Part shown: one piece after another, positions 1 to 55,324 of the stretch
How the letters are laid out: every line of letters starts with the position of its first letter
Position numbering within the stretch: position 1 is the first letter of the stretch
Made by a program: the position numbers and the translations under genes
The notes under the pieces: model-generated
Database searches by the model: none
Told to the model about the DNA's origin: nothing
The model's input: only the letters and a program-made list of their open reading frames with translations
Source of the DNA: an uncultured Verrucomicrobiota bacterium
GTDB taxonomy: Bacteria; Verrucomicrobiota; Verrucomicrobiia; Opitutales; Opitutaceae
NCBI GenBank assembly: GCA_903960515.1
Contig: CAJCBL010000082.1
Span: 1-55,324 of the forward strand
Direction: 5' to 3'
Length of the DNA stretch: 55,324 bases

Positions 1-10
1 AGGCATCCCC

Positions 11-682
11 TTGAAAGACGCGAAAGCACGCATCATTGAGTACGTTCGCAAGCGCTTTTGCGAATTTGAGTCAGATGGTTTCTCCATCTTCGCTCGTCTC
101 CCAAGCGGGAATACTGCGCGGTATGTGTGCGGCTTTATGGCGCTTCCAGATGCTCAGAAAGATTTGATTCGCGACGCCATCGCCATGCGTTCAGCTCAAT
201 GGTGGGGGTATCCTTATGACTATCGTTCAGCTGAGCCATGCGTGAAGGCTTTTGATGAGTTTACCCGGATGACTCCATTCCCATGGGATGTCGTGCGGCA
301 TGGCGAAAAGCGTGCGCCCGTGGCGCAAATCCGAAAAGCAGCAAAGCTGATGTTTGGACAGTTGTTTGGCTGTTCTCCCGTAAAGAGCCTTGAACCAGGC
401 GACTGGTTTTATAGTGGCGCCATTACGGCGACTCCAGTGGTTGTACGAATACGGTATTCCACACGGATGACGCCGTTGTCGTATGGCATGCGCATCAATG
501 AAGTCGGTGACTATTACAGTTTCACGTTAGAGAATCTGTTTGGGATGGGACTTGGTGATTGGGATAACATTATGCTTGGCGAAGAAGATCAAGCTTGCGC
601 CCTTTTGCGTGACACGATTTTGACCGGAGTGAGCGAGTGTCTTGAAATCTCGCGAATTGTCGGGAAAAATCACATTACCTAA
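11..682 (+). CDS. Hypothetical protein, possibly 5'-truncated
   Basis: The open frame begins with TTG at position 11, has no stop codon between it and the window edge, and so may start outside the window. As drawn it gives 223 residues, rich in aromatics (for example QWWGYPYDYR near residue 60 and GDWFYSGAITATP near residue 130). It has no obvious signal peptide or membrane segment. I recognise no family. The stop TAA at 680-682 lies just upstream of an intergenic element (701-756) that recurs after two of the next genes. Base composition is visibly less GC-rich than the rest of the window, which fits an accessory island. The reading frame is convincing because of its length in AT-richer DNA, but the function is unknown. 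Confidence 0.6.
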   Translation: MKDAKARIIEYVRKRFCEFESDGFSIFARLPSGNTARYVCGFMALPDAQKDLIRDAIAMRSAQWWGYPYDYRSAEPCVKAFDEFTRMTPFPWDVVRHGEKRAPVAQIRKAAKLMFGQLFGCSPVKSLEPGDWFYSGAITATPVVVRIRYSTRMTPLSYGMRINEVGDYYSFTLENLFGMGLGDWDNIMLGEEDQACALLRDTILTGVSECLEISRIVGKNHIT

Positions 683-700
683 CCAGTCACTACACAGAAC

Positions 701-756
701 GCCGGGAAGCGAATCCATTCCATCCCCTGGGGCCGCCCCCCGCCATCTCTAACCTT
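701..756. repeat. Intergenic cassette-like element, copy 1
   Basis: A spacer of about 56 bp opens with GCCGGGAAGCGAATCCATTCC and closes with CTAACCTT directly before an ATG. The same opening (CCGGGAA, GAATC, TTCC) and the same closing motif recur at 1289-1350 and 2526-2580. The GGAA/TTCC pair can form a small hairpin. Confidence 0.55.
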
Positions 757-774
757 ATGCCGCCAACTGCAACC

Positions 775-1263
775 ATGAAGCACACAAGTACACTCGCCAA
801 ATGCGCCATCATCTCATGCCTGATCGTGCTCGCACCTACATACCTTCCAGCACAGGGCTTGATCATATCCTCCAATATCGCAGTCGCGAACCCACCGAAA
901 CACATCACAAAATCACAGCCGAAAGCTGCGGATTTCAATGCGATATTTAGGGGATTTCTGGAAACAGAATATGTCGATGTAGGAAAAGAAACCATCGCCC
1001 CCGAGTTGATTGAACTATTAAAAAAGGAGACGTCAAATGGCTTGTACGGTCGCCTAAAGATCAAAGAATCAAAAGCCGAAGGAGCAATAAGGGTTACCGC
1101 CTTGACCATTGACAAAGAACAGATCGTGGCCATATCGGCCCGAGTCATCTACCAGCATTCCTTCAAAAAGACCCTATTGTCGGAATACATACATATTGTG
1201 TTTTCATCGAATGGATCCTTTAAAGAGGTCCGCAAAGGCCAAAGTACCAAACAGGAAATGTGA
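775..1263 (+). CDS. Exported hypothetical protein
   Basis: The product is 162 residues long from the ATG at 775. An in-frame ATG at 757 would add six residues ahead of the lysine, so 775 gives the better signal peptide. Residues 1-27 form a typical Sec signal: a basic start (MKHT), then a hydrophobic run through IISCLIVLAP, with likely cleavage near LPAQ. The mature part has no recognised domain and no Cys pairs. It is probably periplasmic or secreted. It lies between two copies of the intergenic repeat and shares the lower GC content of its neighbours. No function can be assigned. Confidence 0.6.
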   Translation: MKHTSTLAKCAIISCLIVLAPTYLPAQGLIISSNIAVANPPKHITKSQPKAADFNAIFRGFLETEYVDVGKETIAPELIELLKKETSNGLYGRLKIKESKAEGAIRVTALTIDKEQIVAISARVIYQHSFKKTLLSEYIHIVFSSNGSFKEVRKGQSTKQEM

Positions 1264-1288
1264 AGGCCCGCCAGCGACCAGAGCGAGC

Positions 1289-1350
1289 GCCGGGAAAGAA
1301 TCGCTTCCTTCGGAATTCTCTGGTGCCCGGCGTCCCTCATCCGTAAACTT
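1289..1350. repeat. Intergenic cassette-like element, copy 2
   Basis: This 62 bp copy opens with GCCGGGAAAGAATCGCTTCC and closes with CCGTAAACTT. The outer arms CGCCGGG (from 1288) and CCCGGCG (near 1326) are inverted repeats, so this copy could fold into a longer hairpin than the others. It sits between an exported protein and a lipoprotein gene on the same strand. Confidence 0.5.
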
Positions 1351-1361
1351 TGGGCAAATAT

Positions 1362-1937
1362 ATGCGTCGGCTATTCATCATATCGGTTATCGCTCTAGTC
1401 GGCTGTACAACAAGGCCGGCGGCGTCTGCTGCGTATCAGGTGCGCGGTAAGCCAGTCTTCACGATTACGTCCTGCGAATCGCACCAGGGAGATCCGCGAG
1501 AAGAGAACGGGCACTTCTTTTGCATCGAAGAACGGGTACCAAATTCAGCAAGTCCGTGTGTCACCGGCTATGAAATAAGAAAGGGAGTGTTAACAGACGT
1601 TGTCGGCGGTGGGACTGATGGCTCCGAAAAGCTCTTGGGCCGACTACGAACTATCGGTTTTGCTCCTTTCGATTTCTACAGTGAGGTAAGAGCGATCAAT
1701 CTACGCGAGTCCCAGAAAGCAGATACTCAAGGGGAGCGATTTGTGCCACCGATGGTGTTAGATGGAGGTTACTACGAGATCACTTACGATTTCGACGGCG
1801 TACATTTTCATATTCAAGGACATGAGCCGGGCTACGACATCGATTTCTATGCCCAGTACAGTCCGAAGATCGCTAAGCTTAAGGCATTGCTTGATCTATT
1901 CTCGGAGTACTATGGCCGAGGGAAGCTCAGAATATGA
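1362..1937 (+). CDS. Predicted lipoprotein of unknown function
   Basis: From the ATG at 1362 the protein has 191 residues. MRRLFIISVIALVGC is a lipoprotein signal with the lipobox LVGC, and Cys15 is the likely acylation site, which predicts membrane anchoring. A TTG at 1350 is possible but would only add MGKY. The mature part contains two or three further cysteines (residues about 35-60) and a C-terminal stretch of alternating Tyr, Asp and His (near residues 125-150). No family is recognised. It belongs to the same run of small co-oriented genes as its neighbours and is the third gene of the island. Confidence 0.65.
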   Translation: MRRLFIISVIALVGCTTRPAASAAYQVRGKPVFTITSCESHQGDPREENGHFFCIEERVPNSASPCVTGYEIRKGVLTDVVGGGTDGSEKLLGRLRTIGFAPFDFYSEVRAINLRESQKADTQGERFVPPMVLDGGYYEITYDFDGVHFHIQGHEPGYDIDFYAQYSPKIAKLKALLDLFSEYYGRGKLRI

Positions 1938-2042
1938 TAACGAGGGCCAACCAGACATCACATCCAAAGACTCTGTGATGCCCGGTTTCCAATCACTGCC
2001 AACCGCCCGGCGTGGCACACCTGAATCTTTCGCCAAATTATC
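1938..2042. other. Spacer with a weak match to the cassette element
   Basis: This 105 bp spacer contains GCCCGGTTTCCAATCACTGCC at about 1980-2000, which aligns loosely with the opening of the 701, 1289 and 2526 elements. It lacks the CTAACCTT closing motif. It may be a decayed copy, but I cannot be sure. Confidence 0.2.
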
Positions 2043-2537
2043 ATGCATGTCCGCGTTCCAGACGAGCTCAAAGCTGCGTTTGCAAGAGAGATCCGCCGAA
2101 ATCGTTTGAGTTCATCGTTTCGGCTGTATGTTCCCATCGTCCTAATCTTCTTCGTCGTCGGATACCTCGGTCTCGCATGGAAAGGACATCCGATAATATA
2201 TATCCTCTCGAAGATCCTAGGCGACAGTGTTCCCGAAAGCCGACTCCTTCTATACATTACCGTGTCCACTGCGACCATTTCTGCTCTCGGCGCGTTATTG
2301 TTCCTACGGCATTTGGTGACAAAGGAACTATTTGAGGATTTCCCCTACTGCGCGCGCTGTGATGCGCTCGACTACGACGAGATCGGAATATGTTCCTGTT
2401 GTAGGTCTCCACTTATTGGGAGGCATTCCTTCTTTTACCTTGAATTTGAAGATGAGCGGAAGACTATTGAATCATTCGGATTGAAAGAAATAGAAAAAAT
2501 GCCCGACCCAGTCTCTAAAGAAAACTCCGGGAAGTGA
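2043..2537 (+). CDS. Membrane protein with C-terminal zinc-ribbon-like motif
   Basis: The protein has 164 residues. Two hydrophobic segments (residues about 29-46, YVPIVLIFFVVGYLGLAW, and about 68-91) predict two membrane passes. A cytoplasmic-looking tail follows, with paired cysteines CARC and CSCC (residues about 103-120) spaced like a small zinc ribbon. The N-terminal MHVRVPDELKAAF is amphipathic and basic. The family is not recognised. The stop at 2535-2537 overlaps copy 3 of the intergenic element. Zinc binding is inferred only from cysteine spacing. Confidence 0.6.
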   Translation: MHVRVPDELKAAFAREIRRNRLSSSFRLYVPIVLIFFVVGYLGLAWKGHPIIYILSKILGDSVPESRLLLYITVSTATISALGALLFLRHLVTKELFEDFPYCARCDALDYDEIGICSCCRSPLIGRHSFFYLEFEDERKTIESFGLKEIEKMPDPVSKENSGK

Positions 2538-2580
2538 ATCCCTTCCCTCGACAGAGTCCGAGCGCGACGTCCCTAACCTT
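2526..2580. repeat. Intergenic cassette-like element, copy 3
   Basis: This 55 bp copy opens with TCCGGGAAGTGAATCCCTTCC and ends with CCCTAACCTT. It overlaps the last codons and stop of the preceding gene, so its 5' end is also coding. Confidence 0.55.
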
Positions 2581-2610
2581 CAATGTCCGCGAGACTTTGC
2601 TCTATGCTTT

Positions 2611-2865
2611 ATGCCACTTGAGATTCCCAAACAAGATACCGAAGAGATCGTCCACTCCCTGAAGAGATACTTCGCTGCAGAGTTGGACCAAGAACTCAGC
2701 GACCTGCAAGCAAAACTGCTCCTGGACTATATACTTAAGGAGATCGCCCCTTTCGCCTATAACCAGGGAGTGAAGCATGCGGAAGAGTATTTCCGCGCCC
2801 GGGTGGAGGATTTGCCGGCGACCGTATTTGAGGAGGGAATGACATATTGGCGGAAAAAGAAATGA
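2611..2865 (+). CDS. DUF2164 family protein
   Basis: This 84-residue cytoplasmic protein matches my recollection of the DUF2164 pattern: an N-terminal helix, then the acidic core YFAAELDQELSDLQAKLLLD, then the conserved IAPFAYNQGVKHAEEYF (residues about 48-64), and a charged C-terminus. The usual family length is about 80 residues. Biochemical function is unknown. The start ATG at 2611 has no clear ribosome binding site. An upstream ATG at 2583 is in a frame that stops after 12 codons. It follows the last copy of the cassette-like element. Confidence 0.8.
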   Translation: MPLEIPKQDTEEIVHSLKRYFAAELDQELSDLQAKLLLDYILKEIAPFAYNQGVKHAEEYFRARVEDLPATVFEEGMTYWRKKK

Positions 2866-2913
2866 AAGCCCCCGCAAAGATCAATCAGCAAGAAGTCCAC
2901 TTGCTTTTGTGCC

Positions 2914-3198
2914 ATGGATGGGGACACGCTTGTTCTAAATATCCTCGGAACCCCCAGCGCAGGAAAGGATGCTATAGGAAAGCCGAAAGGGGCTCAGCTC
3001 AGAGTGAGCGTAACGGCCGCCCCGGTGGCTGGCAGAGCGACCGAGCATATGGTTCGATTTCTCGCCGAAGAGTTCGGCGTGGAAACCAATGCCATCGCGG
3101 TAGAATTTGGCCGTTTCAACATAAACAAGCAGTTGCGCATCACGGCACCAAAGCGGCTGCCTCCCGTTGTGGCCAAGGCTCTAGTGAAGAGCGGATGA
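2914..3198 (+). CDS. DUF167 (YggU-like) family protein
   Basis: The protein has 94 residues, normal for the family. It shows the DUF167 landmarks: LRVSVTAAPVAGRATEHM (residues about 29-46, family signature near VxAPPVxGKAN), then LAEEFGV and a final KQLRI strand. These are small cytosolic alpha/beta proteins of unknown role, commonly found beside unrelated genes. The start ATG at 2914 is the only good one. It lies 48 bp after the DUF2164 gene and may be co-transcribed with it. Confidence 0.85.
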   Translation: MDGDTLVLNILGTPSAGKDAIGKPKGAQLRVSVTAAPVAGRATEHMVRFLAEEFGVETNAIAVEFGRFNINKQLRITAPKRLPPVVAKALVKSG

Positions 3199-3626
3199 CT
3201 CCATACAGTCGACCCAGTCCGGACACGAGGCCCGACCCTACAAACGGATTGAAGCGGCACGGCTCAGGCGTGGGGCCATGGTAGTTGAGCCCGGAAACGG
3301 AAGTTCAGACTGGTCACAGAGGTAGAGGAGAGGCGGGAGGAGATCACAGAGAAGCGCTTGGAGAAGCGAACCCGGACACCGAGGCACTTTCCCAAATGAT
3401 GAGCGTTTCGGTCGGCGGGCGTTCAGCGTTCTGCGTTCAGCCTTCGCCCTTGTGCTCTCATGCCCTAGCTCTGTGTTCTCTGTGTCCAACTGCTCTGTTT
3501 AGTTTGAGGGATTCGGCGCACAGGCGGGCGCTGGCCGGAGACAGTTCCAACTCCTGTTTCGCAAGGACATACAAAGGAGGTCGCCTTCGGGGTTGCGCGG
3601 GGGGCGGGTTGGGGCTCTCGTGCGGC
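3199..3626. other. Intergenic region with CACAGAG-type direct and inverted repeats
   Basis: No convincing gene is present. Between about 3310 and 3500 the motif CACAGAG occurs twice on the plus strand (GGTCACAGAGG, GATCACAGAGAA) and twice on the minus strand (within CTCTGTGTTCTCTGTGTCC), so the block could pair with itself. A strong Shine-Dalgarno-like AAAGGAGGT lies at 3573-3581, but the nearest in-frame start for the downstream methyltransferase is TTG 3609 or GTG 3627, farther away than usual. Confidence 0.4.
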
Positions 3627-4691
3627 GTGCGTTCATTCACCCGCAGTTCCGACGACCAGATCCCGCCTCCCTCGCCCCGCCCTGCTGCCCAGGCCCCGCG
3701 CCCCGCTGCTCAGGCTCCTCGATACTCCGCCCACGCTGACCCGCGCCCCGCCGCGCCGGCTGGCCCGCGCGAGTCGTATCGCAGCCAACCCCGCGATTTC
3801 AACCGCGACCAGCCCCGGGAGTTCACACGCGAGCAACCCCGCGATTTCACCCGCGAGCAGCCCCGCGATGCGGCTCCCCGACCTGCACAACCGCGCGTAT
3901 CGTCCGAAGAGCGACTCCGCGAAATCCCGGTATGCGGGCTCACCGCAGTGAAGTCGCTGTTCGAGACCCGGCCGACCGCGATCAAGCGCCTGTTCTTTGA
4001 TCTGGCTACGGGGCGGCGGGTGGGCGGTATCAGCGGCTATCTGGCAGGCCAGCGGAAGATCTACCGCCAGGTGCTGCCGGAGGAACTGGAGAAGATCGCC
4101 GGCACCGTGCACCATGGCGGCATTGTCGCCATCATCGACCAGCCAGCGCTGAGGACTCCGGCGGCCGAGGATCTCTCGCGCTGGGCTAAGGCGGGCAAGC
4201 CGGTGGTGCTGCTGGACCGTATCGGCAACGCGCACAACCTGGGCGCCATCGTGCGCACTCTGGCCTTTTTCGGTATCGAAAACCTTGTGGTGGCGGCGGG
4301 CGAGAGCGCGGCGCGCCCGGGGGAATCGAGCTACCGGGTGGCCGAGGGCGGCATGGAGCATGTGCAGGTGTGGGTGGCGGCCGATTTCGCCGGGCTGTGC
4401 ATGGAGTTGCGTGCTGCGGGTTTCGCCGTGGTGGGCACAGCGGTGCGCGGGCCGGAGCTGCGAGCCCTGCGCCGCGACGAGTTTCTCCCCAAACCCACCG
4501 GTAAGGATCCCGTGGGCACAGTGAAGCGGCCGATCGCGCTGGTGCTGGGCAACGAGGAGGCCGGACTGGCCCCCGACGTGGCGCAGGCCTGCGAACGGCT
4601 GGTACGTATCCCGGGCGCGGGCAAGGTGGAGTCGCTCAACGTATCCGCCGCTACAGCCGTGCTGGTGGCGGCGTTGATGGTGGGCAACTGA
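3627..4691 (+). CDS. TrmH/SpoU family rRNA or tRNA 2'-O-methyltransferase (YfiF-like)
   Basis: This SPOUT enzyme transfers a methyl group from SAM to a ribose 2'-OH in rRNA or tRNA. An N-terminal substrate-binding domain (from IPVCGLTAVKSLF, residues about 95-165) contains HHGGIVAII. The SPOUT fold follows with its three motifs: RIGNAHNLGAIVRT (near residue 195), LVLGNEEAGL (near 305) and GKVESLNVSAATAVL (near 335). The layout resembles E. coli YfiF more than RlmB. Residues about 10-85 are a low-complexity Pro/Arg/Asp linker with octapeptide repeats of the type QPRDFTRE. The GTG start at 3627 is provisional, and TTG 3609 is an alternative. The stop TGA coincides with the end of a repeat element. 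The exact RNA target is not known. Confidence 0.85.
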   Translation: MRSFTRSSDDQIPPPSPRPAAQAPRPAAQAPRYSAHADPRPAAPAGPRESYRSQPRDFNRDQPREFTREQPRDFTREQPRDAAPRPAQPRVSSEERLREIPVCGLTAVKSLFETRPTAIKRLFFDLATGRRVGGISGYLAGQRKIYRQVLPEELEKIAGTVHHGGIVAIIDQPALRTPAAEDLSRWAKAGKPVVLLDRIGNAHNLGAIVRTLAFFGIENLVVAAGESAARPGESSYRVAEGGMEHVQVWVAADFAGLCMELRAAGFAVVGTAVRGPELRALRRDEFLPKPTGKDPVGTVKRPIALVLGNEEAGLAPDVAQACERLVRIPGAGKVESLNVSAATAVLVAALMVGN

Positions 4692-4826
4692 GCCGAAGCG
4701 CTTCGCTCACACCGCTTTGCGCTCGGGCAGTGGCCGCTCCCCCGGTGTCCGCCGTAGGAGCGTGCTTGCACGCGATCTGCGCCGAGAATCGCGTGCAAGC
4801 ACGCTCCTACCAAATCGGCGGGCGGG
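4689..4826 (+). repeat. Mobile-like repeat family, copy 1 (diverged ends), with 57-bp REP hairpin
   Basis: It starts at the methyltransferase stop (TGAGCC) and carries the internal blocks CACCGCTTTGCGCTC, GTGTCCGCC and a 57-bp hairpin at 4754-4810. The hairpin arms begin GTAGGAGCGTGCTTGCACG and pair over 23 bp around an 11-nt loop. The hairpin is nearly identical to 10843-10899 and similar to 49639-49695. The outer right end is poorly conserved here. Confidence 0.7.
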
Positions 4827-4844
4827 ACTGAGCGGGGTGACCGA

Positions 4845-4873
4845 ATAGGACCTATCCGACCGATAGGTCCTAT
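4845..4873. repeat. Perfect 12-bp inverted repeat (ATAGGACCTATC)
   Basis: ATAGGACCTATC and GATAGGTCCTAT are separated by 5 nt. The repeat lies between two genes that converge, and no T-run follows on either strand. Confidence 0.6.
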
Positions 4874-4896
4874 GGCGCGCCAAACAAGCCAGTGAG

Positions 4897-4916
4897 GCCG
4901 AGCTGGAGCTCGGCGC
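4897..4916. repeat. Palindrome GCCGAGCTGGAGCTCGGC
   Basis: This copy of a palindrome family is also present at 11413-11430 and 11477-11494, with a related form inside the 15-bp array at 8341-8505. It is intergenic. Confidence 0.6.
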
Positions 4917-4954
4917 GCCCAGGGGCCGCCGGCTCGCCGGGGCCGCTTTGGGCA

Positions 4955-4988
4955 AAGAAAAACGCCGGGCCTTGGCAGGCCCGGCGTT
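4955..4988 (-). terminator. Rho-independent terminator of rng
   Basis: Read on the minus strand, a perfect 12-bp stem (AACGCCGGGCCT with its complement, 4-nt loop) is followed by TTTTTCTTT. It lies about 125 bp past the rng stop, with another 9-bp hairpin (5018-5040) in between. Confidence 0.85.
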
Positions 4989-5112
4989 GAAGGATGGTGA
5001 CGTTGCCGGAGGGCACCGGCCCGGACATGAGGTCCGGGCCCTGCCCCGCTCAGCGAGCGAATCGGCCCGGACGCAGGGGTTCGCCCCCGCAATCCCACCG
5101 AATCGTGACCGC

Positions 5113-6852
<1,740 letters not shown>

Positions 6853-6947
6853 TGGGTGCGGTGTCCTGTCTGTTGACGGGGTTCCACTGGCGGGCAGGCG
6901 CTGTGCGACTGGCCGATCCGGGGCGCGGGGATCCGAGGGTGTGGGAG

Positions 6948-8270
6948 TTAATAATCCCTTCGGAACCGGTAAACGCTCTGGACCAGGCCTTGCAGCAGGC
7001 AACAGCTTAGCACAAAGGAACCACCGTAGCTGAGGAAGGGAAGCGGCAGGCCGGTGATAGGCATCAATCCGATGGTCATACCGATGTTAACGAATACATG
7101 CATCGCCACGATCACCGATACCCCGAGAGCGAGGTAGGTGCCGAAGCGATCGCGAGCCAGGCCCGCGATACGCACGCCGTTCATCAGCACTACACCGAAA
7201 AGGCCAATCACCGTCAGGCTTCCCAGAAAGCCTTTCTCCTCCGCCAGCACGGAGAATATGAAGTCGTTGTGGGCTACCGTGGGAGGCAGGTAGCCGAGTT
7301 GGGCCTGAGTGCCCTCTGTCCAGCCTTTACCCGTCAGACCGCCGGAGCCGACCGAAATCAAGGATTGGCGTAGATTCCAACCTATGTTTTTGGGGTCGAT
7401 ACGTTCGGGGTCGACGGTGGCCAGAATACGATTGCGCTGGTAATCGTGAAGCATGGGCAACCAGGAATGAGGCTCGTAACTGCCGCGGTCGCGGATGAAG
7501 GAGAGGTTATTCTCCGTCATGTAGTTGTAGTAGCGCATCATGTCGACGGTCACCACCCCGCCCAAAAGTGCGAAAAGCACGATGGCGGCGAGGAAGAAGC
7601 GACGCGGCAATTGCGCGACATACAGCAAAGAAACAACCATTGGGGGGATCACGAGCGCCGTTCCTAGGTTCGGCTGGAGCAGAATCAAGATCATGGGCAG
7701 GGCCACAGCAAGGGCCAATTTCCCCAGCACGAGGAAGGAGGGGGTGACCGAGCCGATCTTGTTGCGCGCCAAGATGCTGGCACAGGTCAACAGGGTGGCC
7801 AACTTCGCCAACTCCGAGGGCTGGAACGACACGGGGCCAAAATCGATCCAGCGCTGCGCCCCGTAGCGTTCGCTGCCGATACCCGGCACCAACACCGCGA
7901 CAAGCAGGATCATCGACGCCACATAGACCCAGTGGGCGAATTTCAGCCAGATCTGGTAGTCGAGCATGGCGACCGCAGTATAGAGGATCCCGCCGGCGAG
8001 CATCCAGCCCACCTGGACCTTCCACTGAGTCAGACCGGTGGCCAGTTGCGCACTATAGATGAAGAAGAGTCCTATGGTGGAGAGCGCGAGCAGGCAAAGC
8101 GGGCTCACCCAGTCCCAGTTCTGGCGGGTGGCAAACTTGAGGAAGGACAACAGGCCTGGTCGCAGCGCTTCTTTCACCGATAAGGGCCCATCCCACGCGA
8201 AACCCTCGCGCACTGCAACGCCGCCGTGGCCGGCGGGAGCGAATTTCCGCAGGCGCTGGGGCGTAATCAT
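6948..8270 (-). CDS. rodA: Rod shape-determining protein RodA (SEDS glycosyltransferase)
   Basis: RodA polymerises lipid II into glycan strands for the elongasome, working with a class B PBP in the inner membrane. From the ATG at 8270 the protein has 440 residues, somewhat longer than typical (about 370) because of a 50-residue N-terminal tail before the first membrane segment ([19 protein letters not shown]). SEDS landmarks include [32 protein letters not shown], then the FQPSE loop, [29 protein letters not shown] and the C-terminal [13 protein letters not shown]. The start is uncertain: the frame runs open through a 15-bp tandem array upstream, and a GTG about 90 bp further in would shorten the tail. 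No mreBCD or PBP2 gene is within view upstream. Confidence 0.93.
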
Positions 8271-8340
8271 CCAGTCCGCGGCAAACAGCCTCCACCGCAA
8301 AACGGGTATTGCCCGAGCAGGGGAAGAAACAGCGGCTGTT

Positions 8341-8505
8341 TCCTCCCGGCGCAGGTCCTCCCGGCGCTGGAGCTCGCGGCGCGGGTCCTCCCGGCGCTGG
8401 TCCTCCCGGCGCGAGTCCTCCCGGCGCAGGTCCTCGCGGCGCTGGAGCTCGCGGCGCGGGTCCTCGCGGCGCTGGAGCTCGCGGCGCGGGTCCTCGCGGC
8501 GCAGG
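8341..8505. repeat. 15-bp tandem array, 11 units
   Basis: Eleven consecutive 15-bp units of the form TCCTCSCGGCGCNGG or AGCTCGCGGCGCGGG run without gaps. Because 15 is a multiple of three, every frame stays open: on the minus strand it reads RRED/PRREL repeats fused to the rodA frame, and on the plus strand it reads collagen-like GAGPPGAG. The last unit flows into the arm of a REP-type repeat (GCAGGAGCGTGCTTG). Confidence 0.85.
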
Positions 8506-8630
8506 AGCGTGCTTGTGCGCGATTCAGAGCGCAGATCGCAGGCAAGCACTCCCCAACAACACCCTACAACAGCGGAGTTCGCGCACCGTCCGAGCGCGAA
8601 GCGGTGCGATTTCATGGTTACGGCCGAGGC
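8502..8630 (-). repeat. Mobile-like repeat family, copy 2 (inverted)
   Basis: It is in reverse orientation relative to copies at 10784 and 49576. It contains the REP arm AGGAGCGTGCTTG, a diverged second arm, the block complementary to CACCGCTTCGCGCTCGG and the end CATGGTTACGGCCGAGGC. It directly abuts copy 3. Confidence 0.65.
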
Positions 8631-8780
8631 ATGATCATTCAGTCGAGAGCCCACAGCCGAGCGTCGAGGTCCTGATCACCAAGCAAGTCCTCAGAGTCAC
8701 GCCCGCGTCTGAGCCGATCACAGGTGGTTCGGCTCTCGCCGCTCGGCTCGGGTCTGCATTGTCACGGCCGAGGCGGCGCC
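8631..8780. repeat. Mobile-like repeat family, copy 3 (type B core)
   Basis: It begins ATGATCATTCAGTCGAGAGCC and ends TGCATTGTCACGGCCGAGGC. Its core differs from the REP-hairpin type but matches 32141-32294 along most of its length (CGAGGTCCTGATC, CCGATCACAGGTGGTT, GGCTCTCGCC). Confidence 0.7.
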
Positions 8781-8866
8781 GGGGCGCGAGGCGAGGCGGG
8801 CAGAACAGACGGAGAGCCATGGCGGCGCTCGCCGTATCCCGGCCATGGGGTCAGGTGGCGCCGTAG

Positions 8867-10501
8867 ATGCGCCGCGCCGGGAGAAAGATTGATCTTTGCT
8901 TGGGCGATCCTACGCTCGGCCACCTTTCCTCCCCTGCACACTGCGACATCCTCTTGAGTCCCCTCGGCGAATCATCTGCTTGGATCTTCGGTATTGCGGC
9001 CCTCACCGGCGCCGGCGCCGGCTTCGCCTTGTCTTGGTTCGTGTTAAACCAGTCGCGACGCCTGGCCTCCGAACGGGCGGCCAGCGTAGTGGAGCTCGCC
9101 AAGCGCGAGGCACTGGTGGCCGGGGCGGAAGTTCGAGCCAAGACCGACGAGGAGCTCAACGCCCGCCGCGCCGATTTCCAGCGCGAGCATGATCGCCGCG
9201 AGATCGAGGTCGACGTGAAGCTGCGCGAGATCCGCAACCACGAGGAGTCCCTCGCCCTGCTCGATTTCCAGCTCGACGCCCGCCAGGAACGCCTCGGCCG
9301 CGAGGCCGCCGCCATCAAACAGGGCCGCGACGCCGTGCGCTCCCAGGCCAGGAGCGTGCGCGAACGCCTGGAGGAGCTCGCGCACATGGACGCCTCCGAC
9401 ATCAAGAAGGCCCTACGCGAGGAGGTCATGATCGAGTGCAAGGACGACCTGCGCCAGTACCGCAAGGAGCTCATGGACCGCTCCGAGGCCGACCTGAAGA
9501 TGGAGGCCAAGCGAGTGCTGCTCGCCCTGATGCAGCGCATGGCCAGCCAGCCCAACCACGATGTAACCGCCACCATCGTACAGTTGCCCAACGACGAGAT
9601 GAAGGGCCGCATCATCGGGCGCGAGGGCCGCAACATCAAATCCTTCGAGGCCACCACCGGGGTCACCCTGCTCATCGACGAGTCCCCCAACATGGTGCTC
9701 ATCTCCTCCTTCGACCCGGTGCGCCGCGAGGTGGCCAAGATCGCCCTGCAGGCCCTCGTGGCCGACGGCCGCATCCATCCCGCCAGCATCGAGGAGCAAG
9801 TCCACCGCGCGCAGAAGGAGATCAGCGTACACGTGCTGGCCTCCGCCGAGGCGGCCGTGCAGAAGCTCAAGCTCAGCGGGATCCACCCCGAGATCCTGCA
9901 GGTGCTCGGCCGGCTGCAGTTCCGGCATTCGTTTTCCCAGAACGTGCTCGACCACAGCATCGAGGTGGCCCAGTTCGCCTCGCTCATCGCCTCCGAGCTC
10001 GGGCTCGACCCTCAGGTGGCCAAGCGCGCCGGCCTGCTCCACGATCTGGGCAAGGCCATCGAGGCGGAGCTGGAGGGCAGCCACGCGCACATCGGCGCCG
10101 AGTTCGCCCGCCGCTTCGGCGAGGCGCCGGTGATCGTCAACGCCATCGCCGCCCATCACGAGGAGGTGAAACCGGAAAGTCTCTACGCCGGCATCGTCAT
10201 CCTCGCCGACACCCTTTCCGCCATCCGCCCCGGAGCCCGGGCCGAGTCGATGGCGGCCTACATCGAGCGTCTCCAGCGTCTGGAGCGCATCGCCCTCGCC
10301 CTGCCCGGCGTGCAGCAGGCCTACGCCATTCAGGCCGGCCGCGAGGTGCGCGTGGTGGTGGCGCCCAATCTGGTGGGCGACAGCGAGGCGCGCGAGATGG
10401 CCTCGCTCATCCGCCAGCGCATCGAGGACGAGCTCCAATATCCCAGCACGATCAGGGTAATCGTCATCCGCGAGCAGCGCTTTGTGGAAACGGCCACGTG
10501 A
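8867..10501 (+). CDS. rny: Ribonuclease Y
   Basis: This membrane-anchored endoribonuclease initiates mRNA decay. The 544 residues from the ATG at 8867 show a hydrophobic anchor (residues about 38-60, AWIFGIAALTGAGAGFALSWFVL), a long charged coiled coil (about 60-200), a KH RNA-binding domain with GRIIGREGRNIKSFE (near 246-260), and an HD domain with the metal-binding His-Asp in LLHDLGKA (near 391) and downstream HHEE. The first 29 residues look non-native. A TTG at 8954 would put the anchor at the usual N-terminal place, so the true start may be there. The gene is transcribed divergently from rodA-rng, with a repeat-filled spacer between. Confidence 0.95.
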   Translation: MRRAGRKIDLCLGDPTLGHLSSPAHCDILLSPLGESSAWIFGIAALTGAGAGFALSWFVLNQSRRLASERAASVVELAKREALVAGAEVRAKTDEELNARRADFQREHDRREIEVDVKLREIRNHEESLALLDFQLDARQERLGREAAAIKQGRDAVRSQARSVRERLEELAHMDASDIKKALREEVMIECKDDLRQYRKELMDRSEADLKMEAKRVLLALMQRMASQPNHDVTATIVQLPNDEMKGRIIGREGRNIKSFEATTGVTLLIDESPNMVLISSFDPVRREVAKIALQALVADGRIHPASIEEQVHRAQKEISVHVLASAEAAVQKLKLSGIHPEILQVLGRLQFRHSFSQNVLDHSIEVAQFASLIASELGLDPQVAKRAGLLHDLGKAIEAELEGSHAHIGAEFARRFGEAPVIVNAIAAHHEEVKPESLYAGIVILADTLSAIRPGARAESMAAYIERLQRLERIALALPGVQQAYAIQAGREVRVVVAPNLVGDSEAREMASLIRQRIEDELQYPSTIRVIVIREQRFVETAT

Positions 10502-11031
10502 CGCGCTGCTGCGCGCAAGGCTGAAGGCGAAATGCTGAAGGCGGAAGGCGGCAGGAGTGCGCGAGAACTAAACGGCGCCAGTGCCGGAGCGCCAGCGGCG
10601 GGGTCGCACCTCGTGTCCGGACCGTATCTACTACGCCCGCGACTCGTTGGGCTTATTGAGATGAGTGCCAACGCGTGAAGCCTTTGAGTGGCCGCGTTGT
10701 CCTCAACGCGATCGTCCTTTGCCAGCCTGCTAGTCGAGGGACTGGCGGTCCGTCGACGAGCCACGCCCCTGCCGCAATCGCCTGAGCCGTAACCATGCAA
10801 TCGTACCGCTTTGCCCTCTGGCAGTGCTCGAACTTGTCCGCCGTAGGAGCGTGCTTGCACGCGATCTGCGCTCTGAATCGCGTGCAAGCACGCTCCTACG
10901 ACTGAATGCTCACGCCTGAGCGGGGCCAGATTTGCTCGGCCCGCCCTGCGAGCGAGGTGCGCACCTCTCTATTTCCCCTTCCGCTTCTTTCAGCTTTCAG
11001 CCTTCGGCCTTCAGCCCTTTGCTTCCGCCCC
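10502..11031. other. Intergenic region rny-queF
   Basis: These 530 bp hold no convincing gene. The region carries repeat copy 4 (10784-10920) and GCTGAAGGCGAAATGCTGAAGG-like motifs near 10520, which recur in inverted sense as CAGCTTTCAGCCTTCGG at 10990-11006. I looked for a preQ1 riboswitch ahead of queF and saw none. Confidence 0.4.
10784..10920 (+). repeat. Mobile-like repeat family, copy 4 (full length) with REP hairpin
   Basis: It begins TGAGCCGTAACCATGCAA and ends CTGAATGCTCACGCCTGAG. The internal hairpin at 10843-10899 has 23-bp perfect arms starting GTAGGAGCGTGCTTGCACG. Most of its length aligns with 49576-49716. Confidence 0.8.
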
Positions 11032-11397
11032 ATGCCCGACGCCAAGATCCTCGAAGTATTTCCCAATCCCGCCCCGCAGCGCGATTTCCTCATCGAGCAC
11101 ACGCATCACGAGTTCACCTCGGTGTGCCCGATCACTGGACACCCCGACTTCGCCGCGATCACCGTGCGCTACGTGCCGGACAAGATCTGCGTGGAGCTCA
11201 AGTCGCTGAAGCTCTACTTCCACTCCTTCCGCAACGAGGGCATCTTCTTCGAGGCTGCGACCAATCAGATCTGCGACGACCTCGGCAAGACGCTCAAGCC
11301 GCGCAGCCTCACCATCGTGGCCGACTGGAAGGCTCGCGGCGGTTTCTCCTCGGTGATCACCGCAGAGTACACCGCGCCCAAGAAGAGCCGGAAGTGA
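11032..11397 (+). CDS. queF: NADPH-dependent preQ0 reductase QueF
   Basis: QueF reduces 7-cyano-7-deazaguanine (preQ0) to preQ1 with NADPH in the queuosine tRNA-modification pathway, in the cytosol. The 121-residue length fits the single-domain type I enzyme. The catalytic Cys32 lies in SVCPITGHPDF, and the acid Asp39 follows seven residues later, the same spacing as Cys55/Asp62 of B. subtilis QueF. The family motif ELKSLKLYFHSFRNEGIFFE gives the QueF signature and the substrate-binding Glu. The ATG at 11032 removes an unconserved upstream extension. No other que gene is visible in the window. Confidence 0.96.
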   Translation: MPDAKILEVFPNPAPQRDFLIEHTHHEFTSVCPITGHPDFAAITVRYVPDKICVELKSLKLYFHSFRNEGIFFEAATNQICDDLGKTLKPRSLTIVADWKARGGFSSVITAEYTAPKKSRK

Positions 11398-11406
11398 ACC
11401 TTTGCT

Positions 11407-11500
11407 GGGAGCGCCGAGCTCCAGCTCGGCTCCCGTTTGGAGACCGTGCTGCGTCGATGGCGGCTCAGCGGAAAAAGCCGAGCTGGAGCTCGGCGCTCCC
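11407..11500. repeat. Large inverted repeat of palindromic arms after queF
   Basis: The arms at 11407-11430 and 11477-11500 (GGGAGCGCCGAGCTCCAGCTCGGC and its complement) face each other across 46 nt. Each arm contains its own palindrome, so cruciform or alternative hairpins are possible. It starts 10 bp after the queF stop. No clear T-run follows, so terminator action is uncertain. Confidence 0.7.
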
Positions 11501-11537
11501 GGGTAAATACTTGTCTCCGGGAGTTTTCTTGGGGGGC

Positions 11538-12302
11538 CTACGGATTGAGCGTGCGCAGCACTTCGGCGTGGAGCTTTGGATGCGCGGCAACGATCGACTT
11601 CGCGCCCATCGGCTCTCGCCCCTGCCAGTCGGTGATCACACCGCCGGCACCGCGGATCACCGGCACCAGCGCCGCGATGTCCCAGGGGTTCATGATCGGG
11701 TCGCCCATGATGTCGGCCCAACCGGTGGCCAGCAGCAGATAGCCGTAGCAGTCGCCCCACGTGCGCACCATGCGGACACGCTCGCTGAGCGCAGTCCACC
11801 CGGCGGCGCTTTGGTGGCGCGGCACGTCGAGCGTATCGGTGACGAGCAGCGTGGCGGCGGCCAGGCCGGCGGGCTCGCGCAGGCGCACGGGGTTGCCATT
11901 GAGGGTGGTCGCCGTGCCGTCGCCTACCACGAGTTGCCGCAGCACCGGTTGGTGGATGCAACCTAGCACGGGCTGGCCGCGGTGTAGCAGGGCGATGAGC
12001 GTGCCAAAGAGCGGGCAGGCCGTGGCGAAACTCTTGGTACCGTCGATCGGGTCGAGCACCCAGACAAACTCCGCGTCGGCGCGTTCGCTGCCAAACTCCT
12101 CGCCGAGCACGCCGTGCTCGGGGAAGCGCTTCGAGATCATCGCTCGCATGAGCTCTTCGGCGCCGCGGTCGGCGGCGGTCACCGGCGTCTGGTCGGCCTT
12201 GAGCTCGATGGCCACCTCGTGGCTGCCGAAGAGCGGGCGTATGAAGTCGCCGCTGGCGGTTGCGAGTTCGTGCAGGAAGGCGCGATAGGGTGCGAGGTCC
12301 AC
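11538..12302 (-). CDS. hisN: Inositol monophosphatase family protein, histidinol-phosphatase HisN-type
   Basis: A Mg2+-dependent phosphatase of 254 residues from a GTG at 12302. Motifs: GVLGEEFGS (metal-binding Glu), WVLDPIDGTKSFATACPLFG (Asp-x-x-Asp-Gly-Thr catalytic box), and MNPWDIAALVPVIRGAGGVITDW (third metal Asp). The wording of the last motif and GTKSF favour HisN, which dephosphorylates histidinol phosphate in histidine synthesis, over a true inositol phosphatase, but this is family-level inference. The frame stays open far upstream only because it is antisense to the exonuclease gene. It converges with queF. Confidence 0.88.
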   Translation of the reverse strand: MDLAPYRAFLHELATASGDFIRPLFGSHEVAIELKADQTPVTAADRGAEELMRAMISKRFPEHGVLGEEFGSERADAEFVWVLDPIDGTKSFATACPLFGTLIALLHRGQPVLGCIHQPVLRQLVVGDGTATTLNGNPVRLREPAGLAAATLLVTDTLDVPRHQSAAGWTALSERVRMVRTWGDCYGYLLLATGWADIMGDPIMNPWDIAALVPVIRGAGGVITDWQGREPMGAKSIVAAHPKLHAEVLRTLNP

Positions 12303-12335
12303 GGCGCAGAGGTTGCCGGGGTTGGCGGCGAAATT

Positions 12336-12364
12336 CACCCAAAAACCGCGCGCCGTTTTTGGTG
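12336..12364. promoter_or_regulatory. Inverted repeat between divergent genes
   Basis: CACCCAAAAAC and GTTTTTGGTG form an imperfect stem around a GC-rich loop in the 96-bp gap between the divergent hisN and exonuclease starts. It could be an operator or shared regulatory hairpin, but nothing proves it. Confidence 0.3.
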
Positions 12365-12398
12365 TGCAGCCGGCACCGGCGCGGTTTGCATCGGGCCA

Positions 12399-13064
12399 AT
12401 GCACTGGACCGCGGCCCCCATCCACTTCCTCGACTTCGAGGGCAGCCACTCTGCGGGCGTGGTGGAGTACGGCGTGGCGGTGCTGCAGGGCGGCGAAGTT
12501 GCCGCCACCGCCACTCGGCTGTGCCGGCCGCGCGGACCGATCCGGGCCGAGGATACCGCGGTGCATGGGCTCGACGCCGCGGCCACCGCCGGAGCGGCCC
12601 CCTTGGCCGACGACTGGGAGCTCTTCGCCGGTTGGCGCCAACGCGGCCCGCTGGCCGCCCATTTCGCCGGCACCGAGAACGGGTTGCTCAAGGCCGTATG
12701 GCCCTACGCTCGCCAGTCGCCGGACTTCGCCCGCCCGGGCAGCGCGACAAACGACTGGGGCCCGTGGATCGACACCGGCCGGCTGATACCCCAGATGTTC
12801 CACGACATCGGCTCGGCGAAGCTCGAGGACTTGGTGACGCGCTTCGCGCTCGCAGAGGAGCTGGAGGTCTTGGCGGCGCAACACTGCCCGCCGCAGCGGC
12901 GCCGCTATCATGCTGCGCTCTACGACGCTCTGGCCTCCGCGCTGCTGCTGCGGGCGGCGCTGCGGCGGCCGGAGTTTGCCACTGCCACGATCCCGTGGCT
13001 GCTGCACTTGAGCGCTCTGGATCCCGCGCGCCGCGAGGCGATGCAGCAGCGCGAGCTGTTCTGA
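12399..13064 (+). CDS. DnaQ-like 3'-5' exonuclease family protein
   Basis: The 221-residue protein has exonuclease motif I in HFLDFEGS (Asp12, Glu14) and a motif III-like HAALYDALASA (His and Asp five residues apart) near residue 170, the DEDDh layout. It lacks extra domains, so it may be a stand-alone proofreading or RNA-processing exonuclease rather than polymerase III epsilon. The ATG at 12399 begins MHWTAAPIHF just ahead of motif I, and the frame upstream of it is antisense to hisN. The substrate is unknown. Confidence 0.82.
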   Translation: MHWTAAPIHFLDFEGSHSAGVVEYGVAVLQGGEVAATATRLCRPRGPIRAEDTAVHGLDAAATAGAAPLADDWELFAGWRQRGPLAAHFAGTENGLLKAVWPYARQSPDFARPGSATNDWGPWIDTGRLIPQMFHDIGSAKLEDLVTRFALAEELEVLAAQHCPPQRRRYHAALYDALASALLLRAALRRPEFATATIPWLLHLSALDPARREAMQQRELF

Positions 13065-13266
13065 GCGATGACCAGAGGGCGCTCATCGTTGGTACCGGAC
13101 GCTTGAGCGGAGAGACGGTATTCAACCGGCCTTTGCGGGAGCCGTTTTTCTGACGGCCCTCCCCTATTCAATTCCCAACCCGCCAAAGGGCACCGGCCGC
13201 GACGCAGGCCGTGAGGACACCCAAGCCGGCCCCGCATGGGCCGGCGGGAATCGCGCCGGAATCGCT

Positions 13267-14646
13267 TTGCCTGCATCGCGGGCGCTCAGCAGCGTGGCAG
13301 CTGTGTACCCATCCGCAGGGGAAATACCCTGGCGGCGGGCGGCGCGAAAACTCGCCGGCCGTCTCGCCCTCGGCTACGCGCTCGAAGCCACCAGCACTCC
13401 TCTGGTGGCCGCAGCGGCGGCGCTGGCGTGTTCGATTCTGTTGATGCGTACCGGCGTAGTGTCCCCCGGGGTCGCGTTCGGGGTGGCCGGCGGGGGGCTA
13501 AGCGCTGTAGTTGCACTGGGCTGGCGTGCGGTGAGCGGGCGACGGGCGGAGCTACGTGCCGCCGCGCTGGCCCGGCTCGATGCGGCGTTGGGTTGTCAGG
13601 ACCGGTTGCTGGCCGCCGCCGAGGGCGCGGTGCCCTGGCCGCCCGTGCCGGAGCAGTTTCCGGCAGTGGTACATTGGCGGTGGCGGAGCGTAGGCGCCGC
13701 GCCGGCGATCGCGTTGGCCGTGCTCGCAGCGGCGTGGTGGCTGCCGGTGGCACCGGCCGGGGTGCCGCCGCTTGGTGCCCCGCAGCGCCCGCCGGTATTC
13801 GATGACCTCACGCAGTTGGTCGAGGAATTGCGCCAGGACGAGGCGGTTTCGCCCGCCGCAGTCGACCAGCTCGGTCGAACCCTCGACGAACTGCTCCAGC
13901 GCGAGTCGGCCAGCCTCTATAGTCATGGGAGTTTGGAGGCGGCGGCGCGCCTGCTCGATCAGACTGCCGCTGGCGCGAGCGAGCTTTCCGCCGGGCTCGT
14001 CGCCGCAGACGCCGCGCTCACGCAACTCTCCGATGCTTCCGATGCCGCCGCCAACCGGGAGGGGCAGGATTCGCTTGCTGGCGCGCTGCGCTCGCTGGAG
14101 CACGCCGCGCTTCCCGTGAGCCCGATGCTCGCCGGGGCGCTGCGCGATGCGCAGGCTGGCTCGCTCAGCCCGCAGCAGCGGGCGTCGCTCTCCCGCCAGT
14201 TGCGCAACGCCTGCAGCCGTCCCCGGGAAGGCAAGGGCTCTAGCACGCTCAAATTCACCCAGCGCAGCGGCACGCCCTCCCTGGCACGCGACGGCCGCCC
14301 CGGCTCGGGTAAGCCCGGTCAGGGCAAAGACTGCGAAAACGGCGGCCCCGGGGATGGCAACGGCGGAGTGAGCCGCGGCCCCGGGCATCCTCCCCTCGCA
14401 CTCGCCTCCGAACCGACTGCGCGCCGCGACGGTCGTGCCGAGGCAGTGGAGACAGCCGACCGCGACCAGGCCGGGTTGGGCGAGCTCATCTCCGAGTCCG
14501 CCGGTGCACCGCGCACCGATCCGCTCGCGGAACAGTCACCAGCTATCGGTGGCACCTTGGCCGAGCCCGGACGCGGTGCCGATGCCGTGCGCATCGACGA
14601 ACTCACTCCGGACGAGCGCCGCGCCGTCCGCCGCTTTTTCCAATGA
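13267..14646 (+). CDS. Membrane protein, first gene of MoxR/VWA operon
   Basis: The 459 residues from TTG 13267 have three hydrophobic segments (about 45-62, 68-86 and 146-163), a helical region (about 170-320) and a Gly/Pro-rich low-complexity stretch with GKPGQGKDCENGGPGDGNGG (about 345-370). The end DELTPDERRAVRRFF is charged. It resembles the large N-terminal membrane proteins that precede moxR in Verrucomicrobia and related phyla (DUF4175-like organisation), though I cannot name a domain with certainty. The start is uncertain: GTG codons lie about 25-35 bp in. Its stop overlaps the moxR start (ATGA), which shows translational coupling. Confidence 0.7.
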   Translation: MPASRALSSVAAVYPSAGEIPWRRAARKLAGRLALGYALEATSTPLVAAAAALACSILLMRTGVVSPGVAFGVAGGGLSAVVALGWRAVSGRRAELRAAALARLDAALGCQDRLLAAAEGAVPWPPVPEQFPAVVHWRWRSVGAAPAIALAVLAAAWWLPVAPAGVPPLGAPQRPPVFDDLTQLVEELRQDEAVSPAAVDQLGRTLDELLQRESASLYSHGSLEAAARLLDQTAAGASELSAGLVAADAALTQLSDASDAAANREGQDSLAGALRSLEHAALPVSPMLAGALRDAQAGSLSPQQRASLSRQLRNACSRPREGKGSSTLKFTQRSGTPSLARDGRPGSGKPGQGKDCENGGPGDGNGGVSRGPGHPPLALASEPTARRDGRAEAVETADRDQAGLGELISESAGAPRTDPLAEQSPAIGGTLAEPGRGADAVRIDELTPDERRAVRRFFQ

Positions 14647-15668
14647 CCCCGCTCACCGCCCCGCCCAGCGAGATCGAAACCGCCGCCGCCCGCGACCAAC
14701 TCCTGCGCCTGCGGGCCTCCCTAGAGCAGGTGCTCTTCGGCCAGGAGGAGGTCGTGGAGTCGGTGGTGCTCGGATTGGTCGCACGCGGCCACCTGCTGCT
14801 GGAAGGGTTGCCAGGGCTTGGCAAGACCCAGCTCGCCAAGGCTCTCGCCGCCGCGCTCGGGCTGGACGGCCGGCGGGTGCAGTTCACGCCCGACCTGTTG
14901 CCCGGCGACATCACCGGCGGTCCCATCCTTGAGGAGACGCCCGCCGGCCGGCGCCTGGTCTTCCACCGCGGCCCGGTATTCGCGAATCTCGTGCTGGCCG
15001 ACGAGATCAACCGCGCTTCGCCCAAGACCCAATCGGCCCTGCTGGAGGCGATGCAGGAGCGACGCGTAACGGTGATGGGCGAAACGCATCCCCTGCCCGA
15101 GCCGTTTTTCGTCATCGCCACGCAGAACCCCATCGAGCTCGAGGGCACGTATCCGCTGCCTGAAGCGCAGGTGGACCGCTTCCTTTTCAAGATCGATGTG
15201 CCCCGGCCCAGTGCCGCGGTGCTTGAGCGCATCGTGCTGCACCGCTCGCTCGGCACCGATCCGGAGGTGCCTGCGGTGATGACGCGCGATGAACTGCTCG
15301 CGCTCTCCGCGCTGGCCACCCGGATCCATATACCGAAACCGGTTGCCGGTTACATCGCGAGACTCGTCCACGCCACCCAGCCCGGCGAGTCCGCCGCTTC
15401 CGCCGGGGTGAAATATGGTGCCGGCCCGCGAGCCGCGCTGGCGCTGGCCGCCGCCTCCCGCGCCCGGGCTCTGATGGAGGGCCGCGTGCACATCGCCGCC
15501 GAGGACGTGAGGGCCGTAGCCCCCGCCGTGCTGCGCCACCGGCTGGTGCTCGACTATGCCGCGCATATCGAGGGCCGCACGCCCGGCTCGGTCATCGCCG
15601 CGCTGCTTGCTGAGGTGCCCGGCACCGCTGGTGCACTACCAAAGACCCTCGCCGATGCAAAACGCTGA
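14643..15668 (+). CDS. MoxR-family AAA+ ATPase
   Basis: MoxR ATPases act as chaperones that, with von Willebrand proteins, mature or activate other protein complexes. The 341-residue protein has Walker A GLPGLGKT (Lys61), Walker B LADEINR (Asp120, Glu121), the sensor I region FFVIATQNPIELEGTYPLPEAQ, and an arginine-finger/sensor II region ending in the AAA lid (RAALALAAASRARAL). Length and motifs are typical. It is followed after 1 nt by the next gene. DUF58 and two VWA genes in the same operon are its expected partners. Confidence 0.96.
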   Translation: MTPLTAPPSEIETAAARDQLLRLRASLEQVLFGQEEVVESVVLGLVARGHLLLEGLPGLGKTQLAKALAAALGLDGRRVQFTPDLLPGDITGGPILEETPAGRRLVFHRGPVFANLVLADEINRASPKTQSALLEAMQERRVTVMGETHPLPEPFFVIATQNPIELEGTYPLPEAQVDRFLFKIDVPRPSAAVLERIVLHRSLGTDPEVPAVMTRDELLALSALATRIHIPKPVAGYIARLVHATQPGESAASAGVKYGAGPRAALALAAASRARALMEGRVHIAAEDVRAVAPAVLRHRLVLDYAAHIEGRTPGSVIAALLAEVPGTAGALPKTLADAKR

Positions 15669-15669
15669 G

Positions 15670-17451
15670 ATGAACGCCCCCCTCTCCGCCATCCATCGCC
15701 GAACCTCGCACGCGTGGCTCCGGTTTCTTGTGCCAGTGCTGGTGTGCTGCGCTTGCGGCGCGGTGCCGCTGCGGGCGGCTTCGGGCGAGGCGTGGCCCAA
15801 GGCTATTCAGATCGAAGAGGGCGTGCCGGTGAAAATCACCTACGACGCGAGCTTCACACAGGGGCCGGAGAGCGGATTTCTCACTGTGAAAATCGTAATC
15901 ACCAACGGGACTACGGAGCGTCTTGCCTGGCGAGCCTCGCTCGTGAAGGACGGCAATAACTACGGTAGGAGCCGCTATGGTATTCGGTTTGGGGACGATG
16001 ATGGATGGCGCTCGTTTGATTTCCGATCCGAAGTCGAGGCATTGGAAGTGCCAGCGGGCGCGACTCGGGAATTCAATGTTGCCTTGCCTGTCACGAGCGG
16101 CGGTTACGGCAATTTGCGGATTGATGGGCCCCATGTGCAATCGGCCTACGCGCAGCTTCAACGTAGCGATAGTCTGTTGGCTGATTCGCGGCTAGCCGAC
16201 CCCTTTTTCAGTGGCTGGGATGAATTGAACAAGAAGAGGCGTATGCACGTTGGCGACATCAGCCATTGGTCGGATTTCCCCGAGGACTGGAAAGCGTATG
16301 CAGGTTTCCGCCTGCTGATCCTCAAGTCATCGAGCTGGGCGGAGCGGACTGGGGCCCAGCGCAGCGCGCTCGTCCATTATGTGGCGACCGGTGGCACTCT
16401 AGTATTTGTTGGCGAGGGCGATGAGCCCACGGCGCTGCCTGCAGAGTTCGGCGTTCCGGCGATGATCGGAAGTCGTCTGCCAGGCGTGGTGTGCGGGCTG
16501 GGCTTGGTTGATTGTGTGGCAACCGAAACTGCCGCCTGTGTGGAGAACGCGCATGACTTGGCCGGCCGGCTCGGTAGCGTAGGCAGTCCGCCCTGGCTCA
16601 TTCCGCTCCCGGACTGGCTTGTCCTAAAGCTGCCGAGGGCGGCGCTGATCGTCTTGCTGTTGGTGTCGGCTCTGTTGGCCGGACCGGGGGCGCTGTTCTG
16701 GCTGGCAAAGCGCCAGCAACGCCACCGCCTCTTCCTGGTGCTGCCGGCGATAGCGGCGGGCACCACGTTGGTGCTGCTCGCACTCATCTTCATCAACGAC
16801 GGCACCGGCGGCGAGGGGCGCCGCACAGTGTTGGCGGCCCTGGTCGACGGCCGGCCGGAGATGGCGGTGTATCAGCAGCAGTCGGCACGCTGTGGGTTTC
16901 TCTTCCGCACGGATTTCACTCTGCCCGCGGACGCGATGGCCAGCATGTCGGTCCCTCAAACCATGGCGGGCGATTTCATGGTGGAGCGCACCGGCGGCGA
17001 ATGCCGCGGCGACTGGTTCCGCAACCGTAGCGTAACCGCGCAGACAATCACCCACACCATTCCTACGCGTGCAGCACTCGAGCTGCGACCGGGAGGCGAC
17101 GGTACGGGGCCCACAGTGGTGTCCACGTTTCCGGCACCGTTGCGCGACCTGGTGCTGGTACTCGGGCCCGAGCAGAAGGTGTGGCGCGCGGCCGTAGTCT
17201 CCCCCGGCGCGCCCACCCGCTTGGTGGCCGACAACGGCGGAGCCTCGCTGCTGAGCGGCGAGTTGCTGCATCAGCTCAACGTGCCTTTCCACGGCGCGCT
17301 TGATCATCTGGTTACCGGCGCCGATCTCACCGGACGCTTTTTCGCCGCCACCGATCGGCTGGAGGGCGCGCCGATCCCGACCCTCGCTTCGATCCGTTGG
17401 ACGGACACGATCCTGGTCACCGGCCGCTGCTCACAAGGGAGGCAGCCGTGA
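15670..17451 (+). CDS. Exported membrane protein of the MoxR/ABC operon
   Basis: The protein has 593 residues. An N-terminal Sec signal (residues about 15-40, LVPVLVCCACGAVPLRA) leads to a beta-rich extracytoplasmic part (about 40-330). Two membrane segments follow (near residues 330-350, ALIVLLLVSALLAGPGALF, and 360-380). A C-terminal soluble part ends in RCSQGRQP. I see no catalytic motif. The N-terminal region resembles the surface-exposed halves of gliding-type ABC proteins only in layout. An alternative ATG at 15655 adds five residues. The stop overlaps the GTG of the ABC ATPase gene. Confidence 0.7.
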   Translation: MNAPLSAIHRRTSHAWLRFLVPVLVCCACGAVPLRAASGEAWPKAIQIEEGVPVKITYDASFTQGPESGFLTVKIVITNGTTERLAWRASLVKDGNNYGRSRYGIRFGDDDGWRSFDFRSEVEALEVPAGATREFNVALPVTSGGYGNLRIDGPHVQSAYAQLQRSDSLLADSRLADPFFSGWDELNKKRRMHVGDISHWSDFPEDWKAYAGFRLLILKSSSWAERTGAQRSALVHYVATGGTLVFVGEGDEPTALPAEFGVPAMIGSRLPGVVCGLGLVDCVATETAACVENAHDLAGRLGSVGSPPWLIPLPDWLVLKLPRAALIVLLLVSALLAGPGALFWLAKRQQRHRLFLVLPAIAAGTTLVLLALIFINDGTGGEGRRTVLAALVDGRPEMAVYQQQSARCGFLFRTDFTLPADAMASMSVPQTMAGDFMVERTGGECRGDWFRNRSVTAQTITHTIPTRAALELRPGGDGTGPTVVSTFPAPLRDLVLVLGPEQKVWRAAVVSPGAPTRLVADNGGASLLSGELLHQLNVPFHGALDHLVTGADLTGRFFAATDRLEGAPIPTLASIRWTDTILVTGRCSQGRQP

Positions 17452-18467
17452 GCGGGCCAACCCCGATGGTGGAGCTGCGCGAGGTGCATCGCCGTTTCGG
17501 CGACGTGCGCGCGGTCGATGGCATTTCATTCTCCCTGCGGCCGGGCACGGTGTGCGGCTTCATCGGCGCCAATGGTGCCGGGAAAACCACCACACTGCGC
17601 CTGCTCGCCACTCTCGACCAGCCCGATGCCGGGTCGATTCGTGTGGCCGGACTCGATGTGGTGGATCGCGCCCGCGACGTGAGGCGGCTGCTCGGCTGGA
17701 TGCCGGACAACACGCCCACCTACGCCAACGCCACGGTGATCGACTATCTCGACTTCTTCGCCCGCGCCCACGGGCTGCGCGGCGCCGAGCGCACACGACG
17801 GCTGGGCGAGACGATGGAGTTCACCGATCTTCACCCGCTCGCGCGCCGCTCGCTCAAGGGCCTTTCCAAGGGCCAGCTTCAGCGCCTGGGCCTTGCGCGG
17901 ATGCTCCTGCCCGATCCGCAATTGCTCCTGCTCGACGAGCCGGCGGCCGGCCTCGACCCGAAGGCGAGGTTGGAATTCAAAGCGGCGGTGCGGGTGCTGC
18001 GCGACCAGGGCAAAACTCTCTTCATCAGTTCGCACATCCTTTCCGAGCTGGAGGAGATGTGCGACGAGCTGCTCTTTGTCGACCAGGGGCGCATCGTGCA
18101 TCACGGGACCTCGGAGACACTGCGGCGGGGCAACTCCACCGGCATCGCCGTCACCAGGCTACGAATAACAGTAGCGGGCGAGTCCGCGCCTCTGGCCGAG
18201 TGGCTGGCGCTGCAGGCAGGCTGGAGAGTCGTGGAGTCGCTGGCCGACGGGCTGCGTGCCGAGTATTCCGGCACGGGGCGCGAGGCGCTCGCACTCGAAC
18301 TGCGCCGCATGATTGCCGCCGGCCACCCGGTGTGCGGCTTCCAAGTGGAGGAGGAGCGACTCGAAGACGTGTTTGTCGCAGTGCTCCACAAAGTTGCCAC
18401 CAACGGCGGCAACGGACGCGCTGCCTCCGCACCGCCGTCCTCCACCCCGCCGCCGCTGCCCTGGTGA
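17448..18467 (+). CDS. ABC transporter ATP-binding protein
   Basis: This is the nucleotide-binding subunit of an ABC-2 type exporter, 339 residues from a GTG. A good ribosome binding site (GGGAGG, about 6 nt upstream) supports this start. Walker A is GANGAGKTTT (Lys46), the Q-loop is near LLGWMPDN, the signature is LSKGQLQRLG, Walker B is LLLLDEP, and the H-loop is FISSHILSELEE. A C-terminal extension (about 230-339) of the type seen in NatA/GldA-like exporters ends in a Pro-rich tail. Its partner permease starts 2 nt after the stop. The cargo is not known. Confidence 0.95.
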   Translation: MSGPTPMVELREVHRRFGDVRAVDGISFSLRPGTVCGFIGANGAGKTTTLRLLATLDQPDAGSIRVAGLDVVDRARDVRRLLGWMPDNTPTYANATVIDYLDFFARAHGLRGAERTRRLGETMEFTDLHPLARRSLKGLSKGQLQRLGLARMLLPDPQLLLLDEPAAGLDPKARLEFKAAVRVLRDQGKTLFISSHILSELEEMCDELLFVDQGRIVHHGTSETLRRGNSTGIAVTRLRITVAGESAPLAEWLALQAGWRVVESLADGLRAEYSGTGREALALELRRMIAAGHPVCGFQVEEERLEDVFVAVLHKVATNGGNGRAASAPPSSTPPPLPW

Positions 18468-18468
18468 C

Positions 18469-19902
18469 ATGAATTCGCCCCCTTCCCCACCCATGAGCCT
18501 CGACGTCCACGAATTCCCCGAACGCCTCGGAGCGATCACCGTGCGCGAATTGCGCGCCGGCCTGCTCGGCCGCGACATGGTCTGGCTGCTCGTGGGTGTG
18601 CAGTTGGTGCTCGCGCTCGCCGGTATCTACGCGGTGCAGACGTCGATAACCAGTTCCCGCGATGCCCTCTCCATCATGGAGTTCGCCGTCTGGGCGGGCA
18701 CCTCGATCGGATTGGCGATCCTCTCGCCGTTGCGGGCGCTGAGGGCCCTGCACGCCGACCGCGACTCGCGCCTGCTCGAACTGCTCCAGCTCAGCTCGCT
18801 CTCCGCCGGTCGTATCGTGTTGGGTAAATGGATCTCGTTGGCGGTGCAGACCGCGCTCTTCCTTGTCTCGCTGCTGCCGTTCTTCGCGCTCCGGTATTTT
18901 CTGGGCGGTGCCGATCTGATCGGCGACGCGCAGGTGCTGCTGATCTTCTTTGCTGTGAGCCTGCTGCTGCAGGCGGCGTTCCTGCTGGTGTCCACCTTCC
19001 CGATTTTCCTGCGCGGGCTGGCGTTGGCGGGGGTGGTGCTGGTGCTGTTCGGCACGATTCCCATGGGGCTCGGCATGGGACACGGCCCGTTCGGATCGAT
19101 GTCGCGGGCCTTCGGAGGGCTGGGGAAGGATGGCGTGTGGGTGGCAGTGTTCCTCGCCGCCCAGCTGGTCTGCGGCATTGGGATTTGCCTGACGCTGGCC
19201 GCCCAGATGATCGCGGCACCGTCGGAAAACTACGCCGGTCGCACCCGCCTCTGGGTCGGGGCCTGGGCGGTGTGCTTGGTTTGCCTCATCCAGATTCCCC
19301 GTGACCACCCCAAATGGGGTGACATCGCGATTGTAGCACTCGCAGGGATCGGCATCGCGTCGCTGTTCGAGCTGAGCGCGGAGCGCCAGTTCCTGCCCGC
19401 GCAACTGCCGCGGTGGGCGCTGCGCTTCCGTGGCGGTCCGGTACTGGCGCTGCCACTCCTTCCCGGCTGGCACTCGGCCCTGCTGTTCTATGCTCCGCTG
19501 GCGATCGCACTGCTGTTCGTAGGCTATCTGGGCAATGGGTCTTTGAATGCGCTGCTGCTGGCGCCACAGGCCATGGCGTTGGCGCTGTTGCCCCGCGCCA
19601 TTCTGGAGGCCGTGCGTTGGCATTGGTTCGGGAAACGGCAACTGGCCATCTTCGCCCTCCACGCCGGGTTCGGAGTATTGGCGATTGGCGTGGGGGCGGC
19701 GTGCAGTTCGGTGTCGGGCAAACCGATCTGGCCCCAGTTTTTCCCGCCGTTGGGATTCTGGAATGGGCTGGCCTGGGTTGGGCCAGAATGGTCACCGGTA
19801 TCTGGTTTGGTATGGTCGGTGTTCCTGTTGGCCTTTGTGCTGATAGTGGCCTTGTGCGCACTGGAGCCTGCGCTGAAAGCGGCGCGGAAGCTGCGTTCAT
19901 GA
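18469..19902 (+). CDS. ABC transporter permease (ABC-2 type)
   Basis: A 477-residue polytopic protein with about 12 hydrophobic segments, beginning with ITVRELRAGLLGRDMVWLLVGVQ. The N-terminal half carries the ABC-2 style loop GISTRE-like region and RIVLGKWISL, which matches permease partners of ABC-2 ATPases. The ATG at 18469 follows the ATPase stop by 1-2 nt. Its stop overlaps the DUF58 gene by four bases (ATGA-type). Together with 17448-18467 it forms a two-gene exporter embedded in a MoxR/VWA operon. Confidence 0.85.
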   Translation: MNSPPSPPMSLDVHEFPERLGAITVRELRAGLLGRDMVWLLVGVQLVLALAGIYAVQTSITSSRDALSIMEFAVWAGTSIGLAILSPLRALRALHADRDSRLLELLQLSSLSAGRIVLGKWISLAVQTALFLVSLLPFFALRYFLGGADLIGDAQVLLIFFAVSLLLQAAFLLVSTFPIFLRGLALAGVVLVLFGTIPMGLGMGHGPFGSMSRAFGGLGKDGVWVAVFLAAQLVCGIGICLTLAAQMIAAPSENYAGRTRLWVGAWAVCLVCLIQIPRDHPKWGDIAIVALAGIGIASLFELSAERQFLPAQLPRWALRFRGGPVLALPLLPGWHSALLFYAPLAIALLFVGYLGNGSLNALLLAPQAMALALLPRAILEAVRWHWFGKRQLAIFALHAGFGVLAIGVGAACSSVSGKPIWPQFFPPLGFWNGLAWVGPEWSPVSGLVWSVFLLAFVLIVALCALEPALKAARKLRS

Positions 19903-20786
19903 GCACCCCAGCGGCAACTGGCCTGGTGTTTCCCGCCGGAGCGGCCCGCTCCGCGGCGGCAGCCGCGGCAATGATACGGCTGCCGTGGCGGCGCAACACC
20001 TGGCGCGGACCCTCCGGCGAGTGGTCCGGCGTGGGGCTGGGCAGTTCGGTCGATTTCCAGGACCACCGCACCTATTCGCCGGGCGACGATCTGCGTTACG
20101 TCAACTGGGCCGCCTTCGCCCGCACGGATTGCCTTCTGCTCAAAGTGCATCGCCACGAGGCGGCCCCGGTCGTTGATCTGGTCTGCGACGTGAGCACGTC
20201 GATGGCACTTGGTGACGCGAAGGCCCGGCGCTCAGCCGAGCTCATGCTCTTCGCCCTCGAAAGTGCGGAACGCCATGCGGGCGGTTTGCGCTGCTACGCG
20301 GTGGCGGGTGGCAAGGTGGCCCCCATCGAACCGGCTGCGCTGCGCCGGGGCGAGTTGCCGCAGTTGGATACCGCCGGCGGTCAGGCTCCGGCGTTGGACC
20401 GGGTGCCATGGCGCGCGGAGGCGTTGCGCGTGCTGGTGAGCGATCTGCTCTTCGCTCCGGAGGCGGGCGCAGCGTGGTTGCGCCGGCTCGGGGGCTCGCG
20501 CGGGCTGGGCCTGGCACTCGTACCGTGGAGCGCCGAGGAAGCCTCGCCCGCCTGGGACGGCCGTATGGAATTCGAGGACTGTGAAACGGCTGCGCGCCGC
20601 GAGCAGCGTGTCGATGCCGAGTTGCTCGGCCGCTACCGCGCCGCCTATGTGCGGCATGTCGCCGGCTGGCGCGAGGCGTGCCGGCGGGCCGGCGTGCTCA
20701 TGGCGCGGGTACCGGCTGAGCCGCCGCTGGTCGACGCCCTGAACGCCGAGGCGCTGCCCGCCGGCGCGCTCGAACCCCTGCGTTGA
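19899..20786 (+). CDS. DUF58 domain protein
   Basis: A 295-residue cytoplasmic protein with the DUF58 signature DHRTYSPGDDLRYVNWAAF (residues about 50-68), followed by the basic LLLKVHRHE. The VWA-like core contains VVDLVCDVSTSMALGDAK with the metal-binding DxSTS (about residues 92-96). DUF58 proteins are partners of MoxR ATPases in Bat-type operons. A hydrophobic Ala-rich stretch (about 15-26) precedes the domain. It is translationally coupled to the permease upstream and followed after 7 nt by the BatA-like gene. Confidence 0.93.
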   Translation: MSTPAATGLVFPAGAARSAAAAAAMIRLPWRRNTWRGPSGEWSGVGLGSSVDFQDHRTYSPGDDLRYVNWAAFARTDCLLLKVHRHEAAPVVDLVCDVSTSMALGDAKARRSAELMLFALESAERHAGGLRCYAVAGGKVAPIEPAALRRGELPQLDTAGGQAPALDRVPWRAEALRVLVSDLLFAPEAGAAWLRRLGGSRGLGLALVPWSAEEASPAWDGRMEFEDCETAARREQRVDAELLGRYRAAYVRHVAGWREACRRAGVLMARVPAEPPLVDALNAEALPAGALEPLR

Positions 20787-20793
20787 TGCCCGC

Positions 20794-22545
20794 ATGAATC
20801 TCGTCTTCGCCAATCCTGCGGGGCTTTGGGCGCTGCTCGCCGTGCCGGCGATCGTGGCCATCCATTTCCTGCGCCCGGCGGCTCGTCACCGGCGGGTGAG
20901 CACGCTCTTCCTGCTCGAGCACCTCGACCCGGGCACCGCCCGGGCGCGGCGGCTGCGCCGCCTGCGGATGTCGGCCGCGTTTTGGTGTCAGCTCGCGGCG
21001 GCGTTGCTGCTCGCCTGGGTGCTGGGCGAACCGCTCTGGGTGCGCCCGGGCACGAGGCAGACCGTGGCAGTGGTGCTCGACGCCTCCGCTTCGCTGCGCC
21101 CGTTCCGCGGGCGCGGGGCGGCGGCGCTGCGACCTGTGCTCGCTCATTGGAGCCAGGCGGCGGATCGCACGCAATGGATTGTGCGCGAGTCGGACCTGCG
21201 GCGGCGGACGCTCTACGAGGGCGAGTCGGCCGAGGCGGCGCTGGCGGCGCTCGCGCGCTGGCAACCCAACCTAGGTTCGCATGATCTCGCGGCCGCTGTG
21301 AGGGAATTTCAACTCGCCGTGGGGTCGGCGGTGCCGGTGGTGCTTGTTACCGACCGGCGCGGGGATTTCCCGCCGGGCACAGCCGTGCTCGGGCTGGGCG
21401 AGCCGCTGGCCAACGCGGGCTTTGCAGGCGTAACCATGGATGAAACACCTGCTGGGCTGCGCTGGCGCGCGCTGGTGCAGCATCGTGGTCCGGTGGCGAC
21501 TCGGCGCAGCCTTCGGGTCCTGGATTCGGCCGGGCGCGATCTCTCGGCGCCTCAGGTGCTTGAGCTGGGGCCGGATGCCCTGCTGGCGGTCGAGGGGGCA
21601 TTTCCACCCGGGGTCGATGCCCTCCAACTCACGCTCGACGCCGACGCCTTCGACCTCGACGACCGCTTGCCGCTCGTACGCCCACAGCCCAAACGCCTGC
21701 GCTGGGCGGCCGGGCCCGGCGTACCGGGGATTCTGACTCGTTTCGCCGCCAGCCTGGGCGCGGCGGAGCAAGCGCCTGGCGTACCCGACCTGCGGTTGCT
21801 GGCGGTGCAGGCCGGTTCGCTGCAGGAGCCGGCCGGGAGCGCCGTGCTGGCATGGCAACCGGTGGAGGATCGCGCGGCCGGCAAGGTGCAGCGCGCCCCG
21901 GTGCTGGCGGAGCGCCACCCGCTTACCGACGGGCTGACCTGGGAGGGGCTGCTTGCCGGTGGGCCGGGCCCGCTGACTCCGGCGCCGAGCGCTACGGTGT
22001 TGCTTTGGCAGGACAACCGGGAACTGGTTTGGCTCGAAGGTGCGGAGAACGCCCGGCGACTGGTGTTCAATCTCCATGTGGCGCGCAGCAACGCTGGGCG
22101 TTTGCCGGCGTTTGTGGTGCTGTTGCACCGTTTCGCCGAGACGGTGCGCGGGGCGCTGCGGGCGCCGTGGGCTGAGAACATGGAGACACAGCAGCGGATC
22201 GACACCGGCACCGGCTGGGCGAGGGGGGCTGACGCCCTCGCGGTGGTGGCGGGCGGCGAGACTGTGGAGACTGCGGCCGGAGTGCTGCGCGCCCCTGCGG
22301 AGCCGGGGTTCTTTGAGGTGCGCGTTGGCGGCGAGTCTGTGCTGCGGGCAGCGGCACGCTTCGGCGATGTGCGCGAGAGTGATTTCCGCGAGGCCGAGAC
22401 CTTTGTGGTCGAGGGCCGCTCGGCCGCCGAGGCGGTGAGGGCGGCTTCGCAGGCGGACCGCTGGCGGCCCTTGTGGATACTGTTGGCCGGCGGTTGCCTG
22501 GCCGGGGCGTGGTGGAGCGGGCGCAAGCAGGGAGGTGAATCATGA
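20794..22545 (+). CDS. BatA/VWA-domain membrane protein
   Basis: The 583-residue protein opens with the BatA N-terminal pattern: MNLVFANPAGLWALLAVPAIVAIHFLRP, then the second membrane helix (about 63-82). A degenerate VWA domain carries VVLDASASL (Asp96 and two Ser, a MIDAS-like DxSxS). A C-terminal helix (about 560-575) may anchor the tail. The central part has Ig-like strand patterns. It would act in the membrane with the MoxR ATPase. Its stop overlaps the next start (ATGA). The role, for example sensing or assembly, is inference. Confidence 0.88.
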   Translation: MNLVFANPAGLWALLAVPAIVAIHFLRPAARHRRVSTLFLLEHLDPGTARARRLRRLRMSAAFWCQLAAALLLAWVLGEPLWVRPGTRQTVAVVLDASASLRPFRGRGAAALRPVLAHWSQAADRTQWIVRESDLRRRTLYEGESAEAALAALARWQPNLGSHDLAAAVREFQLAVGSAVPVVLVTDRRGDFPPGTAVLGLGEPLANAGFAGVTMDETPAGLRWRALVQHRGPVATRRSLRVLDSAGRDLSAPQVLELGPDALLAVEGAFPPGVDALQLTLDADAFDLDDRLPLVRPQPKRLRWAAGPGVPGILTRFAASLGAAEQAPGVPDLRLLAVQAGSLQEPAGSAVLAWQPVEDRAAGKVQRAPVLAERHPLTDGLTWEGLLAGGPGPLTPAPSATVLLWQDNRELVWLEGAENARRLVFNLHVARSNAGRLPAFVVLLHRFAETVRGALRAPWAENMETQQRIDTGTGWARGADALAVVAGGETVETAAGVLRAPAEPGFFEVRVGGESVLRAAARFGDVRESDFREAETFVVEGRSAAEAVRAASQADRWRPLWILLAGGCLAGAWWSGRKQGGES

Positions 22546-25043
22546 GTTTGGTGTCACCTGCGTGGCTGCTCCTGCTGCCCCTGCTCGCGCTGGCGGGTTG
22601 GCGCTGGCCGGGGCTGCGGCTGCGGGAACCGTTGCGCGCCCTGGTGTTGGTAGCGCTAGTACTGGCGCTCGCGGGCCTGCGAATCGGTGGTGCGGCGGGG
22701 GGCGATGTGTGGGTGCTCGTCGACCAGTCGGCCTCGGCGGCGGTCACGCGGGACCGCGTGGGCGGAGAGTGGGAGAGCCTGCTCGCGCAGGGGCGCGGGC
22801 GCGAAGATCGGCTCCATTTCGTGGATTTCGCCGCCGACCCGATGCGCCGCGAGCGCGGTGATCCGGTCTTCCGTGGGGCGCGTACCAGCACACGCCTGGC
22901 GGGAGCGGTGCGCTACACGCTCACGCAACTGGAGCCGGGCCGGCCGGCGCGGATGCTGGTGCTGAGCGACGGATTCTCCACGGAGCCGTTACGCGGGCTC
23001 GATGAGATGCTGCGAGCGCACGGAGTGCCGCTCGACTACCGGCTGCTGCCGCCGGATCCGAGGCCGGATGCACGCGTGGAAGAATTGCGCGTCGCCTCAA
23101 GGGTCGAGGCGGGGGCGGCGGTGTTGGTGGAGCTTGAGATCGTAGCGCCGGCTGGGATGCGCGTGCCGTGGGAGGTGCGCCGTGACGGCCGGTCCGTGGG
23201 CCGGGGCGAGGCCACGAGCGAGCGGGGCCGGGCGGTGGTGCGCGTGGCCGACCGGGCGCCGGCGGCCGGCACGGTGCATTACGAGGCGGTGATCAGCCCC
23301 GCGGCGGACTCGATCCCCGACAACAATCGCGCCGAGGCCTGGCTGGCGGTGGCCGGCCGGCGCGAGGTGATCATGGTGACGGCGTTTGCCGCCGACCCGC
23401 TGGCGGCGGTGCTCGAAGGGTCGGGGTGGACGGTGCGCACGGTGACCAAGCCGGGCGAACTCGCGGCCGGGCGGCTGGCGGGGGCGCGGCTGGTGGTGTT
23501 GAACAACGTGACTGCCGCGCAGTGCCCGGCAGAGTTTCTTCATGCAGTGGACTTCTGGGTGCGCGAGCAGGGCGGGGCGCTGTTGATGGCGGGAGGGCGC
23601 AGCAGCTTCGGCGCCGGCGGCTGGTTCGAGTCGCCGGTGGATGCGCTGCTGCCGGTATCCATGGAGCTGCGCACCGAGCACCGCCGCTTGGCTACGGCGC
23701 TGGCGATCTCGCTCGACCGCTCCGGCAGCATGGCCGCCGGGGTGCCCGGCGGTGGCGCGAAGATCGACCTGGCCAACGCCGGCGCCGCCCGCGCCGCGGA
23801 GTTGCTGGGCAACGACGACCTGCTCGCGGTGTACGCCGTGGACAGCGAGCCTCATGTGGTGGCCCCTCTGGCAAGCGTGGGCCCGAACCGTGCGACGATC
23901 GACGAGACGGTGCGGGCGATCACCAGCGGCGGCGGGGGCATCTATGTGTATCAGGCGCTCAATGCGGCTTGGGCCGACCTCAGCAAGGTGCGCGGCGCCC
24001 GCCGGCATGTGATCCTGTTTGCGGATGCAGCCGATGCGGAGGAGCCCGGCGACTATGTGAAGCTGCTCGCCGAAATGCGCGAGGCCCGTGCGACGGTGAC
24101 GGTGATCGGGCTCGGCTCCGAGCAGGACAGCGACGCTGCGTTTCTCAAGGATGTGGCGGAGCGCGGCGGCGGGCGGATCTTCTTCTGCAACGACGCTATG
24201 GAGCTGCCCGCCGTGTTCGCGCAGGAAACCGTGGCGGTGGCCCGGGCGATGCTTGTGGACGAATCGACGCCGGTGAAGCCGACCGCGGGCTGGCTGGAGC
24301 TGGCCGCGCGGCCGCTATCGTGGCTCGACGCCGTGGACGGCTACAACCTCACCTACCTGCGCGAGGGGGCCACAGCGGCGGCCATATCGGGCGACCGGTA
24401 TGCAGCGCCTCTGGTTGCGTATTGGAACCGAGGAGCCGGACGGGTGGCCACTGTGGCCTTCCCGATGGCCGGCGAGTTTTCCAAGCGCAGCCGGGAGTGG
24501 CCGGCGGCGGCGGAGTTTGTGCGCACGCTTTCCGGCTGGCTGGGCGGCGGGGAGGCTCCATCGGGCATGGCAGTGCGCACTACCCGTGAGGGAGAGTCGA
24601 TGACGGTTGATCTGCTCCTCGACGAGGATTGGGCCGCGCGCACAGCGGCGGAGCCGCCGCGGCTGGTGGTGGCCGGAGCGCAACGCAGCGAGAATCTCGC
24701 ATGGGAGCGGTTGGCTCCGGGGCAGTTTCGCGCCACGGCGCCGCTGGTGGCCGGCCGCCCGTTGCTCGGCGCGGTGCAGGTGGGCGGCAAGGCTCTGTCG
24801 TTTGGGCCGCTAGCAATGCCGGTGCAGGTGGAATGGCAGCAGGACGGCGCGCGCCGCGACGAGTTGCGCGCGTTGGCCGCAGCCAGCGGCGGGGCCGAGC
24901 GCGTGGATTTGCGCGATGTGTGGTCGGCGGCTCAACCCGGCGGAGAGCTTGATCTCACGCGGTGGATGCTGATCGCCGCGGCGGTGTTGGTAGTGGCAGA
25001 GGCGTTGCTCACCCAGCTCGGCGTGCGCCTGTGGCGGGGTTGA
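22542..25043 (+). CDS. VWA-domain membrane protein with glutamine-amidotransferase-like region
   Basis: An 833-residue membrane protein. Two N-terminal hydrophobic segments (about 6-25 and 31-48) precede a first VWA-like core (WVLVDQSASAAV). A middle region (about 270-370) has a flavodoxin/GATase1-like pattern (VTAFAADPLAAVLEGSGW, then FWVREQGGALLMAGGRSSFGAGG). A complete MIDAS VWA domain follows, with SLDRSGSMAAG (Asp392). A C-terminal helix (about 808-825) completes the layout. This architecture matches the large VWA proteins that end Bat/MoxR operons. It is the eighth and last gene. No terminator is obvious downstream. Confidence 0.88.
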   Translation: MSLVSPAWLLLLPLLALAGWRWPGLRLREPLRALVLVALVLALAGLRIGGAAGGDVWVLVDQSASAAVTRDRVGGEWESLLAQGRGREDRLHFVDFAADPMRRERGDPVFRGARTSTRLAGAVRYTLTQLEPGRPARMLVLSDGFSTEPLRGLDEMLRAHGVPLDYRLLPPDPRPDARVEELRVASRVEAGAAVLVELEIVAPAGMRVPWEVRRDGRSVGRGEATSERGRAVVRVADRAPAAGTVHYEAVISPAADSIPDNNRAEAWLAVAGRREVIMVTAFAADPLAAVLEGSGWTVRTVTKPGELAAGRLAGARLVVLNNVTAAQCPAEFLHAVDFWVREQGGALLMAGGRSSFGAGGWFESPVDALLPVSMELRTEHRRLATALAISLDRSGSMAAGVPGGGAKIDLANAGAARAAELLGNDDLLAVYAVDSEPHVVAPLASVGPNRATIDETVRAITSGGGGIYVYQALNAAWADLSKVRGARRHVILFADAADAEEPGDYVKLLAEMREARATVTVIGLGSEQDSDAAFLKDVAERGGGRIFFCNDAMELPAVFAQETVAVARAMLVDESTPVKPTAGWLELAARPLSWLDAVDGYNLTYLREGATAAAISGDRYAAPLVAYWNRGAGRVATVAFPMAGEFSKRSREWPAAAEFVRTLSGWLGGGEAPSGMAVRTTREGESMTVDLLLDEDWAARTAAEPPRLVVAGAQRSENLAWERLAPGQFRATAPLVAGRPLLGAVQVGGKALSFGPLAMPVQVEWQQDGARRDELRALAAASGGAERVDLRDVWSAAQPGGELDLTRWMLIAAAVLVVAEALLTQLGVRLWRG

Positions 25044-25170
25044 CCATGAGGTCTTGAAGCCGCGGCCGCCACCGGAAGCCTACTACGGTACACGGCGCGG
25101 CGCCGAATTCGCCGCGAGCTTCGGGGGCGGTGCACCACGGCCAGATGGGGGCCGGACTGAGCTCTCTTGG

Positions 25171-25303
25171 CTGAGCCGTGCCCATTCAGGTGCATGCCTA
25201 CACGTGATCCAGAGCGCAGCTCAGGTGCACGTACGCAGGATACCGAAACACTTGCCCACGCTAGAGTGGCAAACCGCCTCAAGCGCATGGTTACGGCTGA
25301 AAC
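25171..25303 (-). repeat. Mobile-like repeat family, copy 5 (inverted, diverged)
   Basis: It opens GAGCCGTGCCCATTCAG and closes CATGGTTACGGCTGAAAC. The internal CACGTGATCCAGAGCGCAG block corresponds to the REP-arm region of other copies but has lost perfect pairing. It is the main content of the 320-bp gap between the MoxR operon and the peptidase gene. Confidence 0.6.
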
Positions 25304-25331
25304 GGGCGCAAAGTGCGCCTCCCAACGCGGA

Positions 25332-25356
25332 CGGACCGGTCGGTTCGACCGGTCCG
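25332..25356. repeat. Inverted repeat near the peptidase stop
   Basis: CGGACCGGT and ACCGGTCCG pair over 9 bp with a 7-nt loop, 8 bp past the peptidase stop codon on the minus strand. No T-run follows, so it may stabilise the 3' end rather than act as a classic terminator. Confidence 0.45.
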
Positions 25357-25363
25357 ATGCCAA

Positions 25364-27529
25364 TCACTTCCCCGCCTTCGCGTCCACCGGCACCTCGAGC
25401 TCGTGCAGCAGAAAGGCGAAGACGTCGGCGCGCTCGGCGATGATCTCGTCGAGCGAGCTGCCGATGCCATGGCCGGACGAATCCGAGGTGCGCAGCAGGA
25501 TCGGGTTCGACGAAGTATTCGCCGCCTGGAGTCTGGCGCAGAACTTGCGCGAATGCCACGGATCGACCCTCGGGTCGTTCGCACCGGAGGTGAGCAGGAT
25601 CGAGGGGTATTTCCCTCCGTCGACCACCCGGTGCAGCGGCGAATAGCCATAGAGCGCCTTGAACTGCGCGGGGTCCTTCACCGTGCCGTACTCGGTCACG
25701 TTGAACTCGCCGTTTGTTGTGAGCTCCGAGCGCAGCGCATCGTACACGCCGACCATGCTCACGACCGCACGGTACGTCTCCGGATGCTGGGTGAGCGCCG
25801 CGCCCATGAGCAGGCCGCCGTTGCTGCCCCCCATGATCGCAAGCTTCGCCGTCGAGGTGTACCGATGGTCGATCAGCCAGCGGGCGCACGCGTAGAAGTC
25901 GTCGTAGTCGTTCTGCTTCTTGAGCAGGTTGCCGTCGAGATGCCACTGGTCTCCATACTCGCCGCCGCCGCGGATGTTGGCGACGACGTAGACCCCGCCG
26001 TGGTCGAGCCAGACGCGGCGCGAGGCTGAGAAGCCCGGCGTCATGCTCACGCCGTAGCCGCCGTAGGCGTAGAGGATTGTCGGATTCGTGCCGTCGAGCT
26101 TGGTGCCCTTCCTCTTGATGATGTTGAGCGGCACCTTCGTGCCGTCCTTCGAAGTGGCAAAGTCGCGCACGACTTCGCAATCGGAGTAGTCGGCGATCGA
26201 GGTCACGGCCATCGCGGTCGGGAGCGCAGCTTTGGCCTTCGCGTCGTAGCGGAACCACGCCGGCGGGCGAAGATAGCTGCCGTTCTGATAGAGAATATCG
26301 TCGCTCTTGGGATCGAGCCGCACGAAACCGTCGGCGGAGGATACCGGCAGGATCGGCAGCTCGCCGAGGGCCTTGCCCTTCAGGTCGAAGATTCGCACGC
26401 GCGACGGTCCGCCGAGCAGGTCGTCGACATAGAGCCGGCTCGCTGTAGGCACGACACCCTGGATCGCGCCCTTCGACTCGGGCACGATCGTCTTCGCGTC
26501 GGCGAGTTTCGGTGCCGCCCCGAGCGGCAACCGCAAGACCTTGCCCATGGGCGCACCGGATCGGGACACCAAATACACAGCGTCGTCGACGCCGAAGGCC
26601 GCGTTGACAACCTTGTCGGCGAAAGTCGTAACCTGGGTCCACTTCCCGTCGGTCGCGGTCGGTCGCAGGTAGTACGCAACCTCCCCGCCGTCGCCATTCT
26701 TCACCTCCGCGAGCACCCACTTGCCGTCCGCCTTGGTCGCGAGCGCGATCTCGGCGATCTTCGGGAGCTCCCGGCCGAGCTCGTAGGAGTCGGCTTCGGT
26801 ATCGGTGCCGATCTTGTGATACCAAACCTGTTGGTAGAAGCCGGCATCATCGAGTGGGCGCTCGGCGCCGCGCGGATAACGCGTGTACCAGAAACCGGAG
26901 CCATCAGGGGCGAAAGCCATGCTGCCGCCGGCGGTGCCGTTTTGCACATGAGGGATCACTTCGCCGATCTCCTTCGCTGTCGCCACATCGTAGAGATGGA
27001 GGTCTCCGGCCTCGCTGCCGCCCTTCGAGAGGGACACGCCCACCGTGCGCCCGTCCAGCGAGACCGCGAACCAGTCGATCGCGATCGAGCCCTTCGTGTC
27101 CATGGCGTTGGGATCTACGAGCATGCGCTCTGTCTTGAGGTCGTTGGCCGAAGCGAGCGTAACCAGCATCGCCTGCTGGAACTTCGGGTCGCTCTTGATC
27201 GCGAAAAGCAGCCCGCCACGTTTCACCTGAACGCTGTACCCGATCGAATTGGAGCGGATCAACTGGTCGACGCGTGCACGCACCGCCGCATAACCGGGCA
27301 GGCCGTCGAGATAGGCGCGAGCATGGGTGTTCTGCGCGGCGCTCCACTGTTTGACTACCGGATCGGCAGAGTCCTCGAGCCAACGATAATCCTCGGTGAC
27401 TTTCACGCCGTGGTACTCGTCGGAGGCAGGCTTTTTCGGGGTGTCGGGCAGCGGAGGCAACGCGGCCGCGGCGAAGGCGGCGATAGGAGCTAGCAATCCG
27501 AGTACAGCGAGGCAGCGGGTTCGGCGCAT
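25364..27529 (-). CDS. Exported prolyl oligopeptidase (S9A)
   Basis: This serine peptidase cleaves oligopeptides after proline. The 721-residue protein starts at the ATG at 27529, where a Sec signal (MRRTRCLAVLGLLAPIAAFAAA) begins, so it is probably periplasmic. The N-terminal seven-bladed propeller is followed by an alpha/beta-hydrolase domain with Ser569 in GGSNGG, Asp652 in ANDPRVDPWHS and His687 in SSGHGIG, all three intact. DYRWLEDSADPVVKQW near the N-terminus is the family signature. The frame stays open upstream but only as low-complexity sequence. No neighbouring partner gene is apparent. Confidence 0.95.
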   Translation of the reverse strand: MRRTRCLAVLGLLAPIAAFAAAALPPLPDTPKKPASDEYHGVKVTEDYRWLEDSADPVVKQWSAAQNTHARAYLDGLPGYAAVRARVDQLIRSNSIGYSVQVKRGGLLFAIKSDPKFQQAMLVTLASANDLKTERMLVDPNAMDTKGSIAIDWFAVSLDGRTVGVSLSKGGSEAGDLHLYDVATAKEIGEVIPHVQNGTAGGSMAFAPDGSGFWYTRYPRGAERPLDDAGFYQQVWYHKIGTDTEADSYELGRELPKIAEIALATKADGKWVLAEVKNGDGGEVAYYLRPTATDGKWTQVTTFADKVVNAAFGVDDAVYLVSRSGAPMGKVLRLPLGAAPKLADAKTIVPESKGAIQGVVPTASRLYVDDLLGGPSRVRIFDLKGKALGELPILPVSSADGFVRLDPKSDDILYQNGSYLRPPAWFRYDAKAKAALPTAMAVTSIADYSDCEVVRDFATSKDGTKVPLNIIKRKGTKLDGTNPTILYAYGGYGVSMTPGFSASRRVWLDHGGVYVVANIRGGGEYGDQWHLDGNLLKKQNDYDDFYACARWLIDHRYTSTAKLAIMGGSNGGLLMGAALTQHPETYRAVVSMVGVYDALRSELTTNGEFNVTEYGTVKDPAQFKALYGYSPLHRVVDGGKYPSILLTSGANDPRVDPWHSRKFCARLQAANTSSNPILLRTSDSSGHGIGSSLDEIIAERADVFAFLLHELEVPVDAKAGK

Positions 27530-27700
27530 GAGAAGAAGGCTGAGGGTTGACAGAGCAGCGATTCGCGGGGGACAGCCCCGAGATAGACCGGACCAGAGAA
27601 AGGTCAACGGAGGCGAAGTCCCCTTCCGCGATCTATTCGCCGCAACCGGCCTCTCCCAAATACCCATTGCCCTGCACTGCGCGGTTTCTACGTTCGCCAG

Positions 27701-30640
<2,940 letters not shown>

Positions 30641-30655
30641 GAGCGAGGACAAAAA

Positions 30656-30681
30656 GGGGCGACGCCGCAAAGCGTCGCCCC
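30656..30681. terminator. Bidirectional terminator, gcvP and PEP-CTERM gene
   Basis: A perfect 10-bp stem (GGGGCGACGC) with a 6-nt loop is flanked by A5 on the left and T3 on the right, so both strands give a stem plus T-run. It lies between two convergent genes. Confidence 0.85.
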
Positions 30682-30707
30682 TTTGGAAGTTCTGCTGATC
30701 GGGCAAC

Positions 30708-31406
30708 TCAGCCCCGCCGACGCCGCATCCACGCGGCGCCACCCAGCGCCACAAGCCCGAGCATGGCCGCGCTCGTCGCGGGTTCCGGAATCGCGGTGAA
30801 CGATACACGATCCAGCCCGGTGGTCTCGAAGGTGTCCGGGATTCCCGGGGTGCTTGCGCCATACTCGGCCGAGATGCGTACCGCTGTGAGATTGCCCATC
30901 ACGGAGGCGAAGTCGGCCCCGTTCACCACGCCGCCGTCCCTGGAGCCATAGCGGAATTTGTCCGCGGTCAGATCGAGCGAGTAATCAGTCCAGGTGGTCG
31001 CGGGCAGGGCCCCGATCTGGGTCACCAGAATCTGGTCCGCTGCGCCGCCGCGAAACACGACCACATTGTCGCCGCCCCAACTGTTGGCGGTGCACTGGAG
31101 CGCGAACCCCAGTTTGCCGCCGACAAAAGTGGAATAGTCGCCCAGCGCCAGTTTCTCGAATACAAAGGTTGTGGACGAAGGGTCCTGGGCCGACACAAAG
31201 CCGCCGGGGGCTCCGCCGCTGGGACTCCAGACCGGCTGAGTGACCCCGAAGCTGGTAACCCAGTCGGCACCCAGGTCGTTCACTTGCCAGCCTTCCGCAC
31301 CACCATCAAACGTCCACGTCTGTGCTCCAGCCGCGACGGCCAACAAACCGAGCGCGATAGCGGCCATGAACCGCTTCGCACTATTTTGGGTATTCTTCGT
31401 TGTCAT
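30708..31406 (-). CDS. PEP-CTERM sorting domain protein
   Basis: A secreted 232-residue protein. An N-terminal signal (residues about 10-28, RFMAAIALGLLAVAAGA) precedes a beta-rich region resembling a laminin-B-type jelly roll (DGGAEGWQVNDLGADW, residues about 34-49). The C-terminus is a PEP-CTERM tail: IPEPATSAAMLGLVALGGAAW followed by MRRRRG. Such tails direct proteins to the cell surface or matrix through exosortase. No exosortase gene is visible in the window. It converges with gcvP. Confidence 0.9.
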   Translation of the reverse strand: MTTKNTQNSAKRFMAAIALGLLAVAAGAQTWTFDGGAEGWQVNDLGADWVTSFGVTQPVWSPSGGAPGGFVSAQDPSSTTFVFEKLALGDYSTFVGGKLGFALQCTANSWGGDNVVVFRGGAADQILVTQIGALPATTWTDYSLDLTADKFRYGSRDGGVVNGADFASVMGNLTAVRISAEYGASTPGIPDTFETTGLDRVSFTAIPEPATSAAMLGLVALGGAAWMRRRRG

Positions 31407-31750
31407 TGTGTTTTCGGGAGACCGCCGTGGGGATTACGTCATTACCTACCCCGTGATCGGCCACGGGGCCGACCATGGCCGGGGGCTTTCCTCGGGCAAC
31501 TCCGTTTTCCGAAACAAGGGCGGGGTGCGCATGCCGTCGCTCCGACAATACACCGTTGGGGGCGGATCAACGCTGCTTCAGGTGCAGATCGGGCACGGCG
31601 ACGCGCTACGCGTTGTCGTGCCCTTCGCAGCGCATGGGGGCGGCCGAGCATCCCTGCCCCAGGACCCGCCGGAGCGCTCGCCCGAGCCGGAGGGCGGAGA
31701 TCCGGTAGCTCCGCCTTGCCCCACGCTGGGTCGCGCGCTTGCCTTACCCC
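31407..31750. other. Intergenic region between PEP-CTERM and VOC genes
   Basis: These 344 bp separate divergent genes. A hairpin with CCCCGTG and CACGGGG arms lies at 31449-31468, and a GGCC-rich stretch follows. The promoter of the PEP-CTERM gene should lie here, but I could not pick a convincing -35/-10 pair. Confidence 0.35.
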
Positions 31751-32140
31751 ATGCACCTTGAACACCTCGCGCTCTGGACGCCGCGCTTGGAGTCGTTGCG
31801 CGACTTCTACGTACTCCACTTCGGGTGCACCGCCGGCTCGCTCTACTCCAGCCAGAAGCGCCCTTTCCGCTCGTATTTCCTGACTTTCCCCGGAGGAGGA
31901 CGTCTTGAGATCATGGAGCAGCCCGAGCTTGCACCGCCGCCGACCGGCGCCGCGCCCGATCGCACCGGGCTGGCCCACTTCGCCCTATGCGTAGGCAGCG
32001 AAGTAGAGGTGCGCAGCGTCACCGAGCGCCTGCGCGCGGCCGGAGTGCGTGTGATCGGAGAGCCGCGACGCACGGGCGACGGGTACTACGAGAGCGTCGT
32101 CCTCGATCAGGACGGCAACCGGATTGAGCTCACGGGCTGA
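31751..32140 (+). CDS. VOC (glyoxalase/dioxygenase) family protein
   Basis: A 129-residue single-domain vicinal-oxygen-chelate protein: LEHLALWTPRLESLRDFYVLHFGCTAG at the N-terminus, then RLEIMEQ near residue 54, and TGLAHFALCVGSEVEVRSVTERL at mid-chain. Metal-site candidates are His5, Glu near residue 54 and His near residue 77. The final VVLDQDGNRIELTG is the canonical C-terminal motif. The ATG at 31751 is preferred over TTG 31739. The TGA stop is part of, or abuts, the repeat element that follows. The substrate is unknown. Confidence 0.88.
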   Translation: MHLEHLALWTPRLESLRDFYVLHFGCTAGSLYSSQKRPFRSYFLTFPGGGRLEIMEQPELAPPPTGAAPDRTGLAHFALCVGSEVEVRSVTERLRAAGVRVIGEPRRTGDGYYESVVLDQDGNRIELTG

Positions 32141-32294
32141 GGCGTGACCATTCAGTCGAGAGCCCTGGGCCGAGCGCCGAGGGCCTGATCGCCGAGCAAC
32201 ACCTCGTAAGCACGCCCGCTCCTGGACCGATCACGGGTGGTTTGGCTCTCGTCACTCGACACCCGGCGCTGAGCTGCATTGTTACGGCTGAGGC
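32141..32294. repeat. Mobile-like repeat family, copy 6 (type B core)
   Basis: It starts right after the VOC stop with GGCGTGACCATTCAGTCGAGAGCC and ends CATTGTTACGGCTGAGGC. It matches 8631-8780 over most of its length and shares only the ends with the REP-hairpin type. Confidence 0.75.
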
Positions 32295-32418
32295 GGGTGG
32301 CCAGCGGATTGTGTGTTTAGAGTGCAACCGCGCTCGACAGGCATCCGCTCCTGAGCGGCACTGCGGGCATTGGAGTGCTGGCCGCCCGCCCCTCGGCGCA
32401 GGTCTGTATTGGCAGCGC

Positions 32419-32895
32419 TCAGCACGAGCCGGGGACCACCTTCGCGCAGCCTGTAAGGTTCTTCTGCACCACCTTGAGGTCGCTGCGAACGGCCCACCCG
32501 GCGCGCTTCCAGAAACGCTCGCCCTCGGCATTGTCGCTGAGGAGGAAAAGGTTGCACTTCTCGATACCGCGTGCGGCCAGCCCGGCTACACAGTGGGCGA
32601 TCAGGGCTCGGGCCAGGCCCTGCCGCCGGCATTCCCGCGCCACTGCGAGGTGGTGCAGGTAGCCGCGGCGGCCGTCGTCGCCGCAGAGCACTGCCCCGGC
32701 GAGCGAGCCGTCGGCCCGCAGGCCCACAGCGCTCAGGCCGGGGTTGCGCGCGAGAAAGGCAGCAAGGCGTTCGGGCCGGTCGGACTCGCCCAAGCCCATG
32801 CCCTCGGTAACCCGCCACAACGCCAGCGCCGCAGGAATATCGGCGGTCGCCATCGGGCGGACTTGGAAAAGCGCACAGCTCATCGCCCAGCACAA
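32419..32895 (-). CDS. GNAT family N-acetyltransferase
   Basis: The 158 residues carry the GNAT acetyl-CoA-binding motif A, LAVARECRRQGLARALIAH (RRQGLA matches the R/Q-x-x-G-x-G/A pattern), the N-terminal FQVRPMATADIPAALALW, and the C-terminal FLLSDNAEGERFWKRAGW. It would transfer acetyl groups in the cytosol to an unknown acceptor. ATG 32895 (MCWAM) is used, and the next ATG four codons in is equally possible. Cys codons near both ends are unusual but not clearly meaningful. Confidence 0.88.
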   Translation of the reverse strand: MCWAMSCALFQVRPMATADIPAALALWRVTEGMGLGESDRPERLAAFLARNPGLSAVGLRADGSLAGAVLCGDDGRRGYLHHLAVARECRRQGLARALIAHCVAGLAARGIEKCNLFLLSDNAEGERFWKRAGWAVRSDLKVVQKNLTGCAKVVPGSC

Positions 32896-33121
32896 CGGCC
32901 CAAACTCGCCCGGGTTTCAACCCCGCAACTCTGGGCACCGGGGGATGGCTTTCCCTTTGTCTCCGCGCGGCGGTGGCGCTGCCTCCGAAACGCGAATTCG
33001 AGCTACGCGTAGCCCCTTGCCGCCGGGGTGGGGATTTTCGCCGCCTTCGTGGACACCTCGCAGCCCGCGCCGTTCACCGGTGGAGACCAAGGACAGGGCT
33101 CGCCGGCACTCTACAACGGCC

Positions 33122-34033
33122 TCACGCGCCGCAGCATTTCTTGAACTTCTTTCCGCTGCCGCATGGGCAGGGATCGTTGCGGCCCACCTTGGGCAGCGCG
33201 CGGTACGGAGCGGGTGACTCGAGCGGCGCCGGTGTCCAGGGGGCGATGACCGGACTAAGCTCGTCGGGCGTTCCCTCGTGTATCATCGGCCACCCCGTGT
33301 TGAAGAAGCCCCGCTCCTCGAGGTGTGCCCAGGCATTGTCGATCGTCATACTGAGTGTATCGATCTCGGGCGCGGGAGCGTCCGGGCGCAGAGATTCCTC
33401 GGCGTAATCGGGATCCGAATAGACCTCATCGATTAGGCCGCGCTTGAAGAGTCCCATGATGGTGTCGCGGATTTCTGAGGCTTGGACACACACCGCTGCA
33501 TCGACGAGTTGGCTGGCTGTCATACCGTCGGAGCCTCGCTCTGGGTCGAGGTTGCCTGCGAGTTTCTCCATGAACGCCAAGAGGTCCGCTCGCGGGTATC
33601 GGCCGCGCTTCCACAGAATGGCCAAGGCGAGCAGCCCGGTGCCGCGTTCATACTCCCCGGCCTTGCTATCTTCGATGAGCTCAAGAAGCGCTGTGGGGTC
33701 GCCCGGATAGGTGTCGGCCAGAGCGAGGTCTCCGGCCTCGGTAAGCACGTCGCCAAGCAACGTACTGACGGTGTCGTCATCCAGGCGGAAGATCCGGATG
33801 ATCAAAGCATGAGCAGCGGTCGCTCGGAATTCGGCGGCCAAACACAGAAGGAAGGCCGGAGAATGCCCTTCCTCGCCAATCCAAGCGGCAGGATTGGTCA
33901 GCACCGACTCCAGTCGGGCGATGATTCCGGGAATCAGTTCCTCACCGCGCCCGTGTGCAGCCTGCAATGCCGCCGCAGCGCGCTGGCTATCGTTGCTGCA
34001 AACGTCATCGAGGAGGGAGTCGGGGGACAGCAT
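33122..34033 (-). CDS. DUF1186-like protein with C-terminal SEC-C motif
   Basis: The 303-residue cytosolic protein is helical for most of its length (HEAT-like, DUF1186-type pattern) and ends with a SEC-C zinc motif: [20 protein letters not shown], where the CxCx...CC ligands are intact. SEC-C tails bind zinc and are common in proteins associated with ribosome or Sec function, but the specific role here is unknown. From the ATG at 34033 the sequence begins [11 protein letters not shown]. The open frame extends further but loses helical character. Confidence 0.85.
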
Positions 34034-34334
34034 GTGGCAAAGCCGATGGCCGAGCGCTGGCAACAGCAACCCGGATTTACAGCCAAACCGGCTGATCGAG
34101 CTTGGGCCGGTGCTGAGGGTGGACCGGCCGTGTAGGCAGCGCACGACCACGCGGGCATGCTTGACCTTGCCGTGTTTCGGACCGGCGCTACGACCAGGCT
34201 CCCTCGAGTTGAATCAACGGAAGGCGCTGGGGGCGGGGCGGCCGCCCGAAGCGCGGGTGTGACCCGCGGGCCGGAATCGGCTTTTTGTGAGGCCGCACTT
34301 GCACCCGTTGCGCTGCGCGGTTCACGATCCGCCC
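34034..34334. other. Divergent promoter region, SEC-C gene and lipoprotein
   Basis: About 300 bp between two divergent starts. I see no hairpin, repeat or clear promoter element. Presumably both promoters lie here. Confidence 0.3.
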
Positions 34335-34799
34335 ATGAGCATGCTTCGCGCGTTTTCCTCCAAGTGCCTGCTGGTCCTGCTGGTCGGTCTGTGGCTGACC
34401 GGCTGCACCTCCACCGAGAAGGCCGGCATCGTGGTGAGCATCGTGAAGGTGTCGGCCACCGAGGTGGCATTGACCGATCGCAAGGTGGTCCTGCAACTAC
34501 GCTTGGTTAACGAAAACCTCATGCCCATCGCCTTGGCGCGCACCGTGCACAAGGTCTATCTCAACGGTATCTATTTCGGCGAGGCAGTGGGGACCAAGCC
34601 CCTGGCATTGATGGAGCGCGGCGATGTGCGCTACGAGGTAACACTCACGCTGGCAGATGCCGCTGCGGCCGCCCGCTTGCGCGAGATGTTGCTGCGGGGC
34701 GCAGTGAACTACCGCCTTGAGAGCCGGATGCTCTGCGATGCGGCCGGCGAGGATCTCTACATGCTGTCCACCGACAGCGGGCAGCTCCCTTCCCGCTGA
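34335..34799 (+). CDS. LEA14-like lipoprotein
   Basis: A 154-residue predicted lipoprotein. The signal MSMLRAFSSKCLLVLLVGLWLTGC ends in the lipobox LTGC with Cys24 as the acylation site. The mature part follows the type 2 late-embryogenesis-abundant (water stress/hypersensitive) pattern: a beta-sandwich with LQLRLVNENLMPIALARTVHKVYLNGIYFGEA, then RYEVTLTL. It is probably attached to the outer or inner membrane. It lies 45 bp before rlmM. The function is unknown. Confidence 0.8.
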   Translation: MSMLRAFSSKCLLVLLVGLWLTGCTSTEKAGIVVSIVKVSATEVALTDRKVVLQLRLVNENLMPIALARTVHKVYLNGIYFGEAVGTKPLALMERGDVRYEVTLTLADAAAAARLREMLLRGAVNYRLESRMLCDAAGEDLYMLSTDSGQLPSR

Positions 34800-34844
34800 A
34801 CCCGTGCCTCCAGGGATTGGAGGCATCCCCAAAAAAACACCGCG

Positions 34845-35852
34845 ATGCTGCTCACCTGCCAGTCTGGTTTCGAAGAACTGTTGCGCGCCGAGGCGGCCGC
34901 CCGCGGGCTGGGCGCGGCCCTGGCCAGCGGCGCCGGCTGGGTGTTGCTGGAGGCGAAGCCCGGGGTGGGATTGCCTGAACTCTGCTTCGCCCACCGGGTG
35001 CTGCTGGAGCCTGCGGAGATCGGTGCCGACAGCGTGAATGCGCTGGCCGGCCGGTTGTGCGACTGGTTCACCGCCTCGATGCGGGGCGAGAAAGTCGAGG
35101 GCGCCTGGCCGAGTGTCTGGCAGGCACCCATCGAGATCCCGGGGCTTGGGCGTCGGCTGGGAGCAGTGGAGGACGAGTTTGCGGTGTTGCTCAAGAAACG
35201 ATTTTCCCGGGTGGCGAAGCTGGCGGCTCCGGAGCTGCCTCGGGGCACCCGCACTGCGCGCGGGCTGTTCGTATTCGCGGCGGACTTCGGCCGGGTATTT
35301 GCCGCGCGCTCGGTGTGGCTGGGCGGGCAGCGCCGCATGGCCGACGATCCCGCGGCGCCCTCACGCTCCTACCTCAAGGTCGAGGAGGCTTTTTCGATAC
35401 TCGGGCGCGAGCCGGGTCCGGGGGAGACGGTGGCCGACCTGGGTGCGGCACCGGGGGGCTGGAGCTATAGCGCCGCCAAGCGCGGCGCGCAGGTGGTGGC
35501 CATCGACAACGGCCCGCTCAAGGGCGGGGCTCTGGGCCATCCGCTCATTGAGCACCGCATGGAGGACGCCTTCCATTTCCGGCCGGCCGCAGGGATCCCC
35601 TACGACTGGCTGTTCTGCGACATGGTCGAGGACCCGCAGCGAGTCCTCGATCTGGTGACGCAGTGGACCCGGGGCCGCTGGTGCCGACATTTTGTGGTGA
35701 ACTTGAAGTTTGGCCACGCCGATGCCCTGGCGCTACTCGACCAGGTGCAGCGGTCCAGCGGGAGCCCGCTGGGAGACTGCGCTGTGGCCCATGTGCGCCA
35801 CCTCTTCCACGATCGTGAGGAGTTCACGCTGGTGGGAACTCTGGCCACTTGA
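34845..35852 (+). CDS. rlmM: 23S rRNA (C2498) 2'-O-methyltransferase RlmM-like
   Basis: RlmM methylates the 2'-OH of C2498 in 23S rRNA using SAM. The 335-residue protein starts with a THUMP-like region (MLLTCQSGFEELLRAEAAARG) and then a Rossmann SAM site, DLGAAPGGWSYSAAKRGAQV (near residue 200). The FtsJ-type catalytic tetrad K-D-K-E is present: Lys in SYLKVEEA, Asp in FCDMVEDP, Lys in FVVNLKFG and Glu in HDREEFTLV. ATG 34845 is the first good start. The assignment to RlmM rests on the SAM motif and layout, and a sister FtsJ-like enzyme cannot be fully excluded. Confidence 0.88.
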   Translation: MLLTCQSGFEELLRAEAAARGLGAALASGAGWVLLEAKPGVGLPELCFAHRVLLEPAEIGADSVNALAGRLCDWFTASMRGEKVEGAWPSVWQAPIEIPGLGRRLGAVEDEFAVLLKKRFSRVAKLAAPELPRGTRTARGLFVFAADFGRVFAARSVWLGGQRRMADDPAAPSRSYLKVEEAFSILGREPGPGETVADLGAAPGGWSYSAAKRGAQVVAIDNGPLKGGALGHPLIEHRMEDAFHFRPAAGIPYDWLFCDMVEDPQRVLDLVTQWTRGRWCRHFVVNLKFGHADALALLDQVQRSSGSPLGDCAVAHVRHLFHDREEFTLVGTLAT

Positions 35853-35873
35853 GCCGGGCGCGAGCAGCCCGGT

Positions 35874-36365
35874 TCAGATCTTGCGGTCGGCCATGGCCGG
35901 GCCGTTCTTGATCCAACAGGTCTCCACCAGGAGGGCGGCCAGCCCGAAGCAGCACACGAAGAAGCCGCTCAACATGCGCAATTGCAGCGCTTGTACATGG
36001 ATTGTCTCCGCGGCGGAGCGGGAGATGGCGACCGTTGGCGGCTCGGAGCCCCTGGCGGCCGCAGGGCCCGGATGTGTGGAGGTGCCGGCGATGCAGGCGA
36101 AGAAGTTGGCGAAGGCGAACAGGAGCAGCGCGGCGGCCGCCGCCTTCATCCACCGAGGTATGTCGCCAAAGATCTCCGACTGGAGGTTGCGCCGCGGCAC
36201 GCGTCGCCATTGCTGCAGCACCAGAAACCACACCAGAAAGAACACCGGCAGCAGGAACAGGATCGGATGGAAGGCGATGTCGGCAAAGGTGAGCGCATAG
36301 GCCACCGCCCCGGCGCAGGCGCTGAGGGTGGCGATCCAGAAAGGCAGGCGAAGGCGAAGCGGCAC
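35874..36365 (-). CDS. Small membrane protein
   Basis: About 163 residues from a GTG at 36365, which puts the first membrane helix (LPFWIATLSACAGAVAYALTF) near the N-terminus. A farther GTG at 36509 would give 211 residues with an unstructured start. Four hydrophobic segments are visible (about 6-26, 32-52, 78-95 and 131-150). Short basic stretches in between suggest cytosolic loops. No family is recognised. It converges with rlmM and ends in DRKI. Confidence 0.6.
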   Translation of the reverse strand: MPLRLRLPFWIATLSACAGAVAYALTFADIAFHPILFLLPVFFLVWFLVLQQWRRVPRRNLQSEIFGDIPRWMKAAAAALLLFAFANFFACIAGTSTHPGPAAARGSEPPTVAISRSAAETIHVQALQLRMLSGFFVCCFGLAALLVETCWIKNGPAMADRKI

Positions 36366-36841
36366 AGCGGGTATGGTGGGCGTGGCCGGCGCGCTGGCGA
36401 GCCCTGGCTGGGGTGAAACGATCCGTGTGGGAGTGAAGCGGAGACTCCGCAGCCGCTCACACACAGCCCCGGGGGCGAGCCAGGCACTTGGGCCCTGCTG
36501 GCCCCGCACTCCCCAAATGAGAATTTCACAGAAGGAAACAAAGGGGCCAAAGAGCCGAAGATGACCGATGAACCAGTCCTACGCTGGAGCGCACACTCAA
36601 AGGGTGAACGCCCACAAGGTGAAACGCGTAGCCAACTACCTCACTCTTCGTGATCTTCTGTAAATCCAACTGCTGGGTTTAGGATCACCGCACCCGCCGG
36701 TATTACGAAGCCCATCGCCCACACCTCCGAGCGTTTTCGCGGATCTCAGTCCAGTCGCTTTCAAGACAAGGCCCTGTCGAGTGCAAGCTCGCTCCTGCTA
36801 CACGGGCTCGGCATTCGCCGCATCTTGAACGCGACTTGCCG
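36366..36841. other. Intergenic region with a half REP arm
   Basis: About 475 bp between the small membrane gene and the response regulator, whose 3' end lies at 36842. No gene or strong structure is seen. At 36781-36801 a single REP arm (GTGCAAGCTCGCTCCTGC) occurs without its partner, a likely decayed repeat. Confidence 0.35.
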
Positions 36842-37504
36842 TCACCCCGGGCCGGCGGGGGCCTGTGGCTCGGAGGGGAACGGGGCGAACAGCGCCACGG
36901 CCTCCCCGCGCGAACCCACGTGGAGCTTGCGGTAGATGCGCTGAATATGGGTGTTTATGGTCCCCCCACTCAAGCCGAGGTCGGAGGCGATCTCCTTGTA
37001 TGCAAGTCCCCGTGCCAGTAGCCGCAGGATCTCGCGTTCCCGGGCCGAGAGGTTCTCCGGCTCCTTGCGCGCCACGTGGGGCTTCGCCTGGAACCATTGC
37101 ACTACCTTGCGGGCGATATAGATGCTCATGGGCGATCCGCCCGCGTGAACCAGCCGGATGGCGGCAAGCAAGTCATCCAGCGGCTCCTGCTTGAGCAGGT
37201 ACCCGGAAGCTCCGGCGGTGAGCGCATCGAAAATATGATCACTGTCCTCAAACACGGTGACCATCATGAACTGCGTCTCCGGCATCTGCGGCTTCAACTC
37301 GCGCACGCAGGTTATCCCGCTCCGCCCCGCCAGGTTAATGTCGACCAACACCACATCCGGGCGCCGCCGGGGAAGATCGGCCAGCGCACTCTCCAGATTT
37401 GAATATTCGCTCACCAACCGGAAGCCGTCCGCACCCGCGATCCACTCGGCAATGATCGAGCGGAGCTCGGAGCAGTCTTCGACAATGGAAACGGATATGC
37501 TCAC
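36842..37504 (-). CDS. NarL/LuxR-type response regulator
   Basis: A 220-residue two-component transcription factor. The receiver domain has Asp55 (VLVDINL) as phospho-acceptor, acidic residues Glu9/Asp10, Thr83 and Lys105 (GYLLKQE). The C-terminal LuxR helix-turn-helix (about 150-205) carries LSAREREILRLLARGLAYKEIA and TINTHIQRIYRKL. The GTG start at 37504 begins VSISVSIVED directly at the first receiver strand, and everything upstream in the frame is unconserved. It follows the histidine kinase gene by 58 bp and is its likely partner. Confidence 0.95.
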   Translation of the reverse strand: MSISVSIVEDCSELRSIIAEWIAGADGFRLVSEYSNLESALADLPRRRPDVVLVDINLAGRSGITCVRELKPQMPETQFMMVTVFEDSDHIFDALTAGASGYLLKQEPLDDLLAAIRLVHAGGSPMSIYIARKVVQWFQAKPHVARKEPENLSAREREILRLLARGLAYKEIASDLGLSGGTINTHIQRIYRKLHVGSRGEAVALFAPFPSEPQAPAGPG

Positions 37505-37562
37505 GTTGAGTCTGGTAATCGGACGTTTCGGTGAAAGGAATACTCCAAGATTGAGGCGAAGC

Positions 37563-40500
37563 CTAGCCGTGTGAACTGCGCGCCCTAGGAGTGCCGGGAG
37601 GCGCGTGCAGCGGCACAAACAAGCGCACGGAGCACCCGCCGCCGCTGGCGTTGCCAATTTCGCAGTGCCCACCGATCCGCTCCAGGCGGCGGCGCATACC
37701 CGGTAATCCGTTGCCCGTGGACAAGCGCCCCTCCTGGCGCGGGCGCTCGCCACCACCGCTTGGAGACAGACCTCGACCATTGTCGACAATCGCCAGTTGG
37801 CAACTGTCATCACTCATAGTGAGCGTGATGTTCACTATATCCGCTCCGGAATGCCGCACGGCGTTGTTGAGCGCCTCCTTGTAGGCTAGGAAGAGATTGT
37901 GGCGCACCTCCGCGCTCGGTGACCACGAGGGAAACTCCGAGGGAAGATCCATGCGGCACCGCACCCCCGCGGCACCGAGCAGATCCTGGGCGCACTTCTC
38001 GATGTAGCTCACCAGAGATTCCAGCGTGTCGTGTCGCGGGTTCACCGCCCAAACGATCTCATCCACAGCACGGGTGACTGTGCGCGCCGTCTCGTAGATA
38101 CGCGTCAACCCGGCATCCAGCCGGGGGCGATCCTGGATGTCGCGCCGGGCAAGCTCCACCAACATCGATATACGCGTAAGGGACGAGCCTATATCGTCAT
38201 GCATGTCGTTGGCGATCCGTGTGCGCTCGGAGGCGACTGCCTGCTCGCGCTCGAGAAGCGCGACCCGCCGCAACAGCCGGTAACGCGCCCACACCCACAC
38301 GCCAACCGCCACGCCCAAGAGCACACTCGCCACGGCCAAGAGCCTGAACCACAGCGTCTGCCAAAAGTACGGCAGCACCACAAAAGCCAGACTGCGCCCC
38401 TCCGGATTCCAGACGCCGTCGTTGTTTGCCGCCGTTACGCGGAATACATACCTCCCCGGAGGCAGAAAGCTGTAGACCGCGCGACGCTCGCTTCCTGCAT
38501 CGACCCACGCCGAGTCGAGTCCATCGATTTTATAGCGGAAACGCACCTTTTCCGGCACCATGAAACTGAGGCCAGTGTACTTGATCTCCACACGCCGCGC
38601 GCCGGGCCCGACTTCGATCATAGCGCCCGCCCCAGCCTGTGGAGCAAACACGCGTTCGCCACTCCTCAGACTTTCGATACACACCGGCGGAGCCTGGGGG
38701 TTGAGCCGCACCGCATGGGGATCGACCACCGCCAATCCGCGTGCCATCGGGAAGGCCAGCCGCCCATCAGCGGTGCGACAGCCCGAGGGGGACTGCGCGC
38801 TCGCGGGCTCCAGCGTTAGCAATCCCTCATTGAGCCCGTAGCTCAGGCAGTTGACCACGGGCAACCGGCCGTCTGCACACTCATTGAGCTCCCGCTTGCT
38901 CATGCGCAAAAGCCCGTCCATCGAGCTCATCCAGAGATACCCGCAGCCATCGTCCTCGATGTGGAAGATCGAGCGACTGGCGAGCCCTTGCTCCACGCTC
39001 ACGCAGGAGAACCTGCCATCCTTGAAGCGGTTCAGTCCGCCGCCGCGCGTACCCAGCCACAAGGCACCATTTCCATCGAGATATAATCCGTGAATATAGT
39101 CACTAGTTAGCCCATCCCTGCGCAGGTACTGGCGCACCTTGCCATCGCGGACAAAGCCCAGGCCCTCGCCGTTGCACCCCACCCAAATAGCCCCATCGGG
39201 CTGCTCCAGAATAGCACGTATATTAACCAGCTTTCGCGCCCCCTCGGGCTCGGCCCACTGCACTCGTCCTTGATCATACAAAGCCAAACCAAGAGCGCTA
39301 CCGACCCACAAGCCCCCCTGCCGCGCCTGTGCCAATGCAGTCGTGGCCGTGACCAGCTCACCGATACCAATGGCCGGTGCGAAGCCGCCGCCCACCGTCG
39401 AATCCAGGCCCGCCCAAGTGCCGGCCCAAAGCTCGCCACCCGGCTTCTCACAGAGCGCCCATACATAGCGGTTGCGCAATCCAGCCCCGAGGCCGAACTC
39501 CGCCCACCGCCCGTCATTAGTCATCCGATACACCCCAGCCCCCTCCGTGCCCACCCAGAAGCCACCATCGTGGGCGGGGAGAGCCGTCAGAACAGAGCGC
39601 CCCTGCCATCCATCGGGCGGCACCAACATCGTTACCATTTTCTCCTGCAACTTGAACAGCCCGGAGCTGCCGCTCCCCAGCCAGACTCCGCCCTCATGAT
39701 CCTCGCACACAGCCAACACCCAATCGGACGGCAACCCCGAGTTCCATCCATAGAGCTGTTGCCGAAGCGGGGCCCCGGGCTCGACCAAAAGCACACCCTT
39801 GTCATAGGTGCCCAGAACCAGCCGGCCGTTAGCCATCTCGATCAAGCTCGAGAGTGTTGCGCTGCCGATGTCGAGAGCTCCGAGTTGCTCGCCCCACTGA
39901 TCGGCCACTCGCTTACGCAGTCTGCCACTCGCCACAACCCAAAGTCCGCCGTCAGAGGAAGCCCCAATCCCCTGAATCAGCTCCGCATTCGGGCTCGGCA
40001 CCGACACGAGTTGCCCACGGGCAAGCTCGTACAAACGACCGCCGCAGGCGACCCAGAGGCGCCCGTCCCGCCCGCAGACCATCTTCAATATGCCCCCAGT
40101 GTGGCGGTCTTCGAGTTGCAGTGTCCGCTGGTCGCGCAACCGTGTGAGCTGACCACTGCTATCGAGCACCCATATATCCCCTACTGCATCACTGGCTATA
40201 TCCCGAACCCAGTCGCCCACCCGCACCTCAAGCCGCGTAAACACTCCGTCCTTGAACGTGCTCACAGCGCCACGCGAATGGCCGATCCACAAAGTCCCGT
40301 CTGCAGCTTCGTATAAACTCGTAACGGTACAATCATCCCAAACGGGCACACGCGAGTTATCGAAGAGGGTAAACTCGACCCCATCGTAGCGGAACAGCCC
40401 GTTGTAGGTACCTATCCATAGATAGCCATCCCGGGTTTGCTGCACCGCTACCGTGTTGGCCAACACTCCAGCTTGGTGCTGCCAATAGACGCTTGGGAAG

Positions 40501-40658
40501 GCGGTGTCGGCCGCCCGAGCGATCATGGCGGGAAGCCCGGCGACTCCAAGCGCAATACAGCGCACGAGAAGAACCTGAGCCAGCATCCACAGTGTCGCTC
40601 GTGAAGGAGCAAACAGCGGGGTGAAGAGCGCTCGAAGGCTGTTGCAAAAGCGGAACAT
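37563..40658 (-). CDS. Beta-propeller sensor histidine kinase (Reg_prop/Y_Y_Y/HisKA_3)
   Basis: A 1031-residue membrane sensor that phosphorylates its partner regulator. An N-terminal signal or anchor (about 15-48) is followed by repeated Reg_prop blades (e.g. DGYLWIGTYNGLFRYDG, DGTLWIGHSRGAV, GNGALWLGTRGGGLNRF; residues about 60-670), together likely two seven-bladed propellers. The Y_Y_Y domain (about 690-755, with LPPGRYVFRVTAANNDG) leads to a membrane helix (about 765-790), then HisKA_3 with His820 in NDMHDDIGSSL, and the ATPase domain with VDNGRGL and GNGLPGMRRRLE. Only the cytoplasmic part lacks a fused receiver. The ligand is probably a polysaccharide fragment, by analogy with hybrid sensors of Bacteroidetes. 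ATG 40658 is chosen, and 40763 is possible. Confidence 0.93.
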   Translation of the reverse strand: MFRFCNSLRALFTPLFAPSRATLWMLAQVLLVRCIALGVAGLPAMIARAADTAFPSVYWQHQAGVLANTVAVQQTRDGYLWIGTYNGLFRYDGVEFTLFDNSRVPVWDDCTVTSLYEAADGTLWIGHSRGAVSTFKDGVFTRLEVRVGDWVRDIASDAVGDIWVLDSSGQLTRLRDQRTLQLEDRHTGGILKMVCGRDGRLWVACGGRLYELARGQLVSVPSPNAELIQGIGASSDGGLWVVASGRLRKRVADQWGEQLGALDIGSATLSSLIEMANGRLVLGTYDKGVLLVEPGAPLRQQLYGWNSGLPSDWVLAVCEDHEGGVWLGSGSSGLFKLQEKMVTMLVPPDGWQGRSVLTALPAHDGGFWVGTEGAGVYRMTNDGRWAEFGLGAGLRNRYVWALCEKPGGELWAGTWAGLDSTVGGGFAPAIGIGELVTATTALAQARQGGLWVGSALGLALYDQGRVQWAEPEGARKLVNIRAILEQPDGAIWVGCNGEGLGFVRDGKVRQYLRRDGLTSDYIHGLYLDGNGALWLGTRGGGLNRFKDGRFSCVSVEQGLASRSIFHIEDDGCGYLWMSSMDGLLRMSKRELNECADGRLPVVNCLSYGLNEGLLTLEPASAQSPSGCRTADGRLAFPMARGLAVVDPHAVRLNPQAPPVCIESLRSGERVFAPQAGAGAMIEVGPGARRVEIKYTGLSFMVPEKVRFRYKIDGLDSAWVDAGSERRAVYSFLPPGRYVFRVTAANNDGVWNPEGRSLAFVVLPYFWQTLWFRLLAVASVLLGVAVGVWVWARYRLLRRVALLEREQAVASERTRIANDMHDDIGSSLTRISMLVELARRDIQDRPRLDAGLTRIYETARTVTRAVDEIVWAVNPRHDTLESLVSYIEKCAQDLLGAAGVRCRMDLPSEFPSWSPSAEVRHNLFLAYKEALNNAVRHSGADIVNITLTMSDDSCQLAIVDNGRGLSPSGGGERPRQEGRLSTGNGLPGMRRRLERIGGHCEIGNASGGGCSVRLFVPLHAPPGTPRARSSHG

Positions 40659-40784
40659 TTTGGAGGTGTAAATGGGATATTTCGGTGCCAACGACAGGTC
40701 AACGGCATTCTCGCCCTGAATCGTAATGGGCGGTACGAGCACTATTTCCCATCCGGCCCCCACCCAGGCAACTCAAGCACAAGG

Positions 40785-40821
40785 AAAAGACAAAACCTCC
40801 CGACGCTAGGCGTCGGGAGGT
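40785..40821 (-). terminator. Rho-independent terminator of the cellulase gene
   Basis: On the minus strand a 12-bp stem (ACCTCCCGACGC with complement, 3-nt loop) is followed by TTTTGTCTTTT. It separates the cellulase from the histidine kinase, so the kinase has its own promoter in 40659-40784 or relies on readthrough. That stretch holds no other feature I can support. Confidence 0.85.
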
Positions 40822-40968
40822 CCCCTATTTGGAACCCCAAAACCGGCTGCTTGTGAATCGGATGCTAACCAGACAAGCAGAGCGGCTGAGAAGAGTGGAG
40901 GCGGGGATTAGCAAAAGTCCCCGCCGTTGCCATGGCCTAGCAGTCTAGGGAATGAGCCTGTCCGGGGC

Positions 40969-43900
40969 TCACCACCAGCCCCAGGGATCGGTCCGGTCTG
41001 TGGCGGGATTGTTGGTCCAGGTGAAAACATCGTCTTCCATATGATCATTCAGCAGATACCAGCGCGCCATTGCTGCAATGTCATCGGGATAGTCGCGATA
41101 GTATTGCGGGTTGTTTTCCGGATATGCCCAGCCGGTATTGAAGCCCTTCAATGCATTCCGGATTACATCGACGCCGGTGCAGCCTGCCTCCTTGGCCTGC
41201 TTGATGAAGTGCAGGAATTTCCGAATGCCCAGATGCATGGAAATGCCAGGATCGTAGAAGTTCGGCTGATTGAGCGGATAATGGAACAGTTCAGAAACAT
41301 CGGTTTCCTCCATATACGGGGCCGGCACACCTGCAAATGCGGTGATTGCCGTTTGGATCGGTCCAAACGCGTGGGCCGATTTCCCCGGAAATCCCTCCTC
41401 AACAGCCGTTTCAACACCCGCATTGAGCGTCGACTCGCGGGTAGCGAAACCAAGGAAGAGCGCGTAAACCTTGGTCTTGTCGGTCTGCCCGGTATACGCC
41501 GAGATGGCGGCCCAGTTGCGATCAATATAGGTAAACATCATCGCCTTCACCTGGGAGCGGGTCAGCGCCGTGCTCCGAGAGATCAGATCGGGCACGCTTG
41601 TCCCCTGCGGGAAGTAGTAATCGCTGACACGCGCCGATGACGCAACCGAGCAGGTCGCAGAGAACGGACCATCACTGGACGTCACCGTAACCGTGGCGCT
41701 GCCAATACCAACAGCACTGACCAGGGCCGTGGTCGGCCCCGTACTGCTGACGCTGGCAACCGCAGGGTTGCTGGAAGTCCAGGTAACCGCCCGGTTGGTC
41801 GCGCTGGCGGGCAGGACGGCCACAGTCAAGAGGGCGGTGGGACTTCCCTCGGTGAGGCTCATGATTGACTGGGATAGCGACACCCCAGTTACCCGAACAA
41901 CAGGACCCGTATTTACCGTTACCGCGCAGGTAGCCGGAAACGCACCATCCGCAGTCTTGACCGTAATGATCGCGGTGCCGCTGGTAACCGCAGTGACCGT
42001 GCCGGCAGTGTCGACCACAGCCACCGACATAGCACTGGAGCTATAGCTCACGGCTTTATTGGTCGCATTGGCCGGCAATACCGTGGGTGCAAGCGCCACC
42101 GTCTGCCCTAGCGTGGTCAGCAACGCCGTGGACGGCGCAAGACTCACCCCCGCGACCGGCACCGAAGCCTGGGCACTATATACGGTGAAGTCGGTGGGAG
42201 TACCGGCGGGGCCGTTGGCGTTGAACCCAAGGCTGATCTTTGCCCCGGGCGCAATCGTGGCATTGAATGCCACATTCTTCGCCGTGATCTGCGAACCCGT
42301 TACAGTGTAGGTCGCGTTCCACATGTCCACAATCGTATCTCCGGTCGGTAACGTGAACTTCAGCGTCCAGCCGTGGATGGCCTGGGGGCCGGTGTTGAGG
42401 ATATCAATATTGGCCGAATAGCCGCTGCCCCAATTGTTGGTGATCGTATAGGTGACGCGCACATCCCGCAGGCCGCCACCGCCGATTTCGACCGTTATAA
42501 CACTGGTGCCAGAAGGACCATCAACGCTGGTCGCAGTGATGGTGGCCGTGCCATTGCCGACAGCGGTCACCCGACCGCTGCTGTCGACTGTGGCGGCCGC
42601 CACATTGCTGGAGCGCCAAGTCACCGTCTTGTCGGTAGCATTGGACGGTAATACAGTGGCGGTCAGCGCCACAGTCTGGCCAATAGTGGTGAGCGACGCC
42701 GTAGGCGGCGCGACAGTCACACTCGTCACCCGCACTCGGCCGGTATCGACCGTGATGGAGCAGGTGTCGGTGAAGGGACCGTCGGCAGTTGTCACAGTTA
42801 TAGTGGTCGTGCCATTGGCCTTCGCGACTACCGTGCCAGTGGAATCCACGGTGGCCACCGAAGGAATACTGGAGCGATAGCTCACCGCTTTGTTGGTGGC
42901 GTTGGCCGGCAGCACCGTGGCTGCCTGGGCCAGTGTCTGGCCAAGGCTGGTGAGTGTGGCCGTCTTCGGGGCAAGGGCCACTCCAGTCACTCGCACTTCG
43001 GGCGAGGCATTAAGCTCGACGCGGAGTCGGCCAAAGAGGCGGCGAGTACCCGCATTATTGCCCAGCAACACCTCTTGGGAGAGGCTGGTCGGGTCGTCGA
43101 TACGCTGGGCAACCGTCCACTCTACCAAATCGGTGGAGCGCTCGACAATATAGCTGACGCCAGAAGCCGGCGACGGGAAGGCGAGCGTGACGTCGCCGTT
43201 GGCGGCGATGCTCAGCGCGGGCTTCCGGTCTTCGGGCACGGGTGCGTGGGGCGCATCGCAGCCAAGTGCGAACTTGATCACGTTCGCAACATCGTCGCCG
43301 GCCGGGGAGGCAAGCGGAGCGCCTACGCCGTTGGCAATCTCGGCAGCGGTGAATACCCGAGCCTGCCACTGCGTATAGTTCTCGCGGCTCGACGCCGAGA
43401 AGAACCGGCCAAACTCCGCATTGGCCAGGGCGATCTCCGCCTGTGCCCAGAACCGGTGGTAGGCCTTCTCATAGGGCCGGTTGGCGAGATAGGCGGCCTC
43501 CAGCGCCGGGTAGTCGGGATCGTTTAGGTACTGGGAACGCATCTCGATAAACGTCACCCCGGGCTGAATCACATCGCCATTGGCCATCTTGCCGGTCCAG
43601 CCGGCAGGGATGGAGACGACCTGCTCAAAGAAGCGGCTGTAGTCCGCACGGGGTTCCACAACTGCCACACCCTTGCCGGTCGGCTCGAAGTGCTTAGTCC
43701 ACATCCGGTCGAGGATCTGCTTGGCCATATCGCGCGAAGCGGTGTCCAGCGTGCCGTAGCGCTGGGTAGCGGCGGCGTAGTAGGTCAAGGCCTTGGCCAG
43801 GGTGGCGGCGATGCCGAGATCCTTGCCGTACTTGACGATCGATACATGGAGGTTGGTGTTCGGTACCGGGCTGAGCGGAACCCAGGTGGCCGGAGCACCG

Positions 43901-46900
43901 GACCACGAGATCTCAGCGGGGATATCGAAGCTGCCGTCGGCATTGAGTTTCACCACGCTGCGCGCCCACGGAACCCACTTATCGAGGAGGGTCTTTGCCC
44001 GGAGATCGTTGCTGATATAGTAGTACTCAGCCATGCGCTCCATCGACCAGGCCTGCATGCCAAACCAGGTGTTGCTGCCCGGGTCGTGGTACACGGGATT
44101 CTCCTGATACGCCATGCCGTAGAAGGTCGGCGTGCCCGCCGGGTACGGGTCGTAGCGGCCATTGAGGCTGTTGGTCGCGCCGCCGGCTATGGCGCCCTCG
44201 GCGGATTGCAGCCACTGGTAGAACTCCAACTGGCGCGTCAGGCTCTGGCCCCAGTCGCGAGCGCCATTGAGTGAAGCGGGCTTGAGCTCGCTGGTGGCGC
44301 TGAGTGCATAGGCTGCAACCGGGTTTTGGTAGCCGAAGTGTGCATGGCTGCAACCGATGCGCCACGCCCAGCCCTGCGAAACCAGCGGACCACCCCAGGC
44401 GTAGTACCAGCCCAGCAGGTAATGGGCGCTGTCGTAGCCCGTCCCTCCGGGGCCGCTCTTGTTCTGCACGCCCAGCGGCTTGAAGTATTTATCGAACATC
44501 GACAGACGGGCGAAATCGCCCATCTTGGCGGCCTTGGCCAGCGGCAATACCGTGGACGGAGCGAGCCCTTGGTCCTTGGCGAACTGCACACCCCAATAGA
44601 TCGCCTGCACCGCGCGGGCGTCGGCGTCGGGAGCGTTGGTATAGCGCCACTGAGCCGCAGGAAGATTGCTGTCCTTCACGAAGATCTGCAGGAAGCCTGT
44701 CCCGGTATCAGCCCCCCACTTGAACGACTCCCAACTGGGATGGGGAACTGTCTCCCAAACCGACTCCTGCTCGCCGCGCTGGAATGAATTCATATACGAC
44801 GGAGTGCTCACTCCGTCGCCCTTATTGCCGTAGCCGTAGAAGTTGTCGCAGTCGAACAGCCAGTGCATACCATAGACATCCGAACCGTAGGCAGCGGTTA
44901 AATCGGCCGATACCGGGTCCTTGCCAACGGGAACACCGCTCTCCAAAGGCGCGGGATAGTTCTCCGGCAAGGCGAACTCGCCCGCATAGGTACCCGGGTT
45001 GCTCGGGTTATAGCTGCTGGTGGTAGGCTGCTGATCAGGGGTCGGAATGGCGGTGGCCTCCATCTTCGCCCACGCCTTAGACAGCGAACTCCAATCTCCC
45101 GTGATCTTGCCGTTCATGACCTCCAGCCAGATCCAGTACGAATAGGCCTCGCTGGTGGTCTCATGTCCCTGGTCAGGCGCCTCACAAATCAGCGTTTCTG
45201 CGCTATGATACGGCACTCCATCCCTGCTGAAATAGCCATTGGCCGGATCCATCAGCTTGTTGCGCAGCGTGATAAAACGCTGCGTATAAGCGGGCAAGGT
45301 ACTGGCCTTGACGGTGATCGTCACCTTAGCCGTATAGTTGCCATAATCGGTCTTCACCGTGATCGTCGCCGTGCCCACCGAGGCACCGGTAACAACTCCG
45401 GTATTCAGCCCAACCGAGGCCACTGCGGGTTTATCGCTACTCCAAGTCACCGTCTTGACGGACGCATTCTCCGGCAAGACCTTCGCCAGCAAGGTCGTCG
45501 TGGCACCCACCTCAACAAACGCCGTTTGAGGCGACACCGTGACTCCAGTCACCGGAATACTGTAGACCTCGACGCTCGCATATTTGCTATAACCTCCATC
45601 CTCAGTGGTCACGGTGACCCTGGTCGTGCCAGCAGAGACGCCGGTCACCTCGCAGGTCGCGCCACTAGCGGTCCCCACAGCCGCCGTCGCCGGAGTCGCG
45701 CTCGTCCACATGACCGTCTTGTTCGAAGCATTGTCCGGATGCACGGCCGCAGTGAGCGTAGCAGTTCCGCCTACGGGAATCCGCACAGTGAGCGGCGCCA
45801 CATCGACCCCATTCACCCGCACTGAATTGTCAACAAAGGTCGCTGCAAGGGTGTGATTGCCCGACACATTGAGGAACGTATAAGGCGAAACAACCGGAAC
45901 GGTGGCGCTATCCACCCGCAAGGAGTTGGTCGTAAAGCCTGCATTCGGCCGGATCTCAAACCCGGCATCGGCATTGGCCGGTACGGAGACCGCTCCCACG
46001 ACCGCTGTGCCGTTGTAATAGATCGCGCCCCCGGCCCCAGCGGAAACTGTAACGGTGTAGGTCGGGATGCTGTTCCTGCGGGTGAAGGCTATGGTCGAGA
46101 CATTGATGTTGCCACGGTCGAAATAGAGACGGACAACCTGCAGCCCCGCCGGAATCGGCAATCCCGTAGCCGTCAGCACCCGGTAATCTCCCCAACCGGA
46201 AGTAGCTGGGGCAACCACCACGGGGGTGGAAACGCCATTGCATTCAAAATGAAACGATCCACCGCTCGCGATGCCGGTTGCATAGTTCAGCGCAACATCG
46301 AAGGAGCCGCTGGCTGCGGTGTTGTTCACTGTATACTCAAGCCACTCGCCGGTGAGCACATAGCCGATATTGCTGGTCCCTTCAACATCAACACCCTCTG
46401 TCTGTCGGGCATTGCCCGTCTTGGGGCCCTTGTGAGCGGCATCCAGGTCATGATAGGCAACCAATTCGCCGCCATTGTCGAAATTTACGGTGCTCAACGC
46501 AGGAGACTGCGTGGCGCCAACCACCGCGGGCAACGCATACGCCGTCCCGCCAAAAGGAGACTGGGCGGGCATGGCCGCCACCACTTTATAGGTGACAGGC
46601 AAGGATGTGGCCGTAGCCCCTGCACTATCTGTGGCCTGAACTGTGACTACATAGTCCTTGGGCGCGGTGGGAGTCCAAGTGAACGAATAGGGTGCTGCAG
46701 CCGAGGATCCGACCACCACTCCATCCACCAAGCACTTCACCGAGGAGATCGTGCCATCCCTATCCACCGCAGTGCCCTTGATGGTAATCGGAGTATTTGG
46801 CAGGAAATAGGTCCCATTCAGGGGAAAGGCAACGCTAGCGGCCGGCACCCAGTTACCGGACGAACTCCACGTATCTGCTGGCGTTGAGAGAAGGGTCTTA

Positions 46901-47922
46901 ATCCAATCGCCTTGGGCATTCGTATTGTTCCATTGCATTAGGGAACCGGAACCCGGCACCAACGTTGCTGCCGTTTCCGCTTTGTCGCAATAGCTCCAGT
47001 TGCACCAACTGAGCTTGTTCTCGCGCATGAACGTGATCCACTTGTTGGTCTCCGGCACGTCGTTGGCGCCCGTTCCACTCGCATCACAACTGCCCCACTC
47101 TGTCATGAAAATCGCCAGTCCTTTGCCCAGCGCATAAGTAACATTGTCACGATAGTCCTGCTTATGCGAAGCCGCATAGAAATGGAAGGAATACATCAAG
47201 TTTGTGACACCAGTGATCGGAGAATCGGCCGCACTCCGGACATCCGAGCTCCAGGTGGGGTTGCCGCAGATGATGATCGTCGATGGATCATTGAACCGGA
47301 TAAGCGGAATGATCACTTGTGCGTAGGTCTTGACCTTGGCCCAATCCGTCGAACCGTTGGGCTCATTGCAAATCTCGTACAGCACATGCTTCTTGCCGGC
47401 ATGTTTGGCGGACATATACGTCCAAAACTCCTTGGCATGATTAATAAAGGCGGGGTCCATCGGATCACCCGGCGTAAGCACATGCCAGTCGATCATACAA
47501 TAGACTCCAAGCTTTCCGCAAATATCGACAAGGTTATCCACATACGACTTCCAAAACGCAGGATTGCCTTCATACCCATTTGCGGTCGGGTCATTGCCAT
47601 CGCTCGGATAGACCGCTATGCGGAACACATCGATCCCCCAAGTGTTCACCATCACGCTCAGTGAATCGAAATTGTAGTCCTCGGTCCACCAATTGATGCC
47701 GTGGGAGCTCATCCCCCTCAACTGGACGGGGGTACCGGCTTCATTGACCAACTGGGTCCCGACGATGTGTAATTTTCCATTAACCGCCACCGGGGTCTGC
47801 GCGTTGGCAGAGCCGCAAATCGCCGCTACGAGGCATATTGATAGCAGGGTTTTGGCTATCAACTGCGAACCCGAAACCCGCGTGGATCCCCACAGATCCC
47901 GAAAGTGAAGTATATTTATCAT
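40969..47922 (-). CDS. Multimodular cellulase: GH5 + CBM6-like + GH48 + CBM2 + Ig-like modules + C-terminal lysozyme-like domain
   Basis: A 2317-residue secreted enzyme from the ATG at 47922 (signal MINILHF... to ANAQ). Order: GH5_2-like endoglucanase (about 45-340; acid/base Glu187 in YEICNEPNG, nucleophile Glu275 in FMTEWGSC); Ig-like (about 362-450); CBM6-like module (about 478-612, EGVDVE and GEWLEYTV); InlB-like repeat (about 613-690); two Big_2 modules; GH48 processive cellobiohydrolase (about 880-1510; [15 protein letters not shown] with Glu921/Glu925); Fn-like strands; two Big_2; CBM2 (about 1815-1912, three exposed Trp); two Big_2; and a C-terminal domain (about 2100-2317) with lysozyme-like motifs. 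The protein would bind and degrade crystalline cellulose both from ends and internally. It has no PEP-CTERM tail. A weak promoter (TTGGGC-16 bp-TATACC at 47931-47958) would make the mRNA nearly leaderless. An upstream ATG at 48012 is less likely because it gives no signal peptide. Confidence 0.93.
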
Positions 47923-48383
47923 TGTAGTTAGGTATAAGGAAATTTTCTCGCTGCCCAATATCCACCAAGCTTCATCCTCTAATGGCCCAGCGCCCGATAG
48001 GGGCTGCCGCATGGCATCGAGCTAGACAAGAGCGCTCCGCTGCCGCCCACTGGCCCGATTCGTCCCCGCGCGAGGGCCACCGCTTCACGCCTCCAACAGT
48101 ATCACGCCTGTGGCGGTTCCCGGCTCGACCGTCCTCCGAAACCCACAAAGGAAGATTCGCCACGGAGCTCCAAACAGCGCCCCCTGCCACGTGGGCAACG
48201 CTGGGCGTCCAGTATACATGGGGCAATATCACCACCGGGATGGTCTCGCAGAATTTGGGCACGGAGGGGCTAGGATGAAGTGGGGCCGACTTAATGGGGT
48301 TTGTACGCCAGCTAGCCTCGGGTAAGTGCTCTATGGCGCTGACGGAGATTACCACGCCCCCCGAGATCGTCATGTCGTGAGAA
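47923..48383. other. Divergent promoter region, cellulase and 48384 gene
   Basis: About 460 bp between divergent starts. A 16-codon open frame (ATG 48332, MALTEITTPPEIVMS) ends 19 bp before the next gene and may be a leader peptide or part of a frame-shifted N-terminus. Open frames on both strands at 47972-48373 look like chance. No palindrome or riboswitch is evident. Confidence 0.3.
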
Positions 48384-48746
48384 TTGATGATAGCCGCACC
48401 AGGCCGACTCTCGCCCCAGTCGCGCTTCGGCGCCGTCCCTCCGACGATCTCGGATCTGGAGATTGTCCCCGTGTCGCTCGATCGTCCCTACGCCACTCCA
48501 GGTGTATTCAAGGTGTACTTCTCTTTCCACAACATCGACACATCGAACTACTCCCTGGTCACCGGCCCGAAGCGGGCGATCGGGCAGCTTCGCTCCCAAC
48601 TCGGCGTGTTCGTATCCGCGACCGACGGAGTGCTGCAGCACTCGCTGTCCACCTTCCGGATCGGGGCGGACGGCAAAATTCTCTTCCGCGAGGATGGCAG
48701 CGACTGGCTGCCCGAGCACTTTCTCCAACAACTCAAGACAAGCTAA
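48384..48746 (+). CDS. Hypothetical protein
   Basis: A 120-residue cytosolic-looking protein (MMIAAPGRLSP...). It has no signal peptide or membrane helix. A beta-rich centre (VFKVYFSFHNIDTSNYSLVTG, about residues 42-62) precedes a charged end DGSDWLPEHFLQQLKTS. I recognise no family. It is followed after 12 bp by the nitroreductase-like gene and may form an operon with it. The N-terminus is uncertain, because the preceding short frame (48332) ends just upstream. Confidence 0.55.
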   Translation: MMIAAPGRLSPQSRFGAVPPTISDLEIVPVSLDRPYATPGVFKVYFSFHNIDTSNYSLVTGPKRAIGQLRSQLGVFVSATDGVLQHSLSTFRIGADGKILFREDGSDWLPEHFLQQLKTS

Positions 48747-48758
48747 CCCTCTCGCCCC

Positions 48759-49577
48759 ATGTCCCTGATACACGAACTTCTCAAAGCCCGCTACGGCGCG
48801 GATATCCCCAACGTGGGCGCCAACGGCAACACCACGGCCGCTACCCTCATCAACCACCGTTCCGTACGAAACTGTCTCCCCGACAAGCTCGACGCCGGCG
48901 TGCTCGAATTGCTGGTGGCCGCAGCGCAATCGGCCGCAACCGCCTCCAACATCCAAGCATGGAGCATGGTCGCCGTGGAAGCCCCAGCCCGCGAAACTCG
49001 GCGGGCCACCCTCGCGCGCAACCAGGCCCACATCATCACGGCTCCCTTGCTCCTCGTGTGGGTGGCGGACGTCTCCCGGCTGCGCCGCATCGCCAGCCTC
49101 CTGGGTGAAGCCGCACCGGAGCTCGACTTTCTGGAGTCATTCCTCGTGGCCGTTACGGATGCCAGCATCGCCGCCCGGAGCGCCGCGACTGCCGCAGAAT
49201 CCTTGGGGTTGGGCACCGTGTACAGCGGAGCCCTACGCGACCAACCCGAGAAGGTCGCCGAGGAGCTCAAGCTCCCGCAAGGCGCCTTCCCCCTGTTCGG
49301 CCTGGTGGTGGGCAAGCCCGCCCCGGCGAAACCCTCCGCCGCCAAACCCCGCCTTCCCCAGTCCGTAGTCCCCCACCGCGAACAGTACTCCACTGCCGGC
49401 GAAGAAGCCGGGATCGCCGCCTACAAGCCGCTGATCCAAAAGTTCAACACGTCTCAGAACCTGCCCTTCATGGACTGGAAGAGCCTGCCCGTAGGCCACG
49501 TGAAGAACGCCGAGGTGCCCGGCGGGCGGGCGCGCCTGGTCGAATCGCTGAGCAACCTCGGCTACACCGTCGACTGA
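48759..49577 (+). CDS. NADPH-dependent nitroreductase-like flavoprotein (NfsA type)
   Basis: A 272-residue FMN-dependent oxidoreductase of the nitroreductase superfamily, NfsA/FRP-like. LINHRSVRNCLPDKLDAGVLELLVAAAQSAATASNIQAWSMVAV (about 30-72) gives the family signature: the R-S-x-R FMN site and the NxQAW motif. SIAARSAATAAESLGLGTVYSGALRDQPEKV (near 130-160) and LFGLVVGKP complete the fold. It would reduce nitroaromatics, quinones or FMN with NADPH. The last codon is the TGA that is also the first bases of the repeat element. Confidence 0.92.
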   Translation: MSLIHELLKARYGADIPNVGANGNTTAATLINHRSVRNCLPDKLDAGVLELLVAAAQSAATASNIQAWSMVAVEAPARETRRATLARNQAHIITAPLLLVWVADVSRLRRIASLLGEAAPELDFLESFLVAVTDASIAARSAATAAESLGLGTVYSGALRDQPEKVAEELKLPQGAFPLFGLVVGKPAPAKPSAAKPRLPQSVVPHREQYSTAGEEAGIAAYKPLIQKFNTSQNLPFMDWKSLPVGHVKNAEVPGGRARLVESLSNLGYTVD

Positions 49578-49716
49578 GCCGTAACCATGCAACCGTACTG
49601 CTTTGCGCTCTGGCAGTGCACAGACTCCCGTGTCCGCCGTAGGCGCGTGCTTGCACGCGAACTGCGCCCTGAATCGCGTGCAAGCACGCTCCTACAACTA
49701 AATGGTTACGCCTGAG
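49576..49716 (+). repeat. Mobile-like repeat family, copy 7 (full length) with REP hairpin
   Basis: It starts TGAGCCGTAACCATGCAA and ends AATGGTTACGCCTGAG, so CGTAACCAT/ATGGTTACG are terminal inverted repeats. The internal hairpin is at 49639-49695. Its first TGA is the stop codon of the nitroreductase-like gene. It is the best match to 10784-10920. Confidence 0.85.
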
Positions 49717-50496
49717 TGCTGCTACCTCTTGAATCCTCTCGGCAAAACAGCACTCGTGGCACTCGGCCCGCGACAGGCTTGCATCGGCAGCATCCCGCCA
49801 CGGGGAGCACCGGCAGCACAGGTCGACGGCCTGCGCGGACGCCGCCGGGCCTTCGCTCCACCTCGTGCCGGAATGCACTGCGGCCCGCCGCCGACCGCTG
49901 CGGCAAAACGCGGCGCTCCTGTCCCGCGCCGCGGTCAGTCCGCTTCCCCACGCGCTCTCGCTTGCCGCCCGCCTTCGCCGAGCCTTCGGCGGGCACGCCT
50001 ACGCTCCGCGTTCTGCGCGGCGCTCCCGGAGTCGCTGCGCTGCGAGCGAGGGCCGCCGCTCGCGTTGCTCGCCTTGCGCCGGGCCTCTAGCCCCCGGGGC
50101 GAACCTCGGCACCAATCAGGTCGCCTATCTGCCGCTTCGAAGCGGCCCTATCCCGGCACAACGTCCGTCCCCTGGTTGGTGACAGGCGCAAGGCCCTAAG
50201 GAGATCTTTGGTGCCAGGAGGGCGCAGTAACGCGGCAGGGAAAGCGATGGCTGCGAGGCACCCGAAACAGCCAAGCTGCTGATAGGAATCCCGATTATCA
50301 ACCTGTAGCGACCGGATAGGCATGATACACTCGATCCTCGCCGCTTCCTCTCACCGGAATCGCGAGCAAGCCCTCTCCTACTCGCGACCCACTCGACGAC
50401 CCCGCCCGCAGCCTCAGGAGCGCGCTTGCACCCGCCTGCGATAGCGTAGTCACAGTCAATCTACCGGGTTCGATCCAGTGATACCGCTGGGCTGGG
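49717..50496. other. GC-rich intergenic region without a convincing gene
   Basis: About 780 bp. Stem-loops include GCCCGCCTTCGCCGAGCCTTCGGCGGGC-like pairing near 49968-49995. A lone REP arm (AGGAGCGCGCTTGCACCCGC) lies at about 50416-50440. Open frames on both strands appear to be GC-bias artefacts: they overlap one another and show no conserved motif. It could hide a structured RNA, but I cannot name one. Confidence 0.35.
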
Positions 50497-53445
50497 CTAC
50501 GGGGTTGGCAGCGCGGCGATAGCAAGGGCCTGGTTGGCATATTCCGCAGGGGTGAGTGCTGTATAGCGCCAGCGCGACACCTCGATCATCATCGGTTCCA
50601 GCGGGACATCATGCTTCCCATTGCCGCTATTCTCCGCCTTCAGATTGGTGTGCAGGCCCCAAAGACGGGTTGGCGCACTATATACACGCGTGGCAAGCCA
50701 TGGCTCGCAGGCCACTTCGCTCTCGAACATCGCCACCATCGAGCCGCGGATCGCCAGTCTTGCCATGCCAATCGTCCAATCCTCGGACATGCGGGGGAAA
50801 TTATGCACACCGCCACTGCTCTGGTAGCCCAGCGTCTCGTAGGTGAGCCAGTCGCCTGTGCCATCGGGGTGCGCGGGAGTCACGGGGTTCTCTCGCCTCC
50901 TCGGGTACAGGGCTGAAGTGGTCCGCACTATACCCTGCAGGAGGCAGGAGGAGATTTCCGTGTCGGCACCCGGGAACTTAATCTGGCGCGCGGGAGCCCC
51001 GGCATACGATGCTGTGCCGTACTGCGTCGGGGCGCTCGTATAGGAACCCTCGGTAGGCATACGCCCGGCATATCGATTATTGGTAATGCCGTCACAATAA
51101 TTGCGCGCACTCGGATCGATGCTCATCCAACTGGAACTCCACGGGCTGCTCCAAACCGCATTCGCGCTGAGCGAATCCGACCATCCCGCAGTCTGGACAT
51201 ACGAGGTATCATACACCGGCTGAGAGAGCACCGTAAGCGCATCGGCCATGATATTGCAGAGATACTCGCTCGTGAGATCCGGCTGCGTAGAGCTGGTGGT
51301 GCCGATCAAGCCGTCCGCGTTGAGGTGGCCGAAGATGTAAGCGGCGTCGTTGGTGGCGATGCTGCATCCCGTCCGGCCCGTGGCACTGAGCGATGCGACC
51401 GGCCCGCGGCCGTTGAGAATTCGTACGCCCGAGTCGATGCGAGTGCGAACTCCGGCGTCCGTAGAGCGGTCCTCGGCGCCGACCGAATGGATATAGATGG
51501 CGATCCCGTCATACCAAGGGTCGGTGAAACCGCCCTGGGTGAGAGGCACCGGAGCTACACCGACACCCGTGGCCTTGTAGATTTTGAACGGGTCTGAGAC
51601 CGTCCGCCCTGCCCCATCCACGGGGAAAACGGTATAAACATAGGGGAATGCCAGCGTCCCCAACCCCGTCCTTGGCCCGAGGGCGACTGTCGCCGGAGTC
51701 GCACTCGAATTGAGGACATTCTGCGCCCAATTACCGGCATTGAGAACATCCGGATTGTAGATGCGCGTGCTTGACGTAGAGCTGTATAATGTTCGCTCTA
51801 CTGCCAAGCGGAAGCGGATCATGTCGAAATCGATCTTCGAAATGGGCCGAGGCGCAAACGCGACTACATTGCGATGCGTCGCCGGAGTACCATAGCCATT
51901 GCTACCGTCCGCCCGGCGGAGATCAAAGAAATAGGCTTCCTTGAAGTCTGTCAGCGTGCGTGTTCCCGTCTCGTAAGCGGTGGTCAAAGGCCACCGATCG
52001 GTCGCGGAGGTAACGCCAAAGTTGGGGGTTACGCTGGCGTTGGGGGTGACCGTCGCGTAGTGCGGTTGCGGGCTATAGCCGGCTTCCCCGATTAAGCCGG
52101 GGATGCGCAGTACCTGATTGGACCCGATGGCCGTCAAATTCGTAAAACGATTCGGAAGCGCATTTACAATGGCAGAGCGTTCCCCGTAGGTGGGCTGCCC
52201 TGGGAGCACGATTTCGGTCAAGGCGTTTGTGGTTGTCGTGCCGGTCATCGTAGTGGTGTTCAACCAGCATCGGTAGGAGTAAGATTTCATCAATACCGTG
52301 CTGCCATCGGGCTTGATGCCGTTCCGATCAGCCGGGGTGGGATTGACAATAATATAGAGACCGGCGAAGCGTGAAAACTTGGCCTGCACGACCCCTGGAC
52401 TGTCGGACACCAAGGCCGGCTCCACGGTGACGCGCGCCGCATTATGGCGCCCCGCAGTAGCATCCAGCACACCCGGGGGCACGATGACCGGCACCGCATG
52501 GGCGCTGGTGCGCAGGTTTCCGGCGAAATTGTTGGTGGCATAGGAACGGAATGCCGCGATAGTCGCCGTGGTCTCGGGGCCGGTGGCGTTGGTGCTCATC
52601 GTGTGATCGCTATAGAAACCGCTGCCGCTACGCACGTCTGTCGCCGTACCCGTAGGATTTTGGAAGAGCAGAGGGCCGGTGCCACCAGGGTCGGCGACCA
52701 TATCAGCCATACCCATATTCCTATAAATAGCCCCGAGTTTGGTATTATTGGCATAGAAACCGCACACGGCCGTCACCCGGTCCTTGAACTGCAAGGTGTT
52801 GTCCCTACCAAACTGGTTCCGTGCCGCCAAGAGGCCGTTTGTATGAACCGGGCCTTCGATGACCATGTCGGCTCCCGGGCCTAACTCCAAGGGCATGTTG
52901 TAGAAGATCGCGAATTGGTAGAGCGGAATCTGCGCGGCGGACAGTTCCTGCAGGGTGTATGCTGTATAGGGCCCAAGCACAGGATGGGAAAGCGTCGCTT
53001 TTCCGATCACCGGCACCTTGCTGGTGATCACGCTCAGCCCACGATACGGATTACTCGCATTGGCCGACAGGAGCGGATCGACATACGTAAGCGCAGTCGA
53101 TGAGGTGAGGCCCGCATGCACTTCTACCACCCCGGCCCCATACTCGGTGCTCAGGACGGAGGACGCCGGAGGGAGATAGATCGGGTTGGCCCCGGAGTAT
53201 TGAATCGGGCTGGAACTACGAAGGCGATAGAGTTTGGTGGAGATCTGGGCCGCGCCATAATTCACCAGATTCTCCGCCATGTTGCGCGCGGCCAGCACCT
53301 GTCGCTCGCGCTCGTTTATGCGCCGCTCGGTAAGACTGTAGGAGAGAATGCTTGTAGTCAGGAGGGCCATAATCGCCACCAGTATAATCACCACGAGCAG
53401 CGCGGAACCGCAGATACGTTTCAAACTGAGAGAAGAAGTCTTCAT
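50497..53445 (-). CDS. Large pilus-assembly-like (PilX/Verru_Chthon A-like) surface protein
   Basis: A 982-residue membrane-anchored protein. A single N-terminal helix (residues about 14-36, SALLVVIILVAIMALLTTSIL) is preceded by a short basic leader, as in minor pilins or PilX. A very long extracytoplasmic region follows, rich in Ser, Thr, Asn and Gly. No enzyme motif is visible. The position after two classic prepilin genes and the length match the large partner proteins of Verrucomicrobia prepilin cassettes, but homology is inferred. No helix is seen near the C-terminus. The gene starts 9 bp after the upstream stop, so the three form an operon. Confidence 0.75.
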   Translation of the reverse strand: MKTSSLSLKRICGSALLVVIILVAIMALLTTSILSYSLTERRINERERQVLAARNMAENLVNYGAAQISTKLYRLRSSSPIQYSGANPIYLPPASSVLSTEYGAGVVEVHAGLTSSTALTYVDPLLSANASNPYRGLSVITSKVPVIGKATLSHPVLGPYTAYTLQELSAAQIPLYQFAIFYNMPLELGPGADMVIEGPVHTNGLLAARNQFGRDNTLQFKDRVTAVCGFYANNTKLGAIYRNMGMADMVADPGGTGPLLFQNPTGTATDVRSGSGFYSDHTMSTNATGPETTATIAAFRSYATNNFAGNLRTSAHAVPVIVPPGVLDATAGRHNAARVTVEPALVSDSPGVVQAKFSRFAGLYIIVNPTPADRNGIKPDGSTVLMKSYSYRCWLNTTTMTGTTTTNALTEIVLPGQPTYGERSAIVNALPNRFTNLTAIGSNQVLRIPGLIGEAGYSPQPHYATVTPNASVTPNFGVTSATDRWPLTTAYETGTRTLTDFKEAYFFDLRRADGSNGYGTPATHRNVVAFAPRPISKIDFDMIRFRLAVERTLYSSTSSTRIYNPDVLNAGNWAQNVLNSSATPATVALGPRTGLGTLAFPYVYTVFPVDGAGRTVSDPFKIYKATGVGVAPVPLTQGGFTDPWYDGIAIYIHSVGAEDRSTDAGVRTRIDSGVRILNGRGPVASLSATGRTGCSIATNDAAYIFGHLNADGLIGTTSSTQPDLTSEYLCNIMADALTVLSQPVYDTSYVQTAGWSDSLSANAVWSSPWSSSWMSIDPSARNYCDGITNNRYAGRMPTEGSYTSAPTQYGTASYAGAPARQIKFPGADTEISSCLLQGIVRTTSALYPRRRENPVTPAHPDGTGDWLTYETLGYQSSGGVHNFPRMSEDWTIGMARLAIRGSMVAMFESEVACEPWLATRVYSAPTRLWGLHTNLKAENSGNGKHDVPLEPMMIEVSRWRYTALTPAEYANQALAIAALPTP

Positions 53446-53454
53446 GGAACGTCC

Positions 53455-54198
53455 CTATTTACGGGGAGAGATGATGTAGTTGAAGCTGCTGCTGGAGAGC
53501 ATGTTATTGGCACTTGTGCCATTGATGATCTCAAGATTGAGAGCTACGCTGGCAAAGGCGGGAGTGGCCGCCGGGGACTCCGCCGAGAACACCGGATAGT
53601 AGTTTGAAGTGCCGTCCTGCTTGCGCCCGATCGCCGAGGCAACCAGTTGGCGATAGCCGGGCGAAGAGGCCGCATTGAGGGTGATGGCGTCCAATATTGA
53701 GGCGAGGGGGGCGCCCGAACCCGCCGCGCCAAAATCCCTCTCATAGTAGAGGATCGGGGCCTTGATATTGGGCGAGGTCGTGGCTCGATAATATATCCGC
53801 AGCCAACGGACTGTGGCGGCCGGGTCGGTCGTGAGCCGGGTGACCAGCACCAAACAATCCCCATGCGCAAGCAGTGTTCCGTAGGCATCCGCCACCGGCT
53901 GAGCAAGGCTGGACGCTGGCCACACGGTGGTGAGATCAATAGAATGGTCGAGTGCCGTATAGTCCGAGAACAAATAGAACTCGGTGGAATCGAGCGATTT
54001 CTGGGAGATATGGGCGAGGAAGTGGCGAAGTGTAGCATTCGTCTCCAAACGCTGCGAGTCCTTGCCCATCACGCGGAGGCCATATAGAAAGATCCCCAGC
54101 GCGCAGGATACGGCGAGCAGGGCTATCGACATGGCTATCATAATCTCCACCAGCGTGAAGCCCGAGTGAGGGCGGAGATCTGGATGTGAAGTATTCAT
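53455..54198 (-). CDS. Prepilin-type N-terminal methylation protein (PilW-like)
   Basis: A 247-residue pseudopilin. The prepilin leader cleavage/methylation motif is SGFTLVEIMIAMSIAL (residues about 12-27; cleavage after Gly, Phe is methylated, Glu at +5). The body is beta-rich. It would assemble into a type IV pilus-like or type II secretion pseudopilus. Its ATG overlaps the upstream gene by one base. Confidence 0.9.
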   Translation of the reverse strand: MNTSHPDLRPHSGFTLVEIMIAMSIALLAVSCALGIFLYGLRVMGKDSQRLETNATLRHFLAHISQKSLDSTEFYLFSDYTALDHSIDLTTVWPASSLAQPVADAYGTLLAHGDCLVLVTRLTTDPAATVRWLRIYYRATTSPNIKAPILYYERDFGAAGSGAPLASILDAITLNAASSPGYRQLVASAIGRKQDGTSNYYPVFSAESPAATPAFASVALNLEIINGTSANNMLSSSSFNYIISPRK

Positions 54199-54827
54199 CA
54201 GTTGAGCCTCCGGGTGCCAAAGGGAGTGCGCACGAACACCTCGCGCTTGATCACCGTGCGCACCCTGGTGCCATCGTTGAAATCATAGGCATAGACGAGC
54301 GTGACGCATTTCGCATCGGCCACATCATTGCCGGTGAGGGCATCGACCCAGATCCAGAGGGCAAGATTGAGCGCCTGTGACTTCGCCCCGGAGACACTGG
54401 AGAGGGCGAGCGGCCCGATCGTGTTCTTCTTCGCTTGATCCAGACTGCTCGTGCTCGCCGGAGCCTTCGTGGGTGCGGTGAAAGTGCTGGCGTCGATATT
54501 ATTGGCGCATTGCAACCACGTGGCCTGGTCCTGGTTGAGCCGCACCCGGATATAGGGAGCCGCTTTGGCCGCCGCCGCAGGAAACGCATCGCGGGCCGCC
54601 TGTTCGGAATCGGTCTCCGCGGCTGGCATCGATGTGTCGTAGTCGAGCATCTTCATCTGCTCGACCAGACCGGCGACCACGGTGACTGCCGCCATCTGCA
54701 TGACACTGCCCTCGGTAATCCTGCGAGACTGGATGAAGGTATCGAGAAACCCGAGCAGAACCAGGGCCATCAACAGCATCGCCACCATCACCTCGAGAAG
54801 AGTGAGGCCACGGCGTGAAACACCCAT
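54198..54827 (-). CDS. Prepilin-type N-terminal methylation protein (PilV-like)
   Basis: A 209-residue pseudopilin with the leader MGVSRRGLTLLEVMVAMLL (cleavage after Gly, Leu at +1, Glu at +5). The ATG at 54827 gives the normal short basic leader, and an ATG at 54896 would add 23 residues that do not look like a prepilin leader. It is the first gene of the operon. A hairpin-capable GGGGCGAC...CCCC region lies just upstream (54837-54868) and could be regulatory. Confidence 0.88.
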   Translation of the reverse strand: MGVSRRGLTLLEVMVAMLLMALVLLGFLDTFIQSRRITEGSVMQMAAVTVVAGLVEQMKMLDYDTSMPAAETDSEQAARDAFPAAAAKAAPYIRVRLNQDQATWLQCANNIDASTFTAPTKAPASTSSLDQAKKNTIGPLALSSVSGAKSQALNLALWIWVDALTGNDVADAKCVTLVYAYDFNDGTRVRTVIKREVFVRTPFGTRRLN

Positions 54828-55204
54828 TTCTGCGGCAAAGGGGCGACCTGTGTCGCGCCGCCCCAAAAGCTGTAGGCAAACACTTTGAGTACTCATAGTA
54901 ACAGGGGGTTGGCAAAAATGCCCGAGCATGTGGCCAAAGGACACTGGATACCGGTGCAACCGATGCACCCTCGAACCGCCGCCAGCCAGAGTCCTTTCCC
55001 TCGCATCCGCCTCTGGTGCCGCGAGGGTATGAACCCGAGCGAGGACGGAGCGGGAGCCCGAGTGACTACCAACCTGAGCACTCCCTCGGGCTGCTCGCGG
55101 CAATCCGAAACAAACCACACTAGCAGCCTGTCGGACTTCGAATTTTGTTCAAAATAGTTGCATATTTTGTTGACAGGCAACGTGATGCGGTATTTTCATA
55201 GGCC
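54828..55204. other. Upstream region of the pilin operon and left end of an IS element
   Basis: This region divides a divergent prepilin operon and an insertion sequence. The IS left end is near 55124 (CAGCCTGTCGGACTTCG), a typical terminal repeat. The pilin promoter probably lies at about 54900-55100, but no clear elements are seen. Confidence 0.4.
55170..55196 (+). promoter_or_regulatory. Possible promoter of the transposase
   Basis: TTGACA (55170-55175) and TATTTT (55191-55196) are separated by 15 bp, shorter than the ideal 17. The TATTTT ends 8 nt before the transposase ATG, so the transcript would be nearly leaderless. Confidence 0.3.
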
Positions 55205-55324
55205 ATGGCCGCCCGCTTCTTCAATCTCGACCGACAGACCCCGATGCTCCTGCCCTGCGACCTGCGCGACTGGGTACAAGAGGGGCATATCGTGCACTTC
55301 ATTCTTGAGGCCACCGAGCAGATC
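55205..55324 (+). CDS. Transposase, N-terminal fragment (IS1182/IS5-like)
   Basis: Forty residues from the ATG at 55205: MAARFFNLDRQTPMLLPCDL and then RDWVQEGHIVHFILEATEQI. The pattern (aromatic/basic start, LLP, DW...H, HF) resembles the DUF772-type N-terminus of IS5/IS1182-group transposases. It is cut by the window edge. The family name is tentative. Confidence 0.75.
   Translation, partial: MAARFFNLDRQTPMLLPCDLRDWVQEGHIVHFILEATEQI

Follow-up and report, generated by a model that had tools for sequence, protein, structure and literature searches.

Integron gene cassettes each consist of a gene and an attC site; the integron integrase, IntI, excises them as circles and inserts them by acting on attC, whose bottom strand it uses in folded form. 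The boxes of attC sites and the bottom-strand rule are set out in the accessible parts of PMC7923331 and PMC11023631. A cluster of attC sites lacking an integron-integrase is called a CALIN in the accessible part of PMC9024848, and off-target insertion, loss of intI and rearrangement have been proposed as origins of such clusters (PMC8618304, available sections, which also report integrons in Verrucomicrobiota). In Xanthomonas, scattered CALINs lie at chromosomal places off the integron platform, some of them in strains that lack intI, and the part of PMC12444791 at hand describes their positions as relatively conserved across species. We found no work devoted to integrons of Opitutaceae among the matches listed for the open-licence literature, which does not prove that none exists.

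We analyzed a stretch of 55,324 nucleotides (the window) that makes up contig CAJCBL010000082.1 of an uncultured Opitutaceae bacterium, whose draft genome of 379 contigs is denoted G000. The initial annotation had reported three recurring elements at 701-756, 1289-1350 and 2526-2580, separating small genes, and had likened the arrangement to a cassette array. The elements are present and mutually alike, and we consider it close to certain that they are attC sites with integron gene cassettes between them, as the likeness had suggested. With a profile built from the three copies, 28 more were located (E ≤ 0.1) in nine other stretches of G000; these and the scores of covariance model R2 argue against chance recurrence. 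Run over the whole window with filters off, R2 gave four significant matches (Table 1), the fifth-best having an E value of 0.82. The sites used for training had been picked for their likeness to the window, the first copies having been found through the window copies, and the training alignments (A1 and A4) held no window row. The three elements as first placed are thus the middle parts of sites 1, 2 and 4, with the outer ends cut off, and site 3, which separates genes C and D, had been overlooked. Each site lies directly 3′ of one small gene, so a missing link to gene boundaries, named beforehand as grounds for doubt, did not appear; the four genes and four sites also share one orientation, in line with the single gene direction claimed.

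Table 1. The cassette array at the left end of the window (R2, covariance model; GC as fraction)
Feature	Position	Strand	Details
Cassette gene A	11..682	+	223 aa as listed; no Pfam match
attC site 1, eroded	677..769	+	36.5 bits, E 2.1e-7 (R2); after gene 11-682
Cassette gene B, exported-looking	757..1263	+	no Pfam match; GC 0.46
attC site 2	1265..1356	+	54.8 bits, E 2.9e-12 (R2); after gene 757-1263
Cassette gene C, lipoprotein-like	1350..1937	+	only a sub-threshold Pfam hint; GC 0.50
attC site 3	1945..2035	+	43.9 bits, E 2.3e-9 (R2); after gene 1350-1937
Cassette gene D, membrane-like, runs into attC site 4	2043..2537	+	no Pfam match; GC 0.48
attC site 4, eroded	2501..2592	+	35.4 bits, E 4.4e-7 (R2); after gene 2043-2537
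DUF2164 gene	2611..2865	+	PF09932, E 1.2e-23; GC 0.50

Many of the genome copies extend outward and end in a sequence like GCCGAAC on one side and like GTTCGGC on the other, at a distance of about 92 bases. Between these lie complementary inner arms (CAGAGA-A-CGCCGGG and CCCGGCGTCTCTG, the L″ arm carrying a single unpaired A), which form an imperfect palindrome with an unpaired base on one side. We take this R″-L″-L′-R′ layout to be that of an integron attC site. End boxes of the forms RYYYAAC (R″) and GTTRRRY (R′) occur at many genome sites and only partly at the four window sites. Pairing of the arms was examined in two alignments. In that of 27 sites (A1, drawn from 31 copies, with the three window sites and L011:13736-13826 left out), 33 cells had changed on both sides compared with 15.5 in shuffles (0/500), and sliding the partner by 1-3 columns lowered pairing from 85.7% to 35.8-44.7%. 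The alignment of 73 sites from three species (A4, matches at E ≤ 5e-5, with the window source, L108 and L109 not included) had both-side changes in 13 of 13 inner pairs and 186 such cells compared with 81 in shuffles (0/500), counts that lean toward the structure to which the alignment had been fitted. Fold energies are in general weak evidence here: over 54 G000 sites the median z was −1.05, and z was at or above 0 in 12, intact sites included.

A dispersed repeat of the REP or MITE kind, following small genes by chance and unconnected with recombination, would also have many copies, a palindromic build and a spread over contigs. The compensatory changes in the arms and the orientation of the elements with the genes in the window speak against it, and it is contradicted by the way in which the R boxes pair.

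IntI cuts inside R′, so that the right-hand R′ of a site is part of the next cassette. If units were once circular, R″ is expected to match the opening R′ of its own cassette. In G000, R″ was perfectly complementary to the R′ of its own cassette in 19 of 41 units, compared with 7 of 41 when the two boxes of one site were paired (52 of the 54 sites entered the count; one site each on C191 and C216 was left out); a first run on 39 units had likewise given 19 and 7. At the four variable positions the cassette-wise score was 3.17 against a shuffled mean of 2.51, and none of 10,000 shuffles scored as high. This cassette-wise pairing is the mark of units that were once circularized.

The same rule appeared in relatives. 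Among 38 genomes, G000 counted, IntI over the curated cut-off was present in 12 and matches to covariance model R1 at E ≤ 0.01 in 17 (both counts taken from per-genome rows). In three of these genomes (G006, G014 and G021), attC sites begin less than 2 kb from IntI on the opposite strand, so that the covariance search in relatives proposed at the outset led, with the same model, to arrays beside an integrase. These arrays identify the element independently. Perfect pairing was found cassette-wise in 34 of 38 units and within the site in 7 of 38 for G006 and G014 together (16 kb of the G014 array was used, not the whole array), and in 19 compared with 2 of 26 for G021. G005, a single contig without IntI over the cut-off, gave 19 compared with 7 of 27; a first count for L198 had left out two weak matches and kept another, and on rerunning, all matches gave 19 of 27 and those at E ≤ 0.01 gave 18 of 24. 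The signal was weaker in G001 and G002, which belong to the same genus as G000 (8 compared with 3 perfect of 18; four-position score 2.72 compared with 2.67 within the site), in G002 partly because an inserted element splits several R″ boxes. The run behind this count and the 39-unit count for G000 excluded matches lying on the opposite strand at the same positions, as well as the partial match L106:6909-6985, and added the weak matches L012:1916 and L015:12083; L011:14347 had an E value of 0.04. With arrays adjoining IntI in relatives as well, the dispersed-repeat explanation is hardly credible, and we return to the elements as attC sites. R-box pairing can serve as a simple gauge of wear, running from 34/38 and 19/26 beside IntI through 19/27 in G005 to 19/41 in G000. 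The sedentary chromosomal integrons of G006, G014 and G021 thus resemble the G000 arrays in that the same models find their attC sites and the same pairing rule holds; unlike G000, they have IntI beside the array and better-kept pairing.

As a check for false matches, R1 was run on 51 of the 80 loci nearest to the window’s RNase-G-like protein (titles mostly Opitutaceae or Opitutia). It gave one match at E ≤ 0.05 in 0.81 Mb (L129, E 4.3e-4), which is possibly a real site.

Measured on this gauge, the window sites are decayed, with 3, 5 and 3 of 7 positions pairing. Site 1 has an R″ box, ACCTAAC (677-683), and an unrecognizable R′, and its cassette-wise pairing with the next site is 3/7. Site 2 has kept its arms and has eroded R boxes (R′ TTTGGGC, 1349-1355). 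In site 3, R″ is GGCCAAC (at 1945) and pairs at 5/7 with the R′ opening its cassette, and site 4, with the box GCCCGAC (at 2501), pairs at 3/7. On the bottom strand site 1 folds no better than shuffles and site 2 has a z near 0; only site 3 stands out (z −2.9), and three of the four sites fold no better than shuffled sequence. The initial annotation had stated that attC core sites are absent. For the genome as a whole this was wrong, since many copies carry boxes of the GCCGAAC...GTTCGGC type; for the window it was half true, the four boxes just named being eroded and lying just beyond the limits drawn for the elements. A search of window positions 1-6000 against Rfam gave only matches under the gathering scores. 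The window sites are probably inert now.

The base composition of the small genes also sets the array apart, as had been claimed: GC is 0.50 over 1-2600, compared with a mean of 0.65 and a minimum of 0.565 in 2600-base stretches sampled from 2915 on. The window start is a contig end, and the true start of gene A may lie to its left. For genes B and C, the ATG codons at 775 and 1362 are the likelier starts because the listed ones fall inside sites 1 and 2, respectively. PADLOC gave no match for the five window genes, and no solved structure was found for the DUF2164 protein. R2 found no attC match after the DUF2164 gene anywhere in the window; this gene is probably the last cassette gene, its own attC gone. 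It is followed 3′ by a DUF167 gene and then by high-GC genes that we presume to be rlmB-like and RNase-G-like. The DUF2164 gene had no match in G001, G002 or G005, and the rlmB-like locus of G002 (14 kb) had no significant site (best E 0.41) and a different upstream neighbor. These two comparisons suggest that the array in the window is a lineage-specific addition.

Further copies, which the initial annotation had proposed to look for, proved numerous. R2 found at least 54 attC sites at E ≤ 0.1 on 12 of the 379 contigs of G000, and R1 found at least 49 at E ≤ 1; these site counts are lower bounds, as only the 113 or 150 top candidates from a first look were scored in each genome. In the window, every unit has a single gene oriented like its site (four genes, four sites); counted as forward ORFs of at least 80 aa, such genes occur in 23 of 39 G000 units, and the other 16 had none that long. 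Followed in the direction of the arrays, the blocks run into at least 4.9 kb of other sequence on C82, C84, C114, C189, C270, C288, C318 and C350 and start after flanks of at least 4.9 kb on C84, C187 and C363. The flanks are unrelated to one another, and several carry housekeeping genes; the proteins encoded there include thiamine-phosphate kinase and sigma-54 (C84), glutamate-1-semialdehyde aminomutase (C114), valyl-tRNA synthetase (C189), a methionyl-type tRNA synthetase (C270) and ketopantoate reductase (C350). The blocks therefore occupy at least eight separate places, barring assembly errors at many points. Ends and starts are unbalanced (eight versus three), and a repeated cassette at contig breaks may hide some array starts. 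Comparison of the G000 array loci with those of G001 and G002 gave only four short or weak protein matches, the flanks being short and the genomes drafts.

The integrase search proposed in the initial annotation found no IntI (TIGR02249) over the cut-off in the G000 draft assembly. The best three G000 matches lack the extra stretch found in 12 of 12 IntIs of the relatives (the C191 recombinase lay outside the alignment); we take them to be XerC-like and XerD-like proteins and a phage-type recombinase. A complete integron has intI and attI beside the array, and no TIGR02249 match over the cut-off was found in G000. The four window sites, in an assembly with no recognized IntI, fall in the CALIN class, an absence that is provisional in a draft. 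With at least eight blocks and no recognized IntI, the arrays are CALINs by definition.

It is possible, if somewhat doubtful, that G000 is not truly without an integrase and holds one or more ordinary complete integrons, with intI and attI having dropped out during draft assembly. Arrays do break at contig ends, a repeated cassette stands at several of the breaks, and drafts are said to overstate CALINs in the accessible part of PMC9024848. However, the eight blocks have different flanks, and one lost intI cannot adjoin them all. The congeners G001 and G002 also have no IntI over the cut-off, with at least 17 matches on nine contigs and at least 22 on eight contigs, respectively. Moreover, G005, in a single contig, has two blocks (3.326-3.335 and 3.908-3.913 Mb) plus two isolated sites, again with no IntI over the cut-off.

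That three species of the genus have no IntI over the cut-off, yet many intact and perfectly pairing sites, could also mean that another tyrosine recombinase now moves the cassettes. A candidate gene (Phage_integrase) adjoins an attC site and the start of an X-like cassette on C191 (L024, 1200-1286 and 1474-2523). This is a single case of neighborhood, however, and the protein has generic Phage_integrase domains that lend no support to attC recognition; we regard this explanation as very improbable. A wider version, slightly less remote and still improbable, is that, in a genus that lacks intI, cassettes continue to be inserted at species-specific loci, through a non-IntI recombinase or through visiting IntIs on mobile elements, so that the arrays are scattered islands and not one platform.

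The reading that we prefer is that a past IntI excised and inserted units through the folded bottom strand, as the pairing pattern suggests. Insertion away from the platform would have produced scattered blocks, which then decayed. The integrase may have been present in the past, may act in trans or may lie in a stretch missing from the draft. Off-target insertion by IntI is in our view the likeliest cause of the scattering, at about even confidence. On this reading, the window would begin inside an array and hold its old far end: four eroded sites, probably the DUF2164 gene and then chromosome.

Set against the described systems, the locus is like a CALIN in having a series of attC sites around small genes with no IntI nearby or in the assembly, and differs in that G000 carries at least eight blocks and that the boxes of the window's far-end block are heavily eroded. 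Like the Xanthomonas CALINs, the G000 arrays lie away from any integron platform; in contrast to the relatively conserved positions described in the accessible part of PMC12444791, the flanks compared were not shared with the two congeners. The cassette and CALIN type is known; the Opitutaceae instance, dispersed over loci for which no sharing was seen and with no integrase detected, is new. What looked like an odd repeat thereby becomes legible as a record of captured genes in a phylum that has been little studied, and every unknown gene here can be handled as a cassette that was captured. The dispersal over loci for which sharing within the genus was not seen, with no integrase detected, also makes CALIN formation testable.

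Several further features were observed along the way. The repeated cassette, X, is about 300 bp long without a clear ORF (L010 13845-14150; also twice on C270 and on C363, C130, C114, C191 and C288). It has eight whole or partial matches in G000, 83-100% alike, often at array starts and contig ends, and none in G001 or G002, and it may be the reason why the assembly is broken. We considered whether X is a promoter cassette or an RNA cassette, and Rfam gave nothing above gathering. One intact G000 site had no PLSDB plasmid match by blastn. The C318 array is interrupted by a DDE transposase gene (DDE_Tnp_1, DUF4372; L093 1975-3258), and by eye, partial direct repeats can be made out on both sides of the C191 recombinase. 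Among the IntIs of the relatives, 11 of 12 (L026-L036) have about 80-130 extra N-terminal residues compared with L025, lengths that are possibly overstated because first in-frame starts were used.

The element that splits R″ boxes in G002 measures 300-326 bp (L103 ~580-906 and ~2580-2906; L104 ~3830-4163). Its three copies are 98-99% alike, and more ends lie at L103 146, L107 110 and L106 ~6982. The end pattern has four occurrences in G002 and none in G000, G001, G005 or G006. Its ends and its place suggest a small group IIC-attC-type intron without reverse transcriptase. Rfam gave no match for it (E 0.1; E 10 for the stretch alone). The name also draws on the accessible part of PMC7923331, which describes insertion at R″ in the opposite orientation.

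Within the window, the intergenic stretch at ~3280-3510 matches many places in G000, G001 and G002 and is a dispersed repeat of the genus. At ~4755-4810 there is a long, by eye perfect-looking hairpin (AGGAGCGTGCTTGCACGCGAT... and its complement), and a similar one lies upstream of the start of the C84 array.

Follow-up and report, generated by a model that had tools for sequence, protein, structure and literature searches.

The locus described here raises the question of what a chain carrying several cellulase domains would do in a bacterium of the Opitutaceae, and from which sources its parts were brought together. GH48 commonly serves to mark organisms that truly degrade crystalline cellulose, GH124 is best known from cellulosome-bearing clostridia, and the host group is, to our knowledge, not known for attack on crystalline cellulose. 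The window, meaning the whole stretch of DNA that was analysed (55,324 nt, contig CAJCBL010000082.1 of the uncultured Verrucomicrobiota assembly GCA_903960515.1), contains one gene in which both families occur together with GH5.

Domain organization of the cellulase chain

The gene occupies an unbroken frame (Table 1), for which position 47922 (Met31 of the longest ORF), the start taken in an earlier sequence-only reading, is likelier than 48012, the signal-peptide-like stretch following directly on Met31. Domains were called with Pfam profiles at their curated cut-offs, and residue numbers refer to the full 2347-residue ORF. The earlier reading had placed GH5, CBM6, GH48 and CBM2 on a single polypeptide, and all four score above their cut-offs, but it had overlooked a third catalytic domain, GH124, at the C terminus. 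The full layout is GH5-Big7-CBM6-Big2x2-GH48-(lineage-typical terminal module)-Big2x2-CBM2-Big2x2-GH124, and the "five or more" Ig-like linkers of that reading are one Big_7 and six Big_2 domains.

Table 1. Features of the cellulase gene and its downstream flank, in window positions.
Feature	Positions	Strand	Details
Whole frame	40969..48012	-	2347 aa + stop; likelier start 47922 (Met31)
Signal-peptide-like N terminus	47797..47922	-	Met31 to about residue 72, read from translation
GH5 catalytic domain	46981..47748	-	residues 89-344; PF00150 198 bits, cut-off 23.5; E217, E305
Big_7 Ig-like domain	46639..46845	-	residues 390-458; Pfam
CBM6 (overlaps CBM35_2)	46081..46386	-	residues ~542-644; PF03422 39.4 bits, cut-off 28.9
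Two Big_2 Ig-like domains ahead of GH48	45289..45840	-	Pfam
GH48 catalytic domain	43399..45288	-	residues 909-1538; PF02011 950 bits, cut-off 25; acid E955, base D1129
95-residue module, usual C terminus of other lineage proteins, internal here	43012..43296	-	
Two Big_2 Ig-like domains	42478..42990	-	Pfam
CBM2	42181..42459	-	residues 1852-1944; PF00553 91.1 bits, cut-off 24
Two Big_2 Ig-like domains	41608..42180	-	Pfam
GH124 catalytic domain	40972..41628	-	PF21908 223 bits, cut-off 27; catalytic acid E2193
Terminator-like hairpin just downstream of cellulase gene	40792..40824	-	15-pair stem
Two-component system downstream: Reg_prop/Y_Y_Y sensor kinase and LuxR-type response regulator	36842..40763	-	Pfam

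The GH5 acid and nucleophile glutamates, reported earlier as Glu187 and Glu275, are kept as E217 (the NEP of CNEPNG) and E305 (the TEWG of TEWGS), and the domain has sequence matches in the PDB (5wh8, 6gjf, 3pzt). The GH48 domain, previously located at about residues 880-1510, is assigned by a match to profile positions 1-619 of 619, with PDB matches to Caldicellulosiruptor 6d5d, Hahella 4fus and Cel48F. Its acid, in the HETTSEA box that had already been noted, and its base correspond to Glu55 and Asp230 of Cel48F, and both columns are invariant across the Cel48F, Caldicellulosiruptor and Hahella GH48s in the alignment; catalytic residues are thus lost in neither GH5 nor GH48. An NCBIfam CbhB assignment was dropped (884.5 bits, far under the cut-off of 1950).

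At the C terminus, the Pfam core of GH124 (Cel124_C, residues 2150-2320, window 41053-41565) covers profile positions 1-172 of 172. The domain matches PDB 2xqo with an E value of 1.8e-56, and is about 46-48% identical to six clostridial GH124s. Its catalytic glutamate (Glu96 in 2xqo) lies within an ATREST box and is invariant in the alignment of the seven sequences. An AlphaFold2 model built from the single sequence, to compare the domain with the lysozyme-like alpha-helical fold of the family, reached a pLDDT of 41 and was discarded.

The N terminus suggests that the chain is exported. No type IX secretion tail was found on the chain, unlike on its Bacteroidota homologues, and no dockerin was matched by Pfam, which sets it apart from cellulosomal enzymes. 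With three catalytic domains, two CBMs and this predicted export, it has the makeup of a CelA-like multi-catalytic free cellulase.

Integrity of the gene and of its GH124 domain

The host genome, rightly attributed to the Verrucomicrobiota by the earlier reading and belonging to the Opitutaceae, is a 5.5-Mb draft, 96.8% complete. The family follows from a relative recorded as of the same family, one of whose contigs is the same sequence as plasmid CP007054.1 from Opitutaceae bacterium TAV5. The cellulase gene has no DNA match among 22 relatives. Comparison with the congeners did not reveal an empty site: gene order breaks right after GcvP in congener G002, the only one in which a match allowed the contig to be traced past GcvP, and no gene of the cellulase stretch was found beside GcvP in congener G001. 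The GC contents of GH5 (52.5%), GH48 (61.5%) and GH124 (55.6%) are lower than those of GcvP, RlmM and a nitroreductase (66-69%), which fits a foreign origin.

The low GC of GH5 relative to flanking genes, the metagenome-style draft assembly in 379 contigs, the lack of the gene in both congeners, and Ig repeats that might mislead assembly could together point to a chimeric assembly or a contig of foreign origin, and so to a protein absent from the real organism. Contamination is disfavoured by the native neighbours on the contig, as GcvP shares 87% identity with that of both congeners, and RlmM is 82-85% identical to theirs at the DNA level. Misassembly through the Ig repeats is unlikely because the longest exact repeat within the gene is only 16 nt; the chain moreover contains a lineage-typical module and runs through a single 7-kb frame without a break. 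We therefore consider an artefact of this kind very improbable. A different doubt concerns the GH124 domain, which could be a decayed or non-catalytic passenger at the extreme end of a chain that functions only as a GH5-GH48 enzyme. In the R. thermocellum GH124 endoglucanase (PDB 2xqo, 6g1g), a transition-metal site is formed by Asp141, Gln172, Glu175, His176 and His264 (PMC6096483). Three of these five ligands are gone from the window domain, which has Y2162, R2165 and N2166 where Gln, Glu and His would stand; the equivalents of the Asp and of the modified His264 are retained as D2131 and H2260. However, the R. thermocellum site is remote from the catalytic centre, and hydrolysis was not affected by different metals (PMC6096483), so that ligand loss is no argument against activity. 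Together with the invariant glutamate and ATREST box and a score sustained across the whole profile, this makes a passenger role unlikely. The two proteins resemble each other in having the complete domain, its catalytic glutamate and the Asp and modified-His equivalents, and differ in setting: the R. thermocellum protein has about 350-420 residues with a dockerin-like N-terminal part (PMC6096483), whereas the window GH124 is the tail of a 2300-residue chain.

Relatives of the GH48 domain and proposed assembly of the chain

Among 387 genomes sampled from the host phylum, GH48 and GH124 were each found in a single one, in both cases in the window gene itself. As a positive control, GH124 was recovered from 6 of 58 genomes of a clostridial order; it was found in none of 395 Bacteroidota genomes, in none of 22 GH48-bearing genomes (Geofilum included), and in no viral contig or plasmid searched. 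Among the best 80 loci from a scan of named genomes, the nearest GH48s are those of Geofilum rhodophaeum (72% identity) and Fulvivirga marina (64%), and a Persicobacter plasmid GH48, added from a plasmid collection, is 62.7% identical. Since the best loci were retained, nearer GH48s are not expected outside these 80, and uncollected lineages may exist. The trees place the window GH48 beside Geofilum, within a Bacteroidota clade of Geofilum, Persicobacter and Fulvivirga (supports 100/100, 96/94, 95/91), and the domain was apparently acquired laterally from Bacteroidota. The earlier reading had asked whether it clusters with Firmicutes enzymes, as after a transfer, or with other Verrucomicrobiota. 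It does neither: a Firmicutes or Actinobacteria source is ruled out by the trees, and the sole other verrucomicrobial GH48 found, in a Spartobacteria MAG, lies elsewhere, so that the two share no common recent source.

The Spartobacteria GH48 (JANXZI010000751.1, L019:3138-5852) is itself part of an unusual frame, which apparently combines a complete GH48 domain, its TTSEA and APDADAR motifs intact, with an ECF-type sigma factor (Sigma70_r2, r4) and a hydrophobic segment that spans the membrane. It was seen on a single short contig; a cellulase domain coupled across the membrane to a sigma factor would, if true, be striking. The Persicobacter plasmid is 859 kb long and includes a cellulose cluster (CP012860.1:161944-193827) with a Reg_prop regulator, GH5-CBM64 and GH48-CBM64; it is one means by which the GH48 clade might have spread.

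In Geofilum, a GH5-Big_7-CBM6-CBM64 gene stands directly ahead of a GH48-Big_2-CBM64 gene, and on the Persicobacter plasmid the GH5-CBM64 gene likewise precedes the GH48-CBM64 gene, with a Reg_prop regulator gene before the pair in both organisms. The GH5-then-GH48 order of the window chain is that of these genes, which makes fusion of a neighbouring gene pair an attractive origin for the chain. Geofilum, which also shares the GH5-Big_7-CBM6 order, has two separate genes with CBM64 and type IX tails (Por_Secre_tail) and no GH124, while the window chain is one gene without CBM64 or such a tail. Alternatively, GH5 and GH48 may have arrived separately and been joined within the Opitutaceae. The window GH5 is as near to PDB 5wh8 (50.0% identity) as to the Geofilum GH5 (50.3%), and the Persicobacter GH5 is unrelated to it (21%), which speaks for separate arrival; against it stand the identical GH5-Big_7-CBM6 arrangement in the gene immediately ahead of the Geofilum GH48, and the presence of a GH5 gene before GH48 in Persicobacter also. 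We give separate arrival a probability a little short of even.

A further possible trace of assembly is the 95-residue module behind GH48. The host's own genome has 13 matches to it, the window copy among them, and six relatives have matches as well. Of 12 other proteins inspected, 10 carry the module at their very end, with 0-3 residues left ahead of the stop codon, whereas about 680 residues follow it in the window chain. As the module usually ends proteins, the Big2-CBM2-Big2-GH124 part looks like a later addition to a chain in which GH48 was once terminal, a suggestive reading that is weakened by the two of 12 proteins in which the module is likewise internal.

Gene neighbourhood and proposed function

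Terminator-like sites in the region are no more numerous than in shuffled sequences, and the stem of the hairpin in Table 1 is by far the longest of them. This hairpin separates the cellulase gene from the two-component system on its downstream side, a possible regulator of the cellulase, judging by adjacency. The sensor kinase and LuxR-type regulator have a paralogous pair in the same genome (71%) and are matched at 68% in a congener; a likeness of the kinase to the Geofilum Reg_prop protein was set aside as generic (23%). On the other side of the gene, nested inverted repeats at 49573-49717 (22-nt arms 95% complementary, with outer 16-nt arms) are REP-like, and comparable copies exist at other sites of the genome as well as in a congener. 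A 982-residue protein without a Pfam match and two pilin-like (N_methyl) genes are encoded at window 50326-55127; this segment recurs in the same genome at C185:17463-22214 with 88% identity, and one congener matches it at 65%. At 55120-55324 begins a repeat that is present, with 98-99% identity, at the ends of about ten of the genome's contigs, and whose frame (MAARFFNLDRQTPMLLPCDLRDW...) resembles the start of a transposase, so that it is probably a multi-copy insertion sequence.

We consider it likely that the gene encodes one exported multi-catalytic cellulase, whose GH48 came laterally from Bacteroidota and which probably received its GH124 block once GH48 had gained a host-type C-terminal module. 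The domains, the catalytic residues, the GH48 phylogeny and the rarity in the phylum are observed, and from them we infer export, activity, synergy and the order of assembly. From knowledge of the families, GH5 would make internal cuts in accessible cellulose chains, GH48 would thread chain ends into its tunnel and processively release mainly cellobiose from the reducing end, and GH124 would make another kind of internal cut. CBM6 and CBM2 would hold all three enzymes on one fibre by way of the flexible Ig linkers, and the domains could thereby assist one another, as in Caldicellulosiruptor CelA. Such a chain could be what the sequence-only reading called a complete crystalline-cellulose machine.

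That reading had also described GH5-GH48 fusions as typical of Caldicellulosiruptor, which holds in part: the well-known enzymes are GH9-CBM3-GH48 and GH10-CBM3-GH48, but GH12-GH5-CBM3x3-GH48 exists and, like GH10-CBM3-GH12-GH48, has three catalytic domains (PMC7142884). Like CelA (GH9-CBM3x3-GH48) and GH12-GH5-CBM3x3-GH48 (PMC7142884), the window chain is a free, non-cellulosomal combination of an endoglucanase and GH48 with binding modules between. By contrast, its GH48 is central rather than C-terminal, it has CBM6, CBM2 and Ig linkers in place of CBM3, and it carries GH124 as third enzyme in a Gram-negative host of another phylum. The Opitutaceae genome MAG.0714 expresses a wide cellulase set, with no GH48 listed (PMC13386854). 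Within the open-access literature searched, neither a GH48-GH124 chain nor an Opitutaceae GH48 was met.

On balance, we lean towards regarding this as the first known natural chain in which GH48 and GH124 occur together, alongside GH5. It would be a self-contained degrader of crystalline cellulose that needs no cellulosome, assembled in the Opitutaceae from laterally acquired parts. GH48 would then have crossed from Bacteroidota into a family otherwise without it among the sampled genomes, and GH124 would be used on a free chain, outside its cellulosome setting. As a natural construct with three catalytic domains, the chain lets one ask which domain pairs cooperate, and what GH124 adds to GH5 and GH48.
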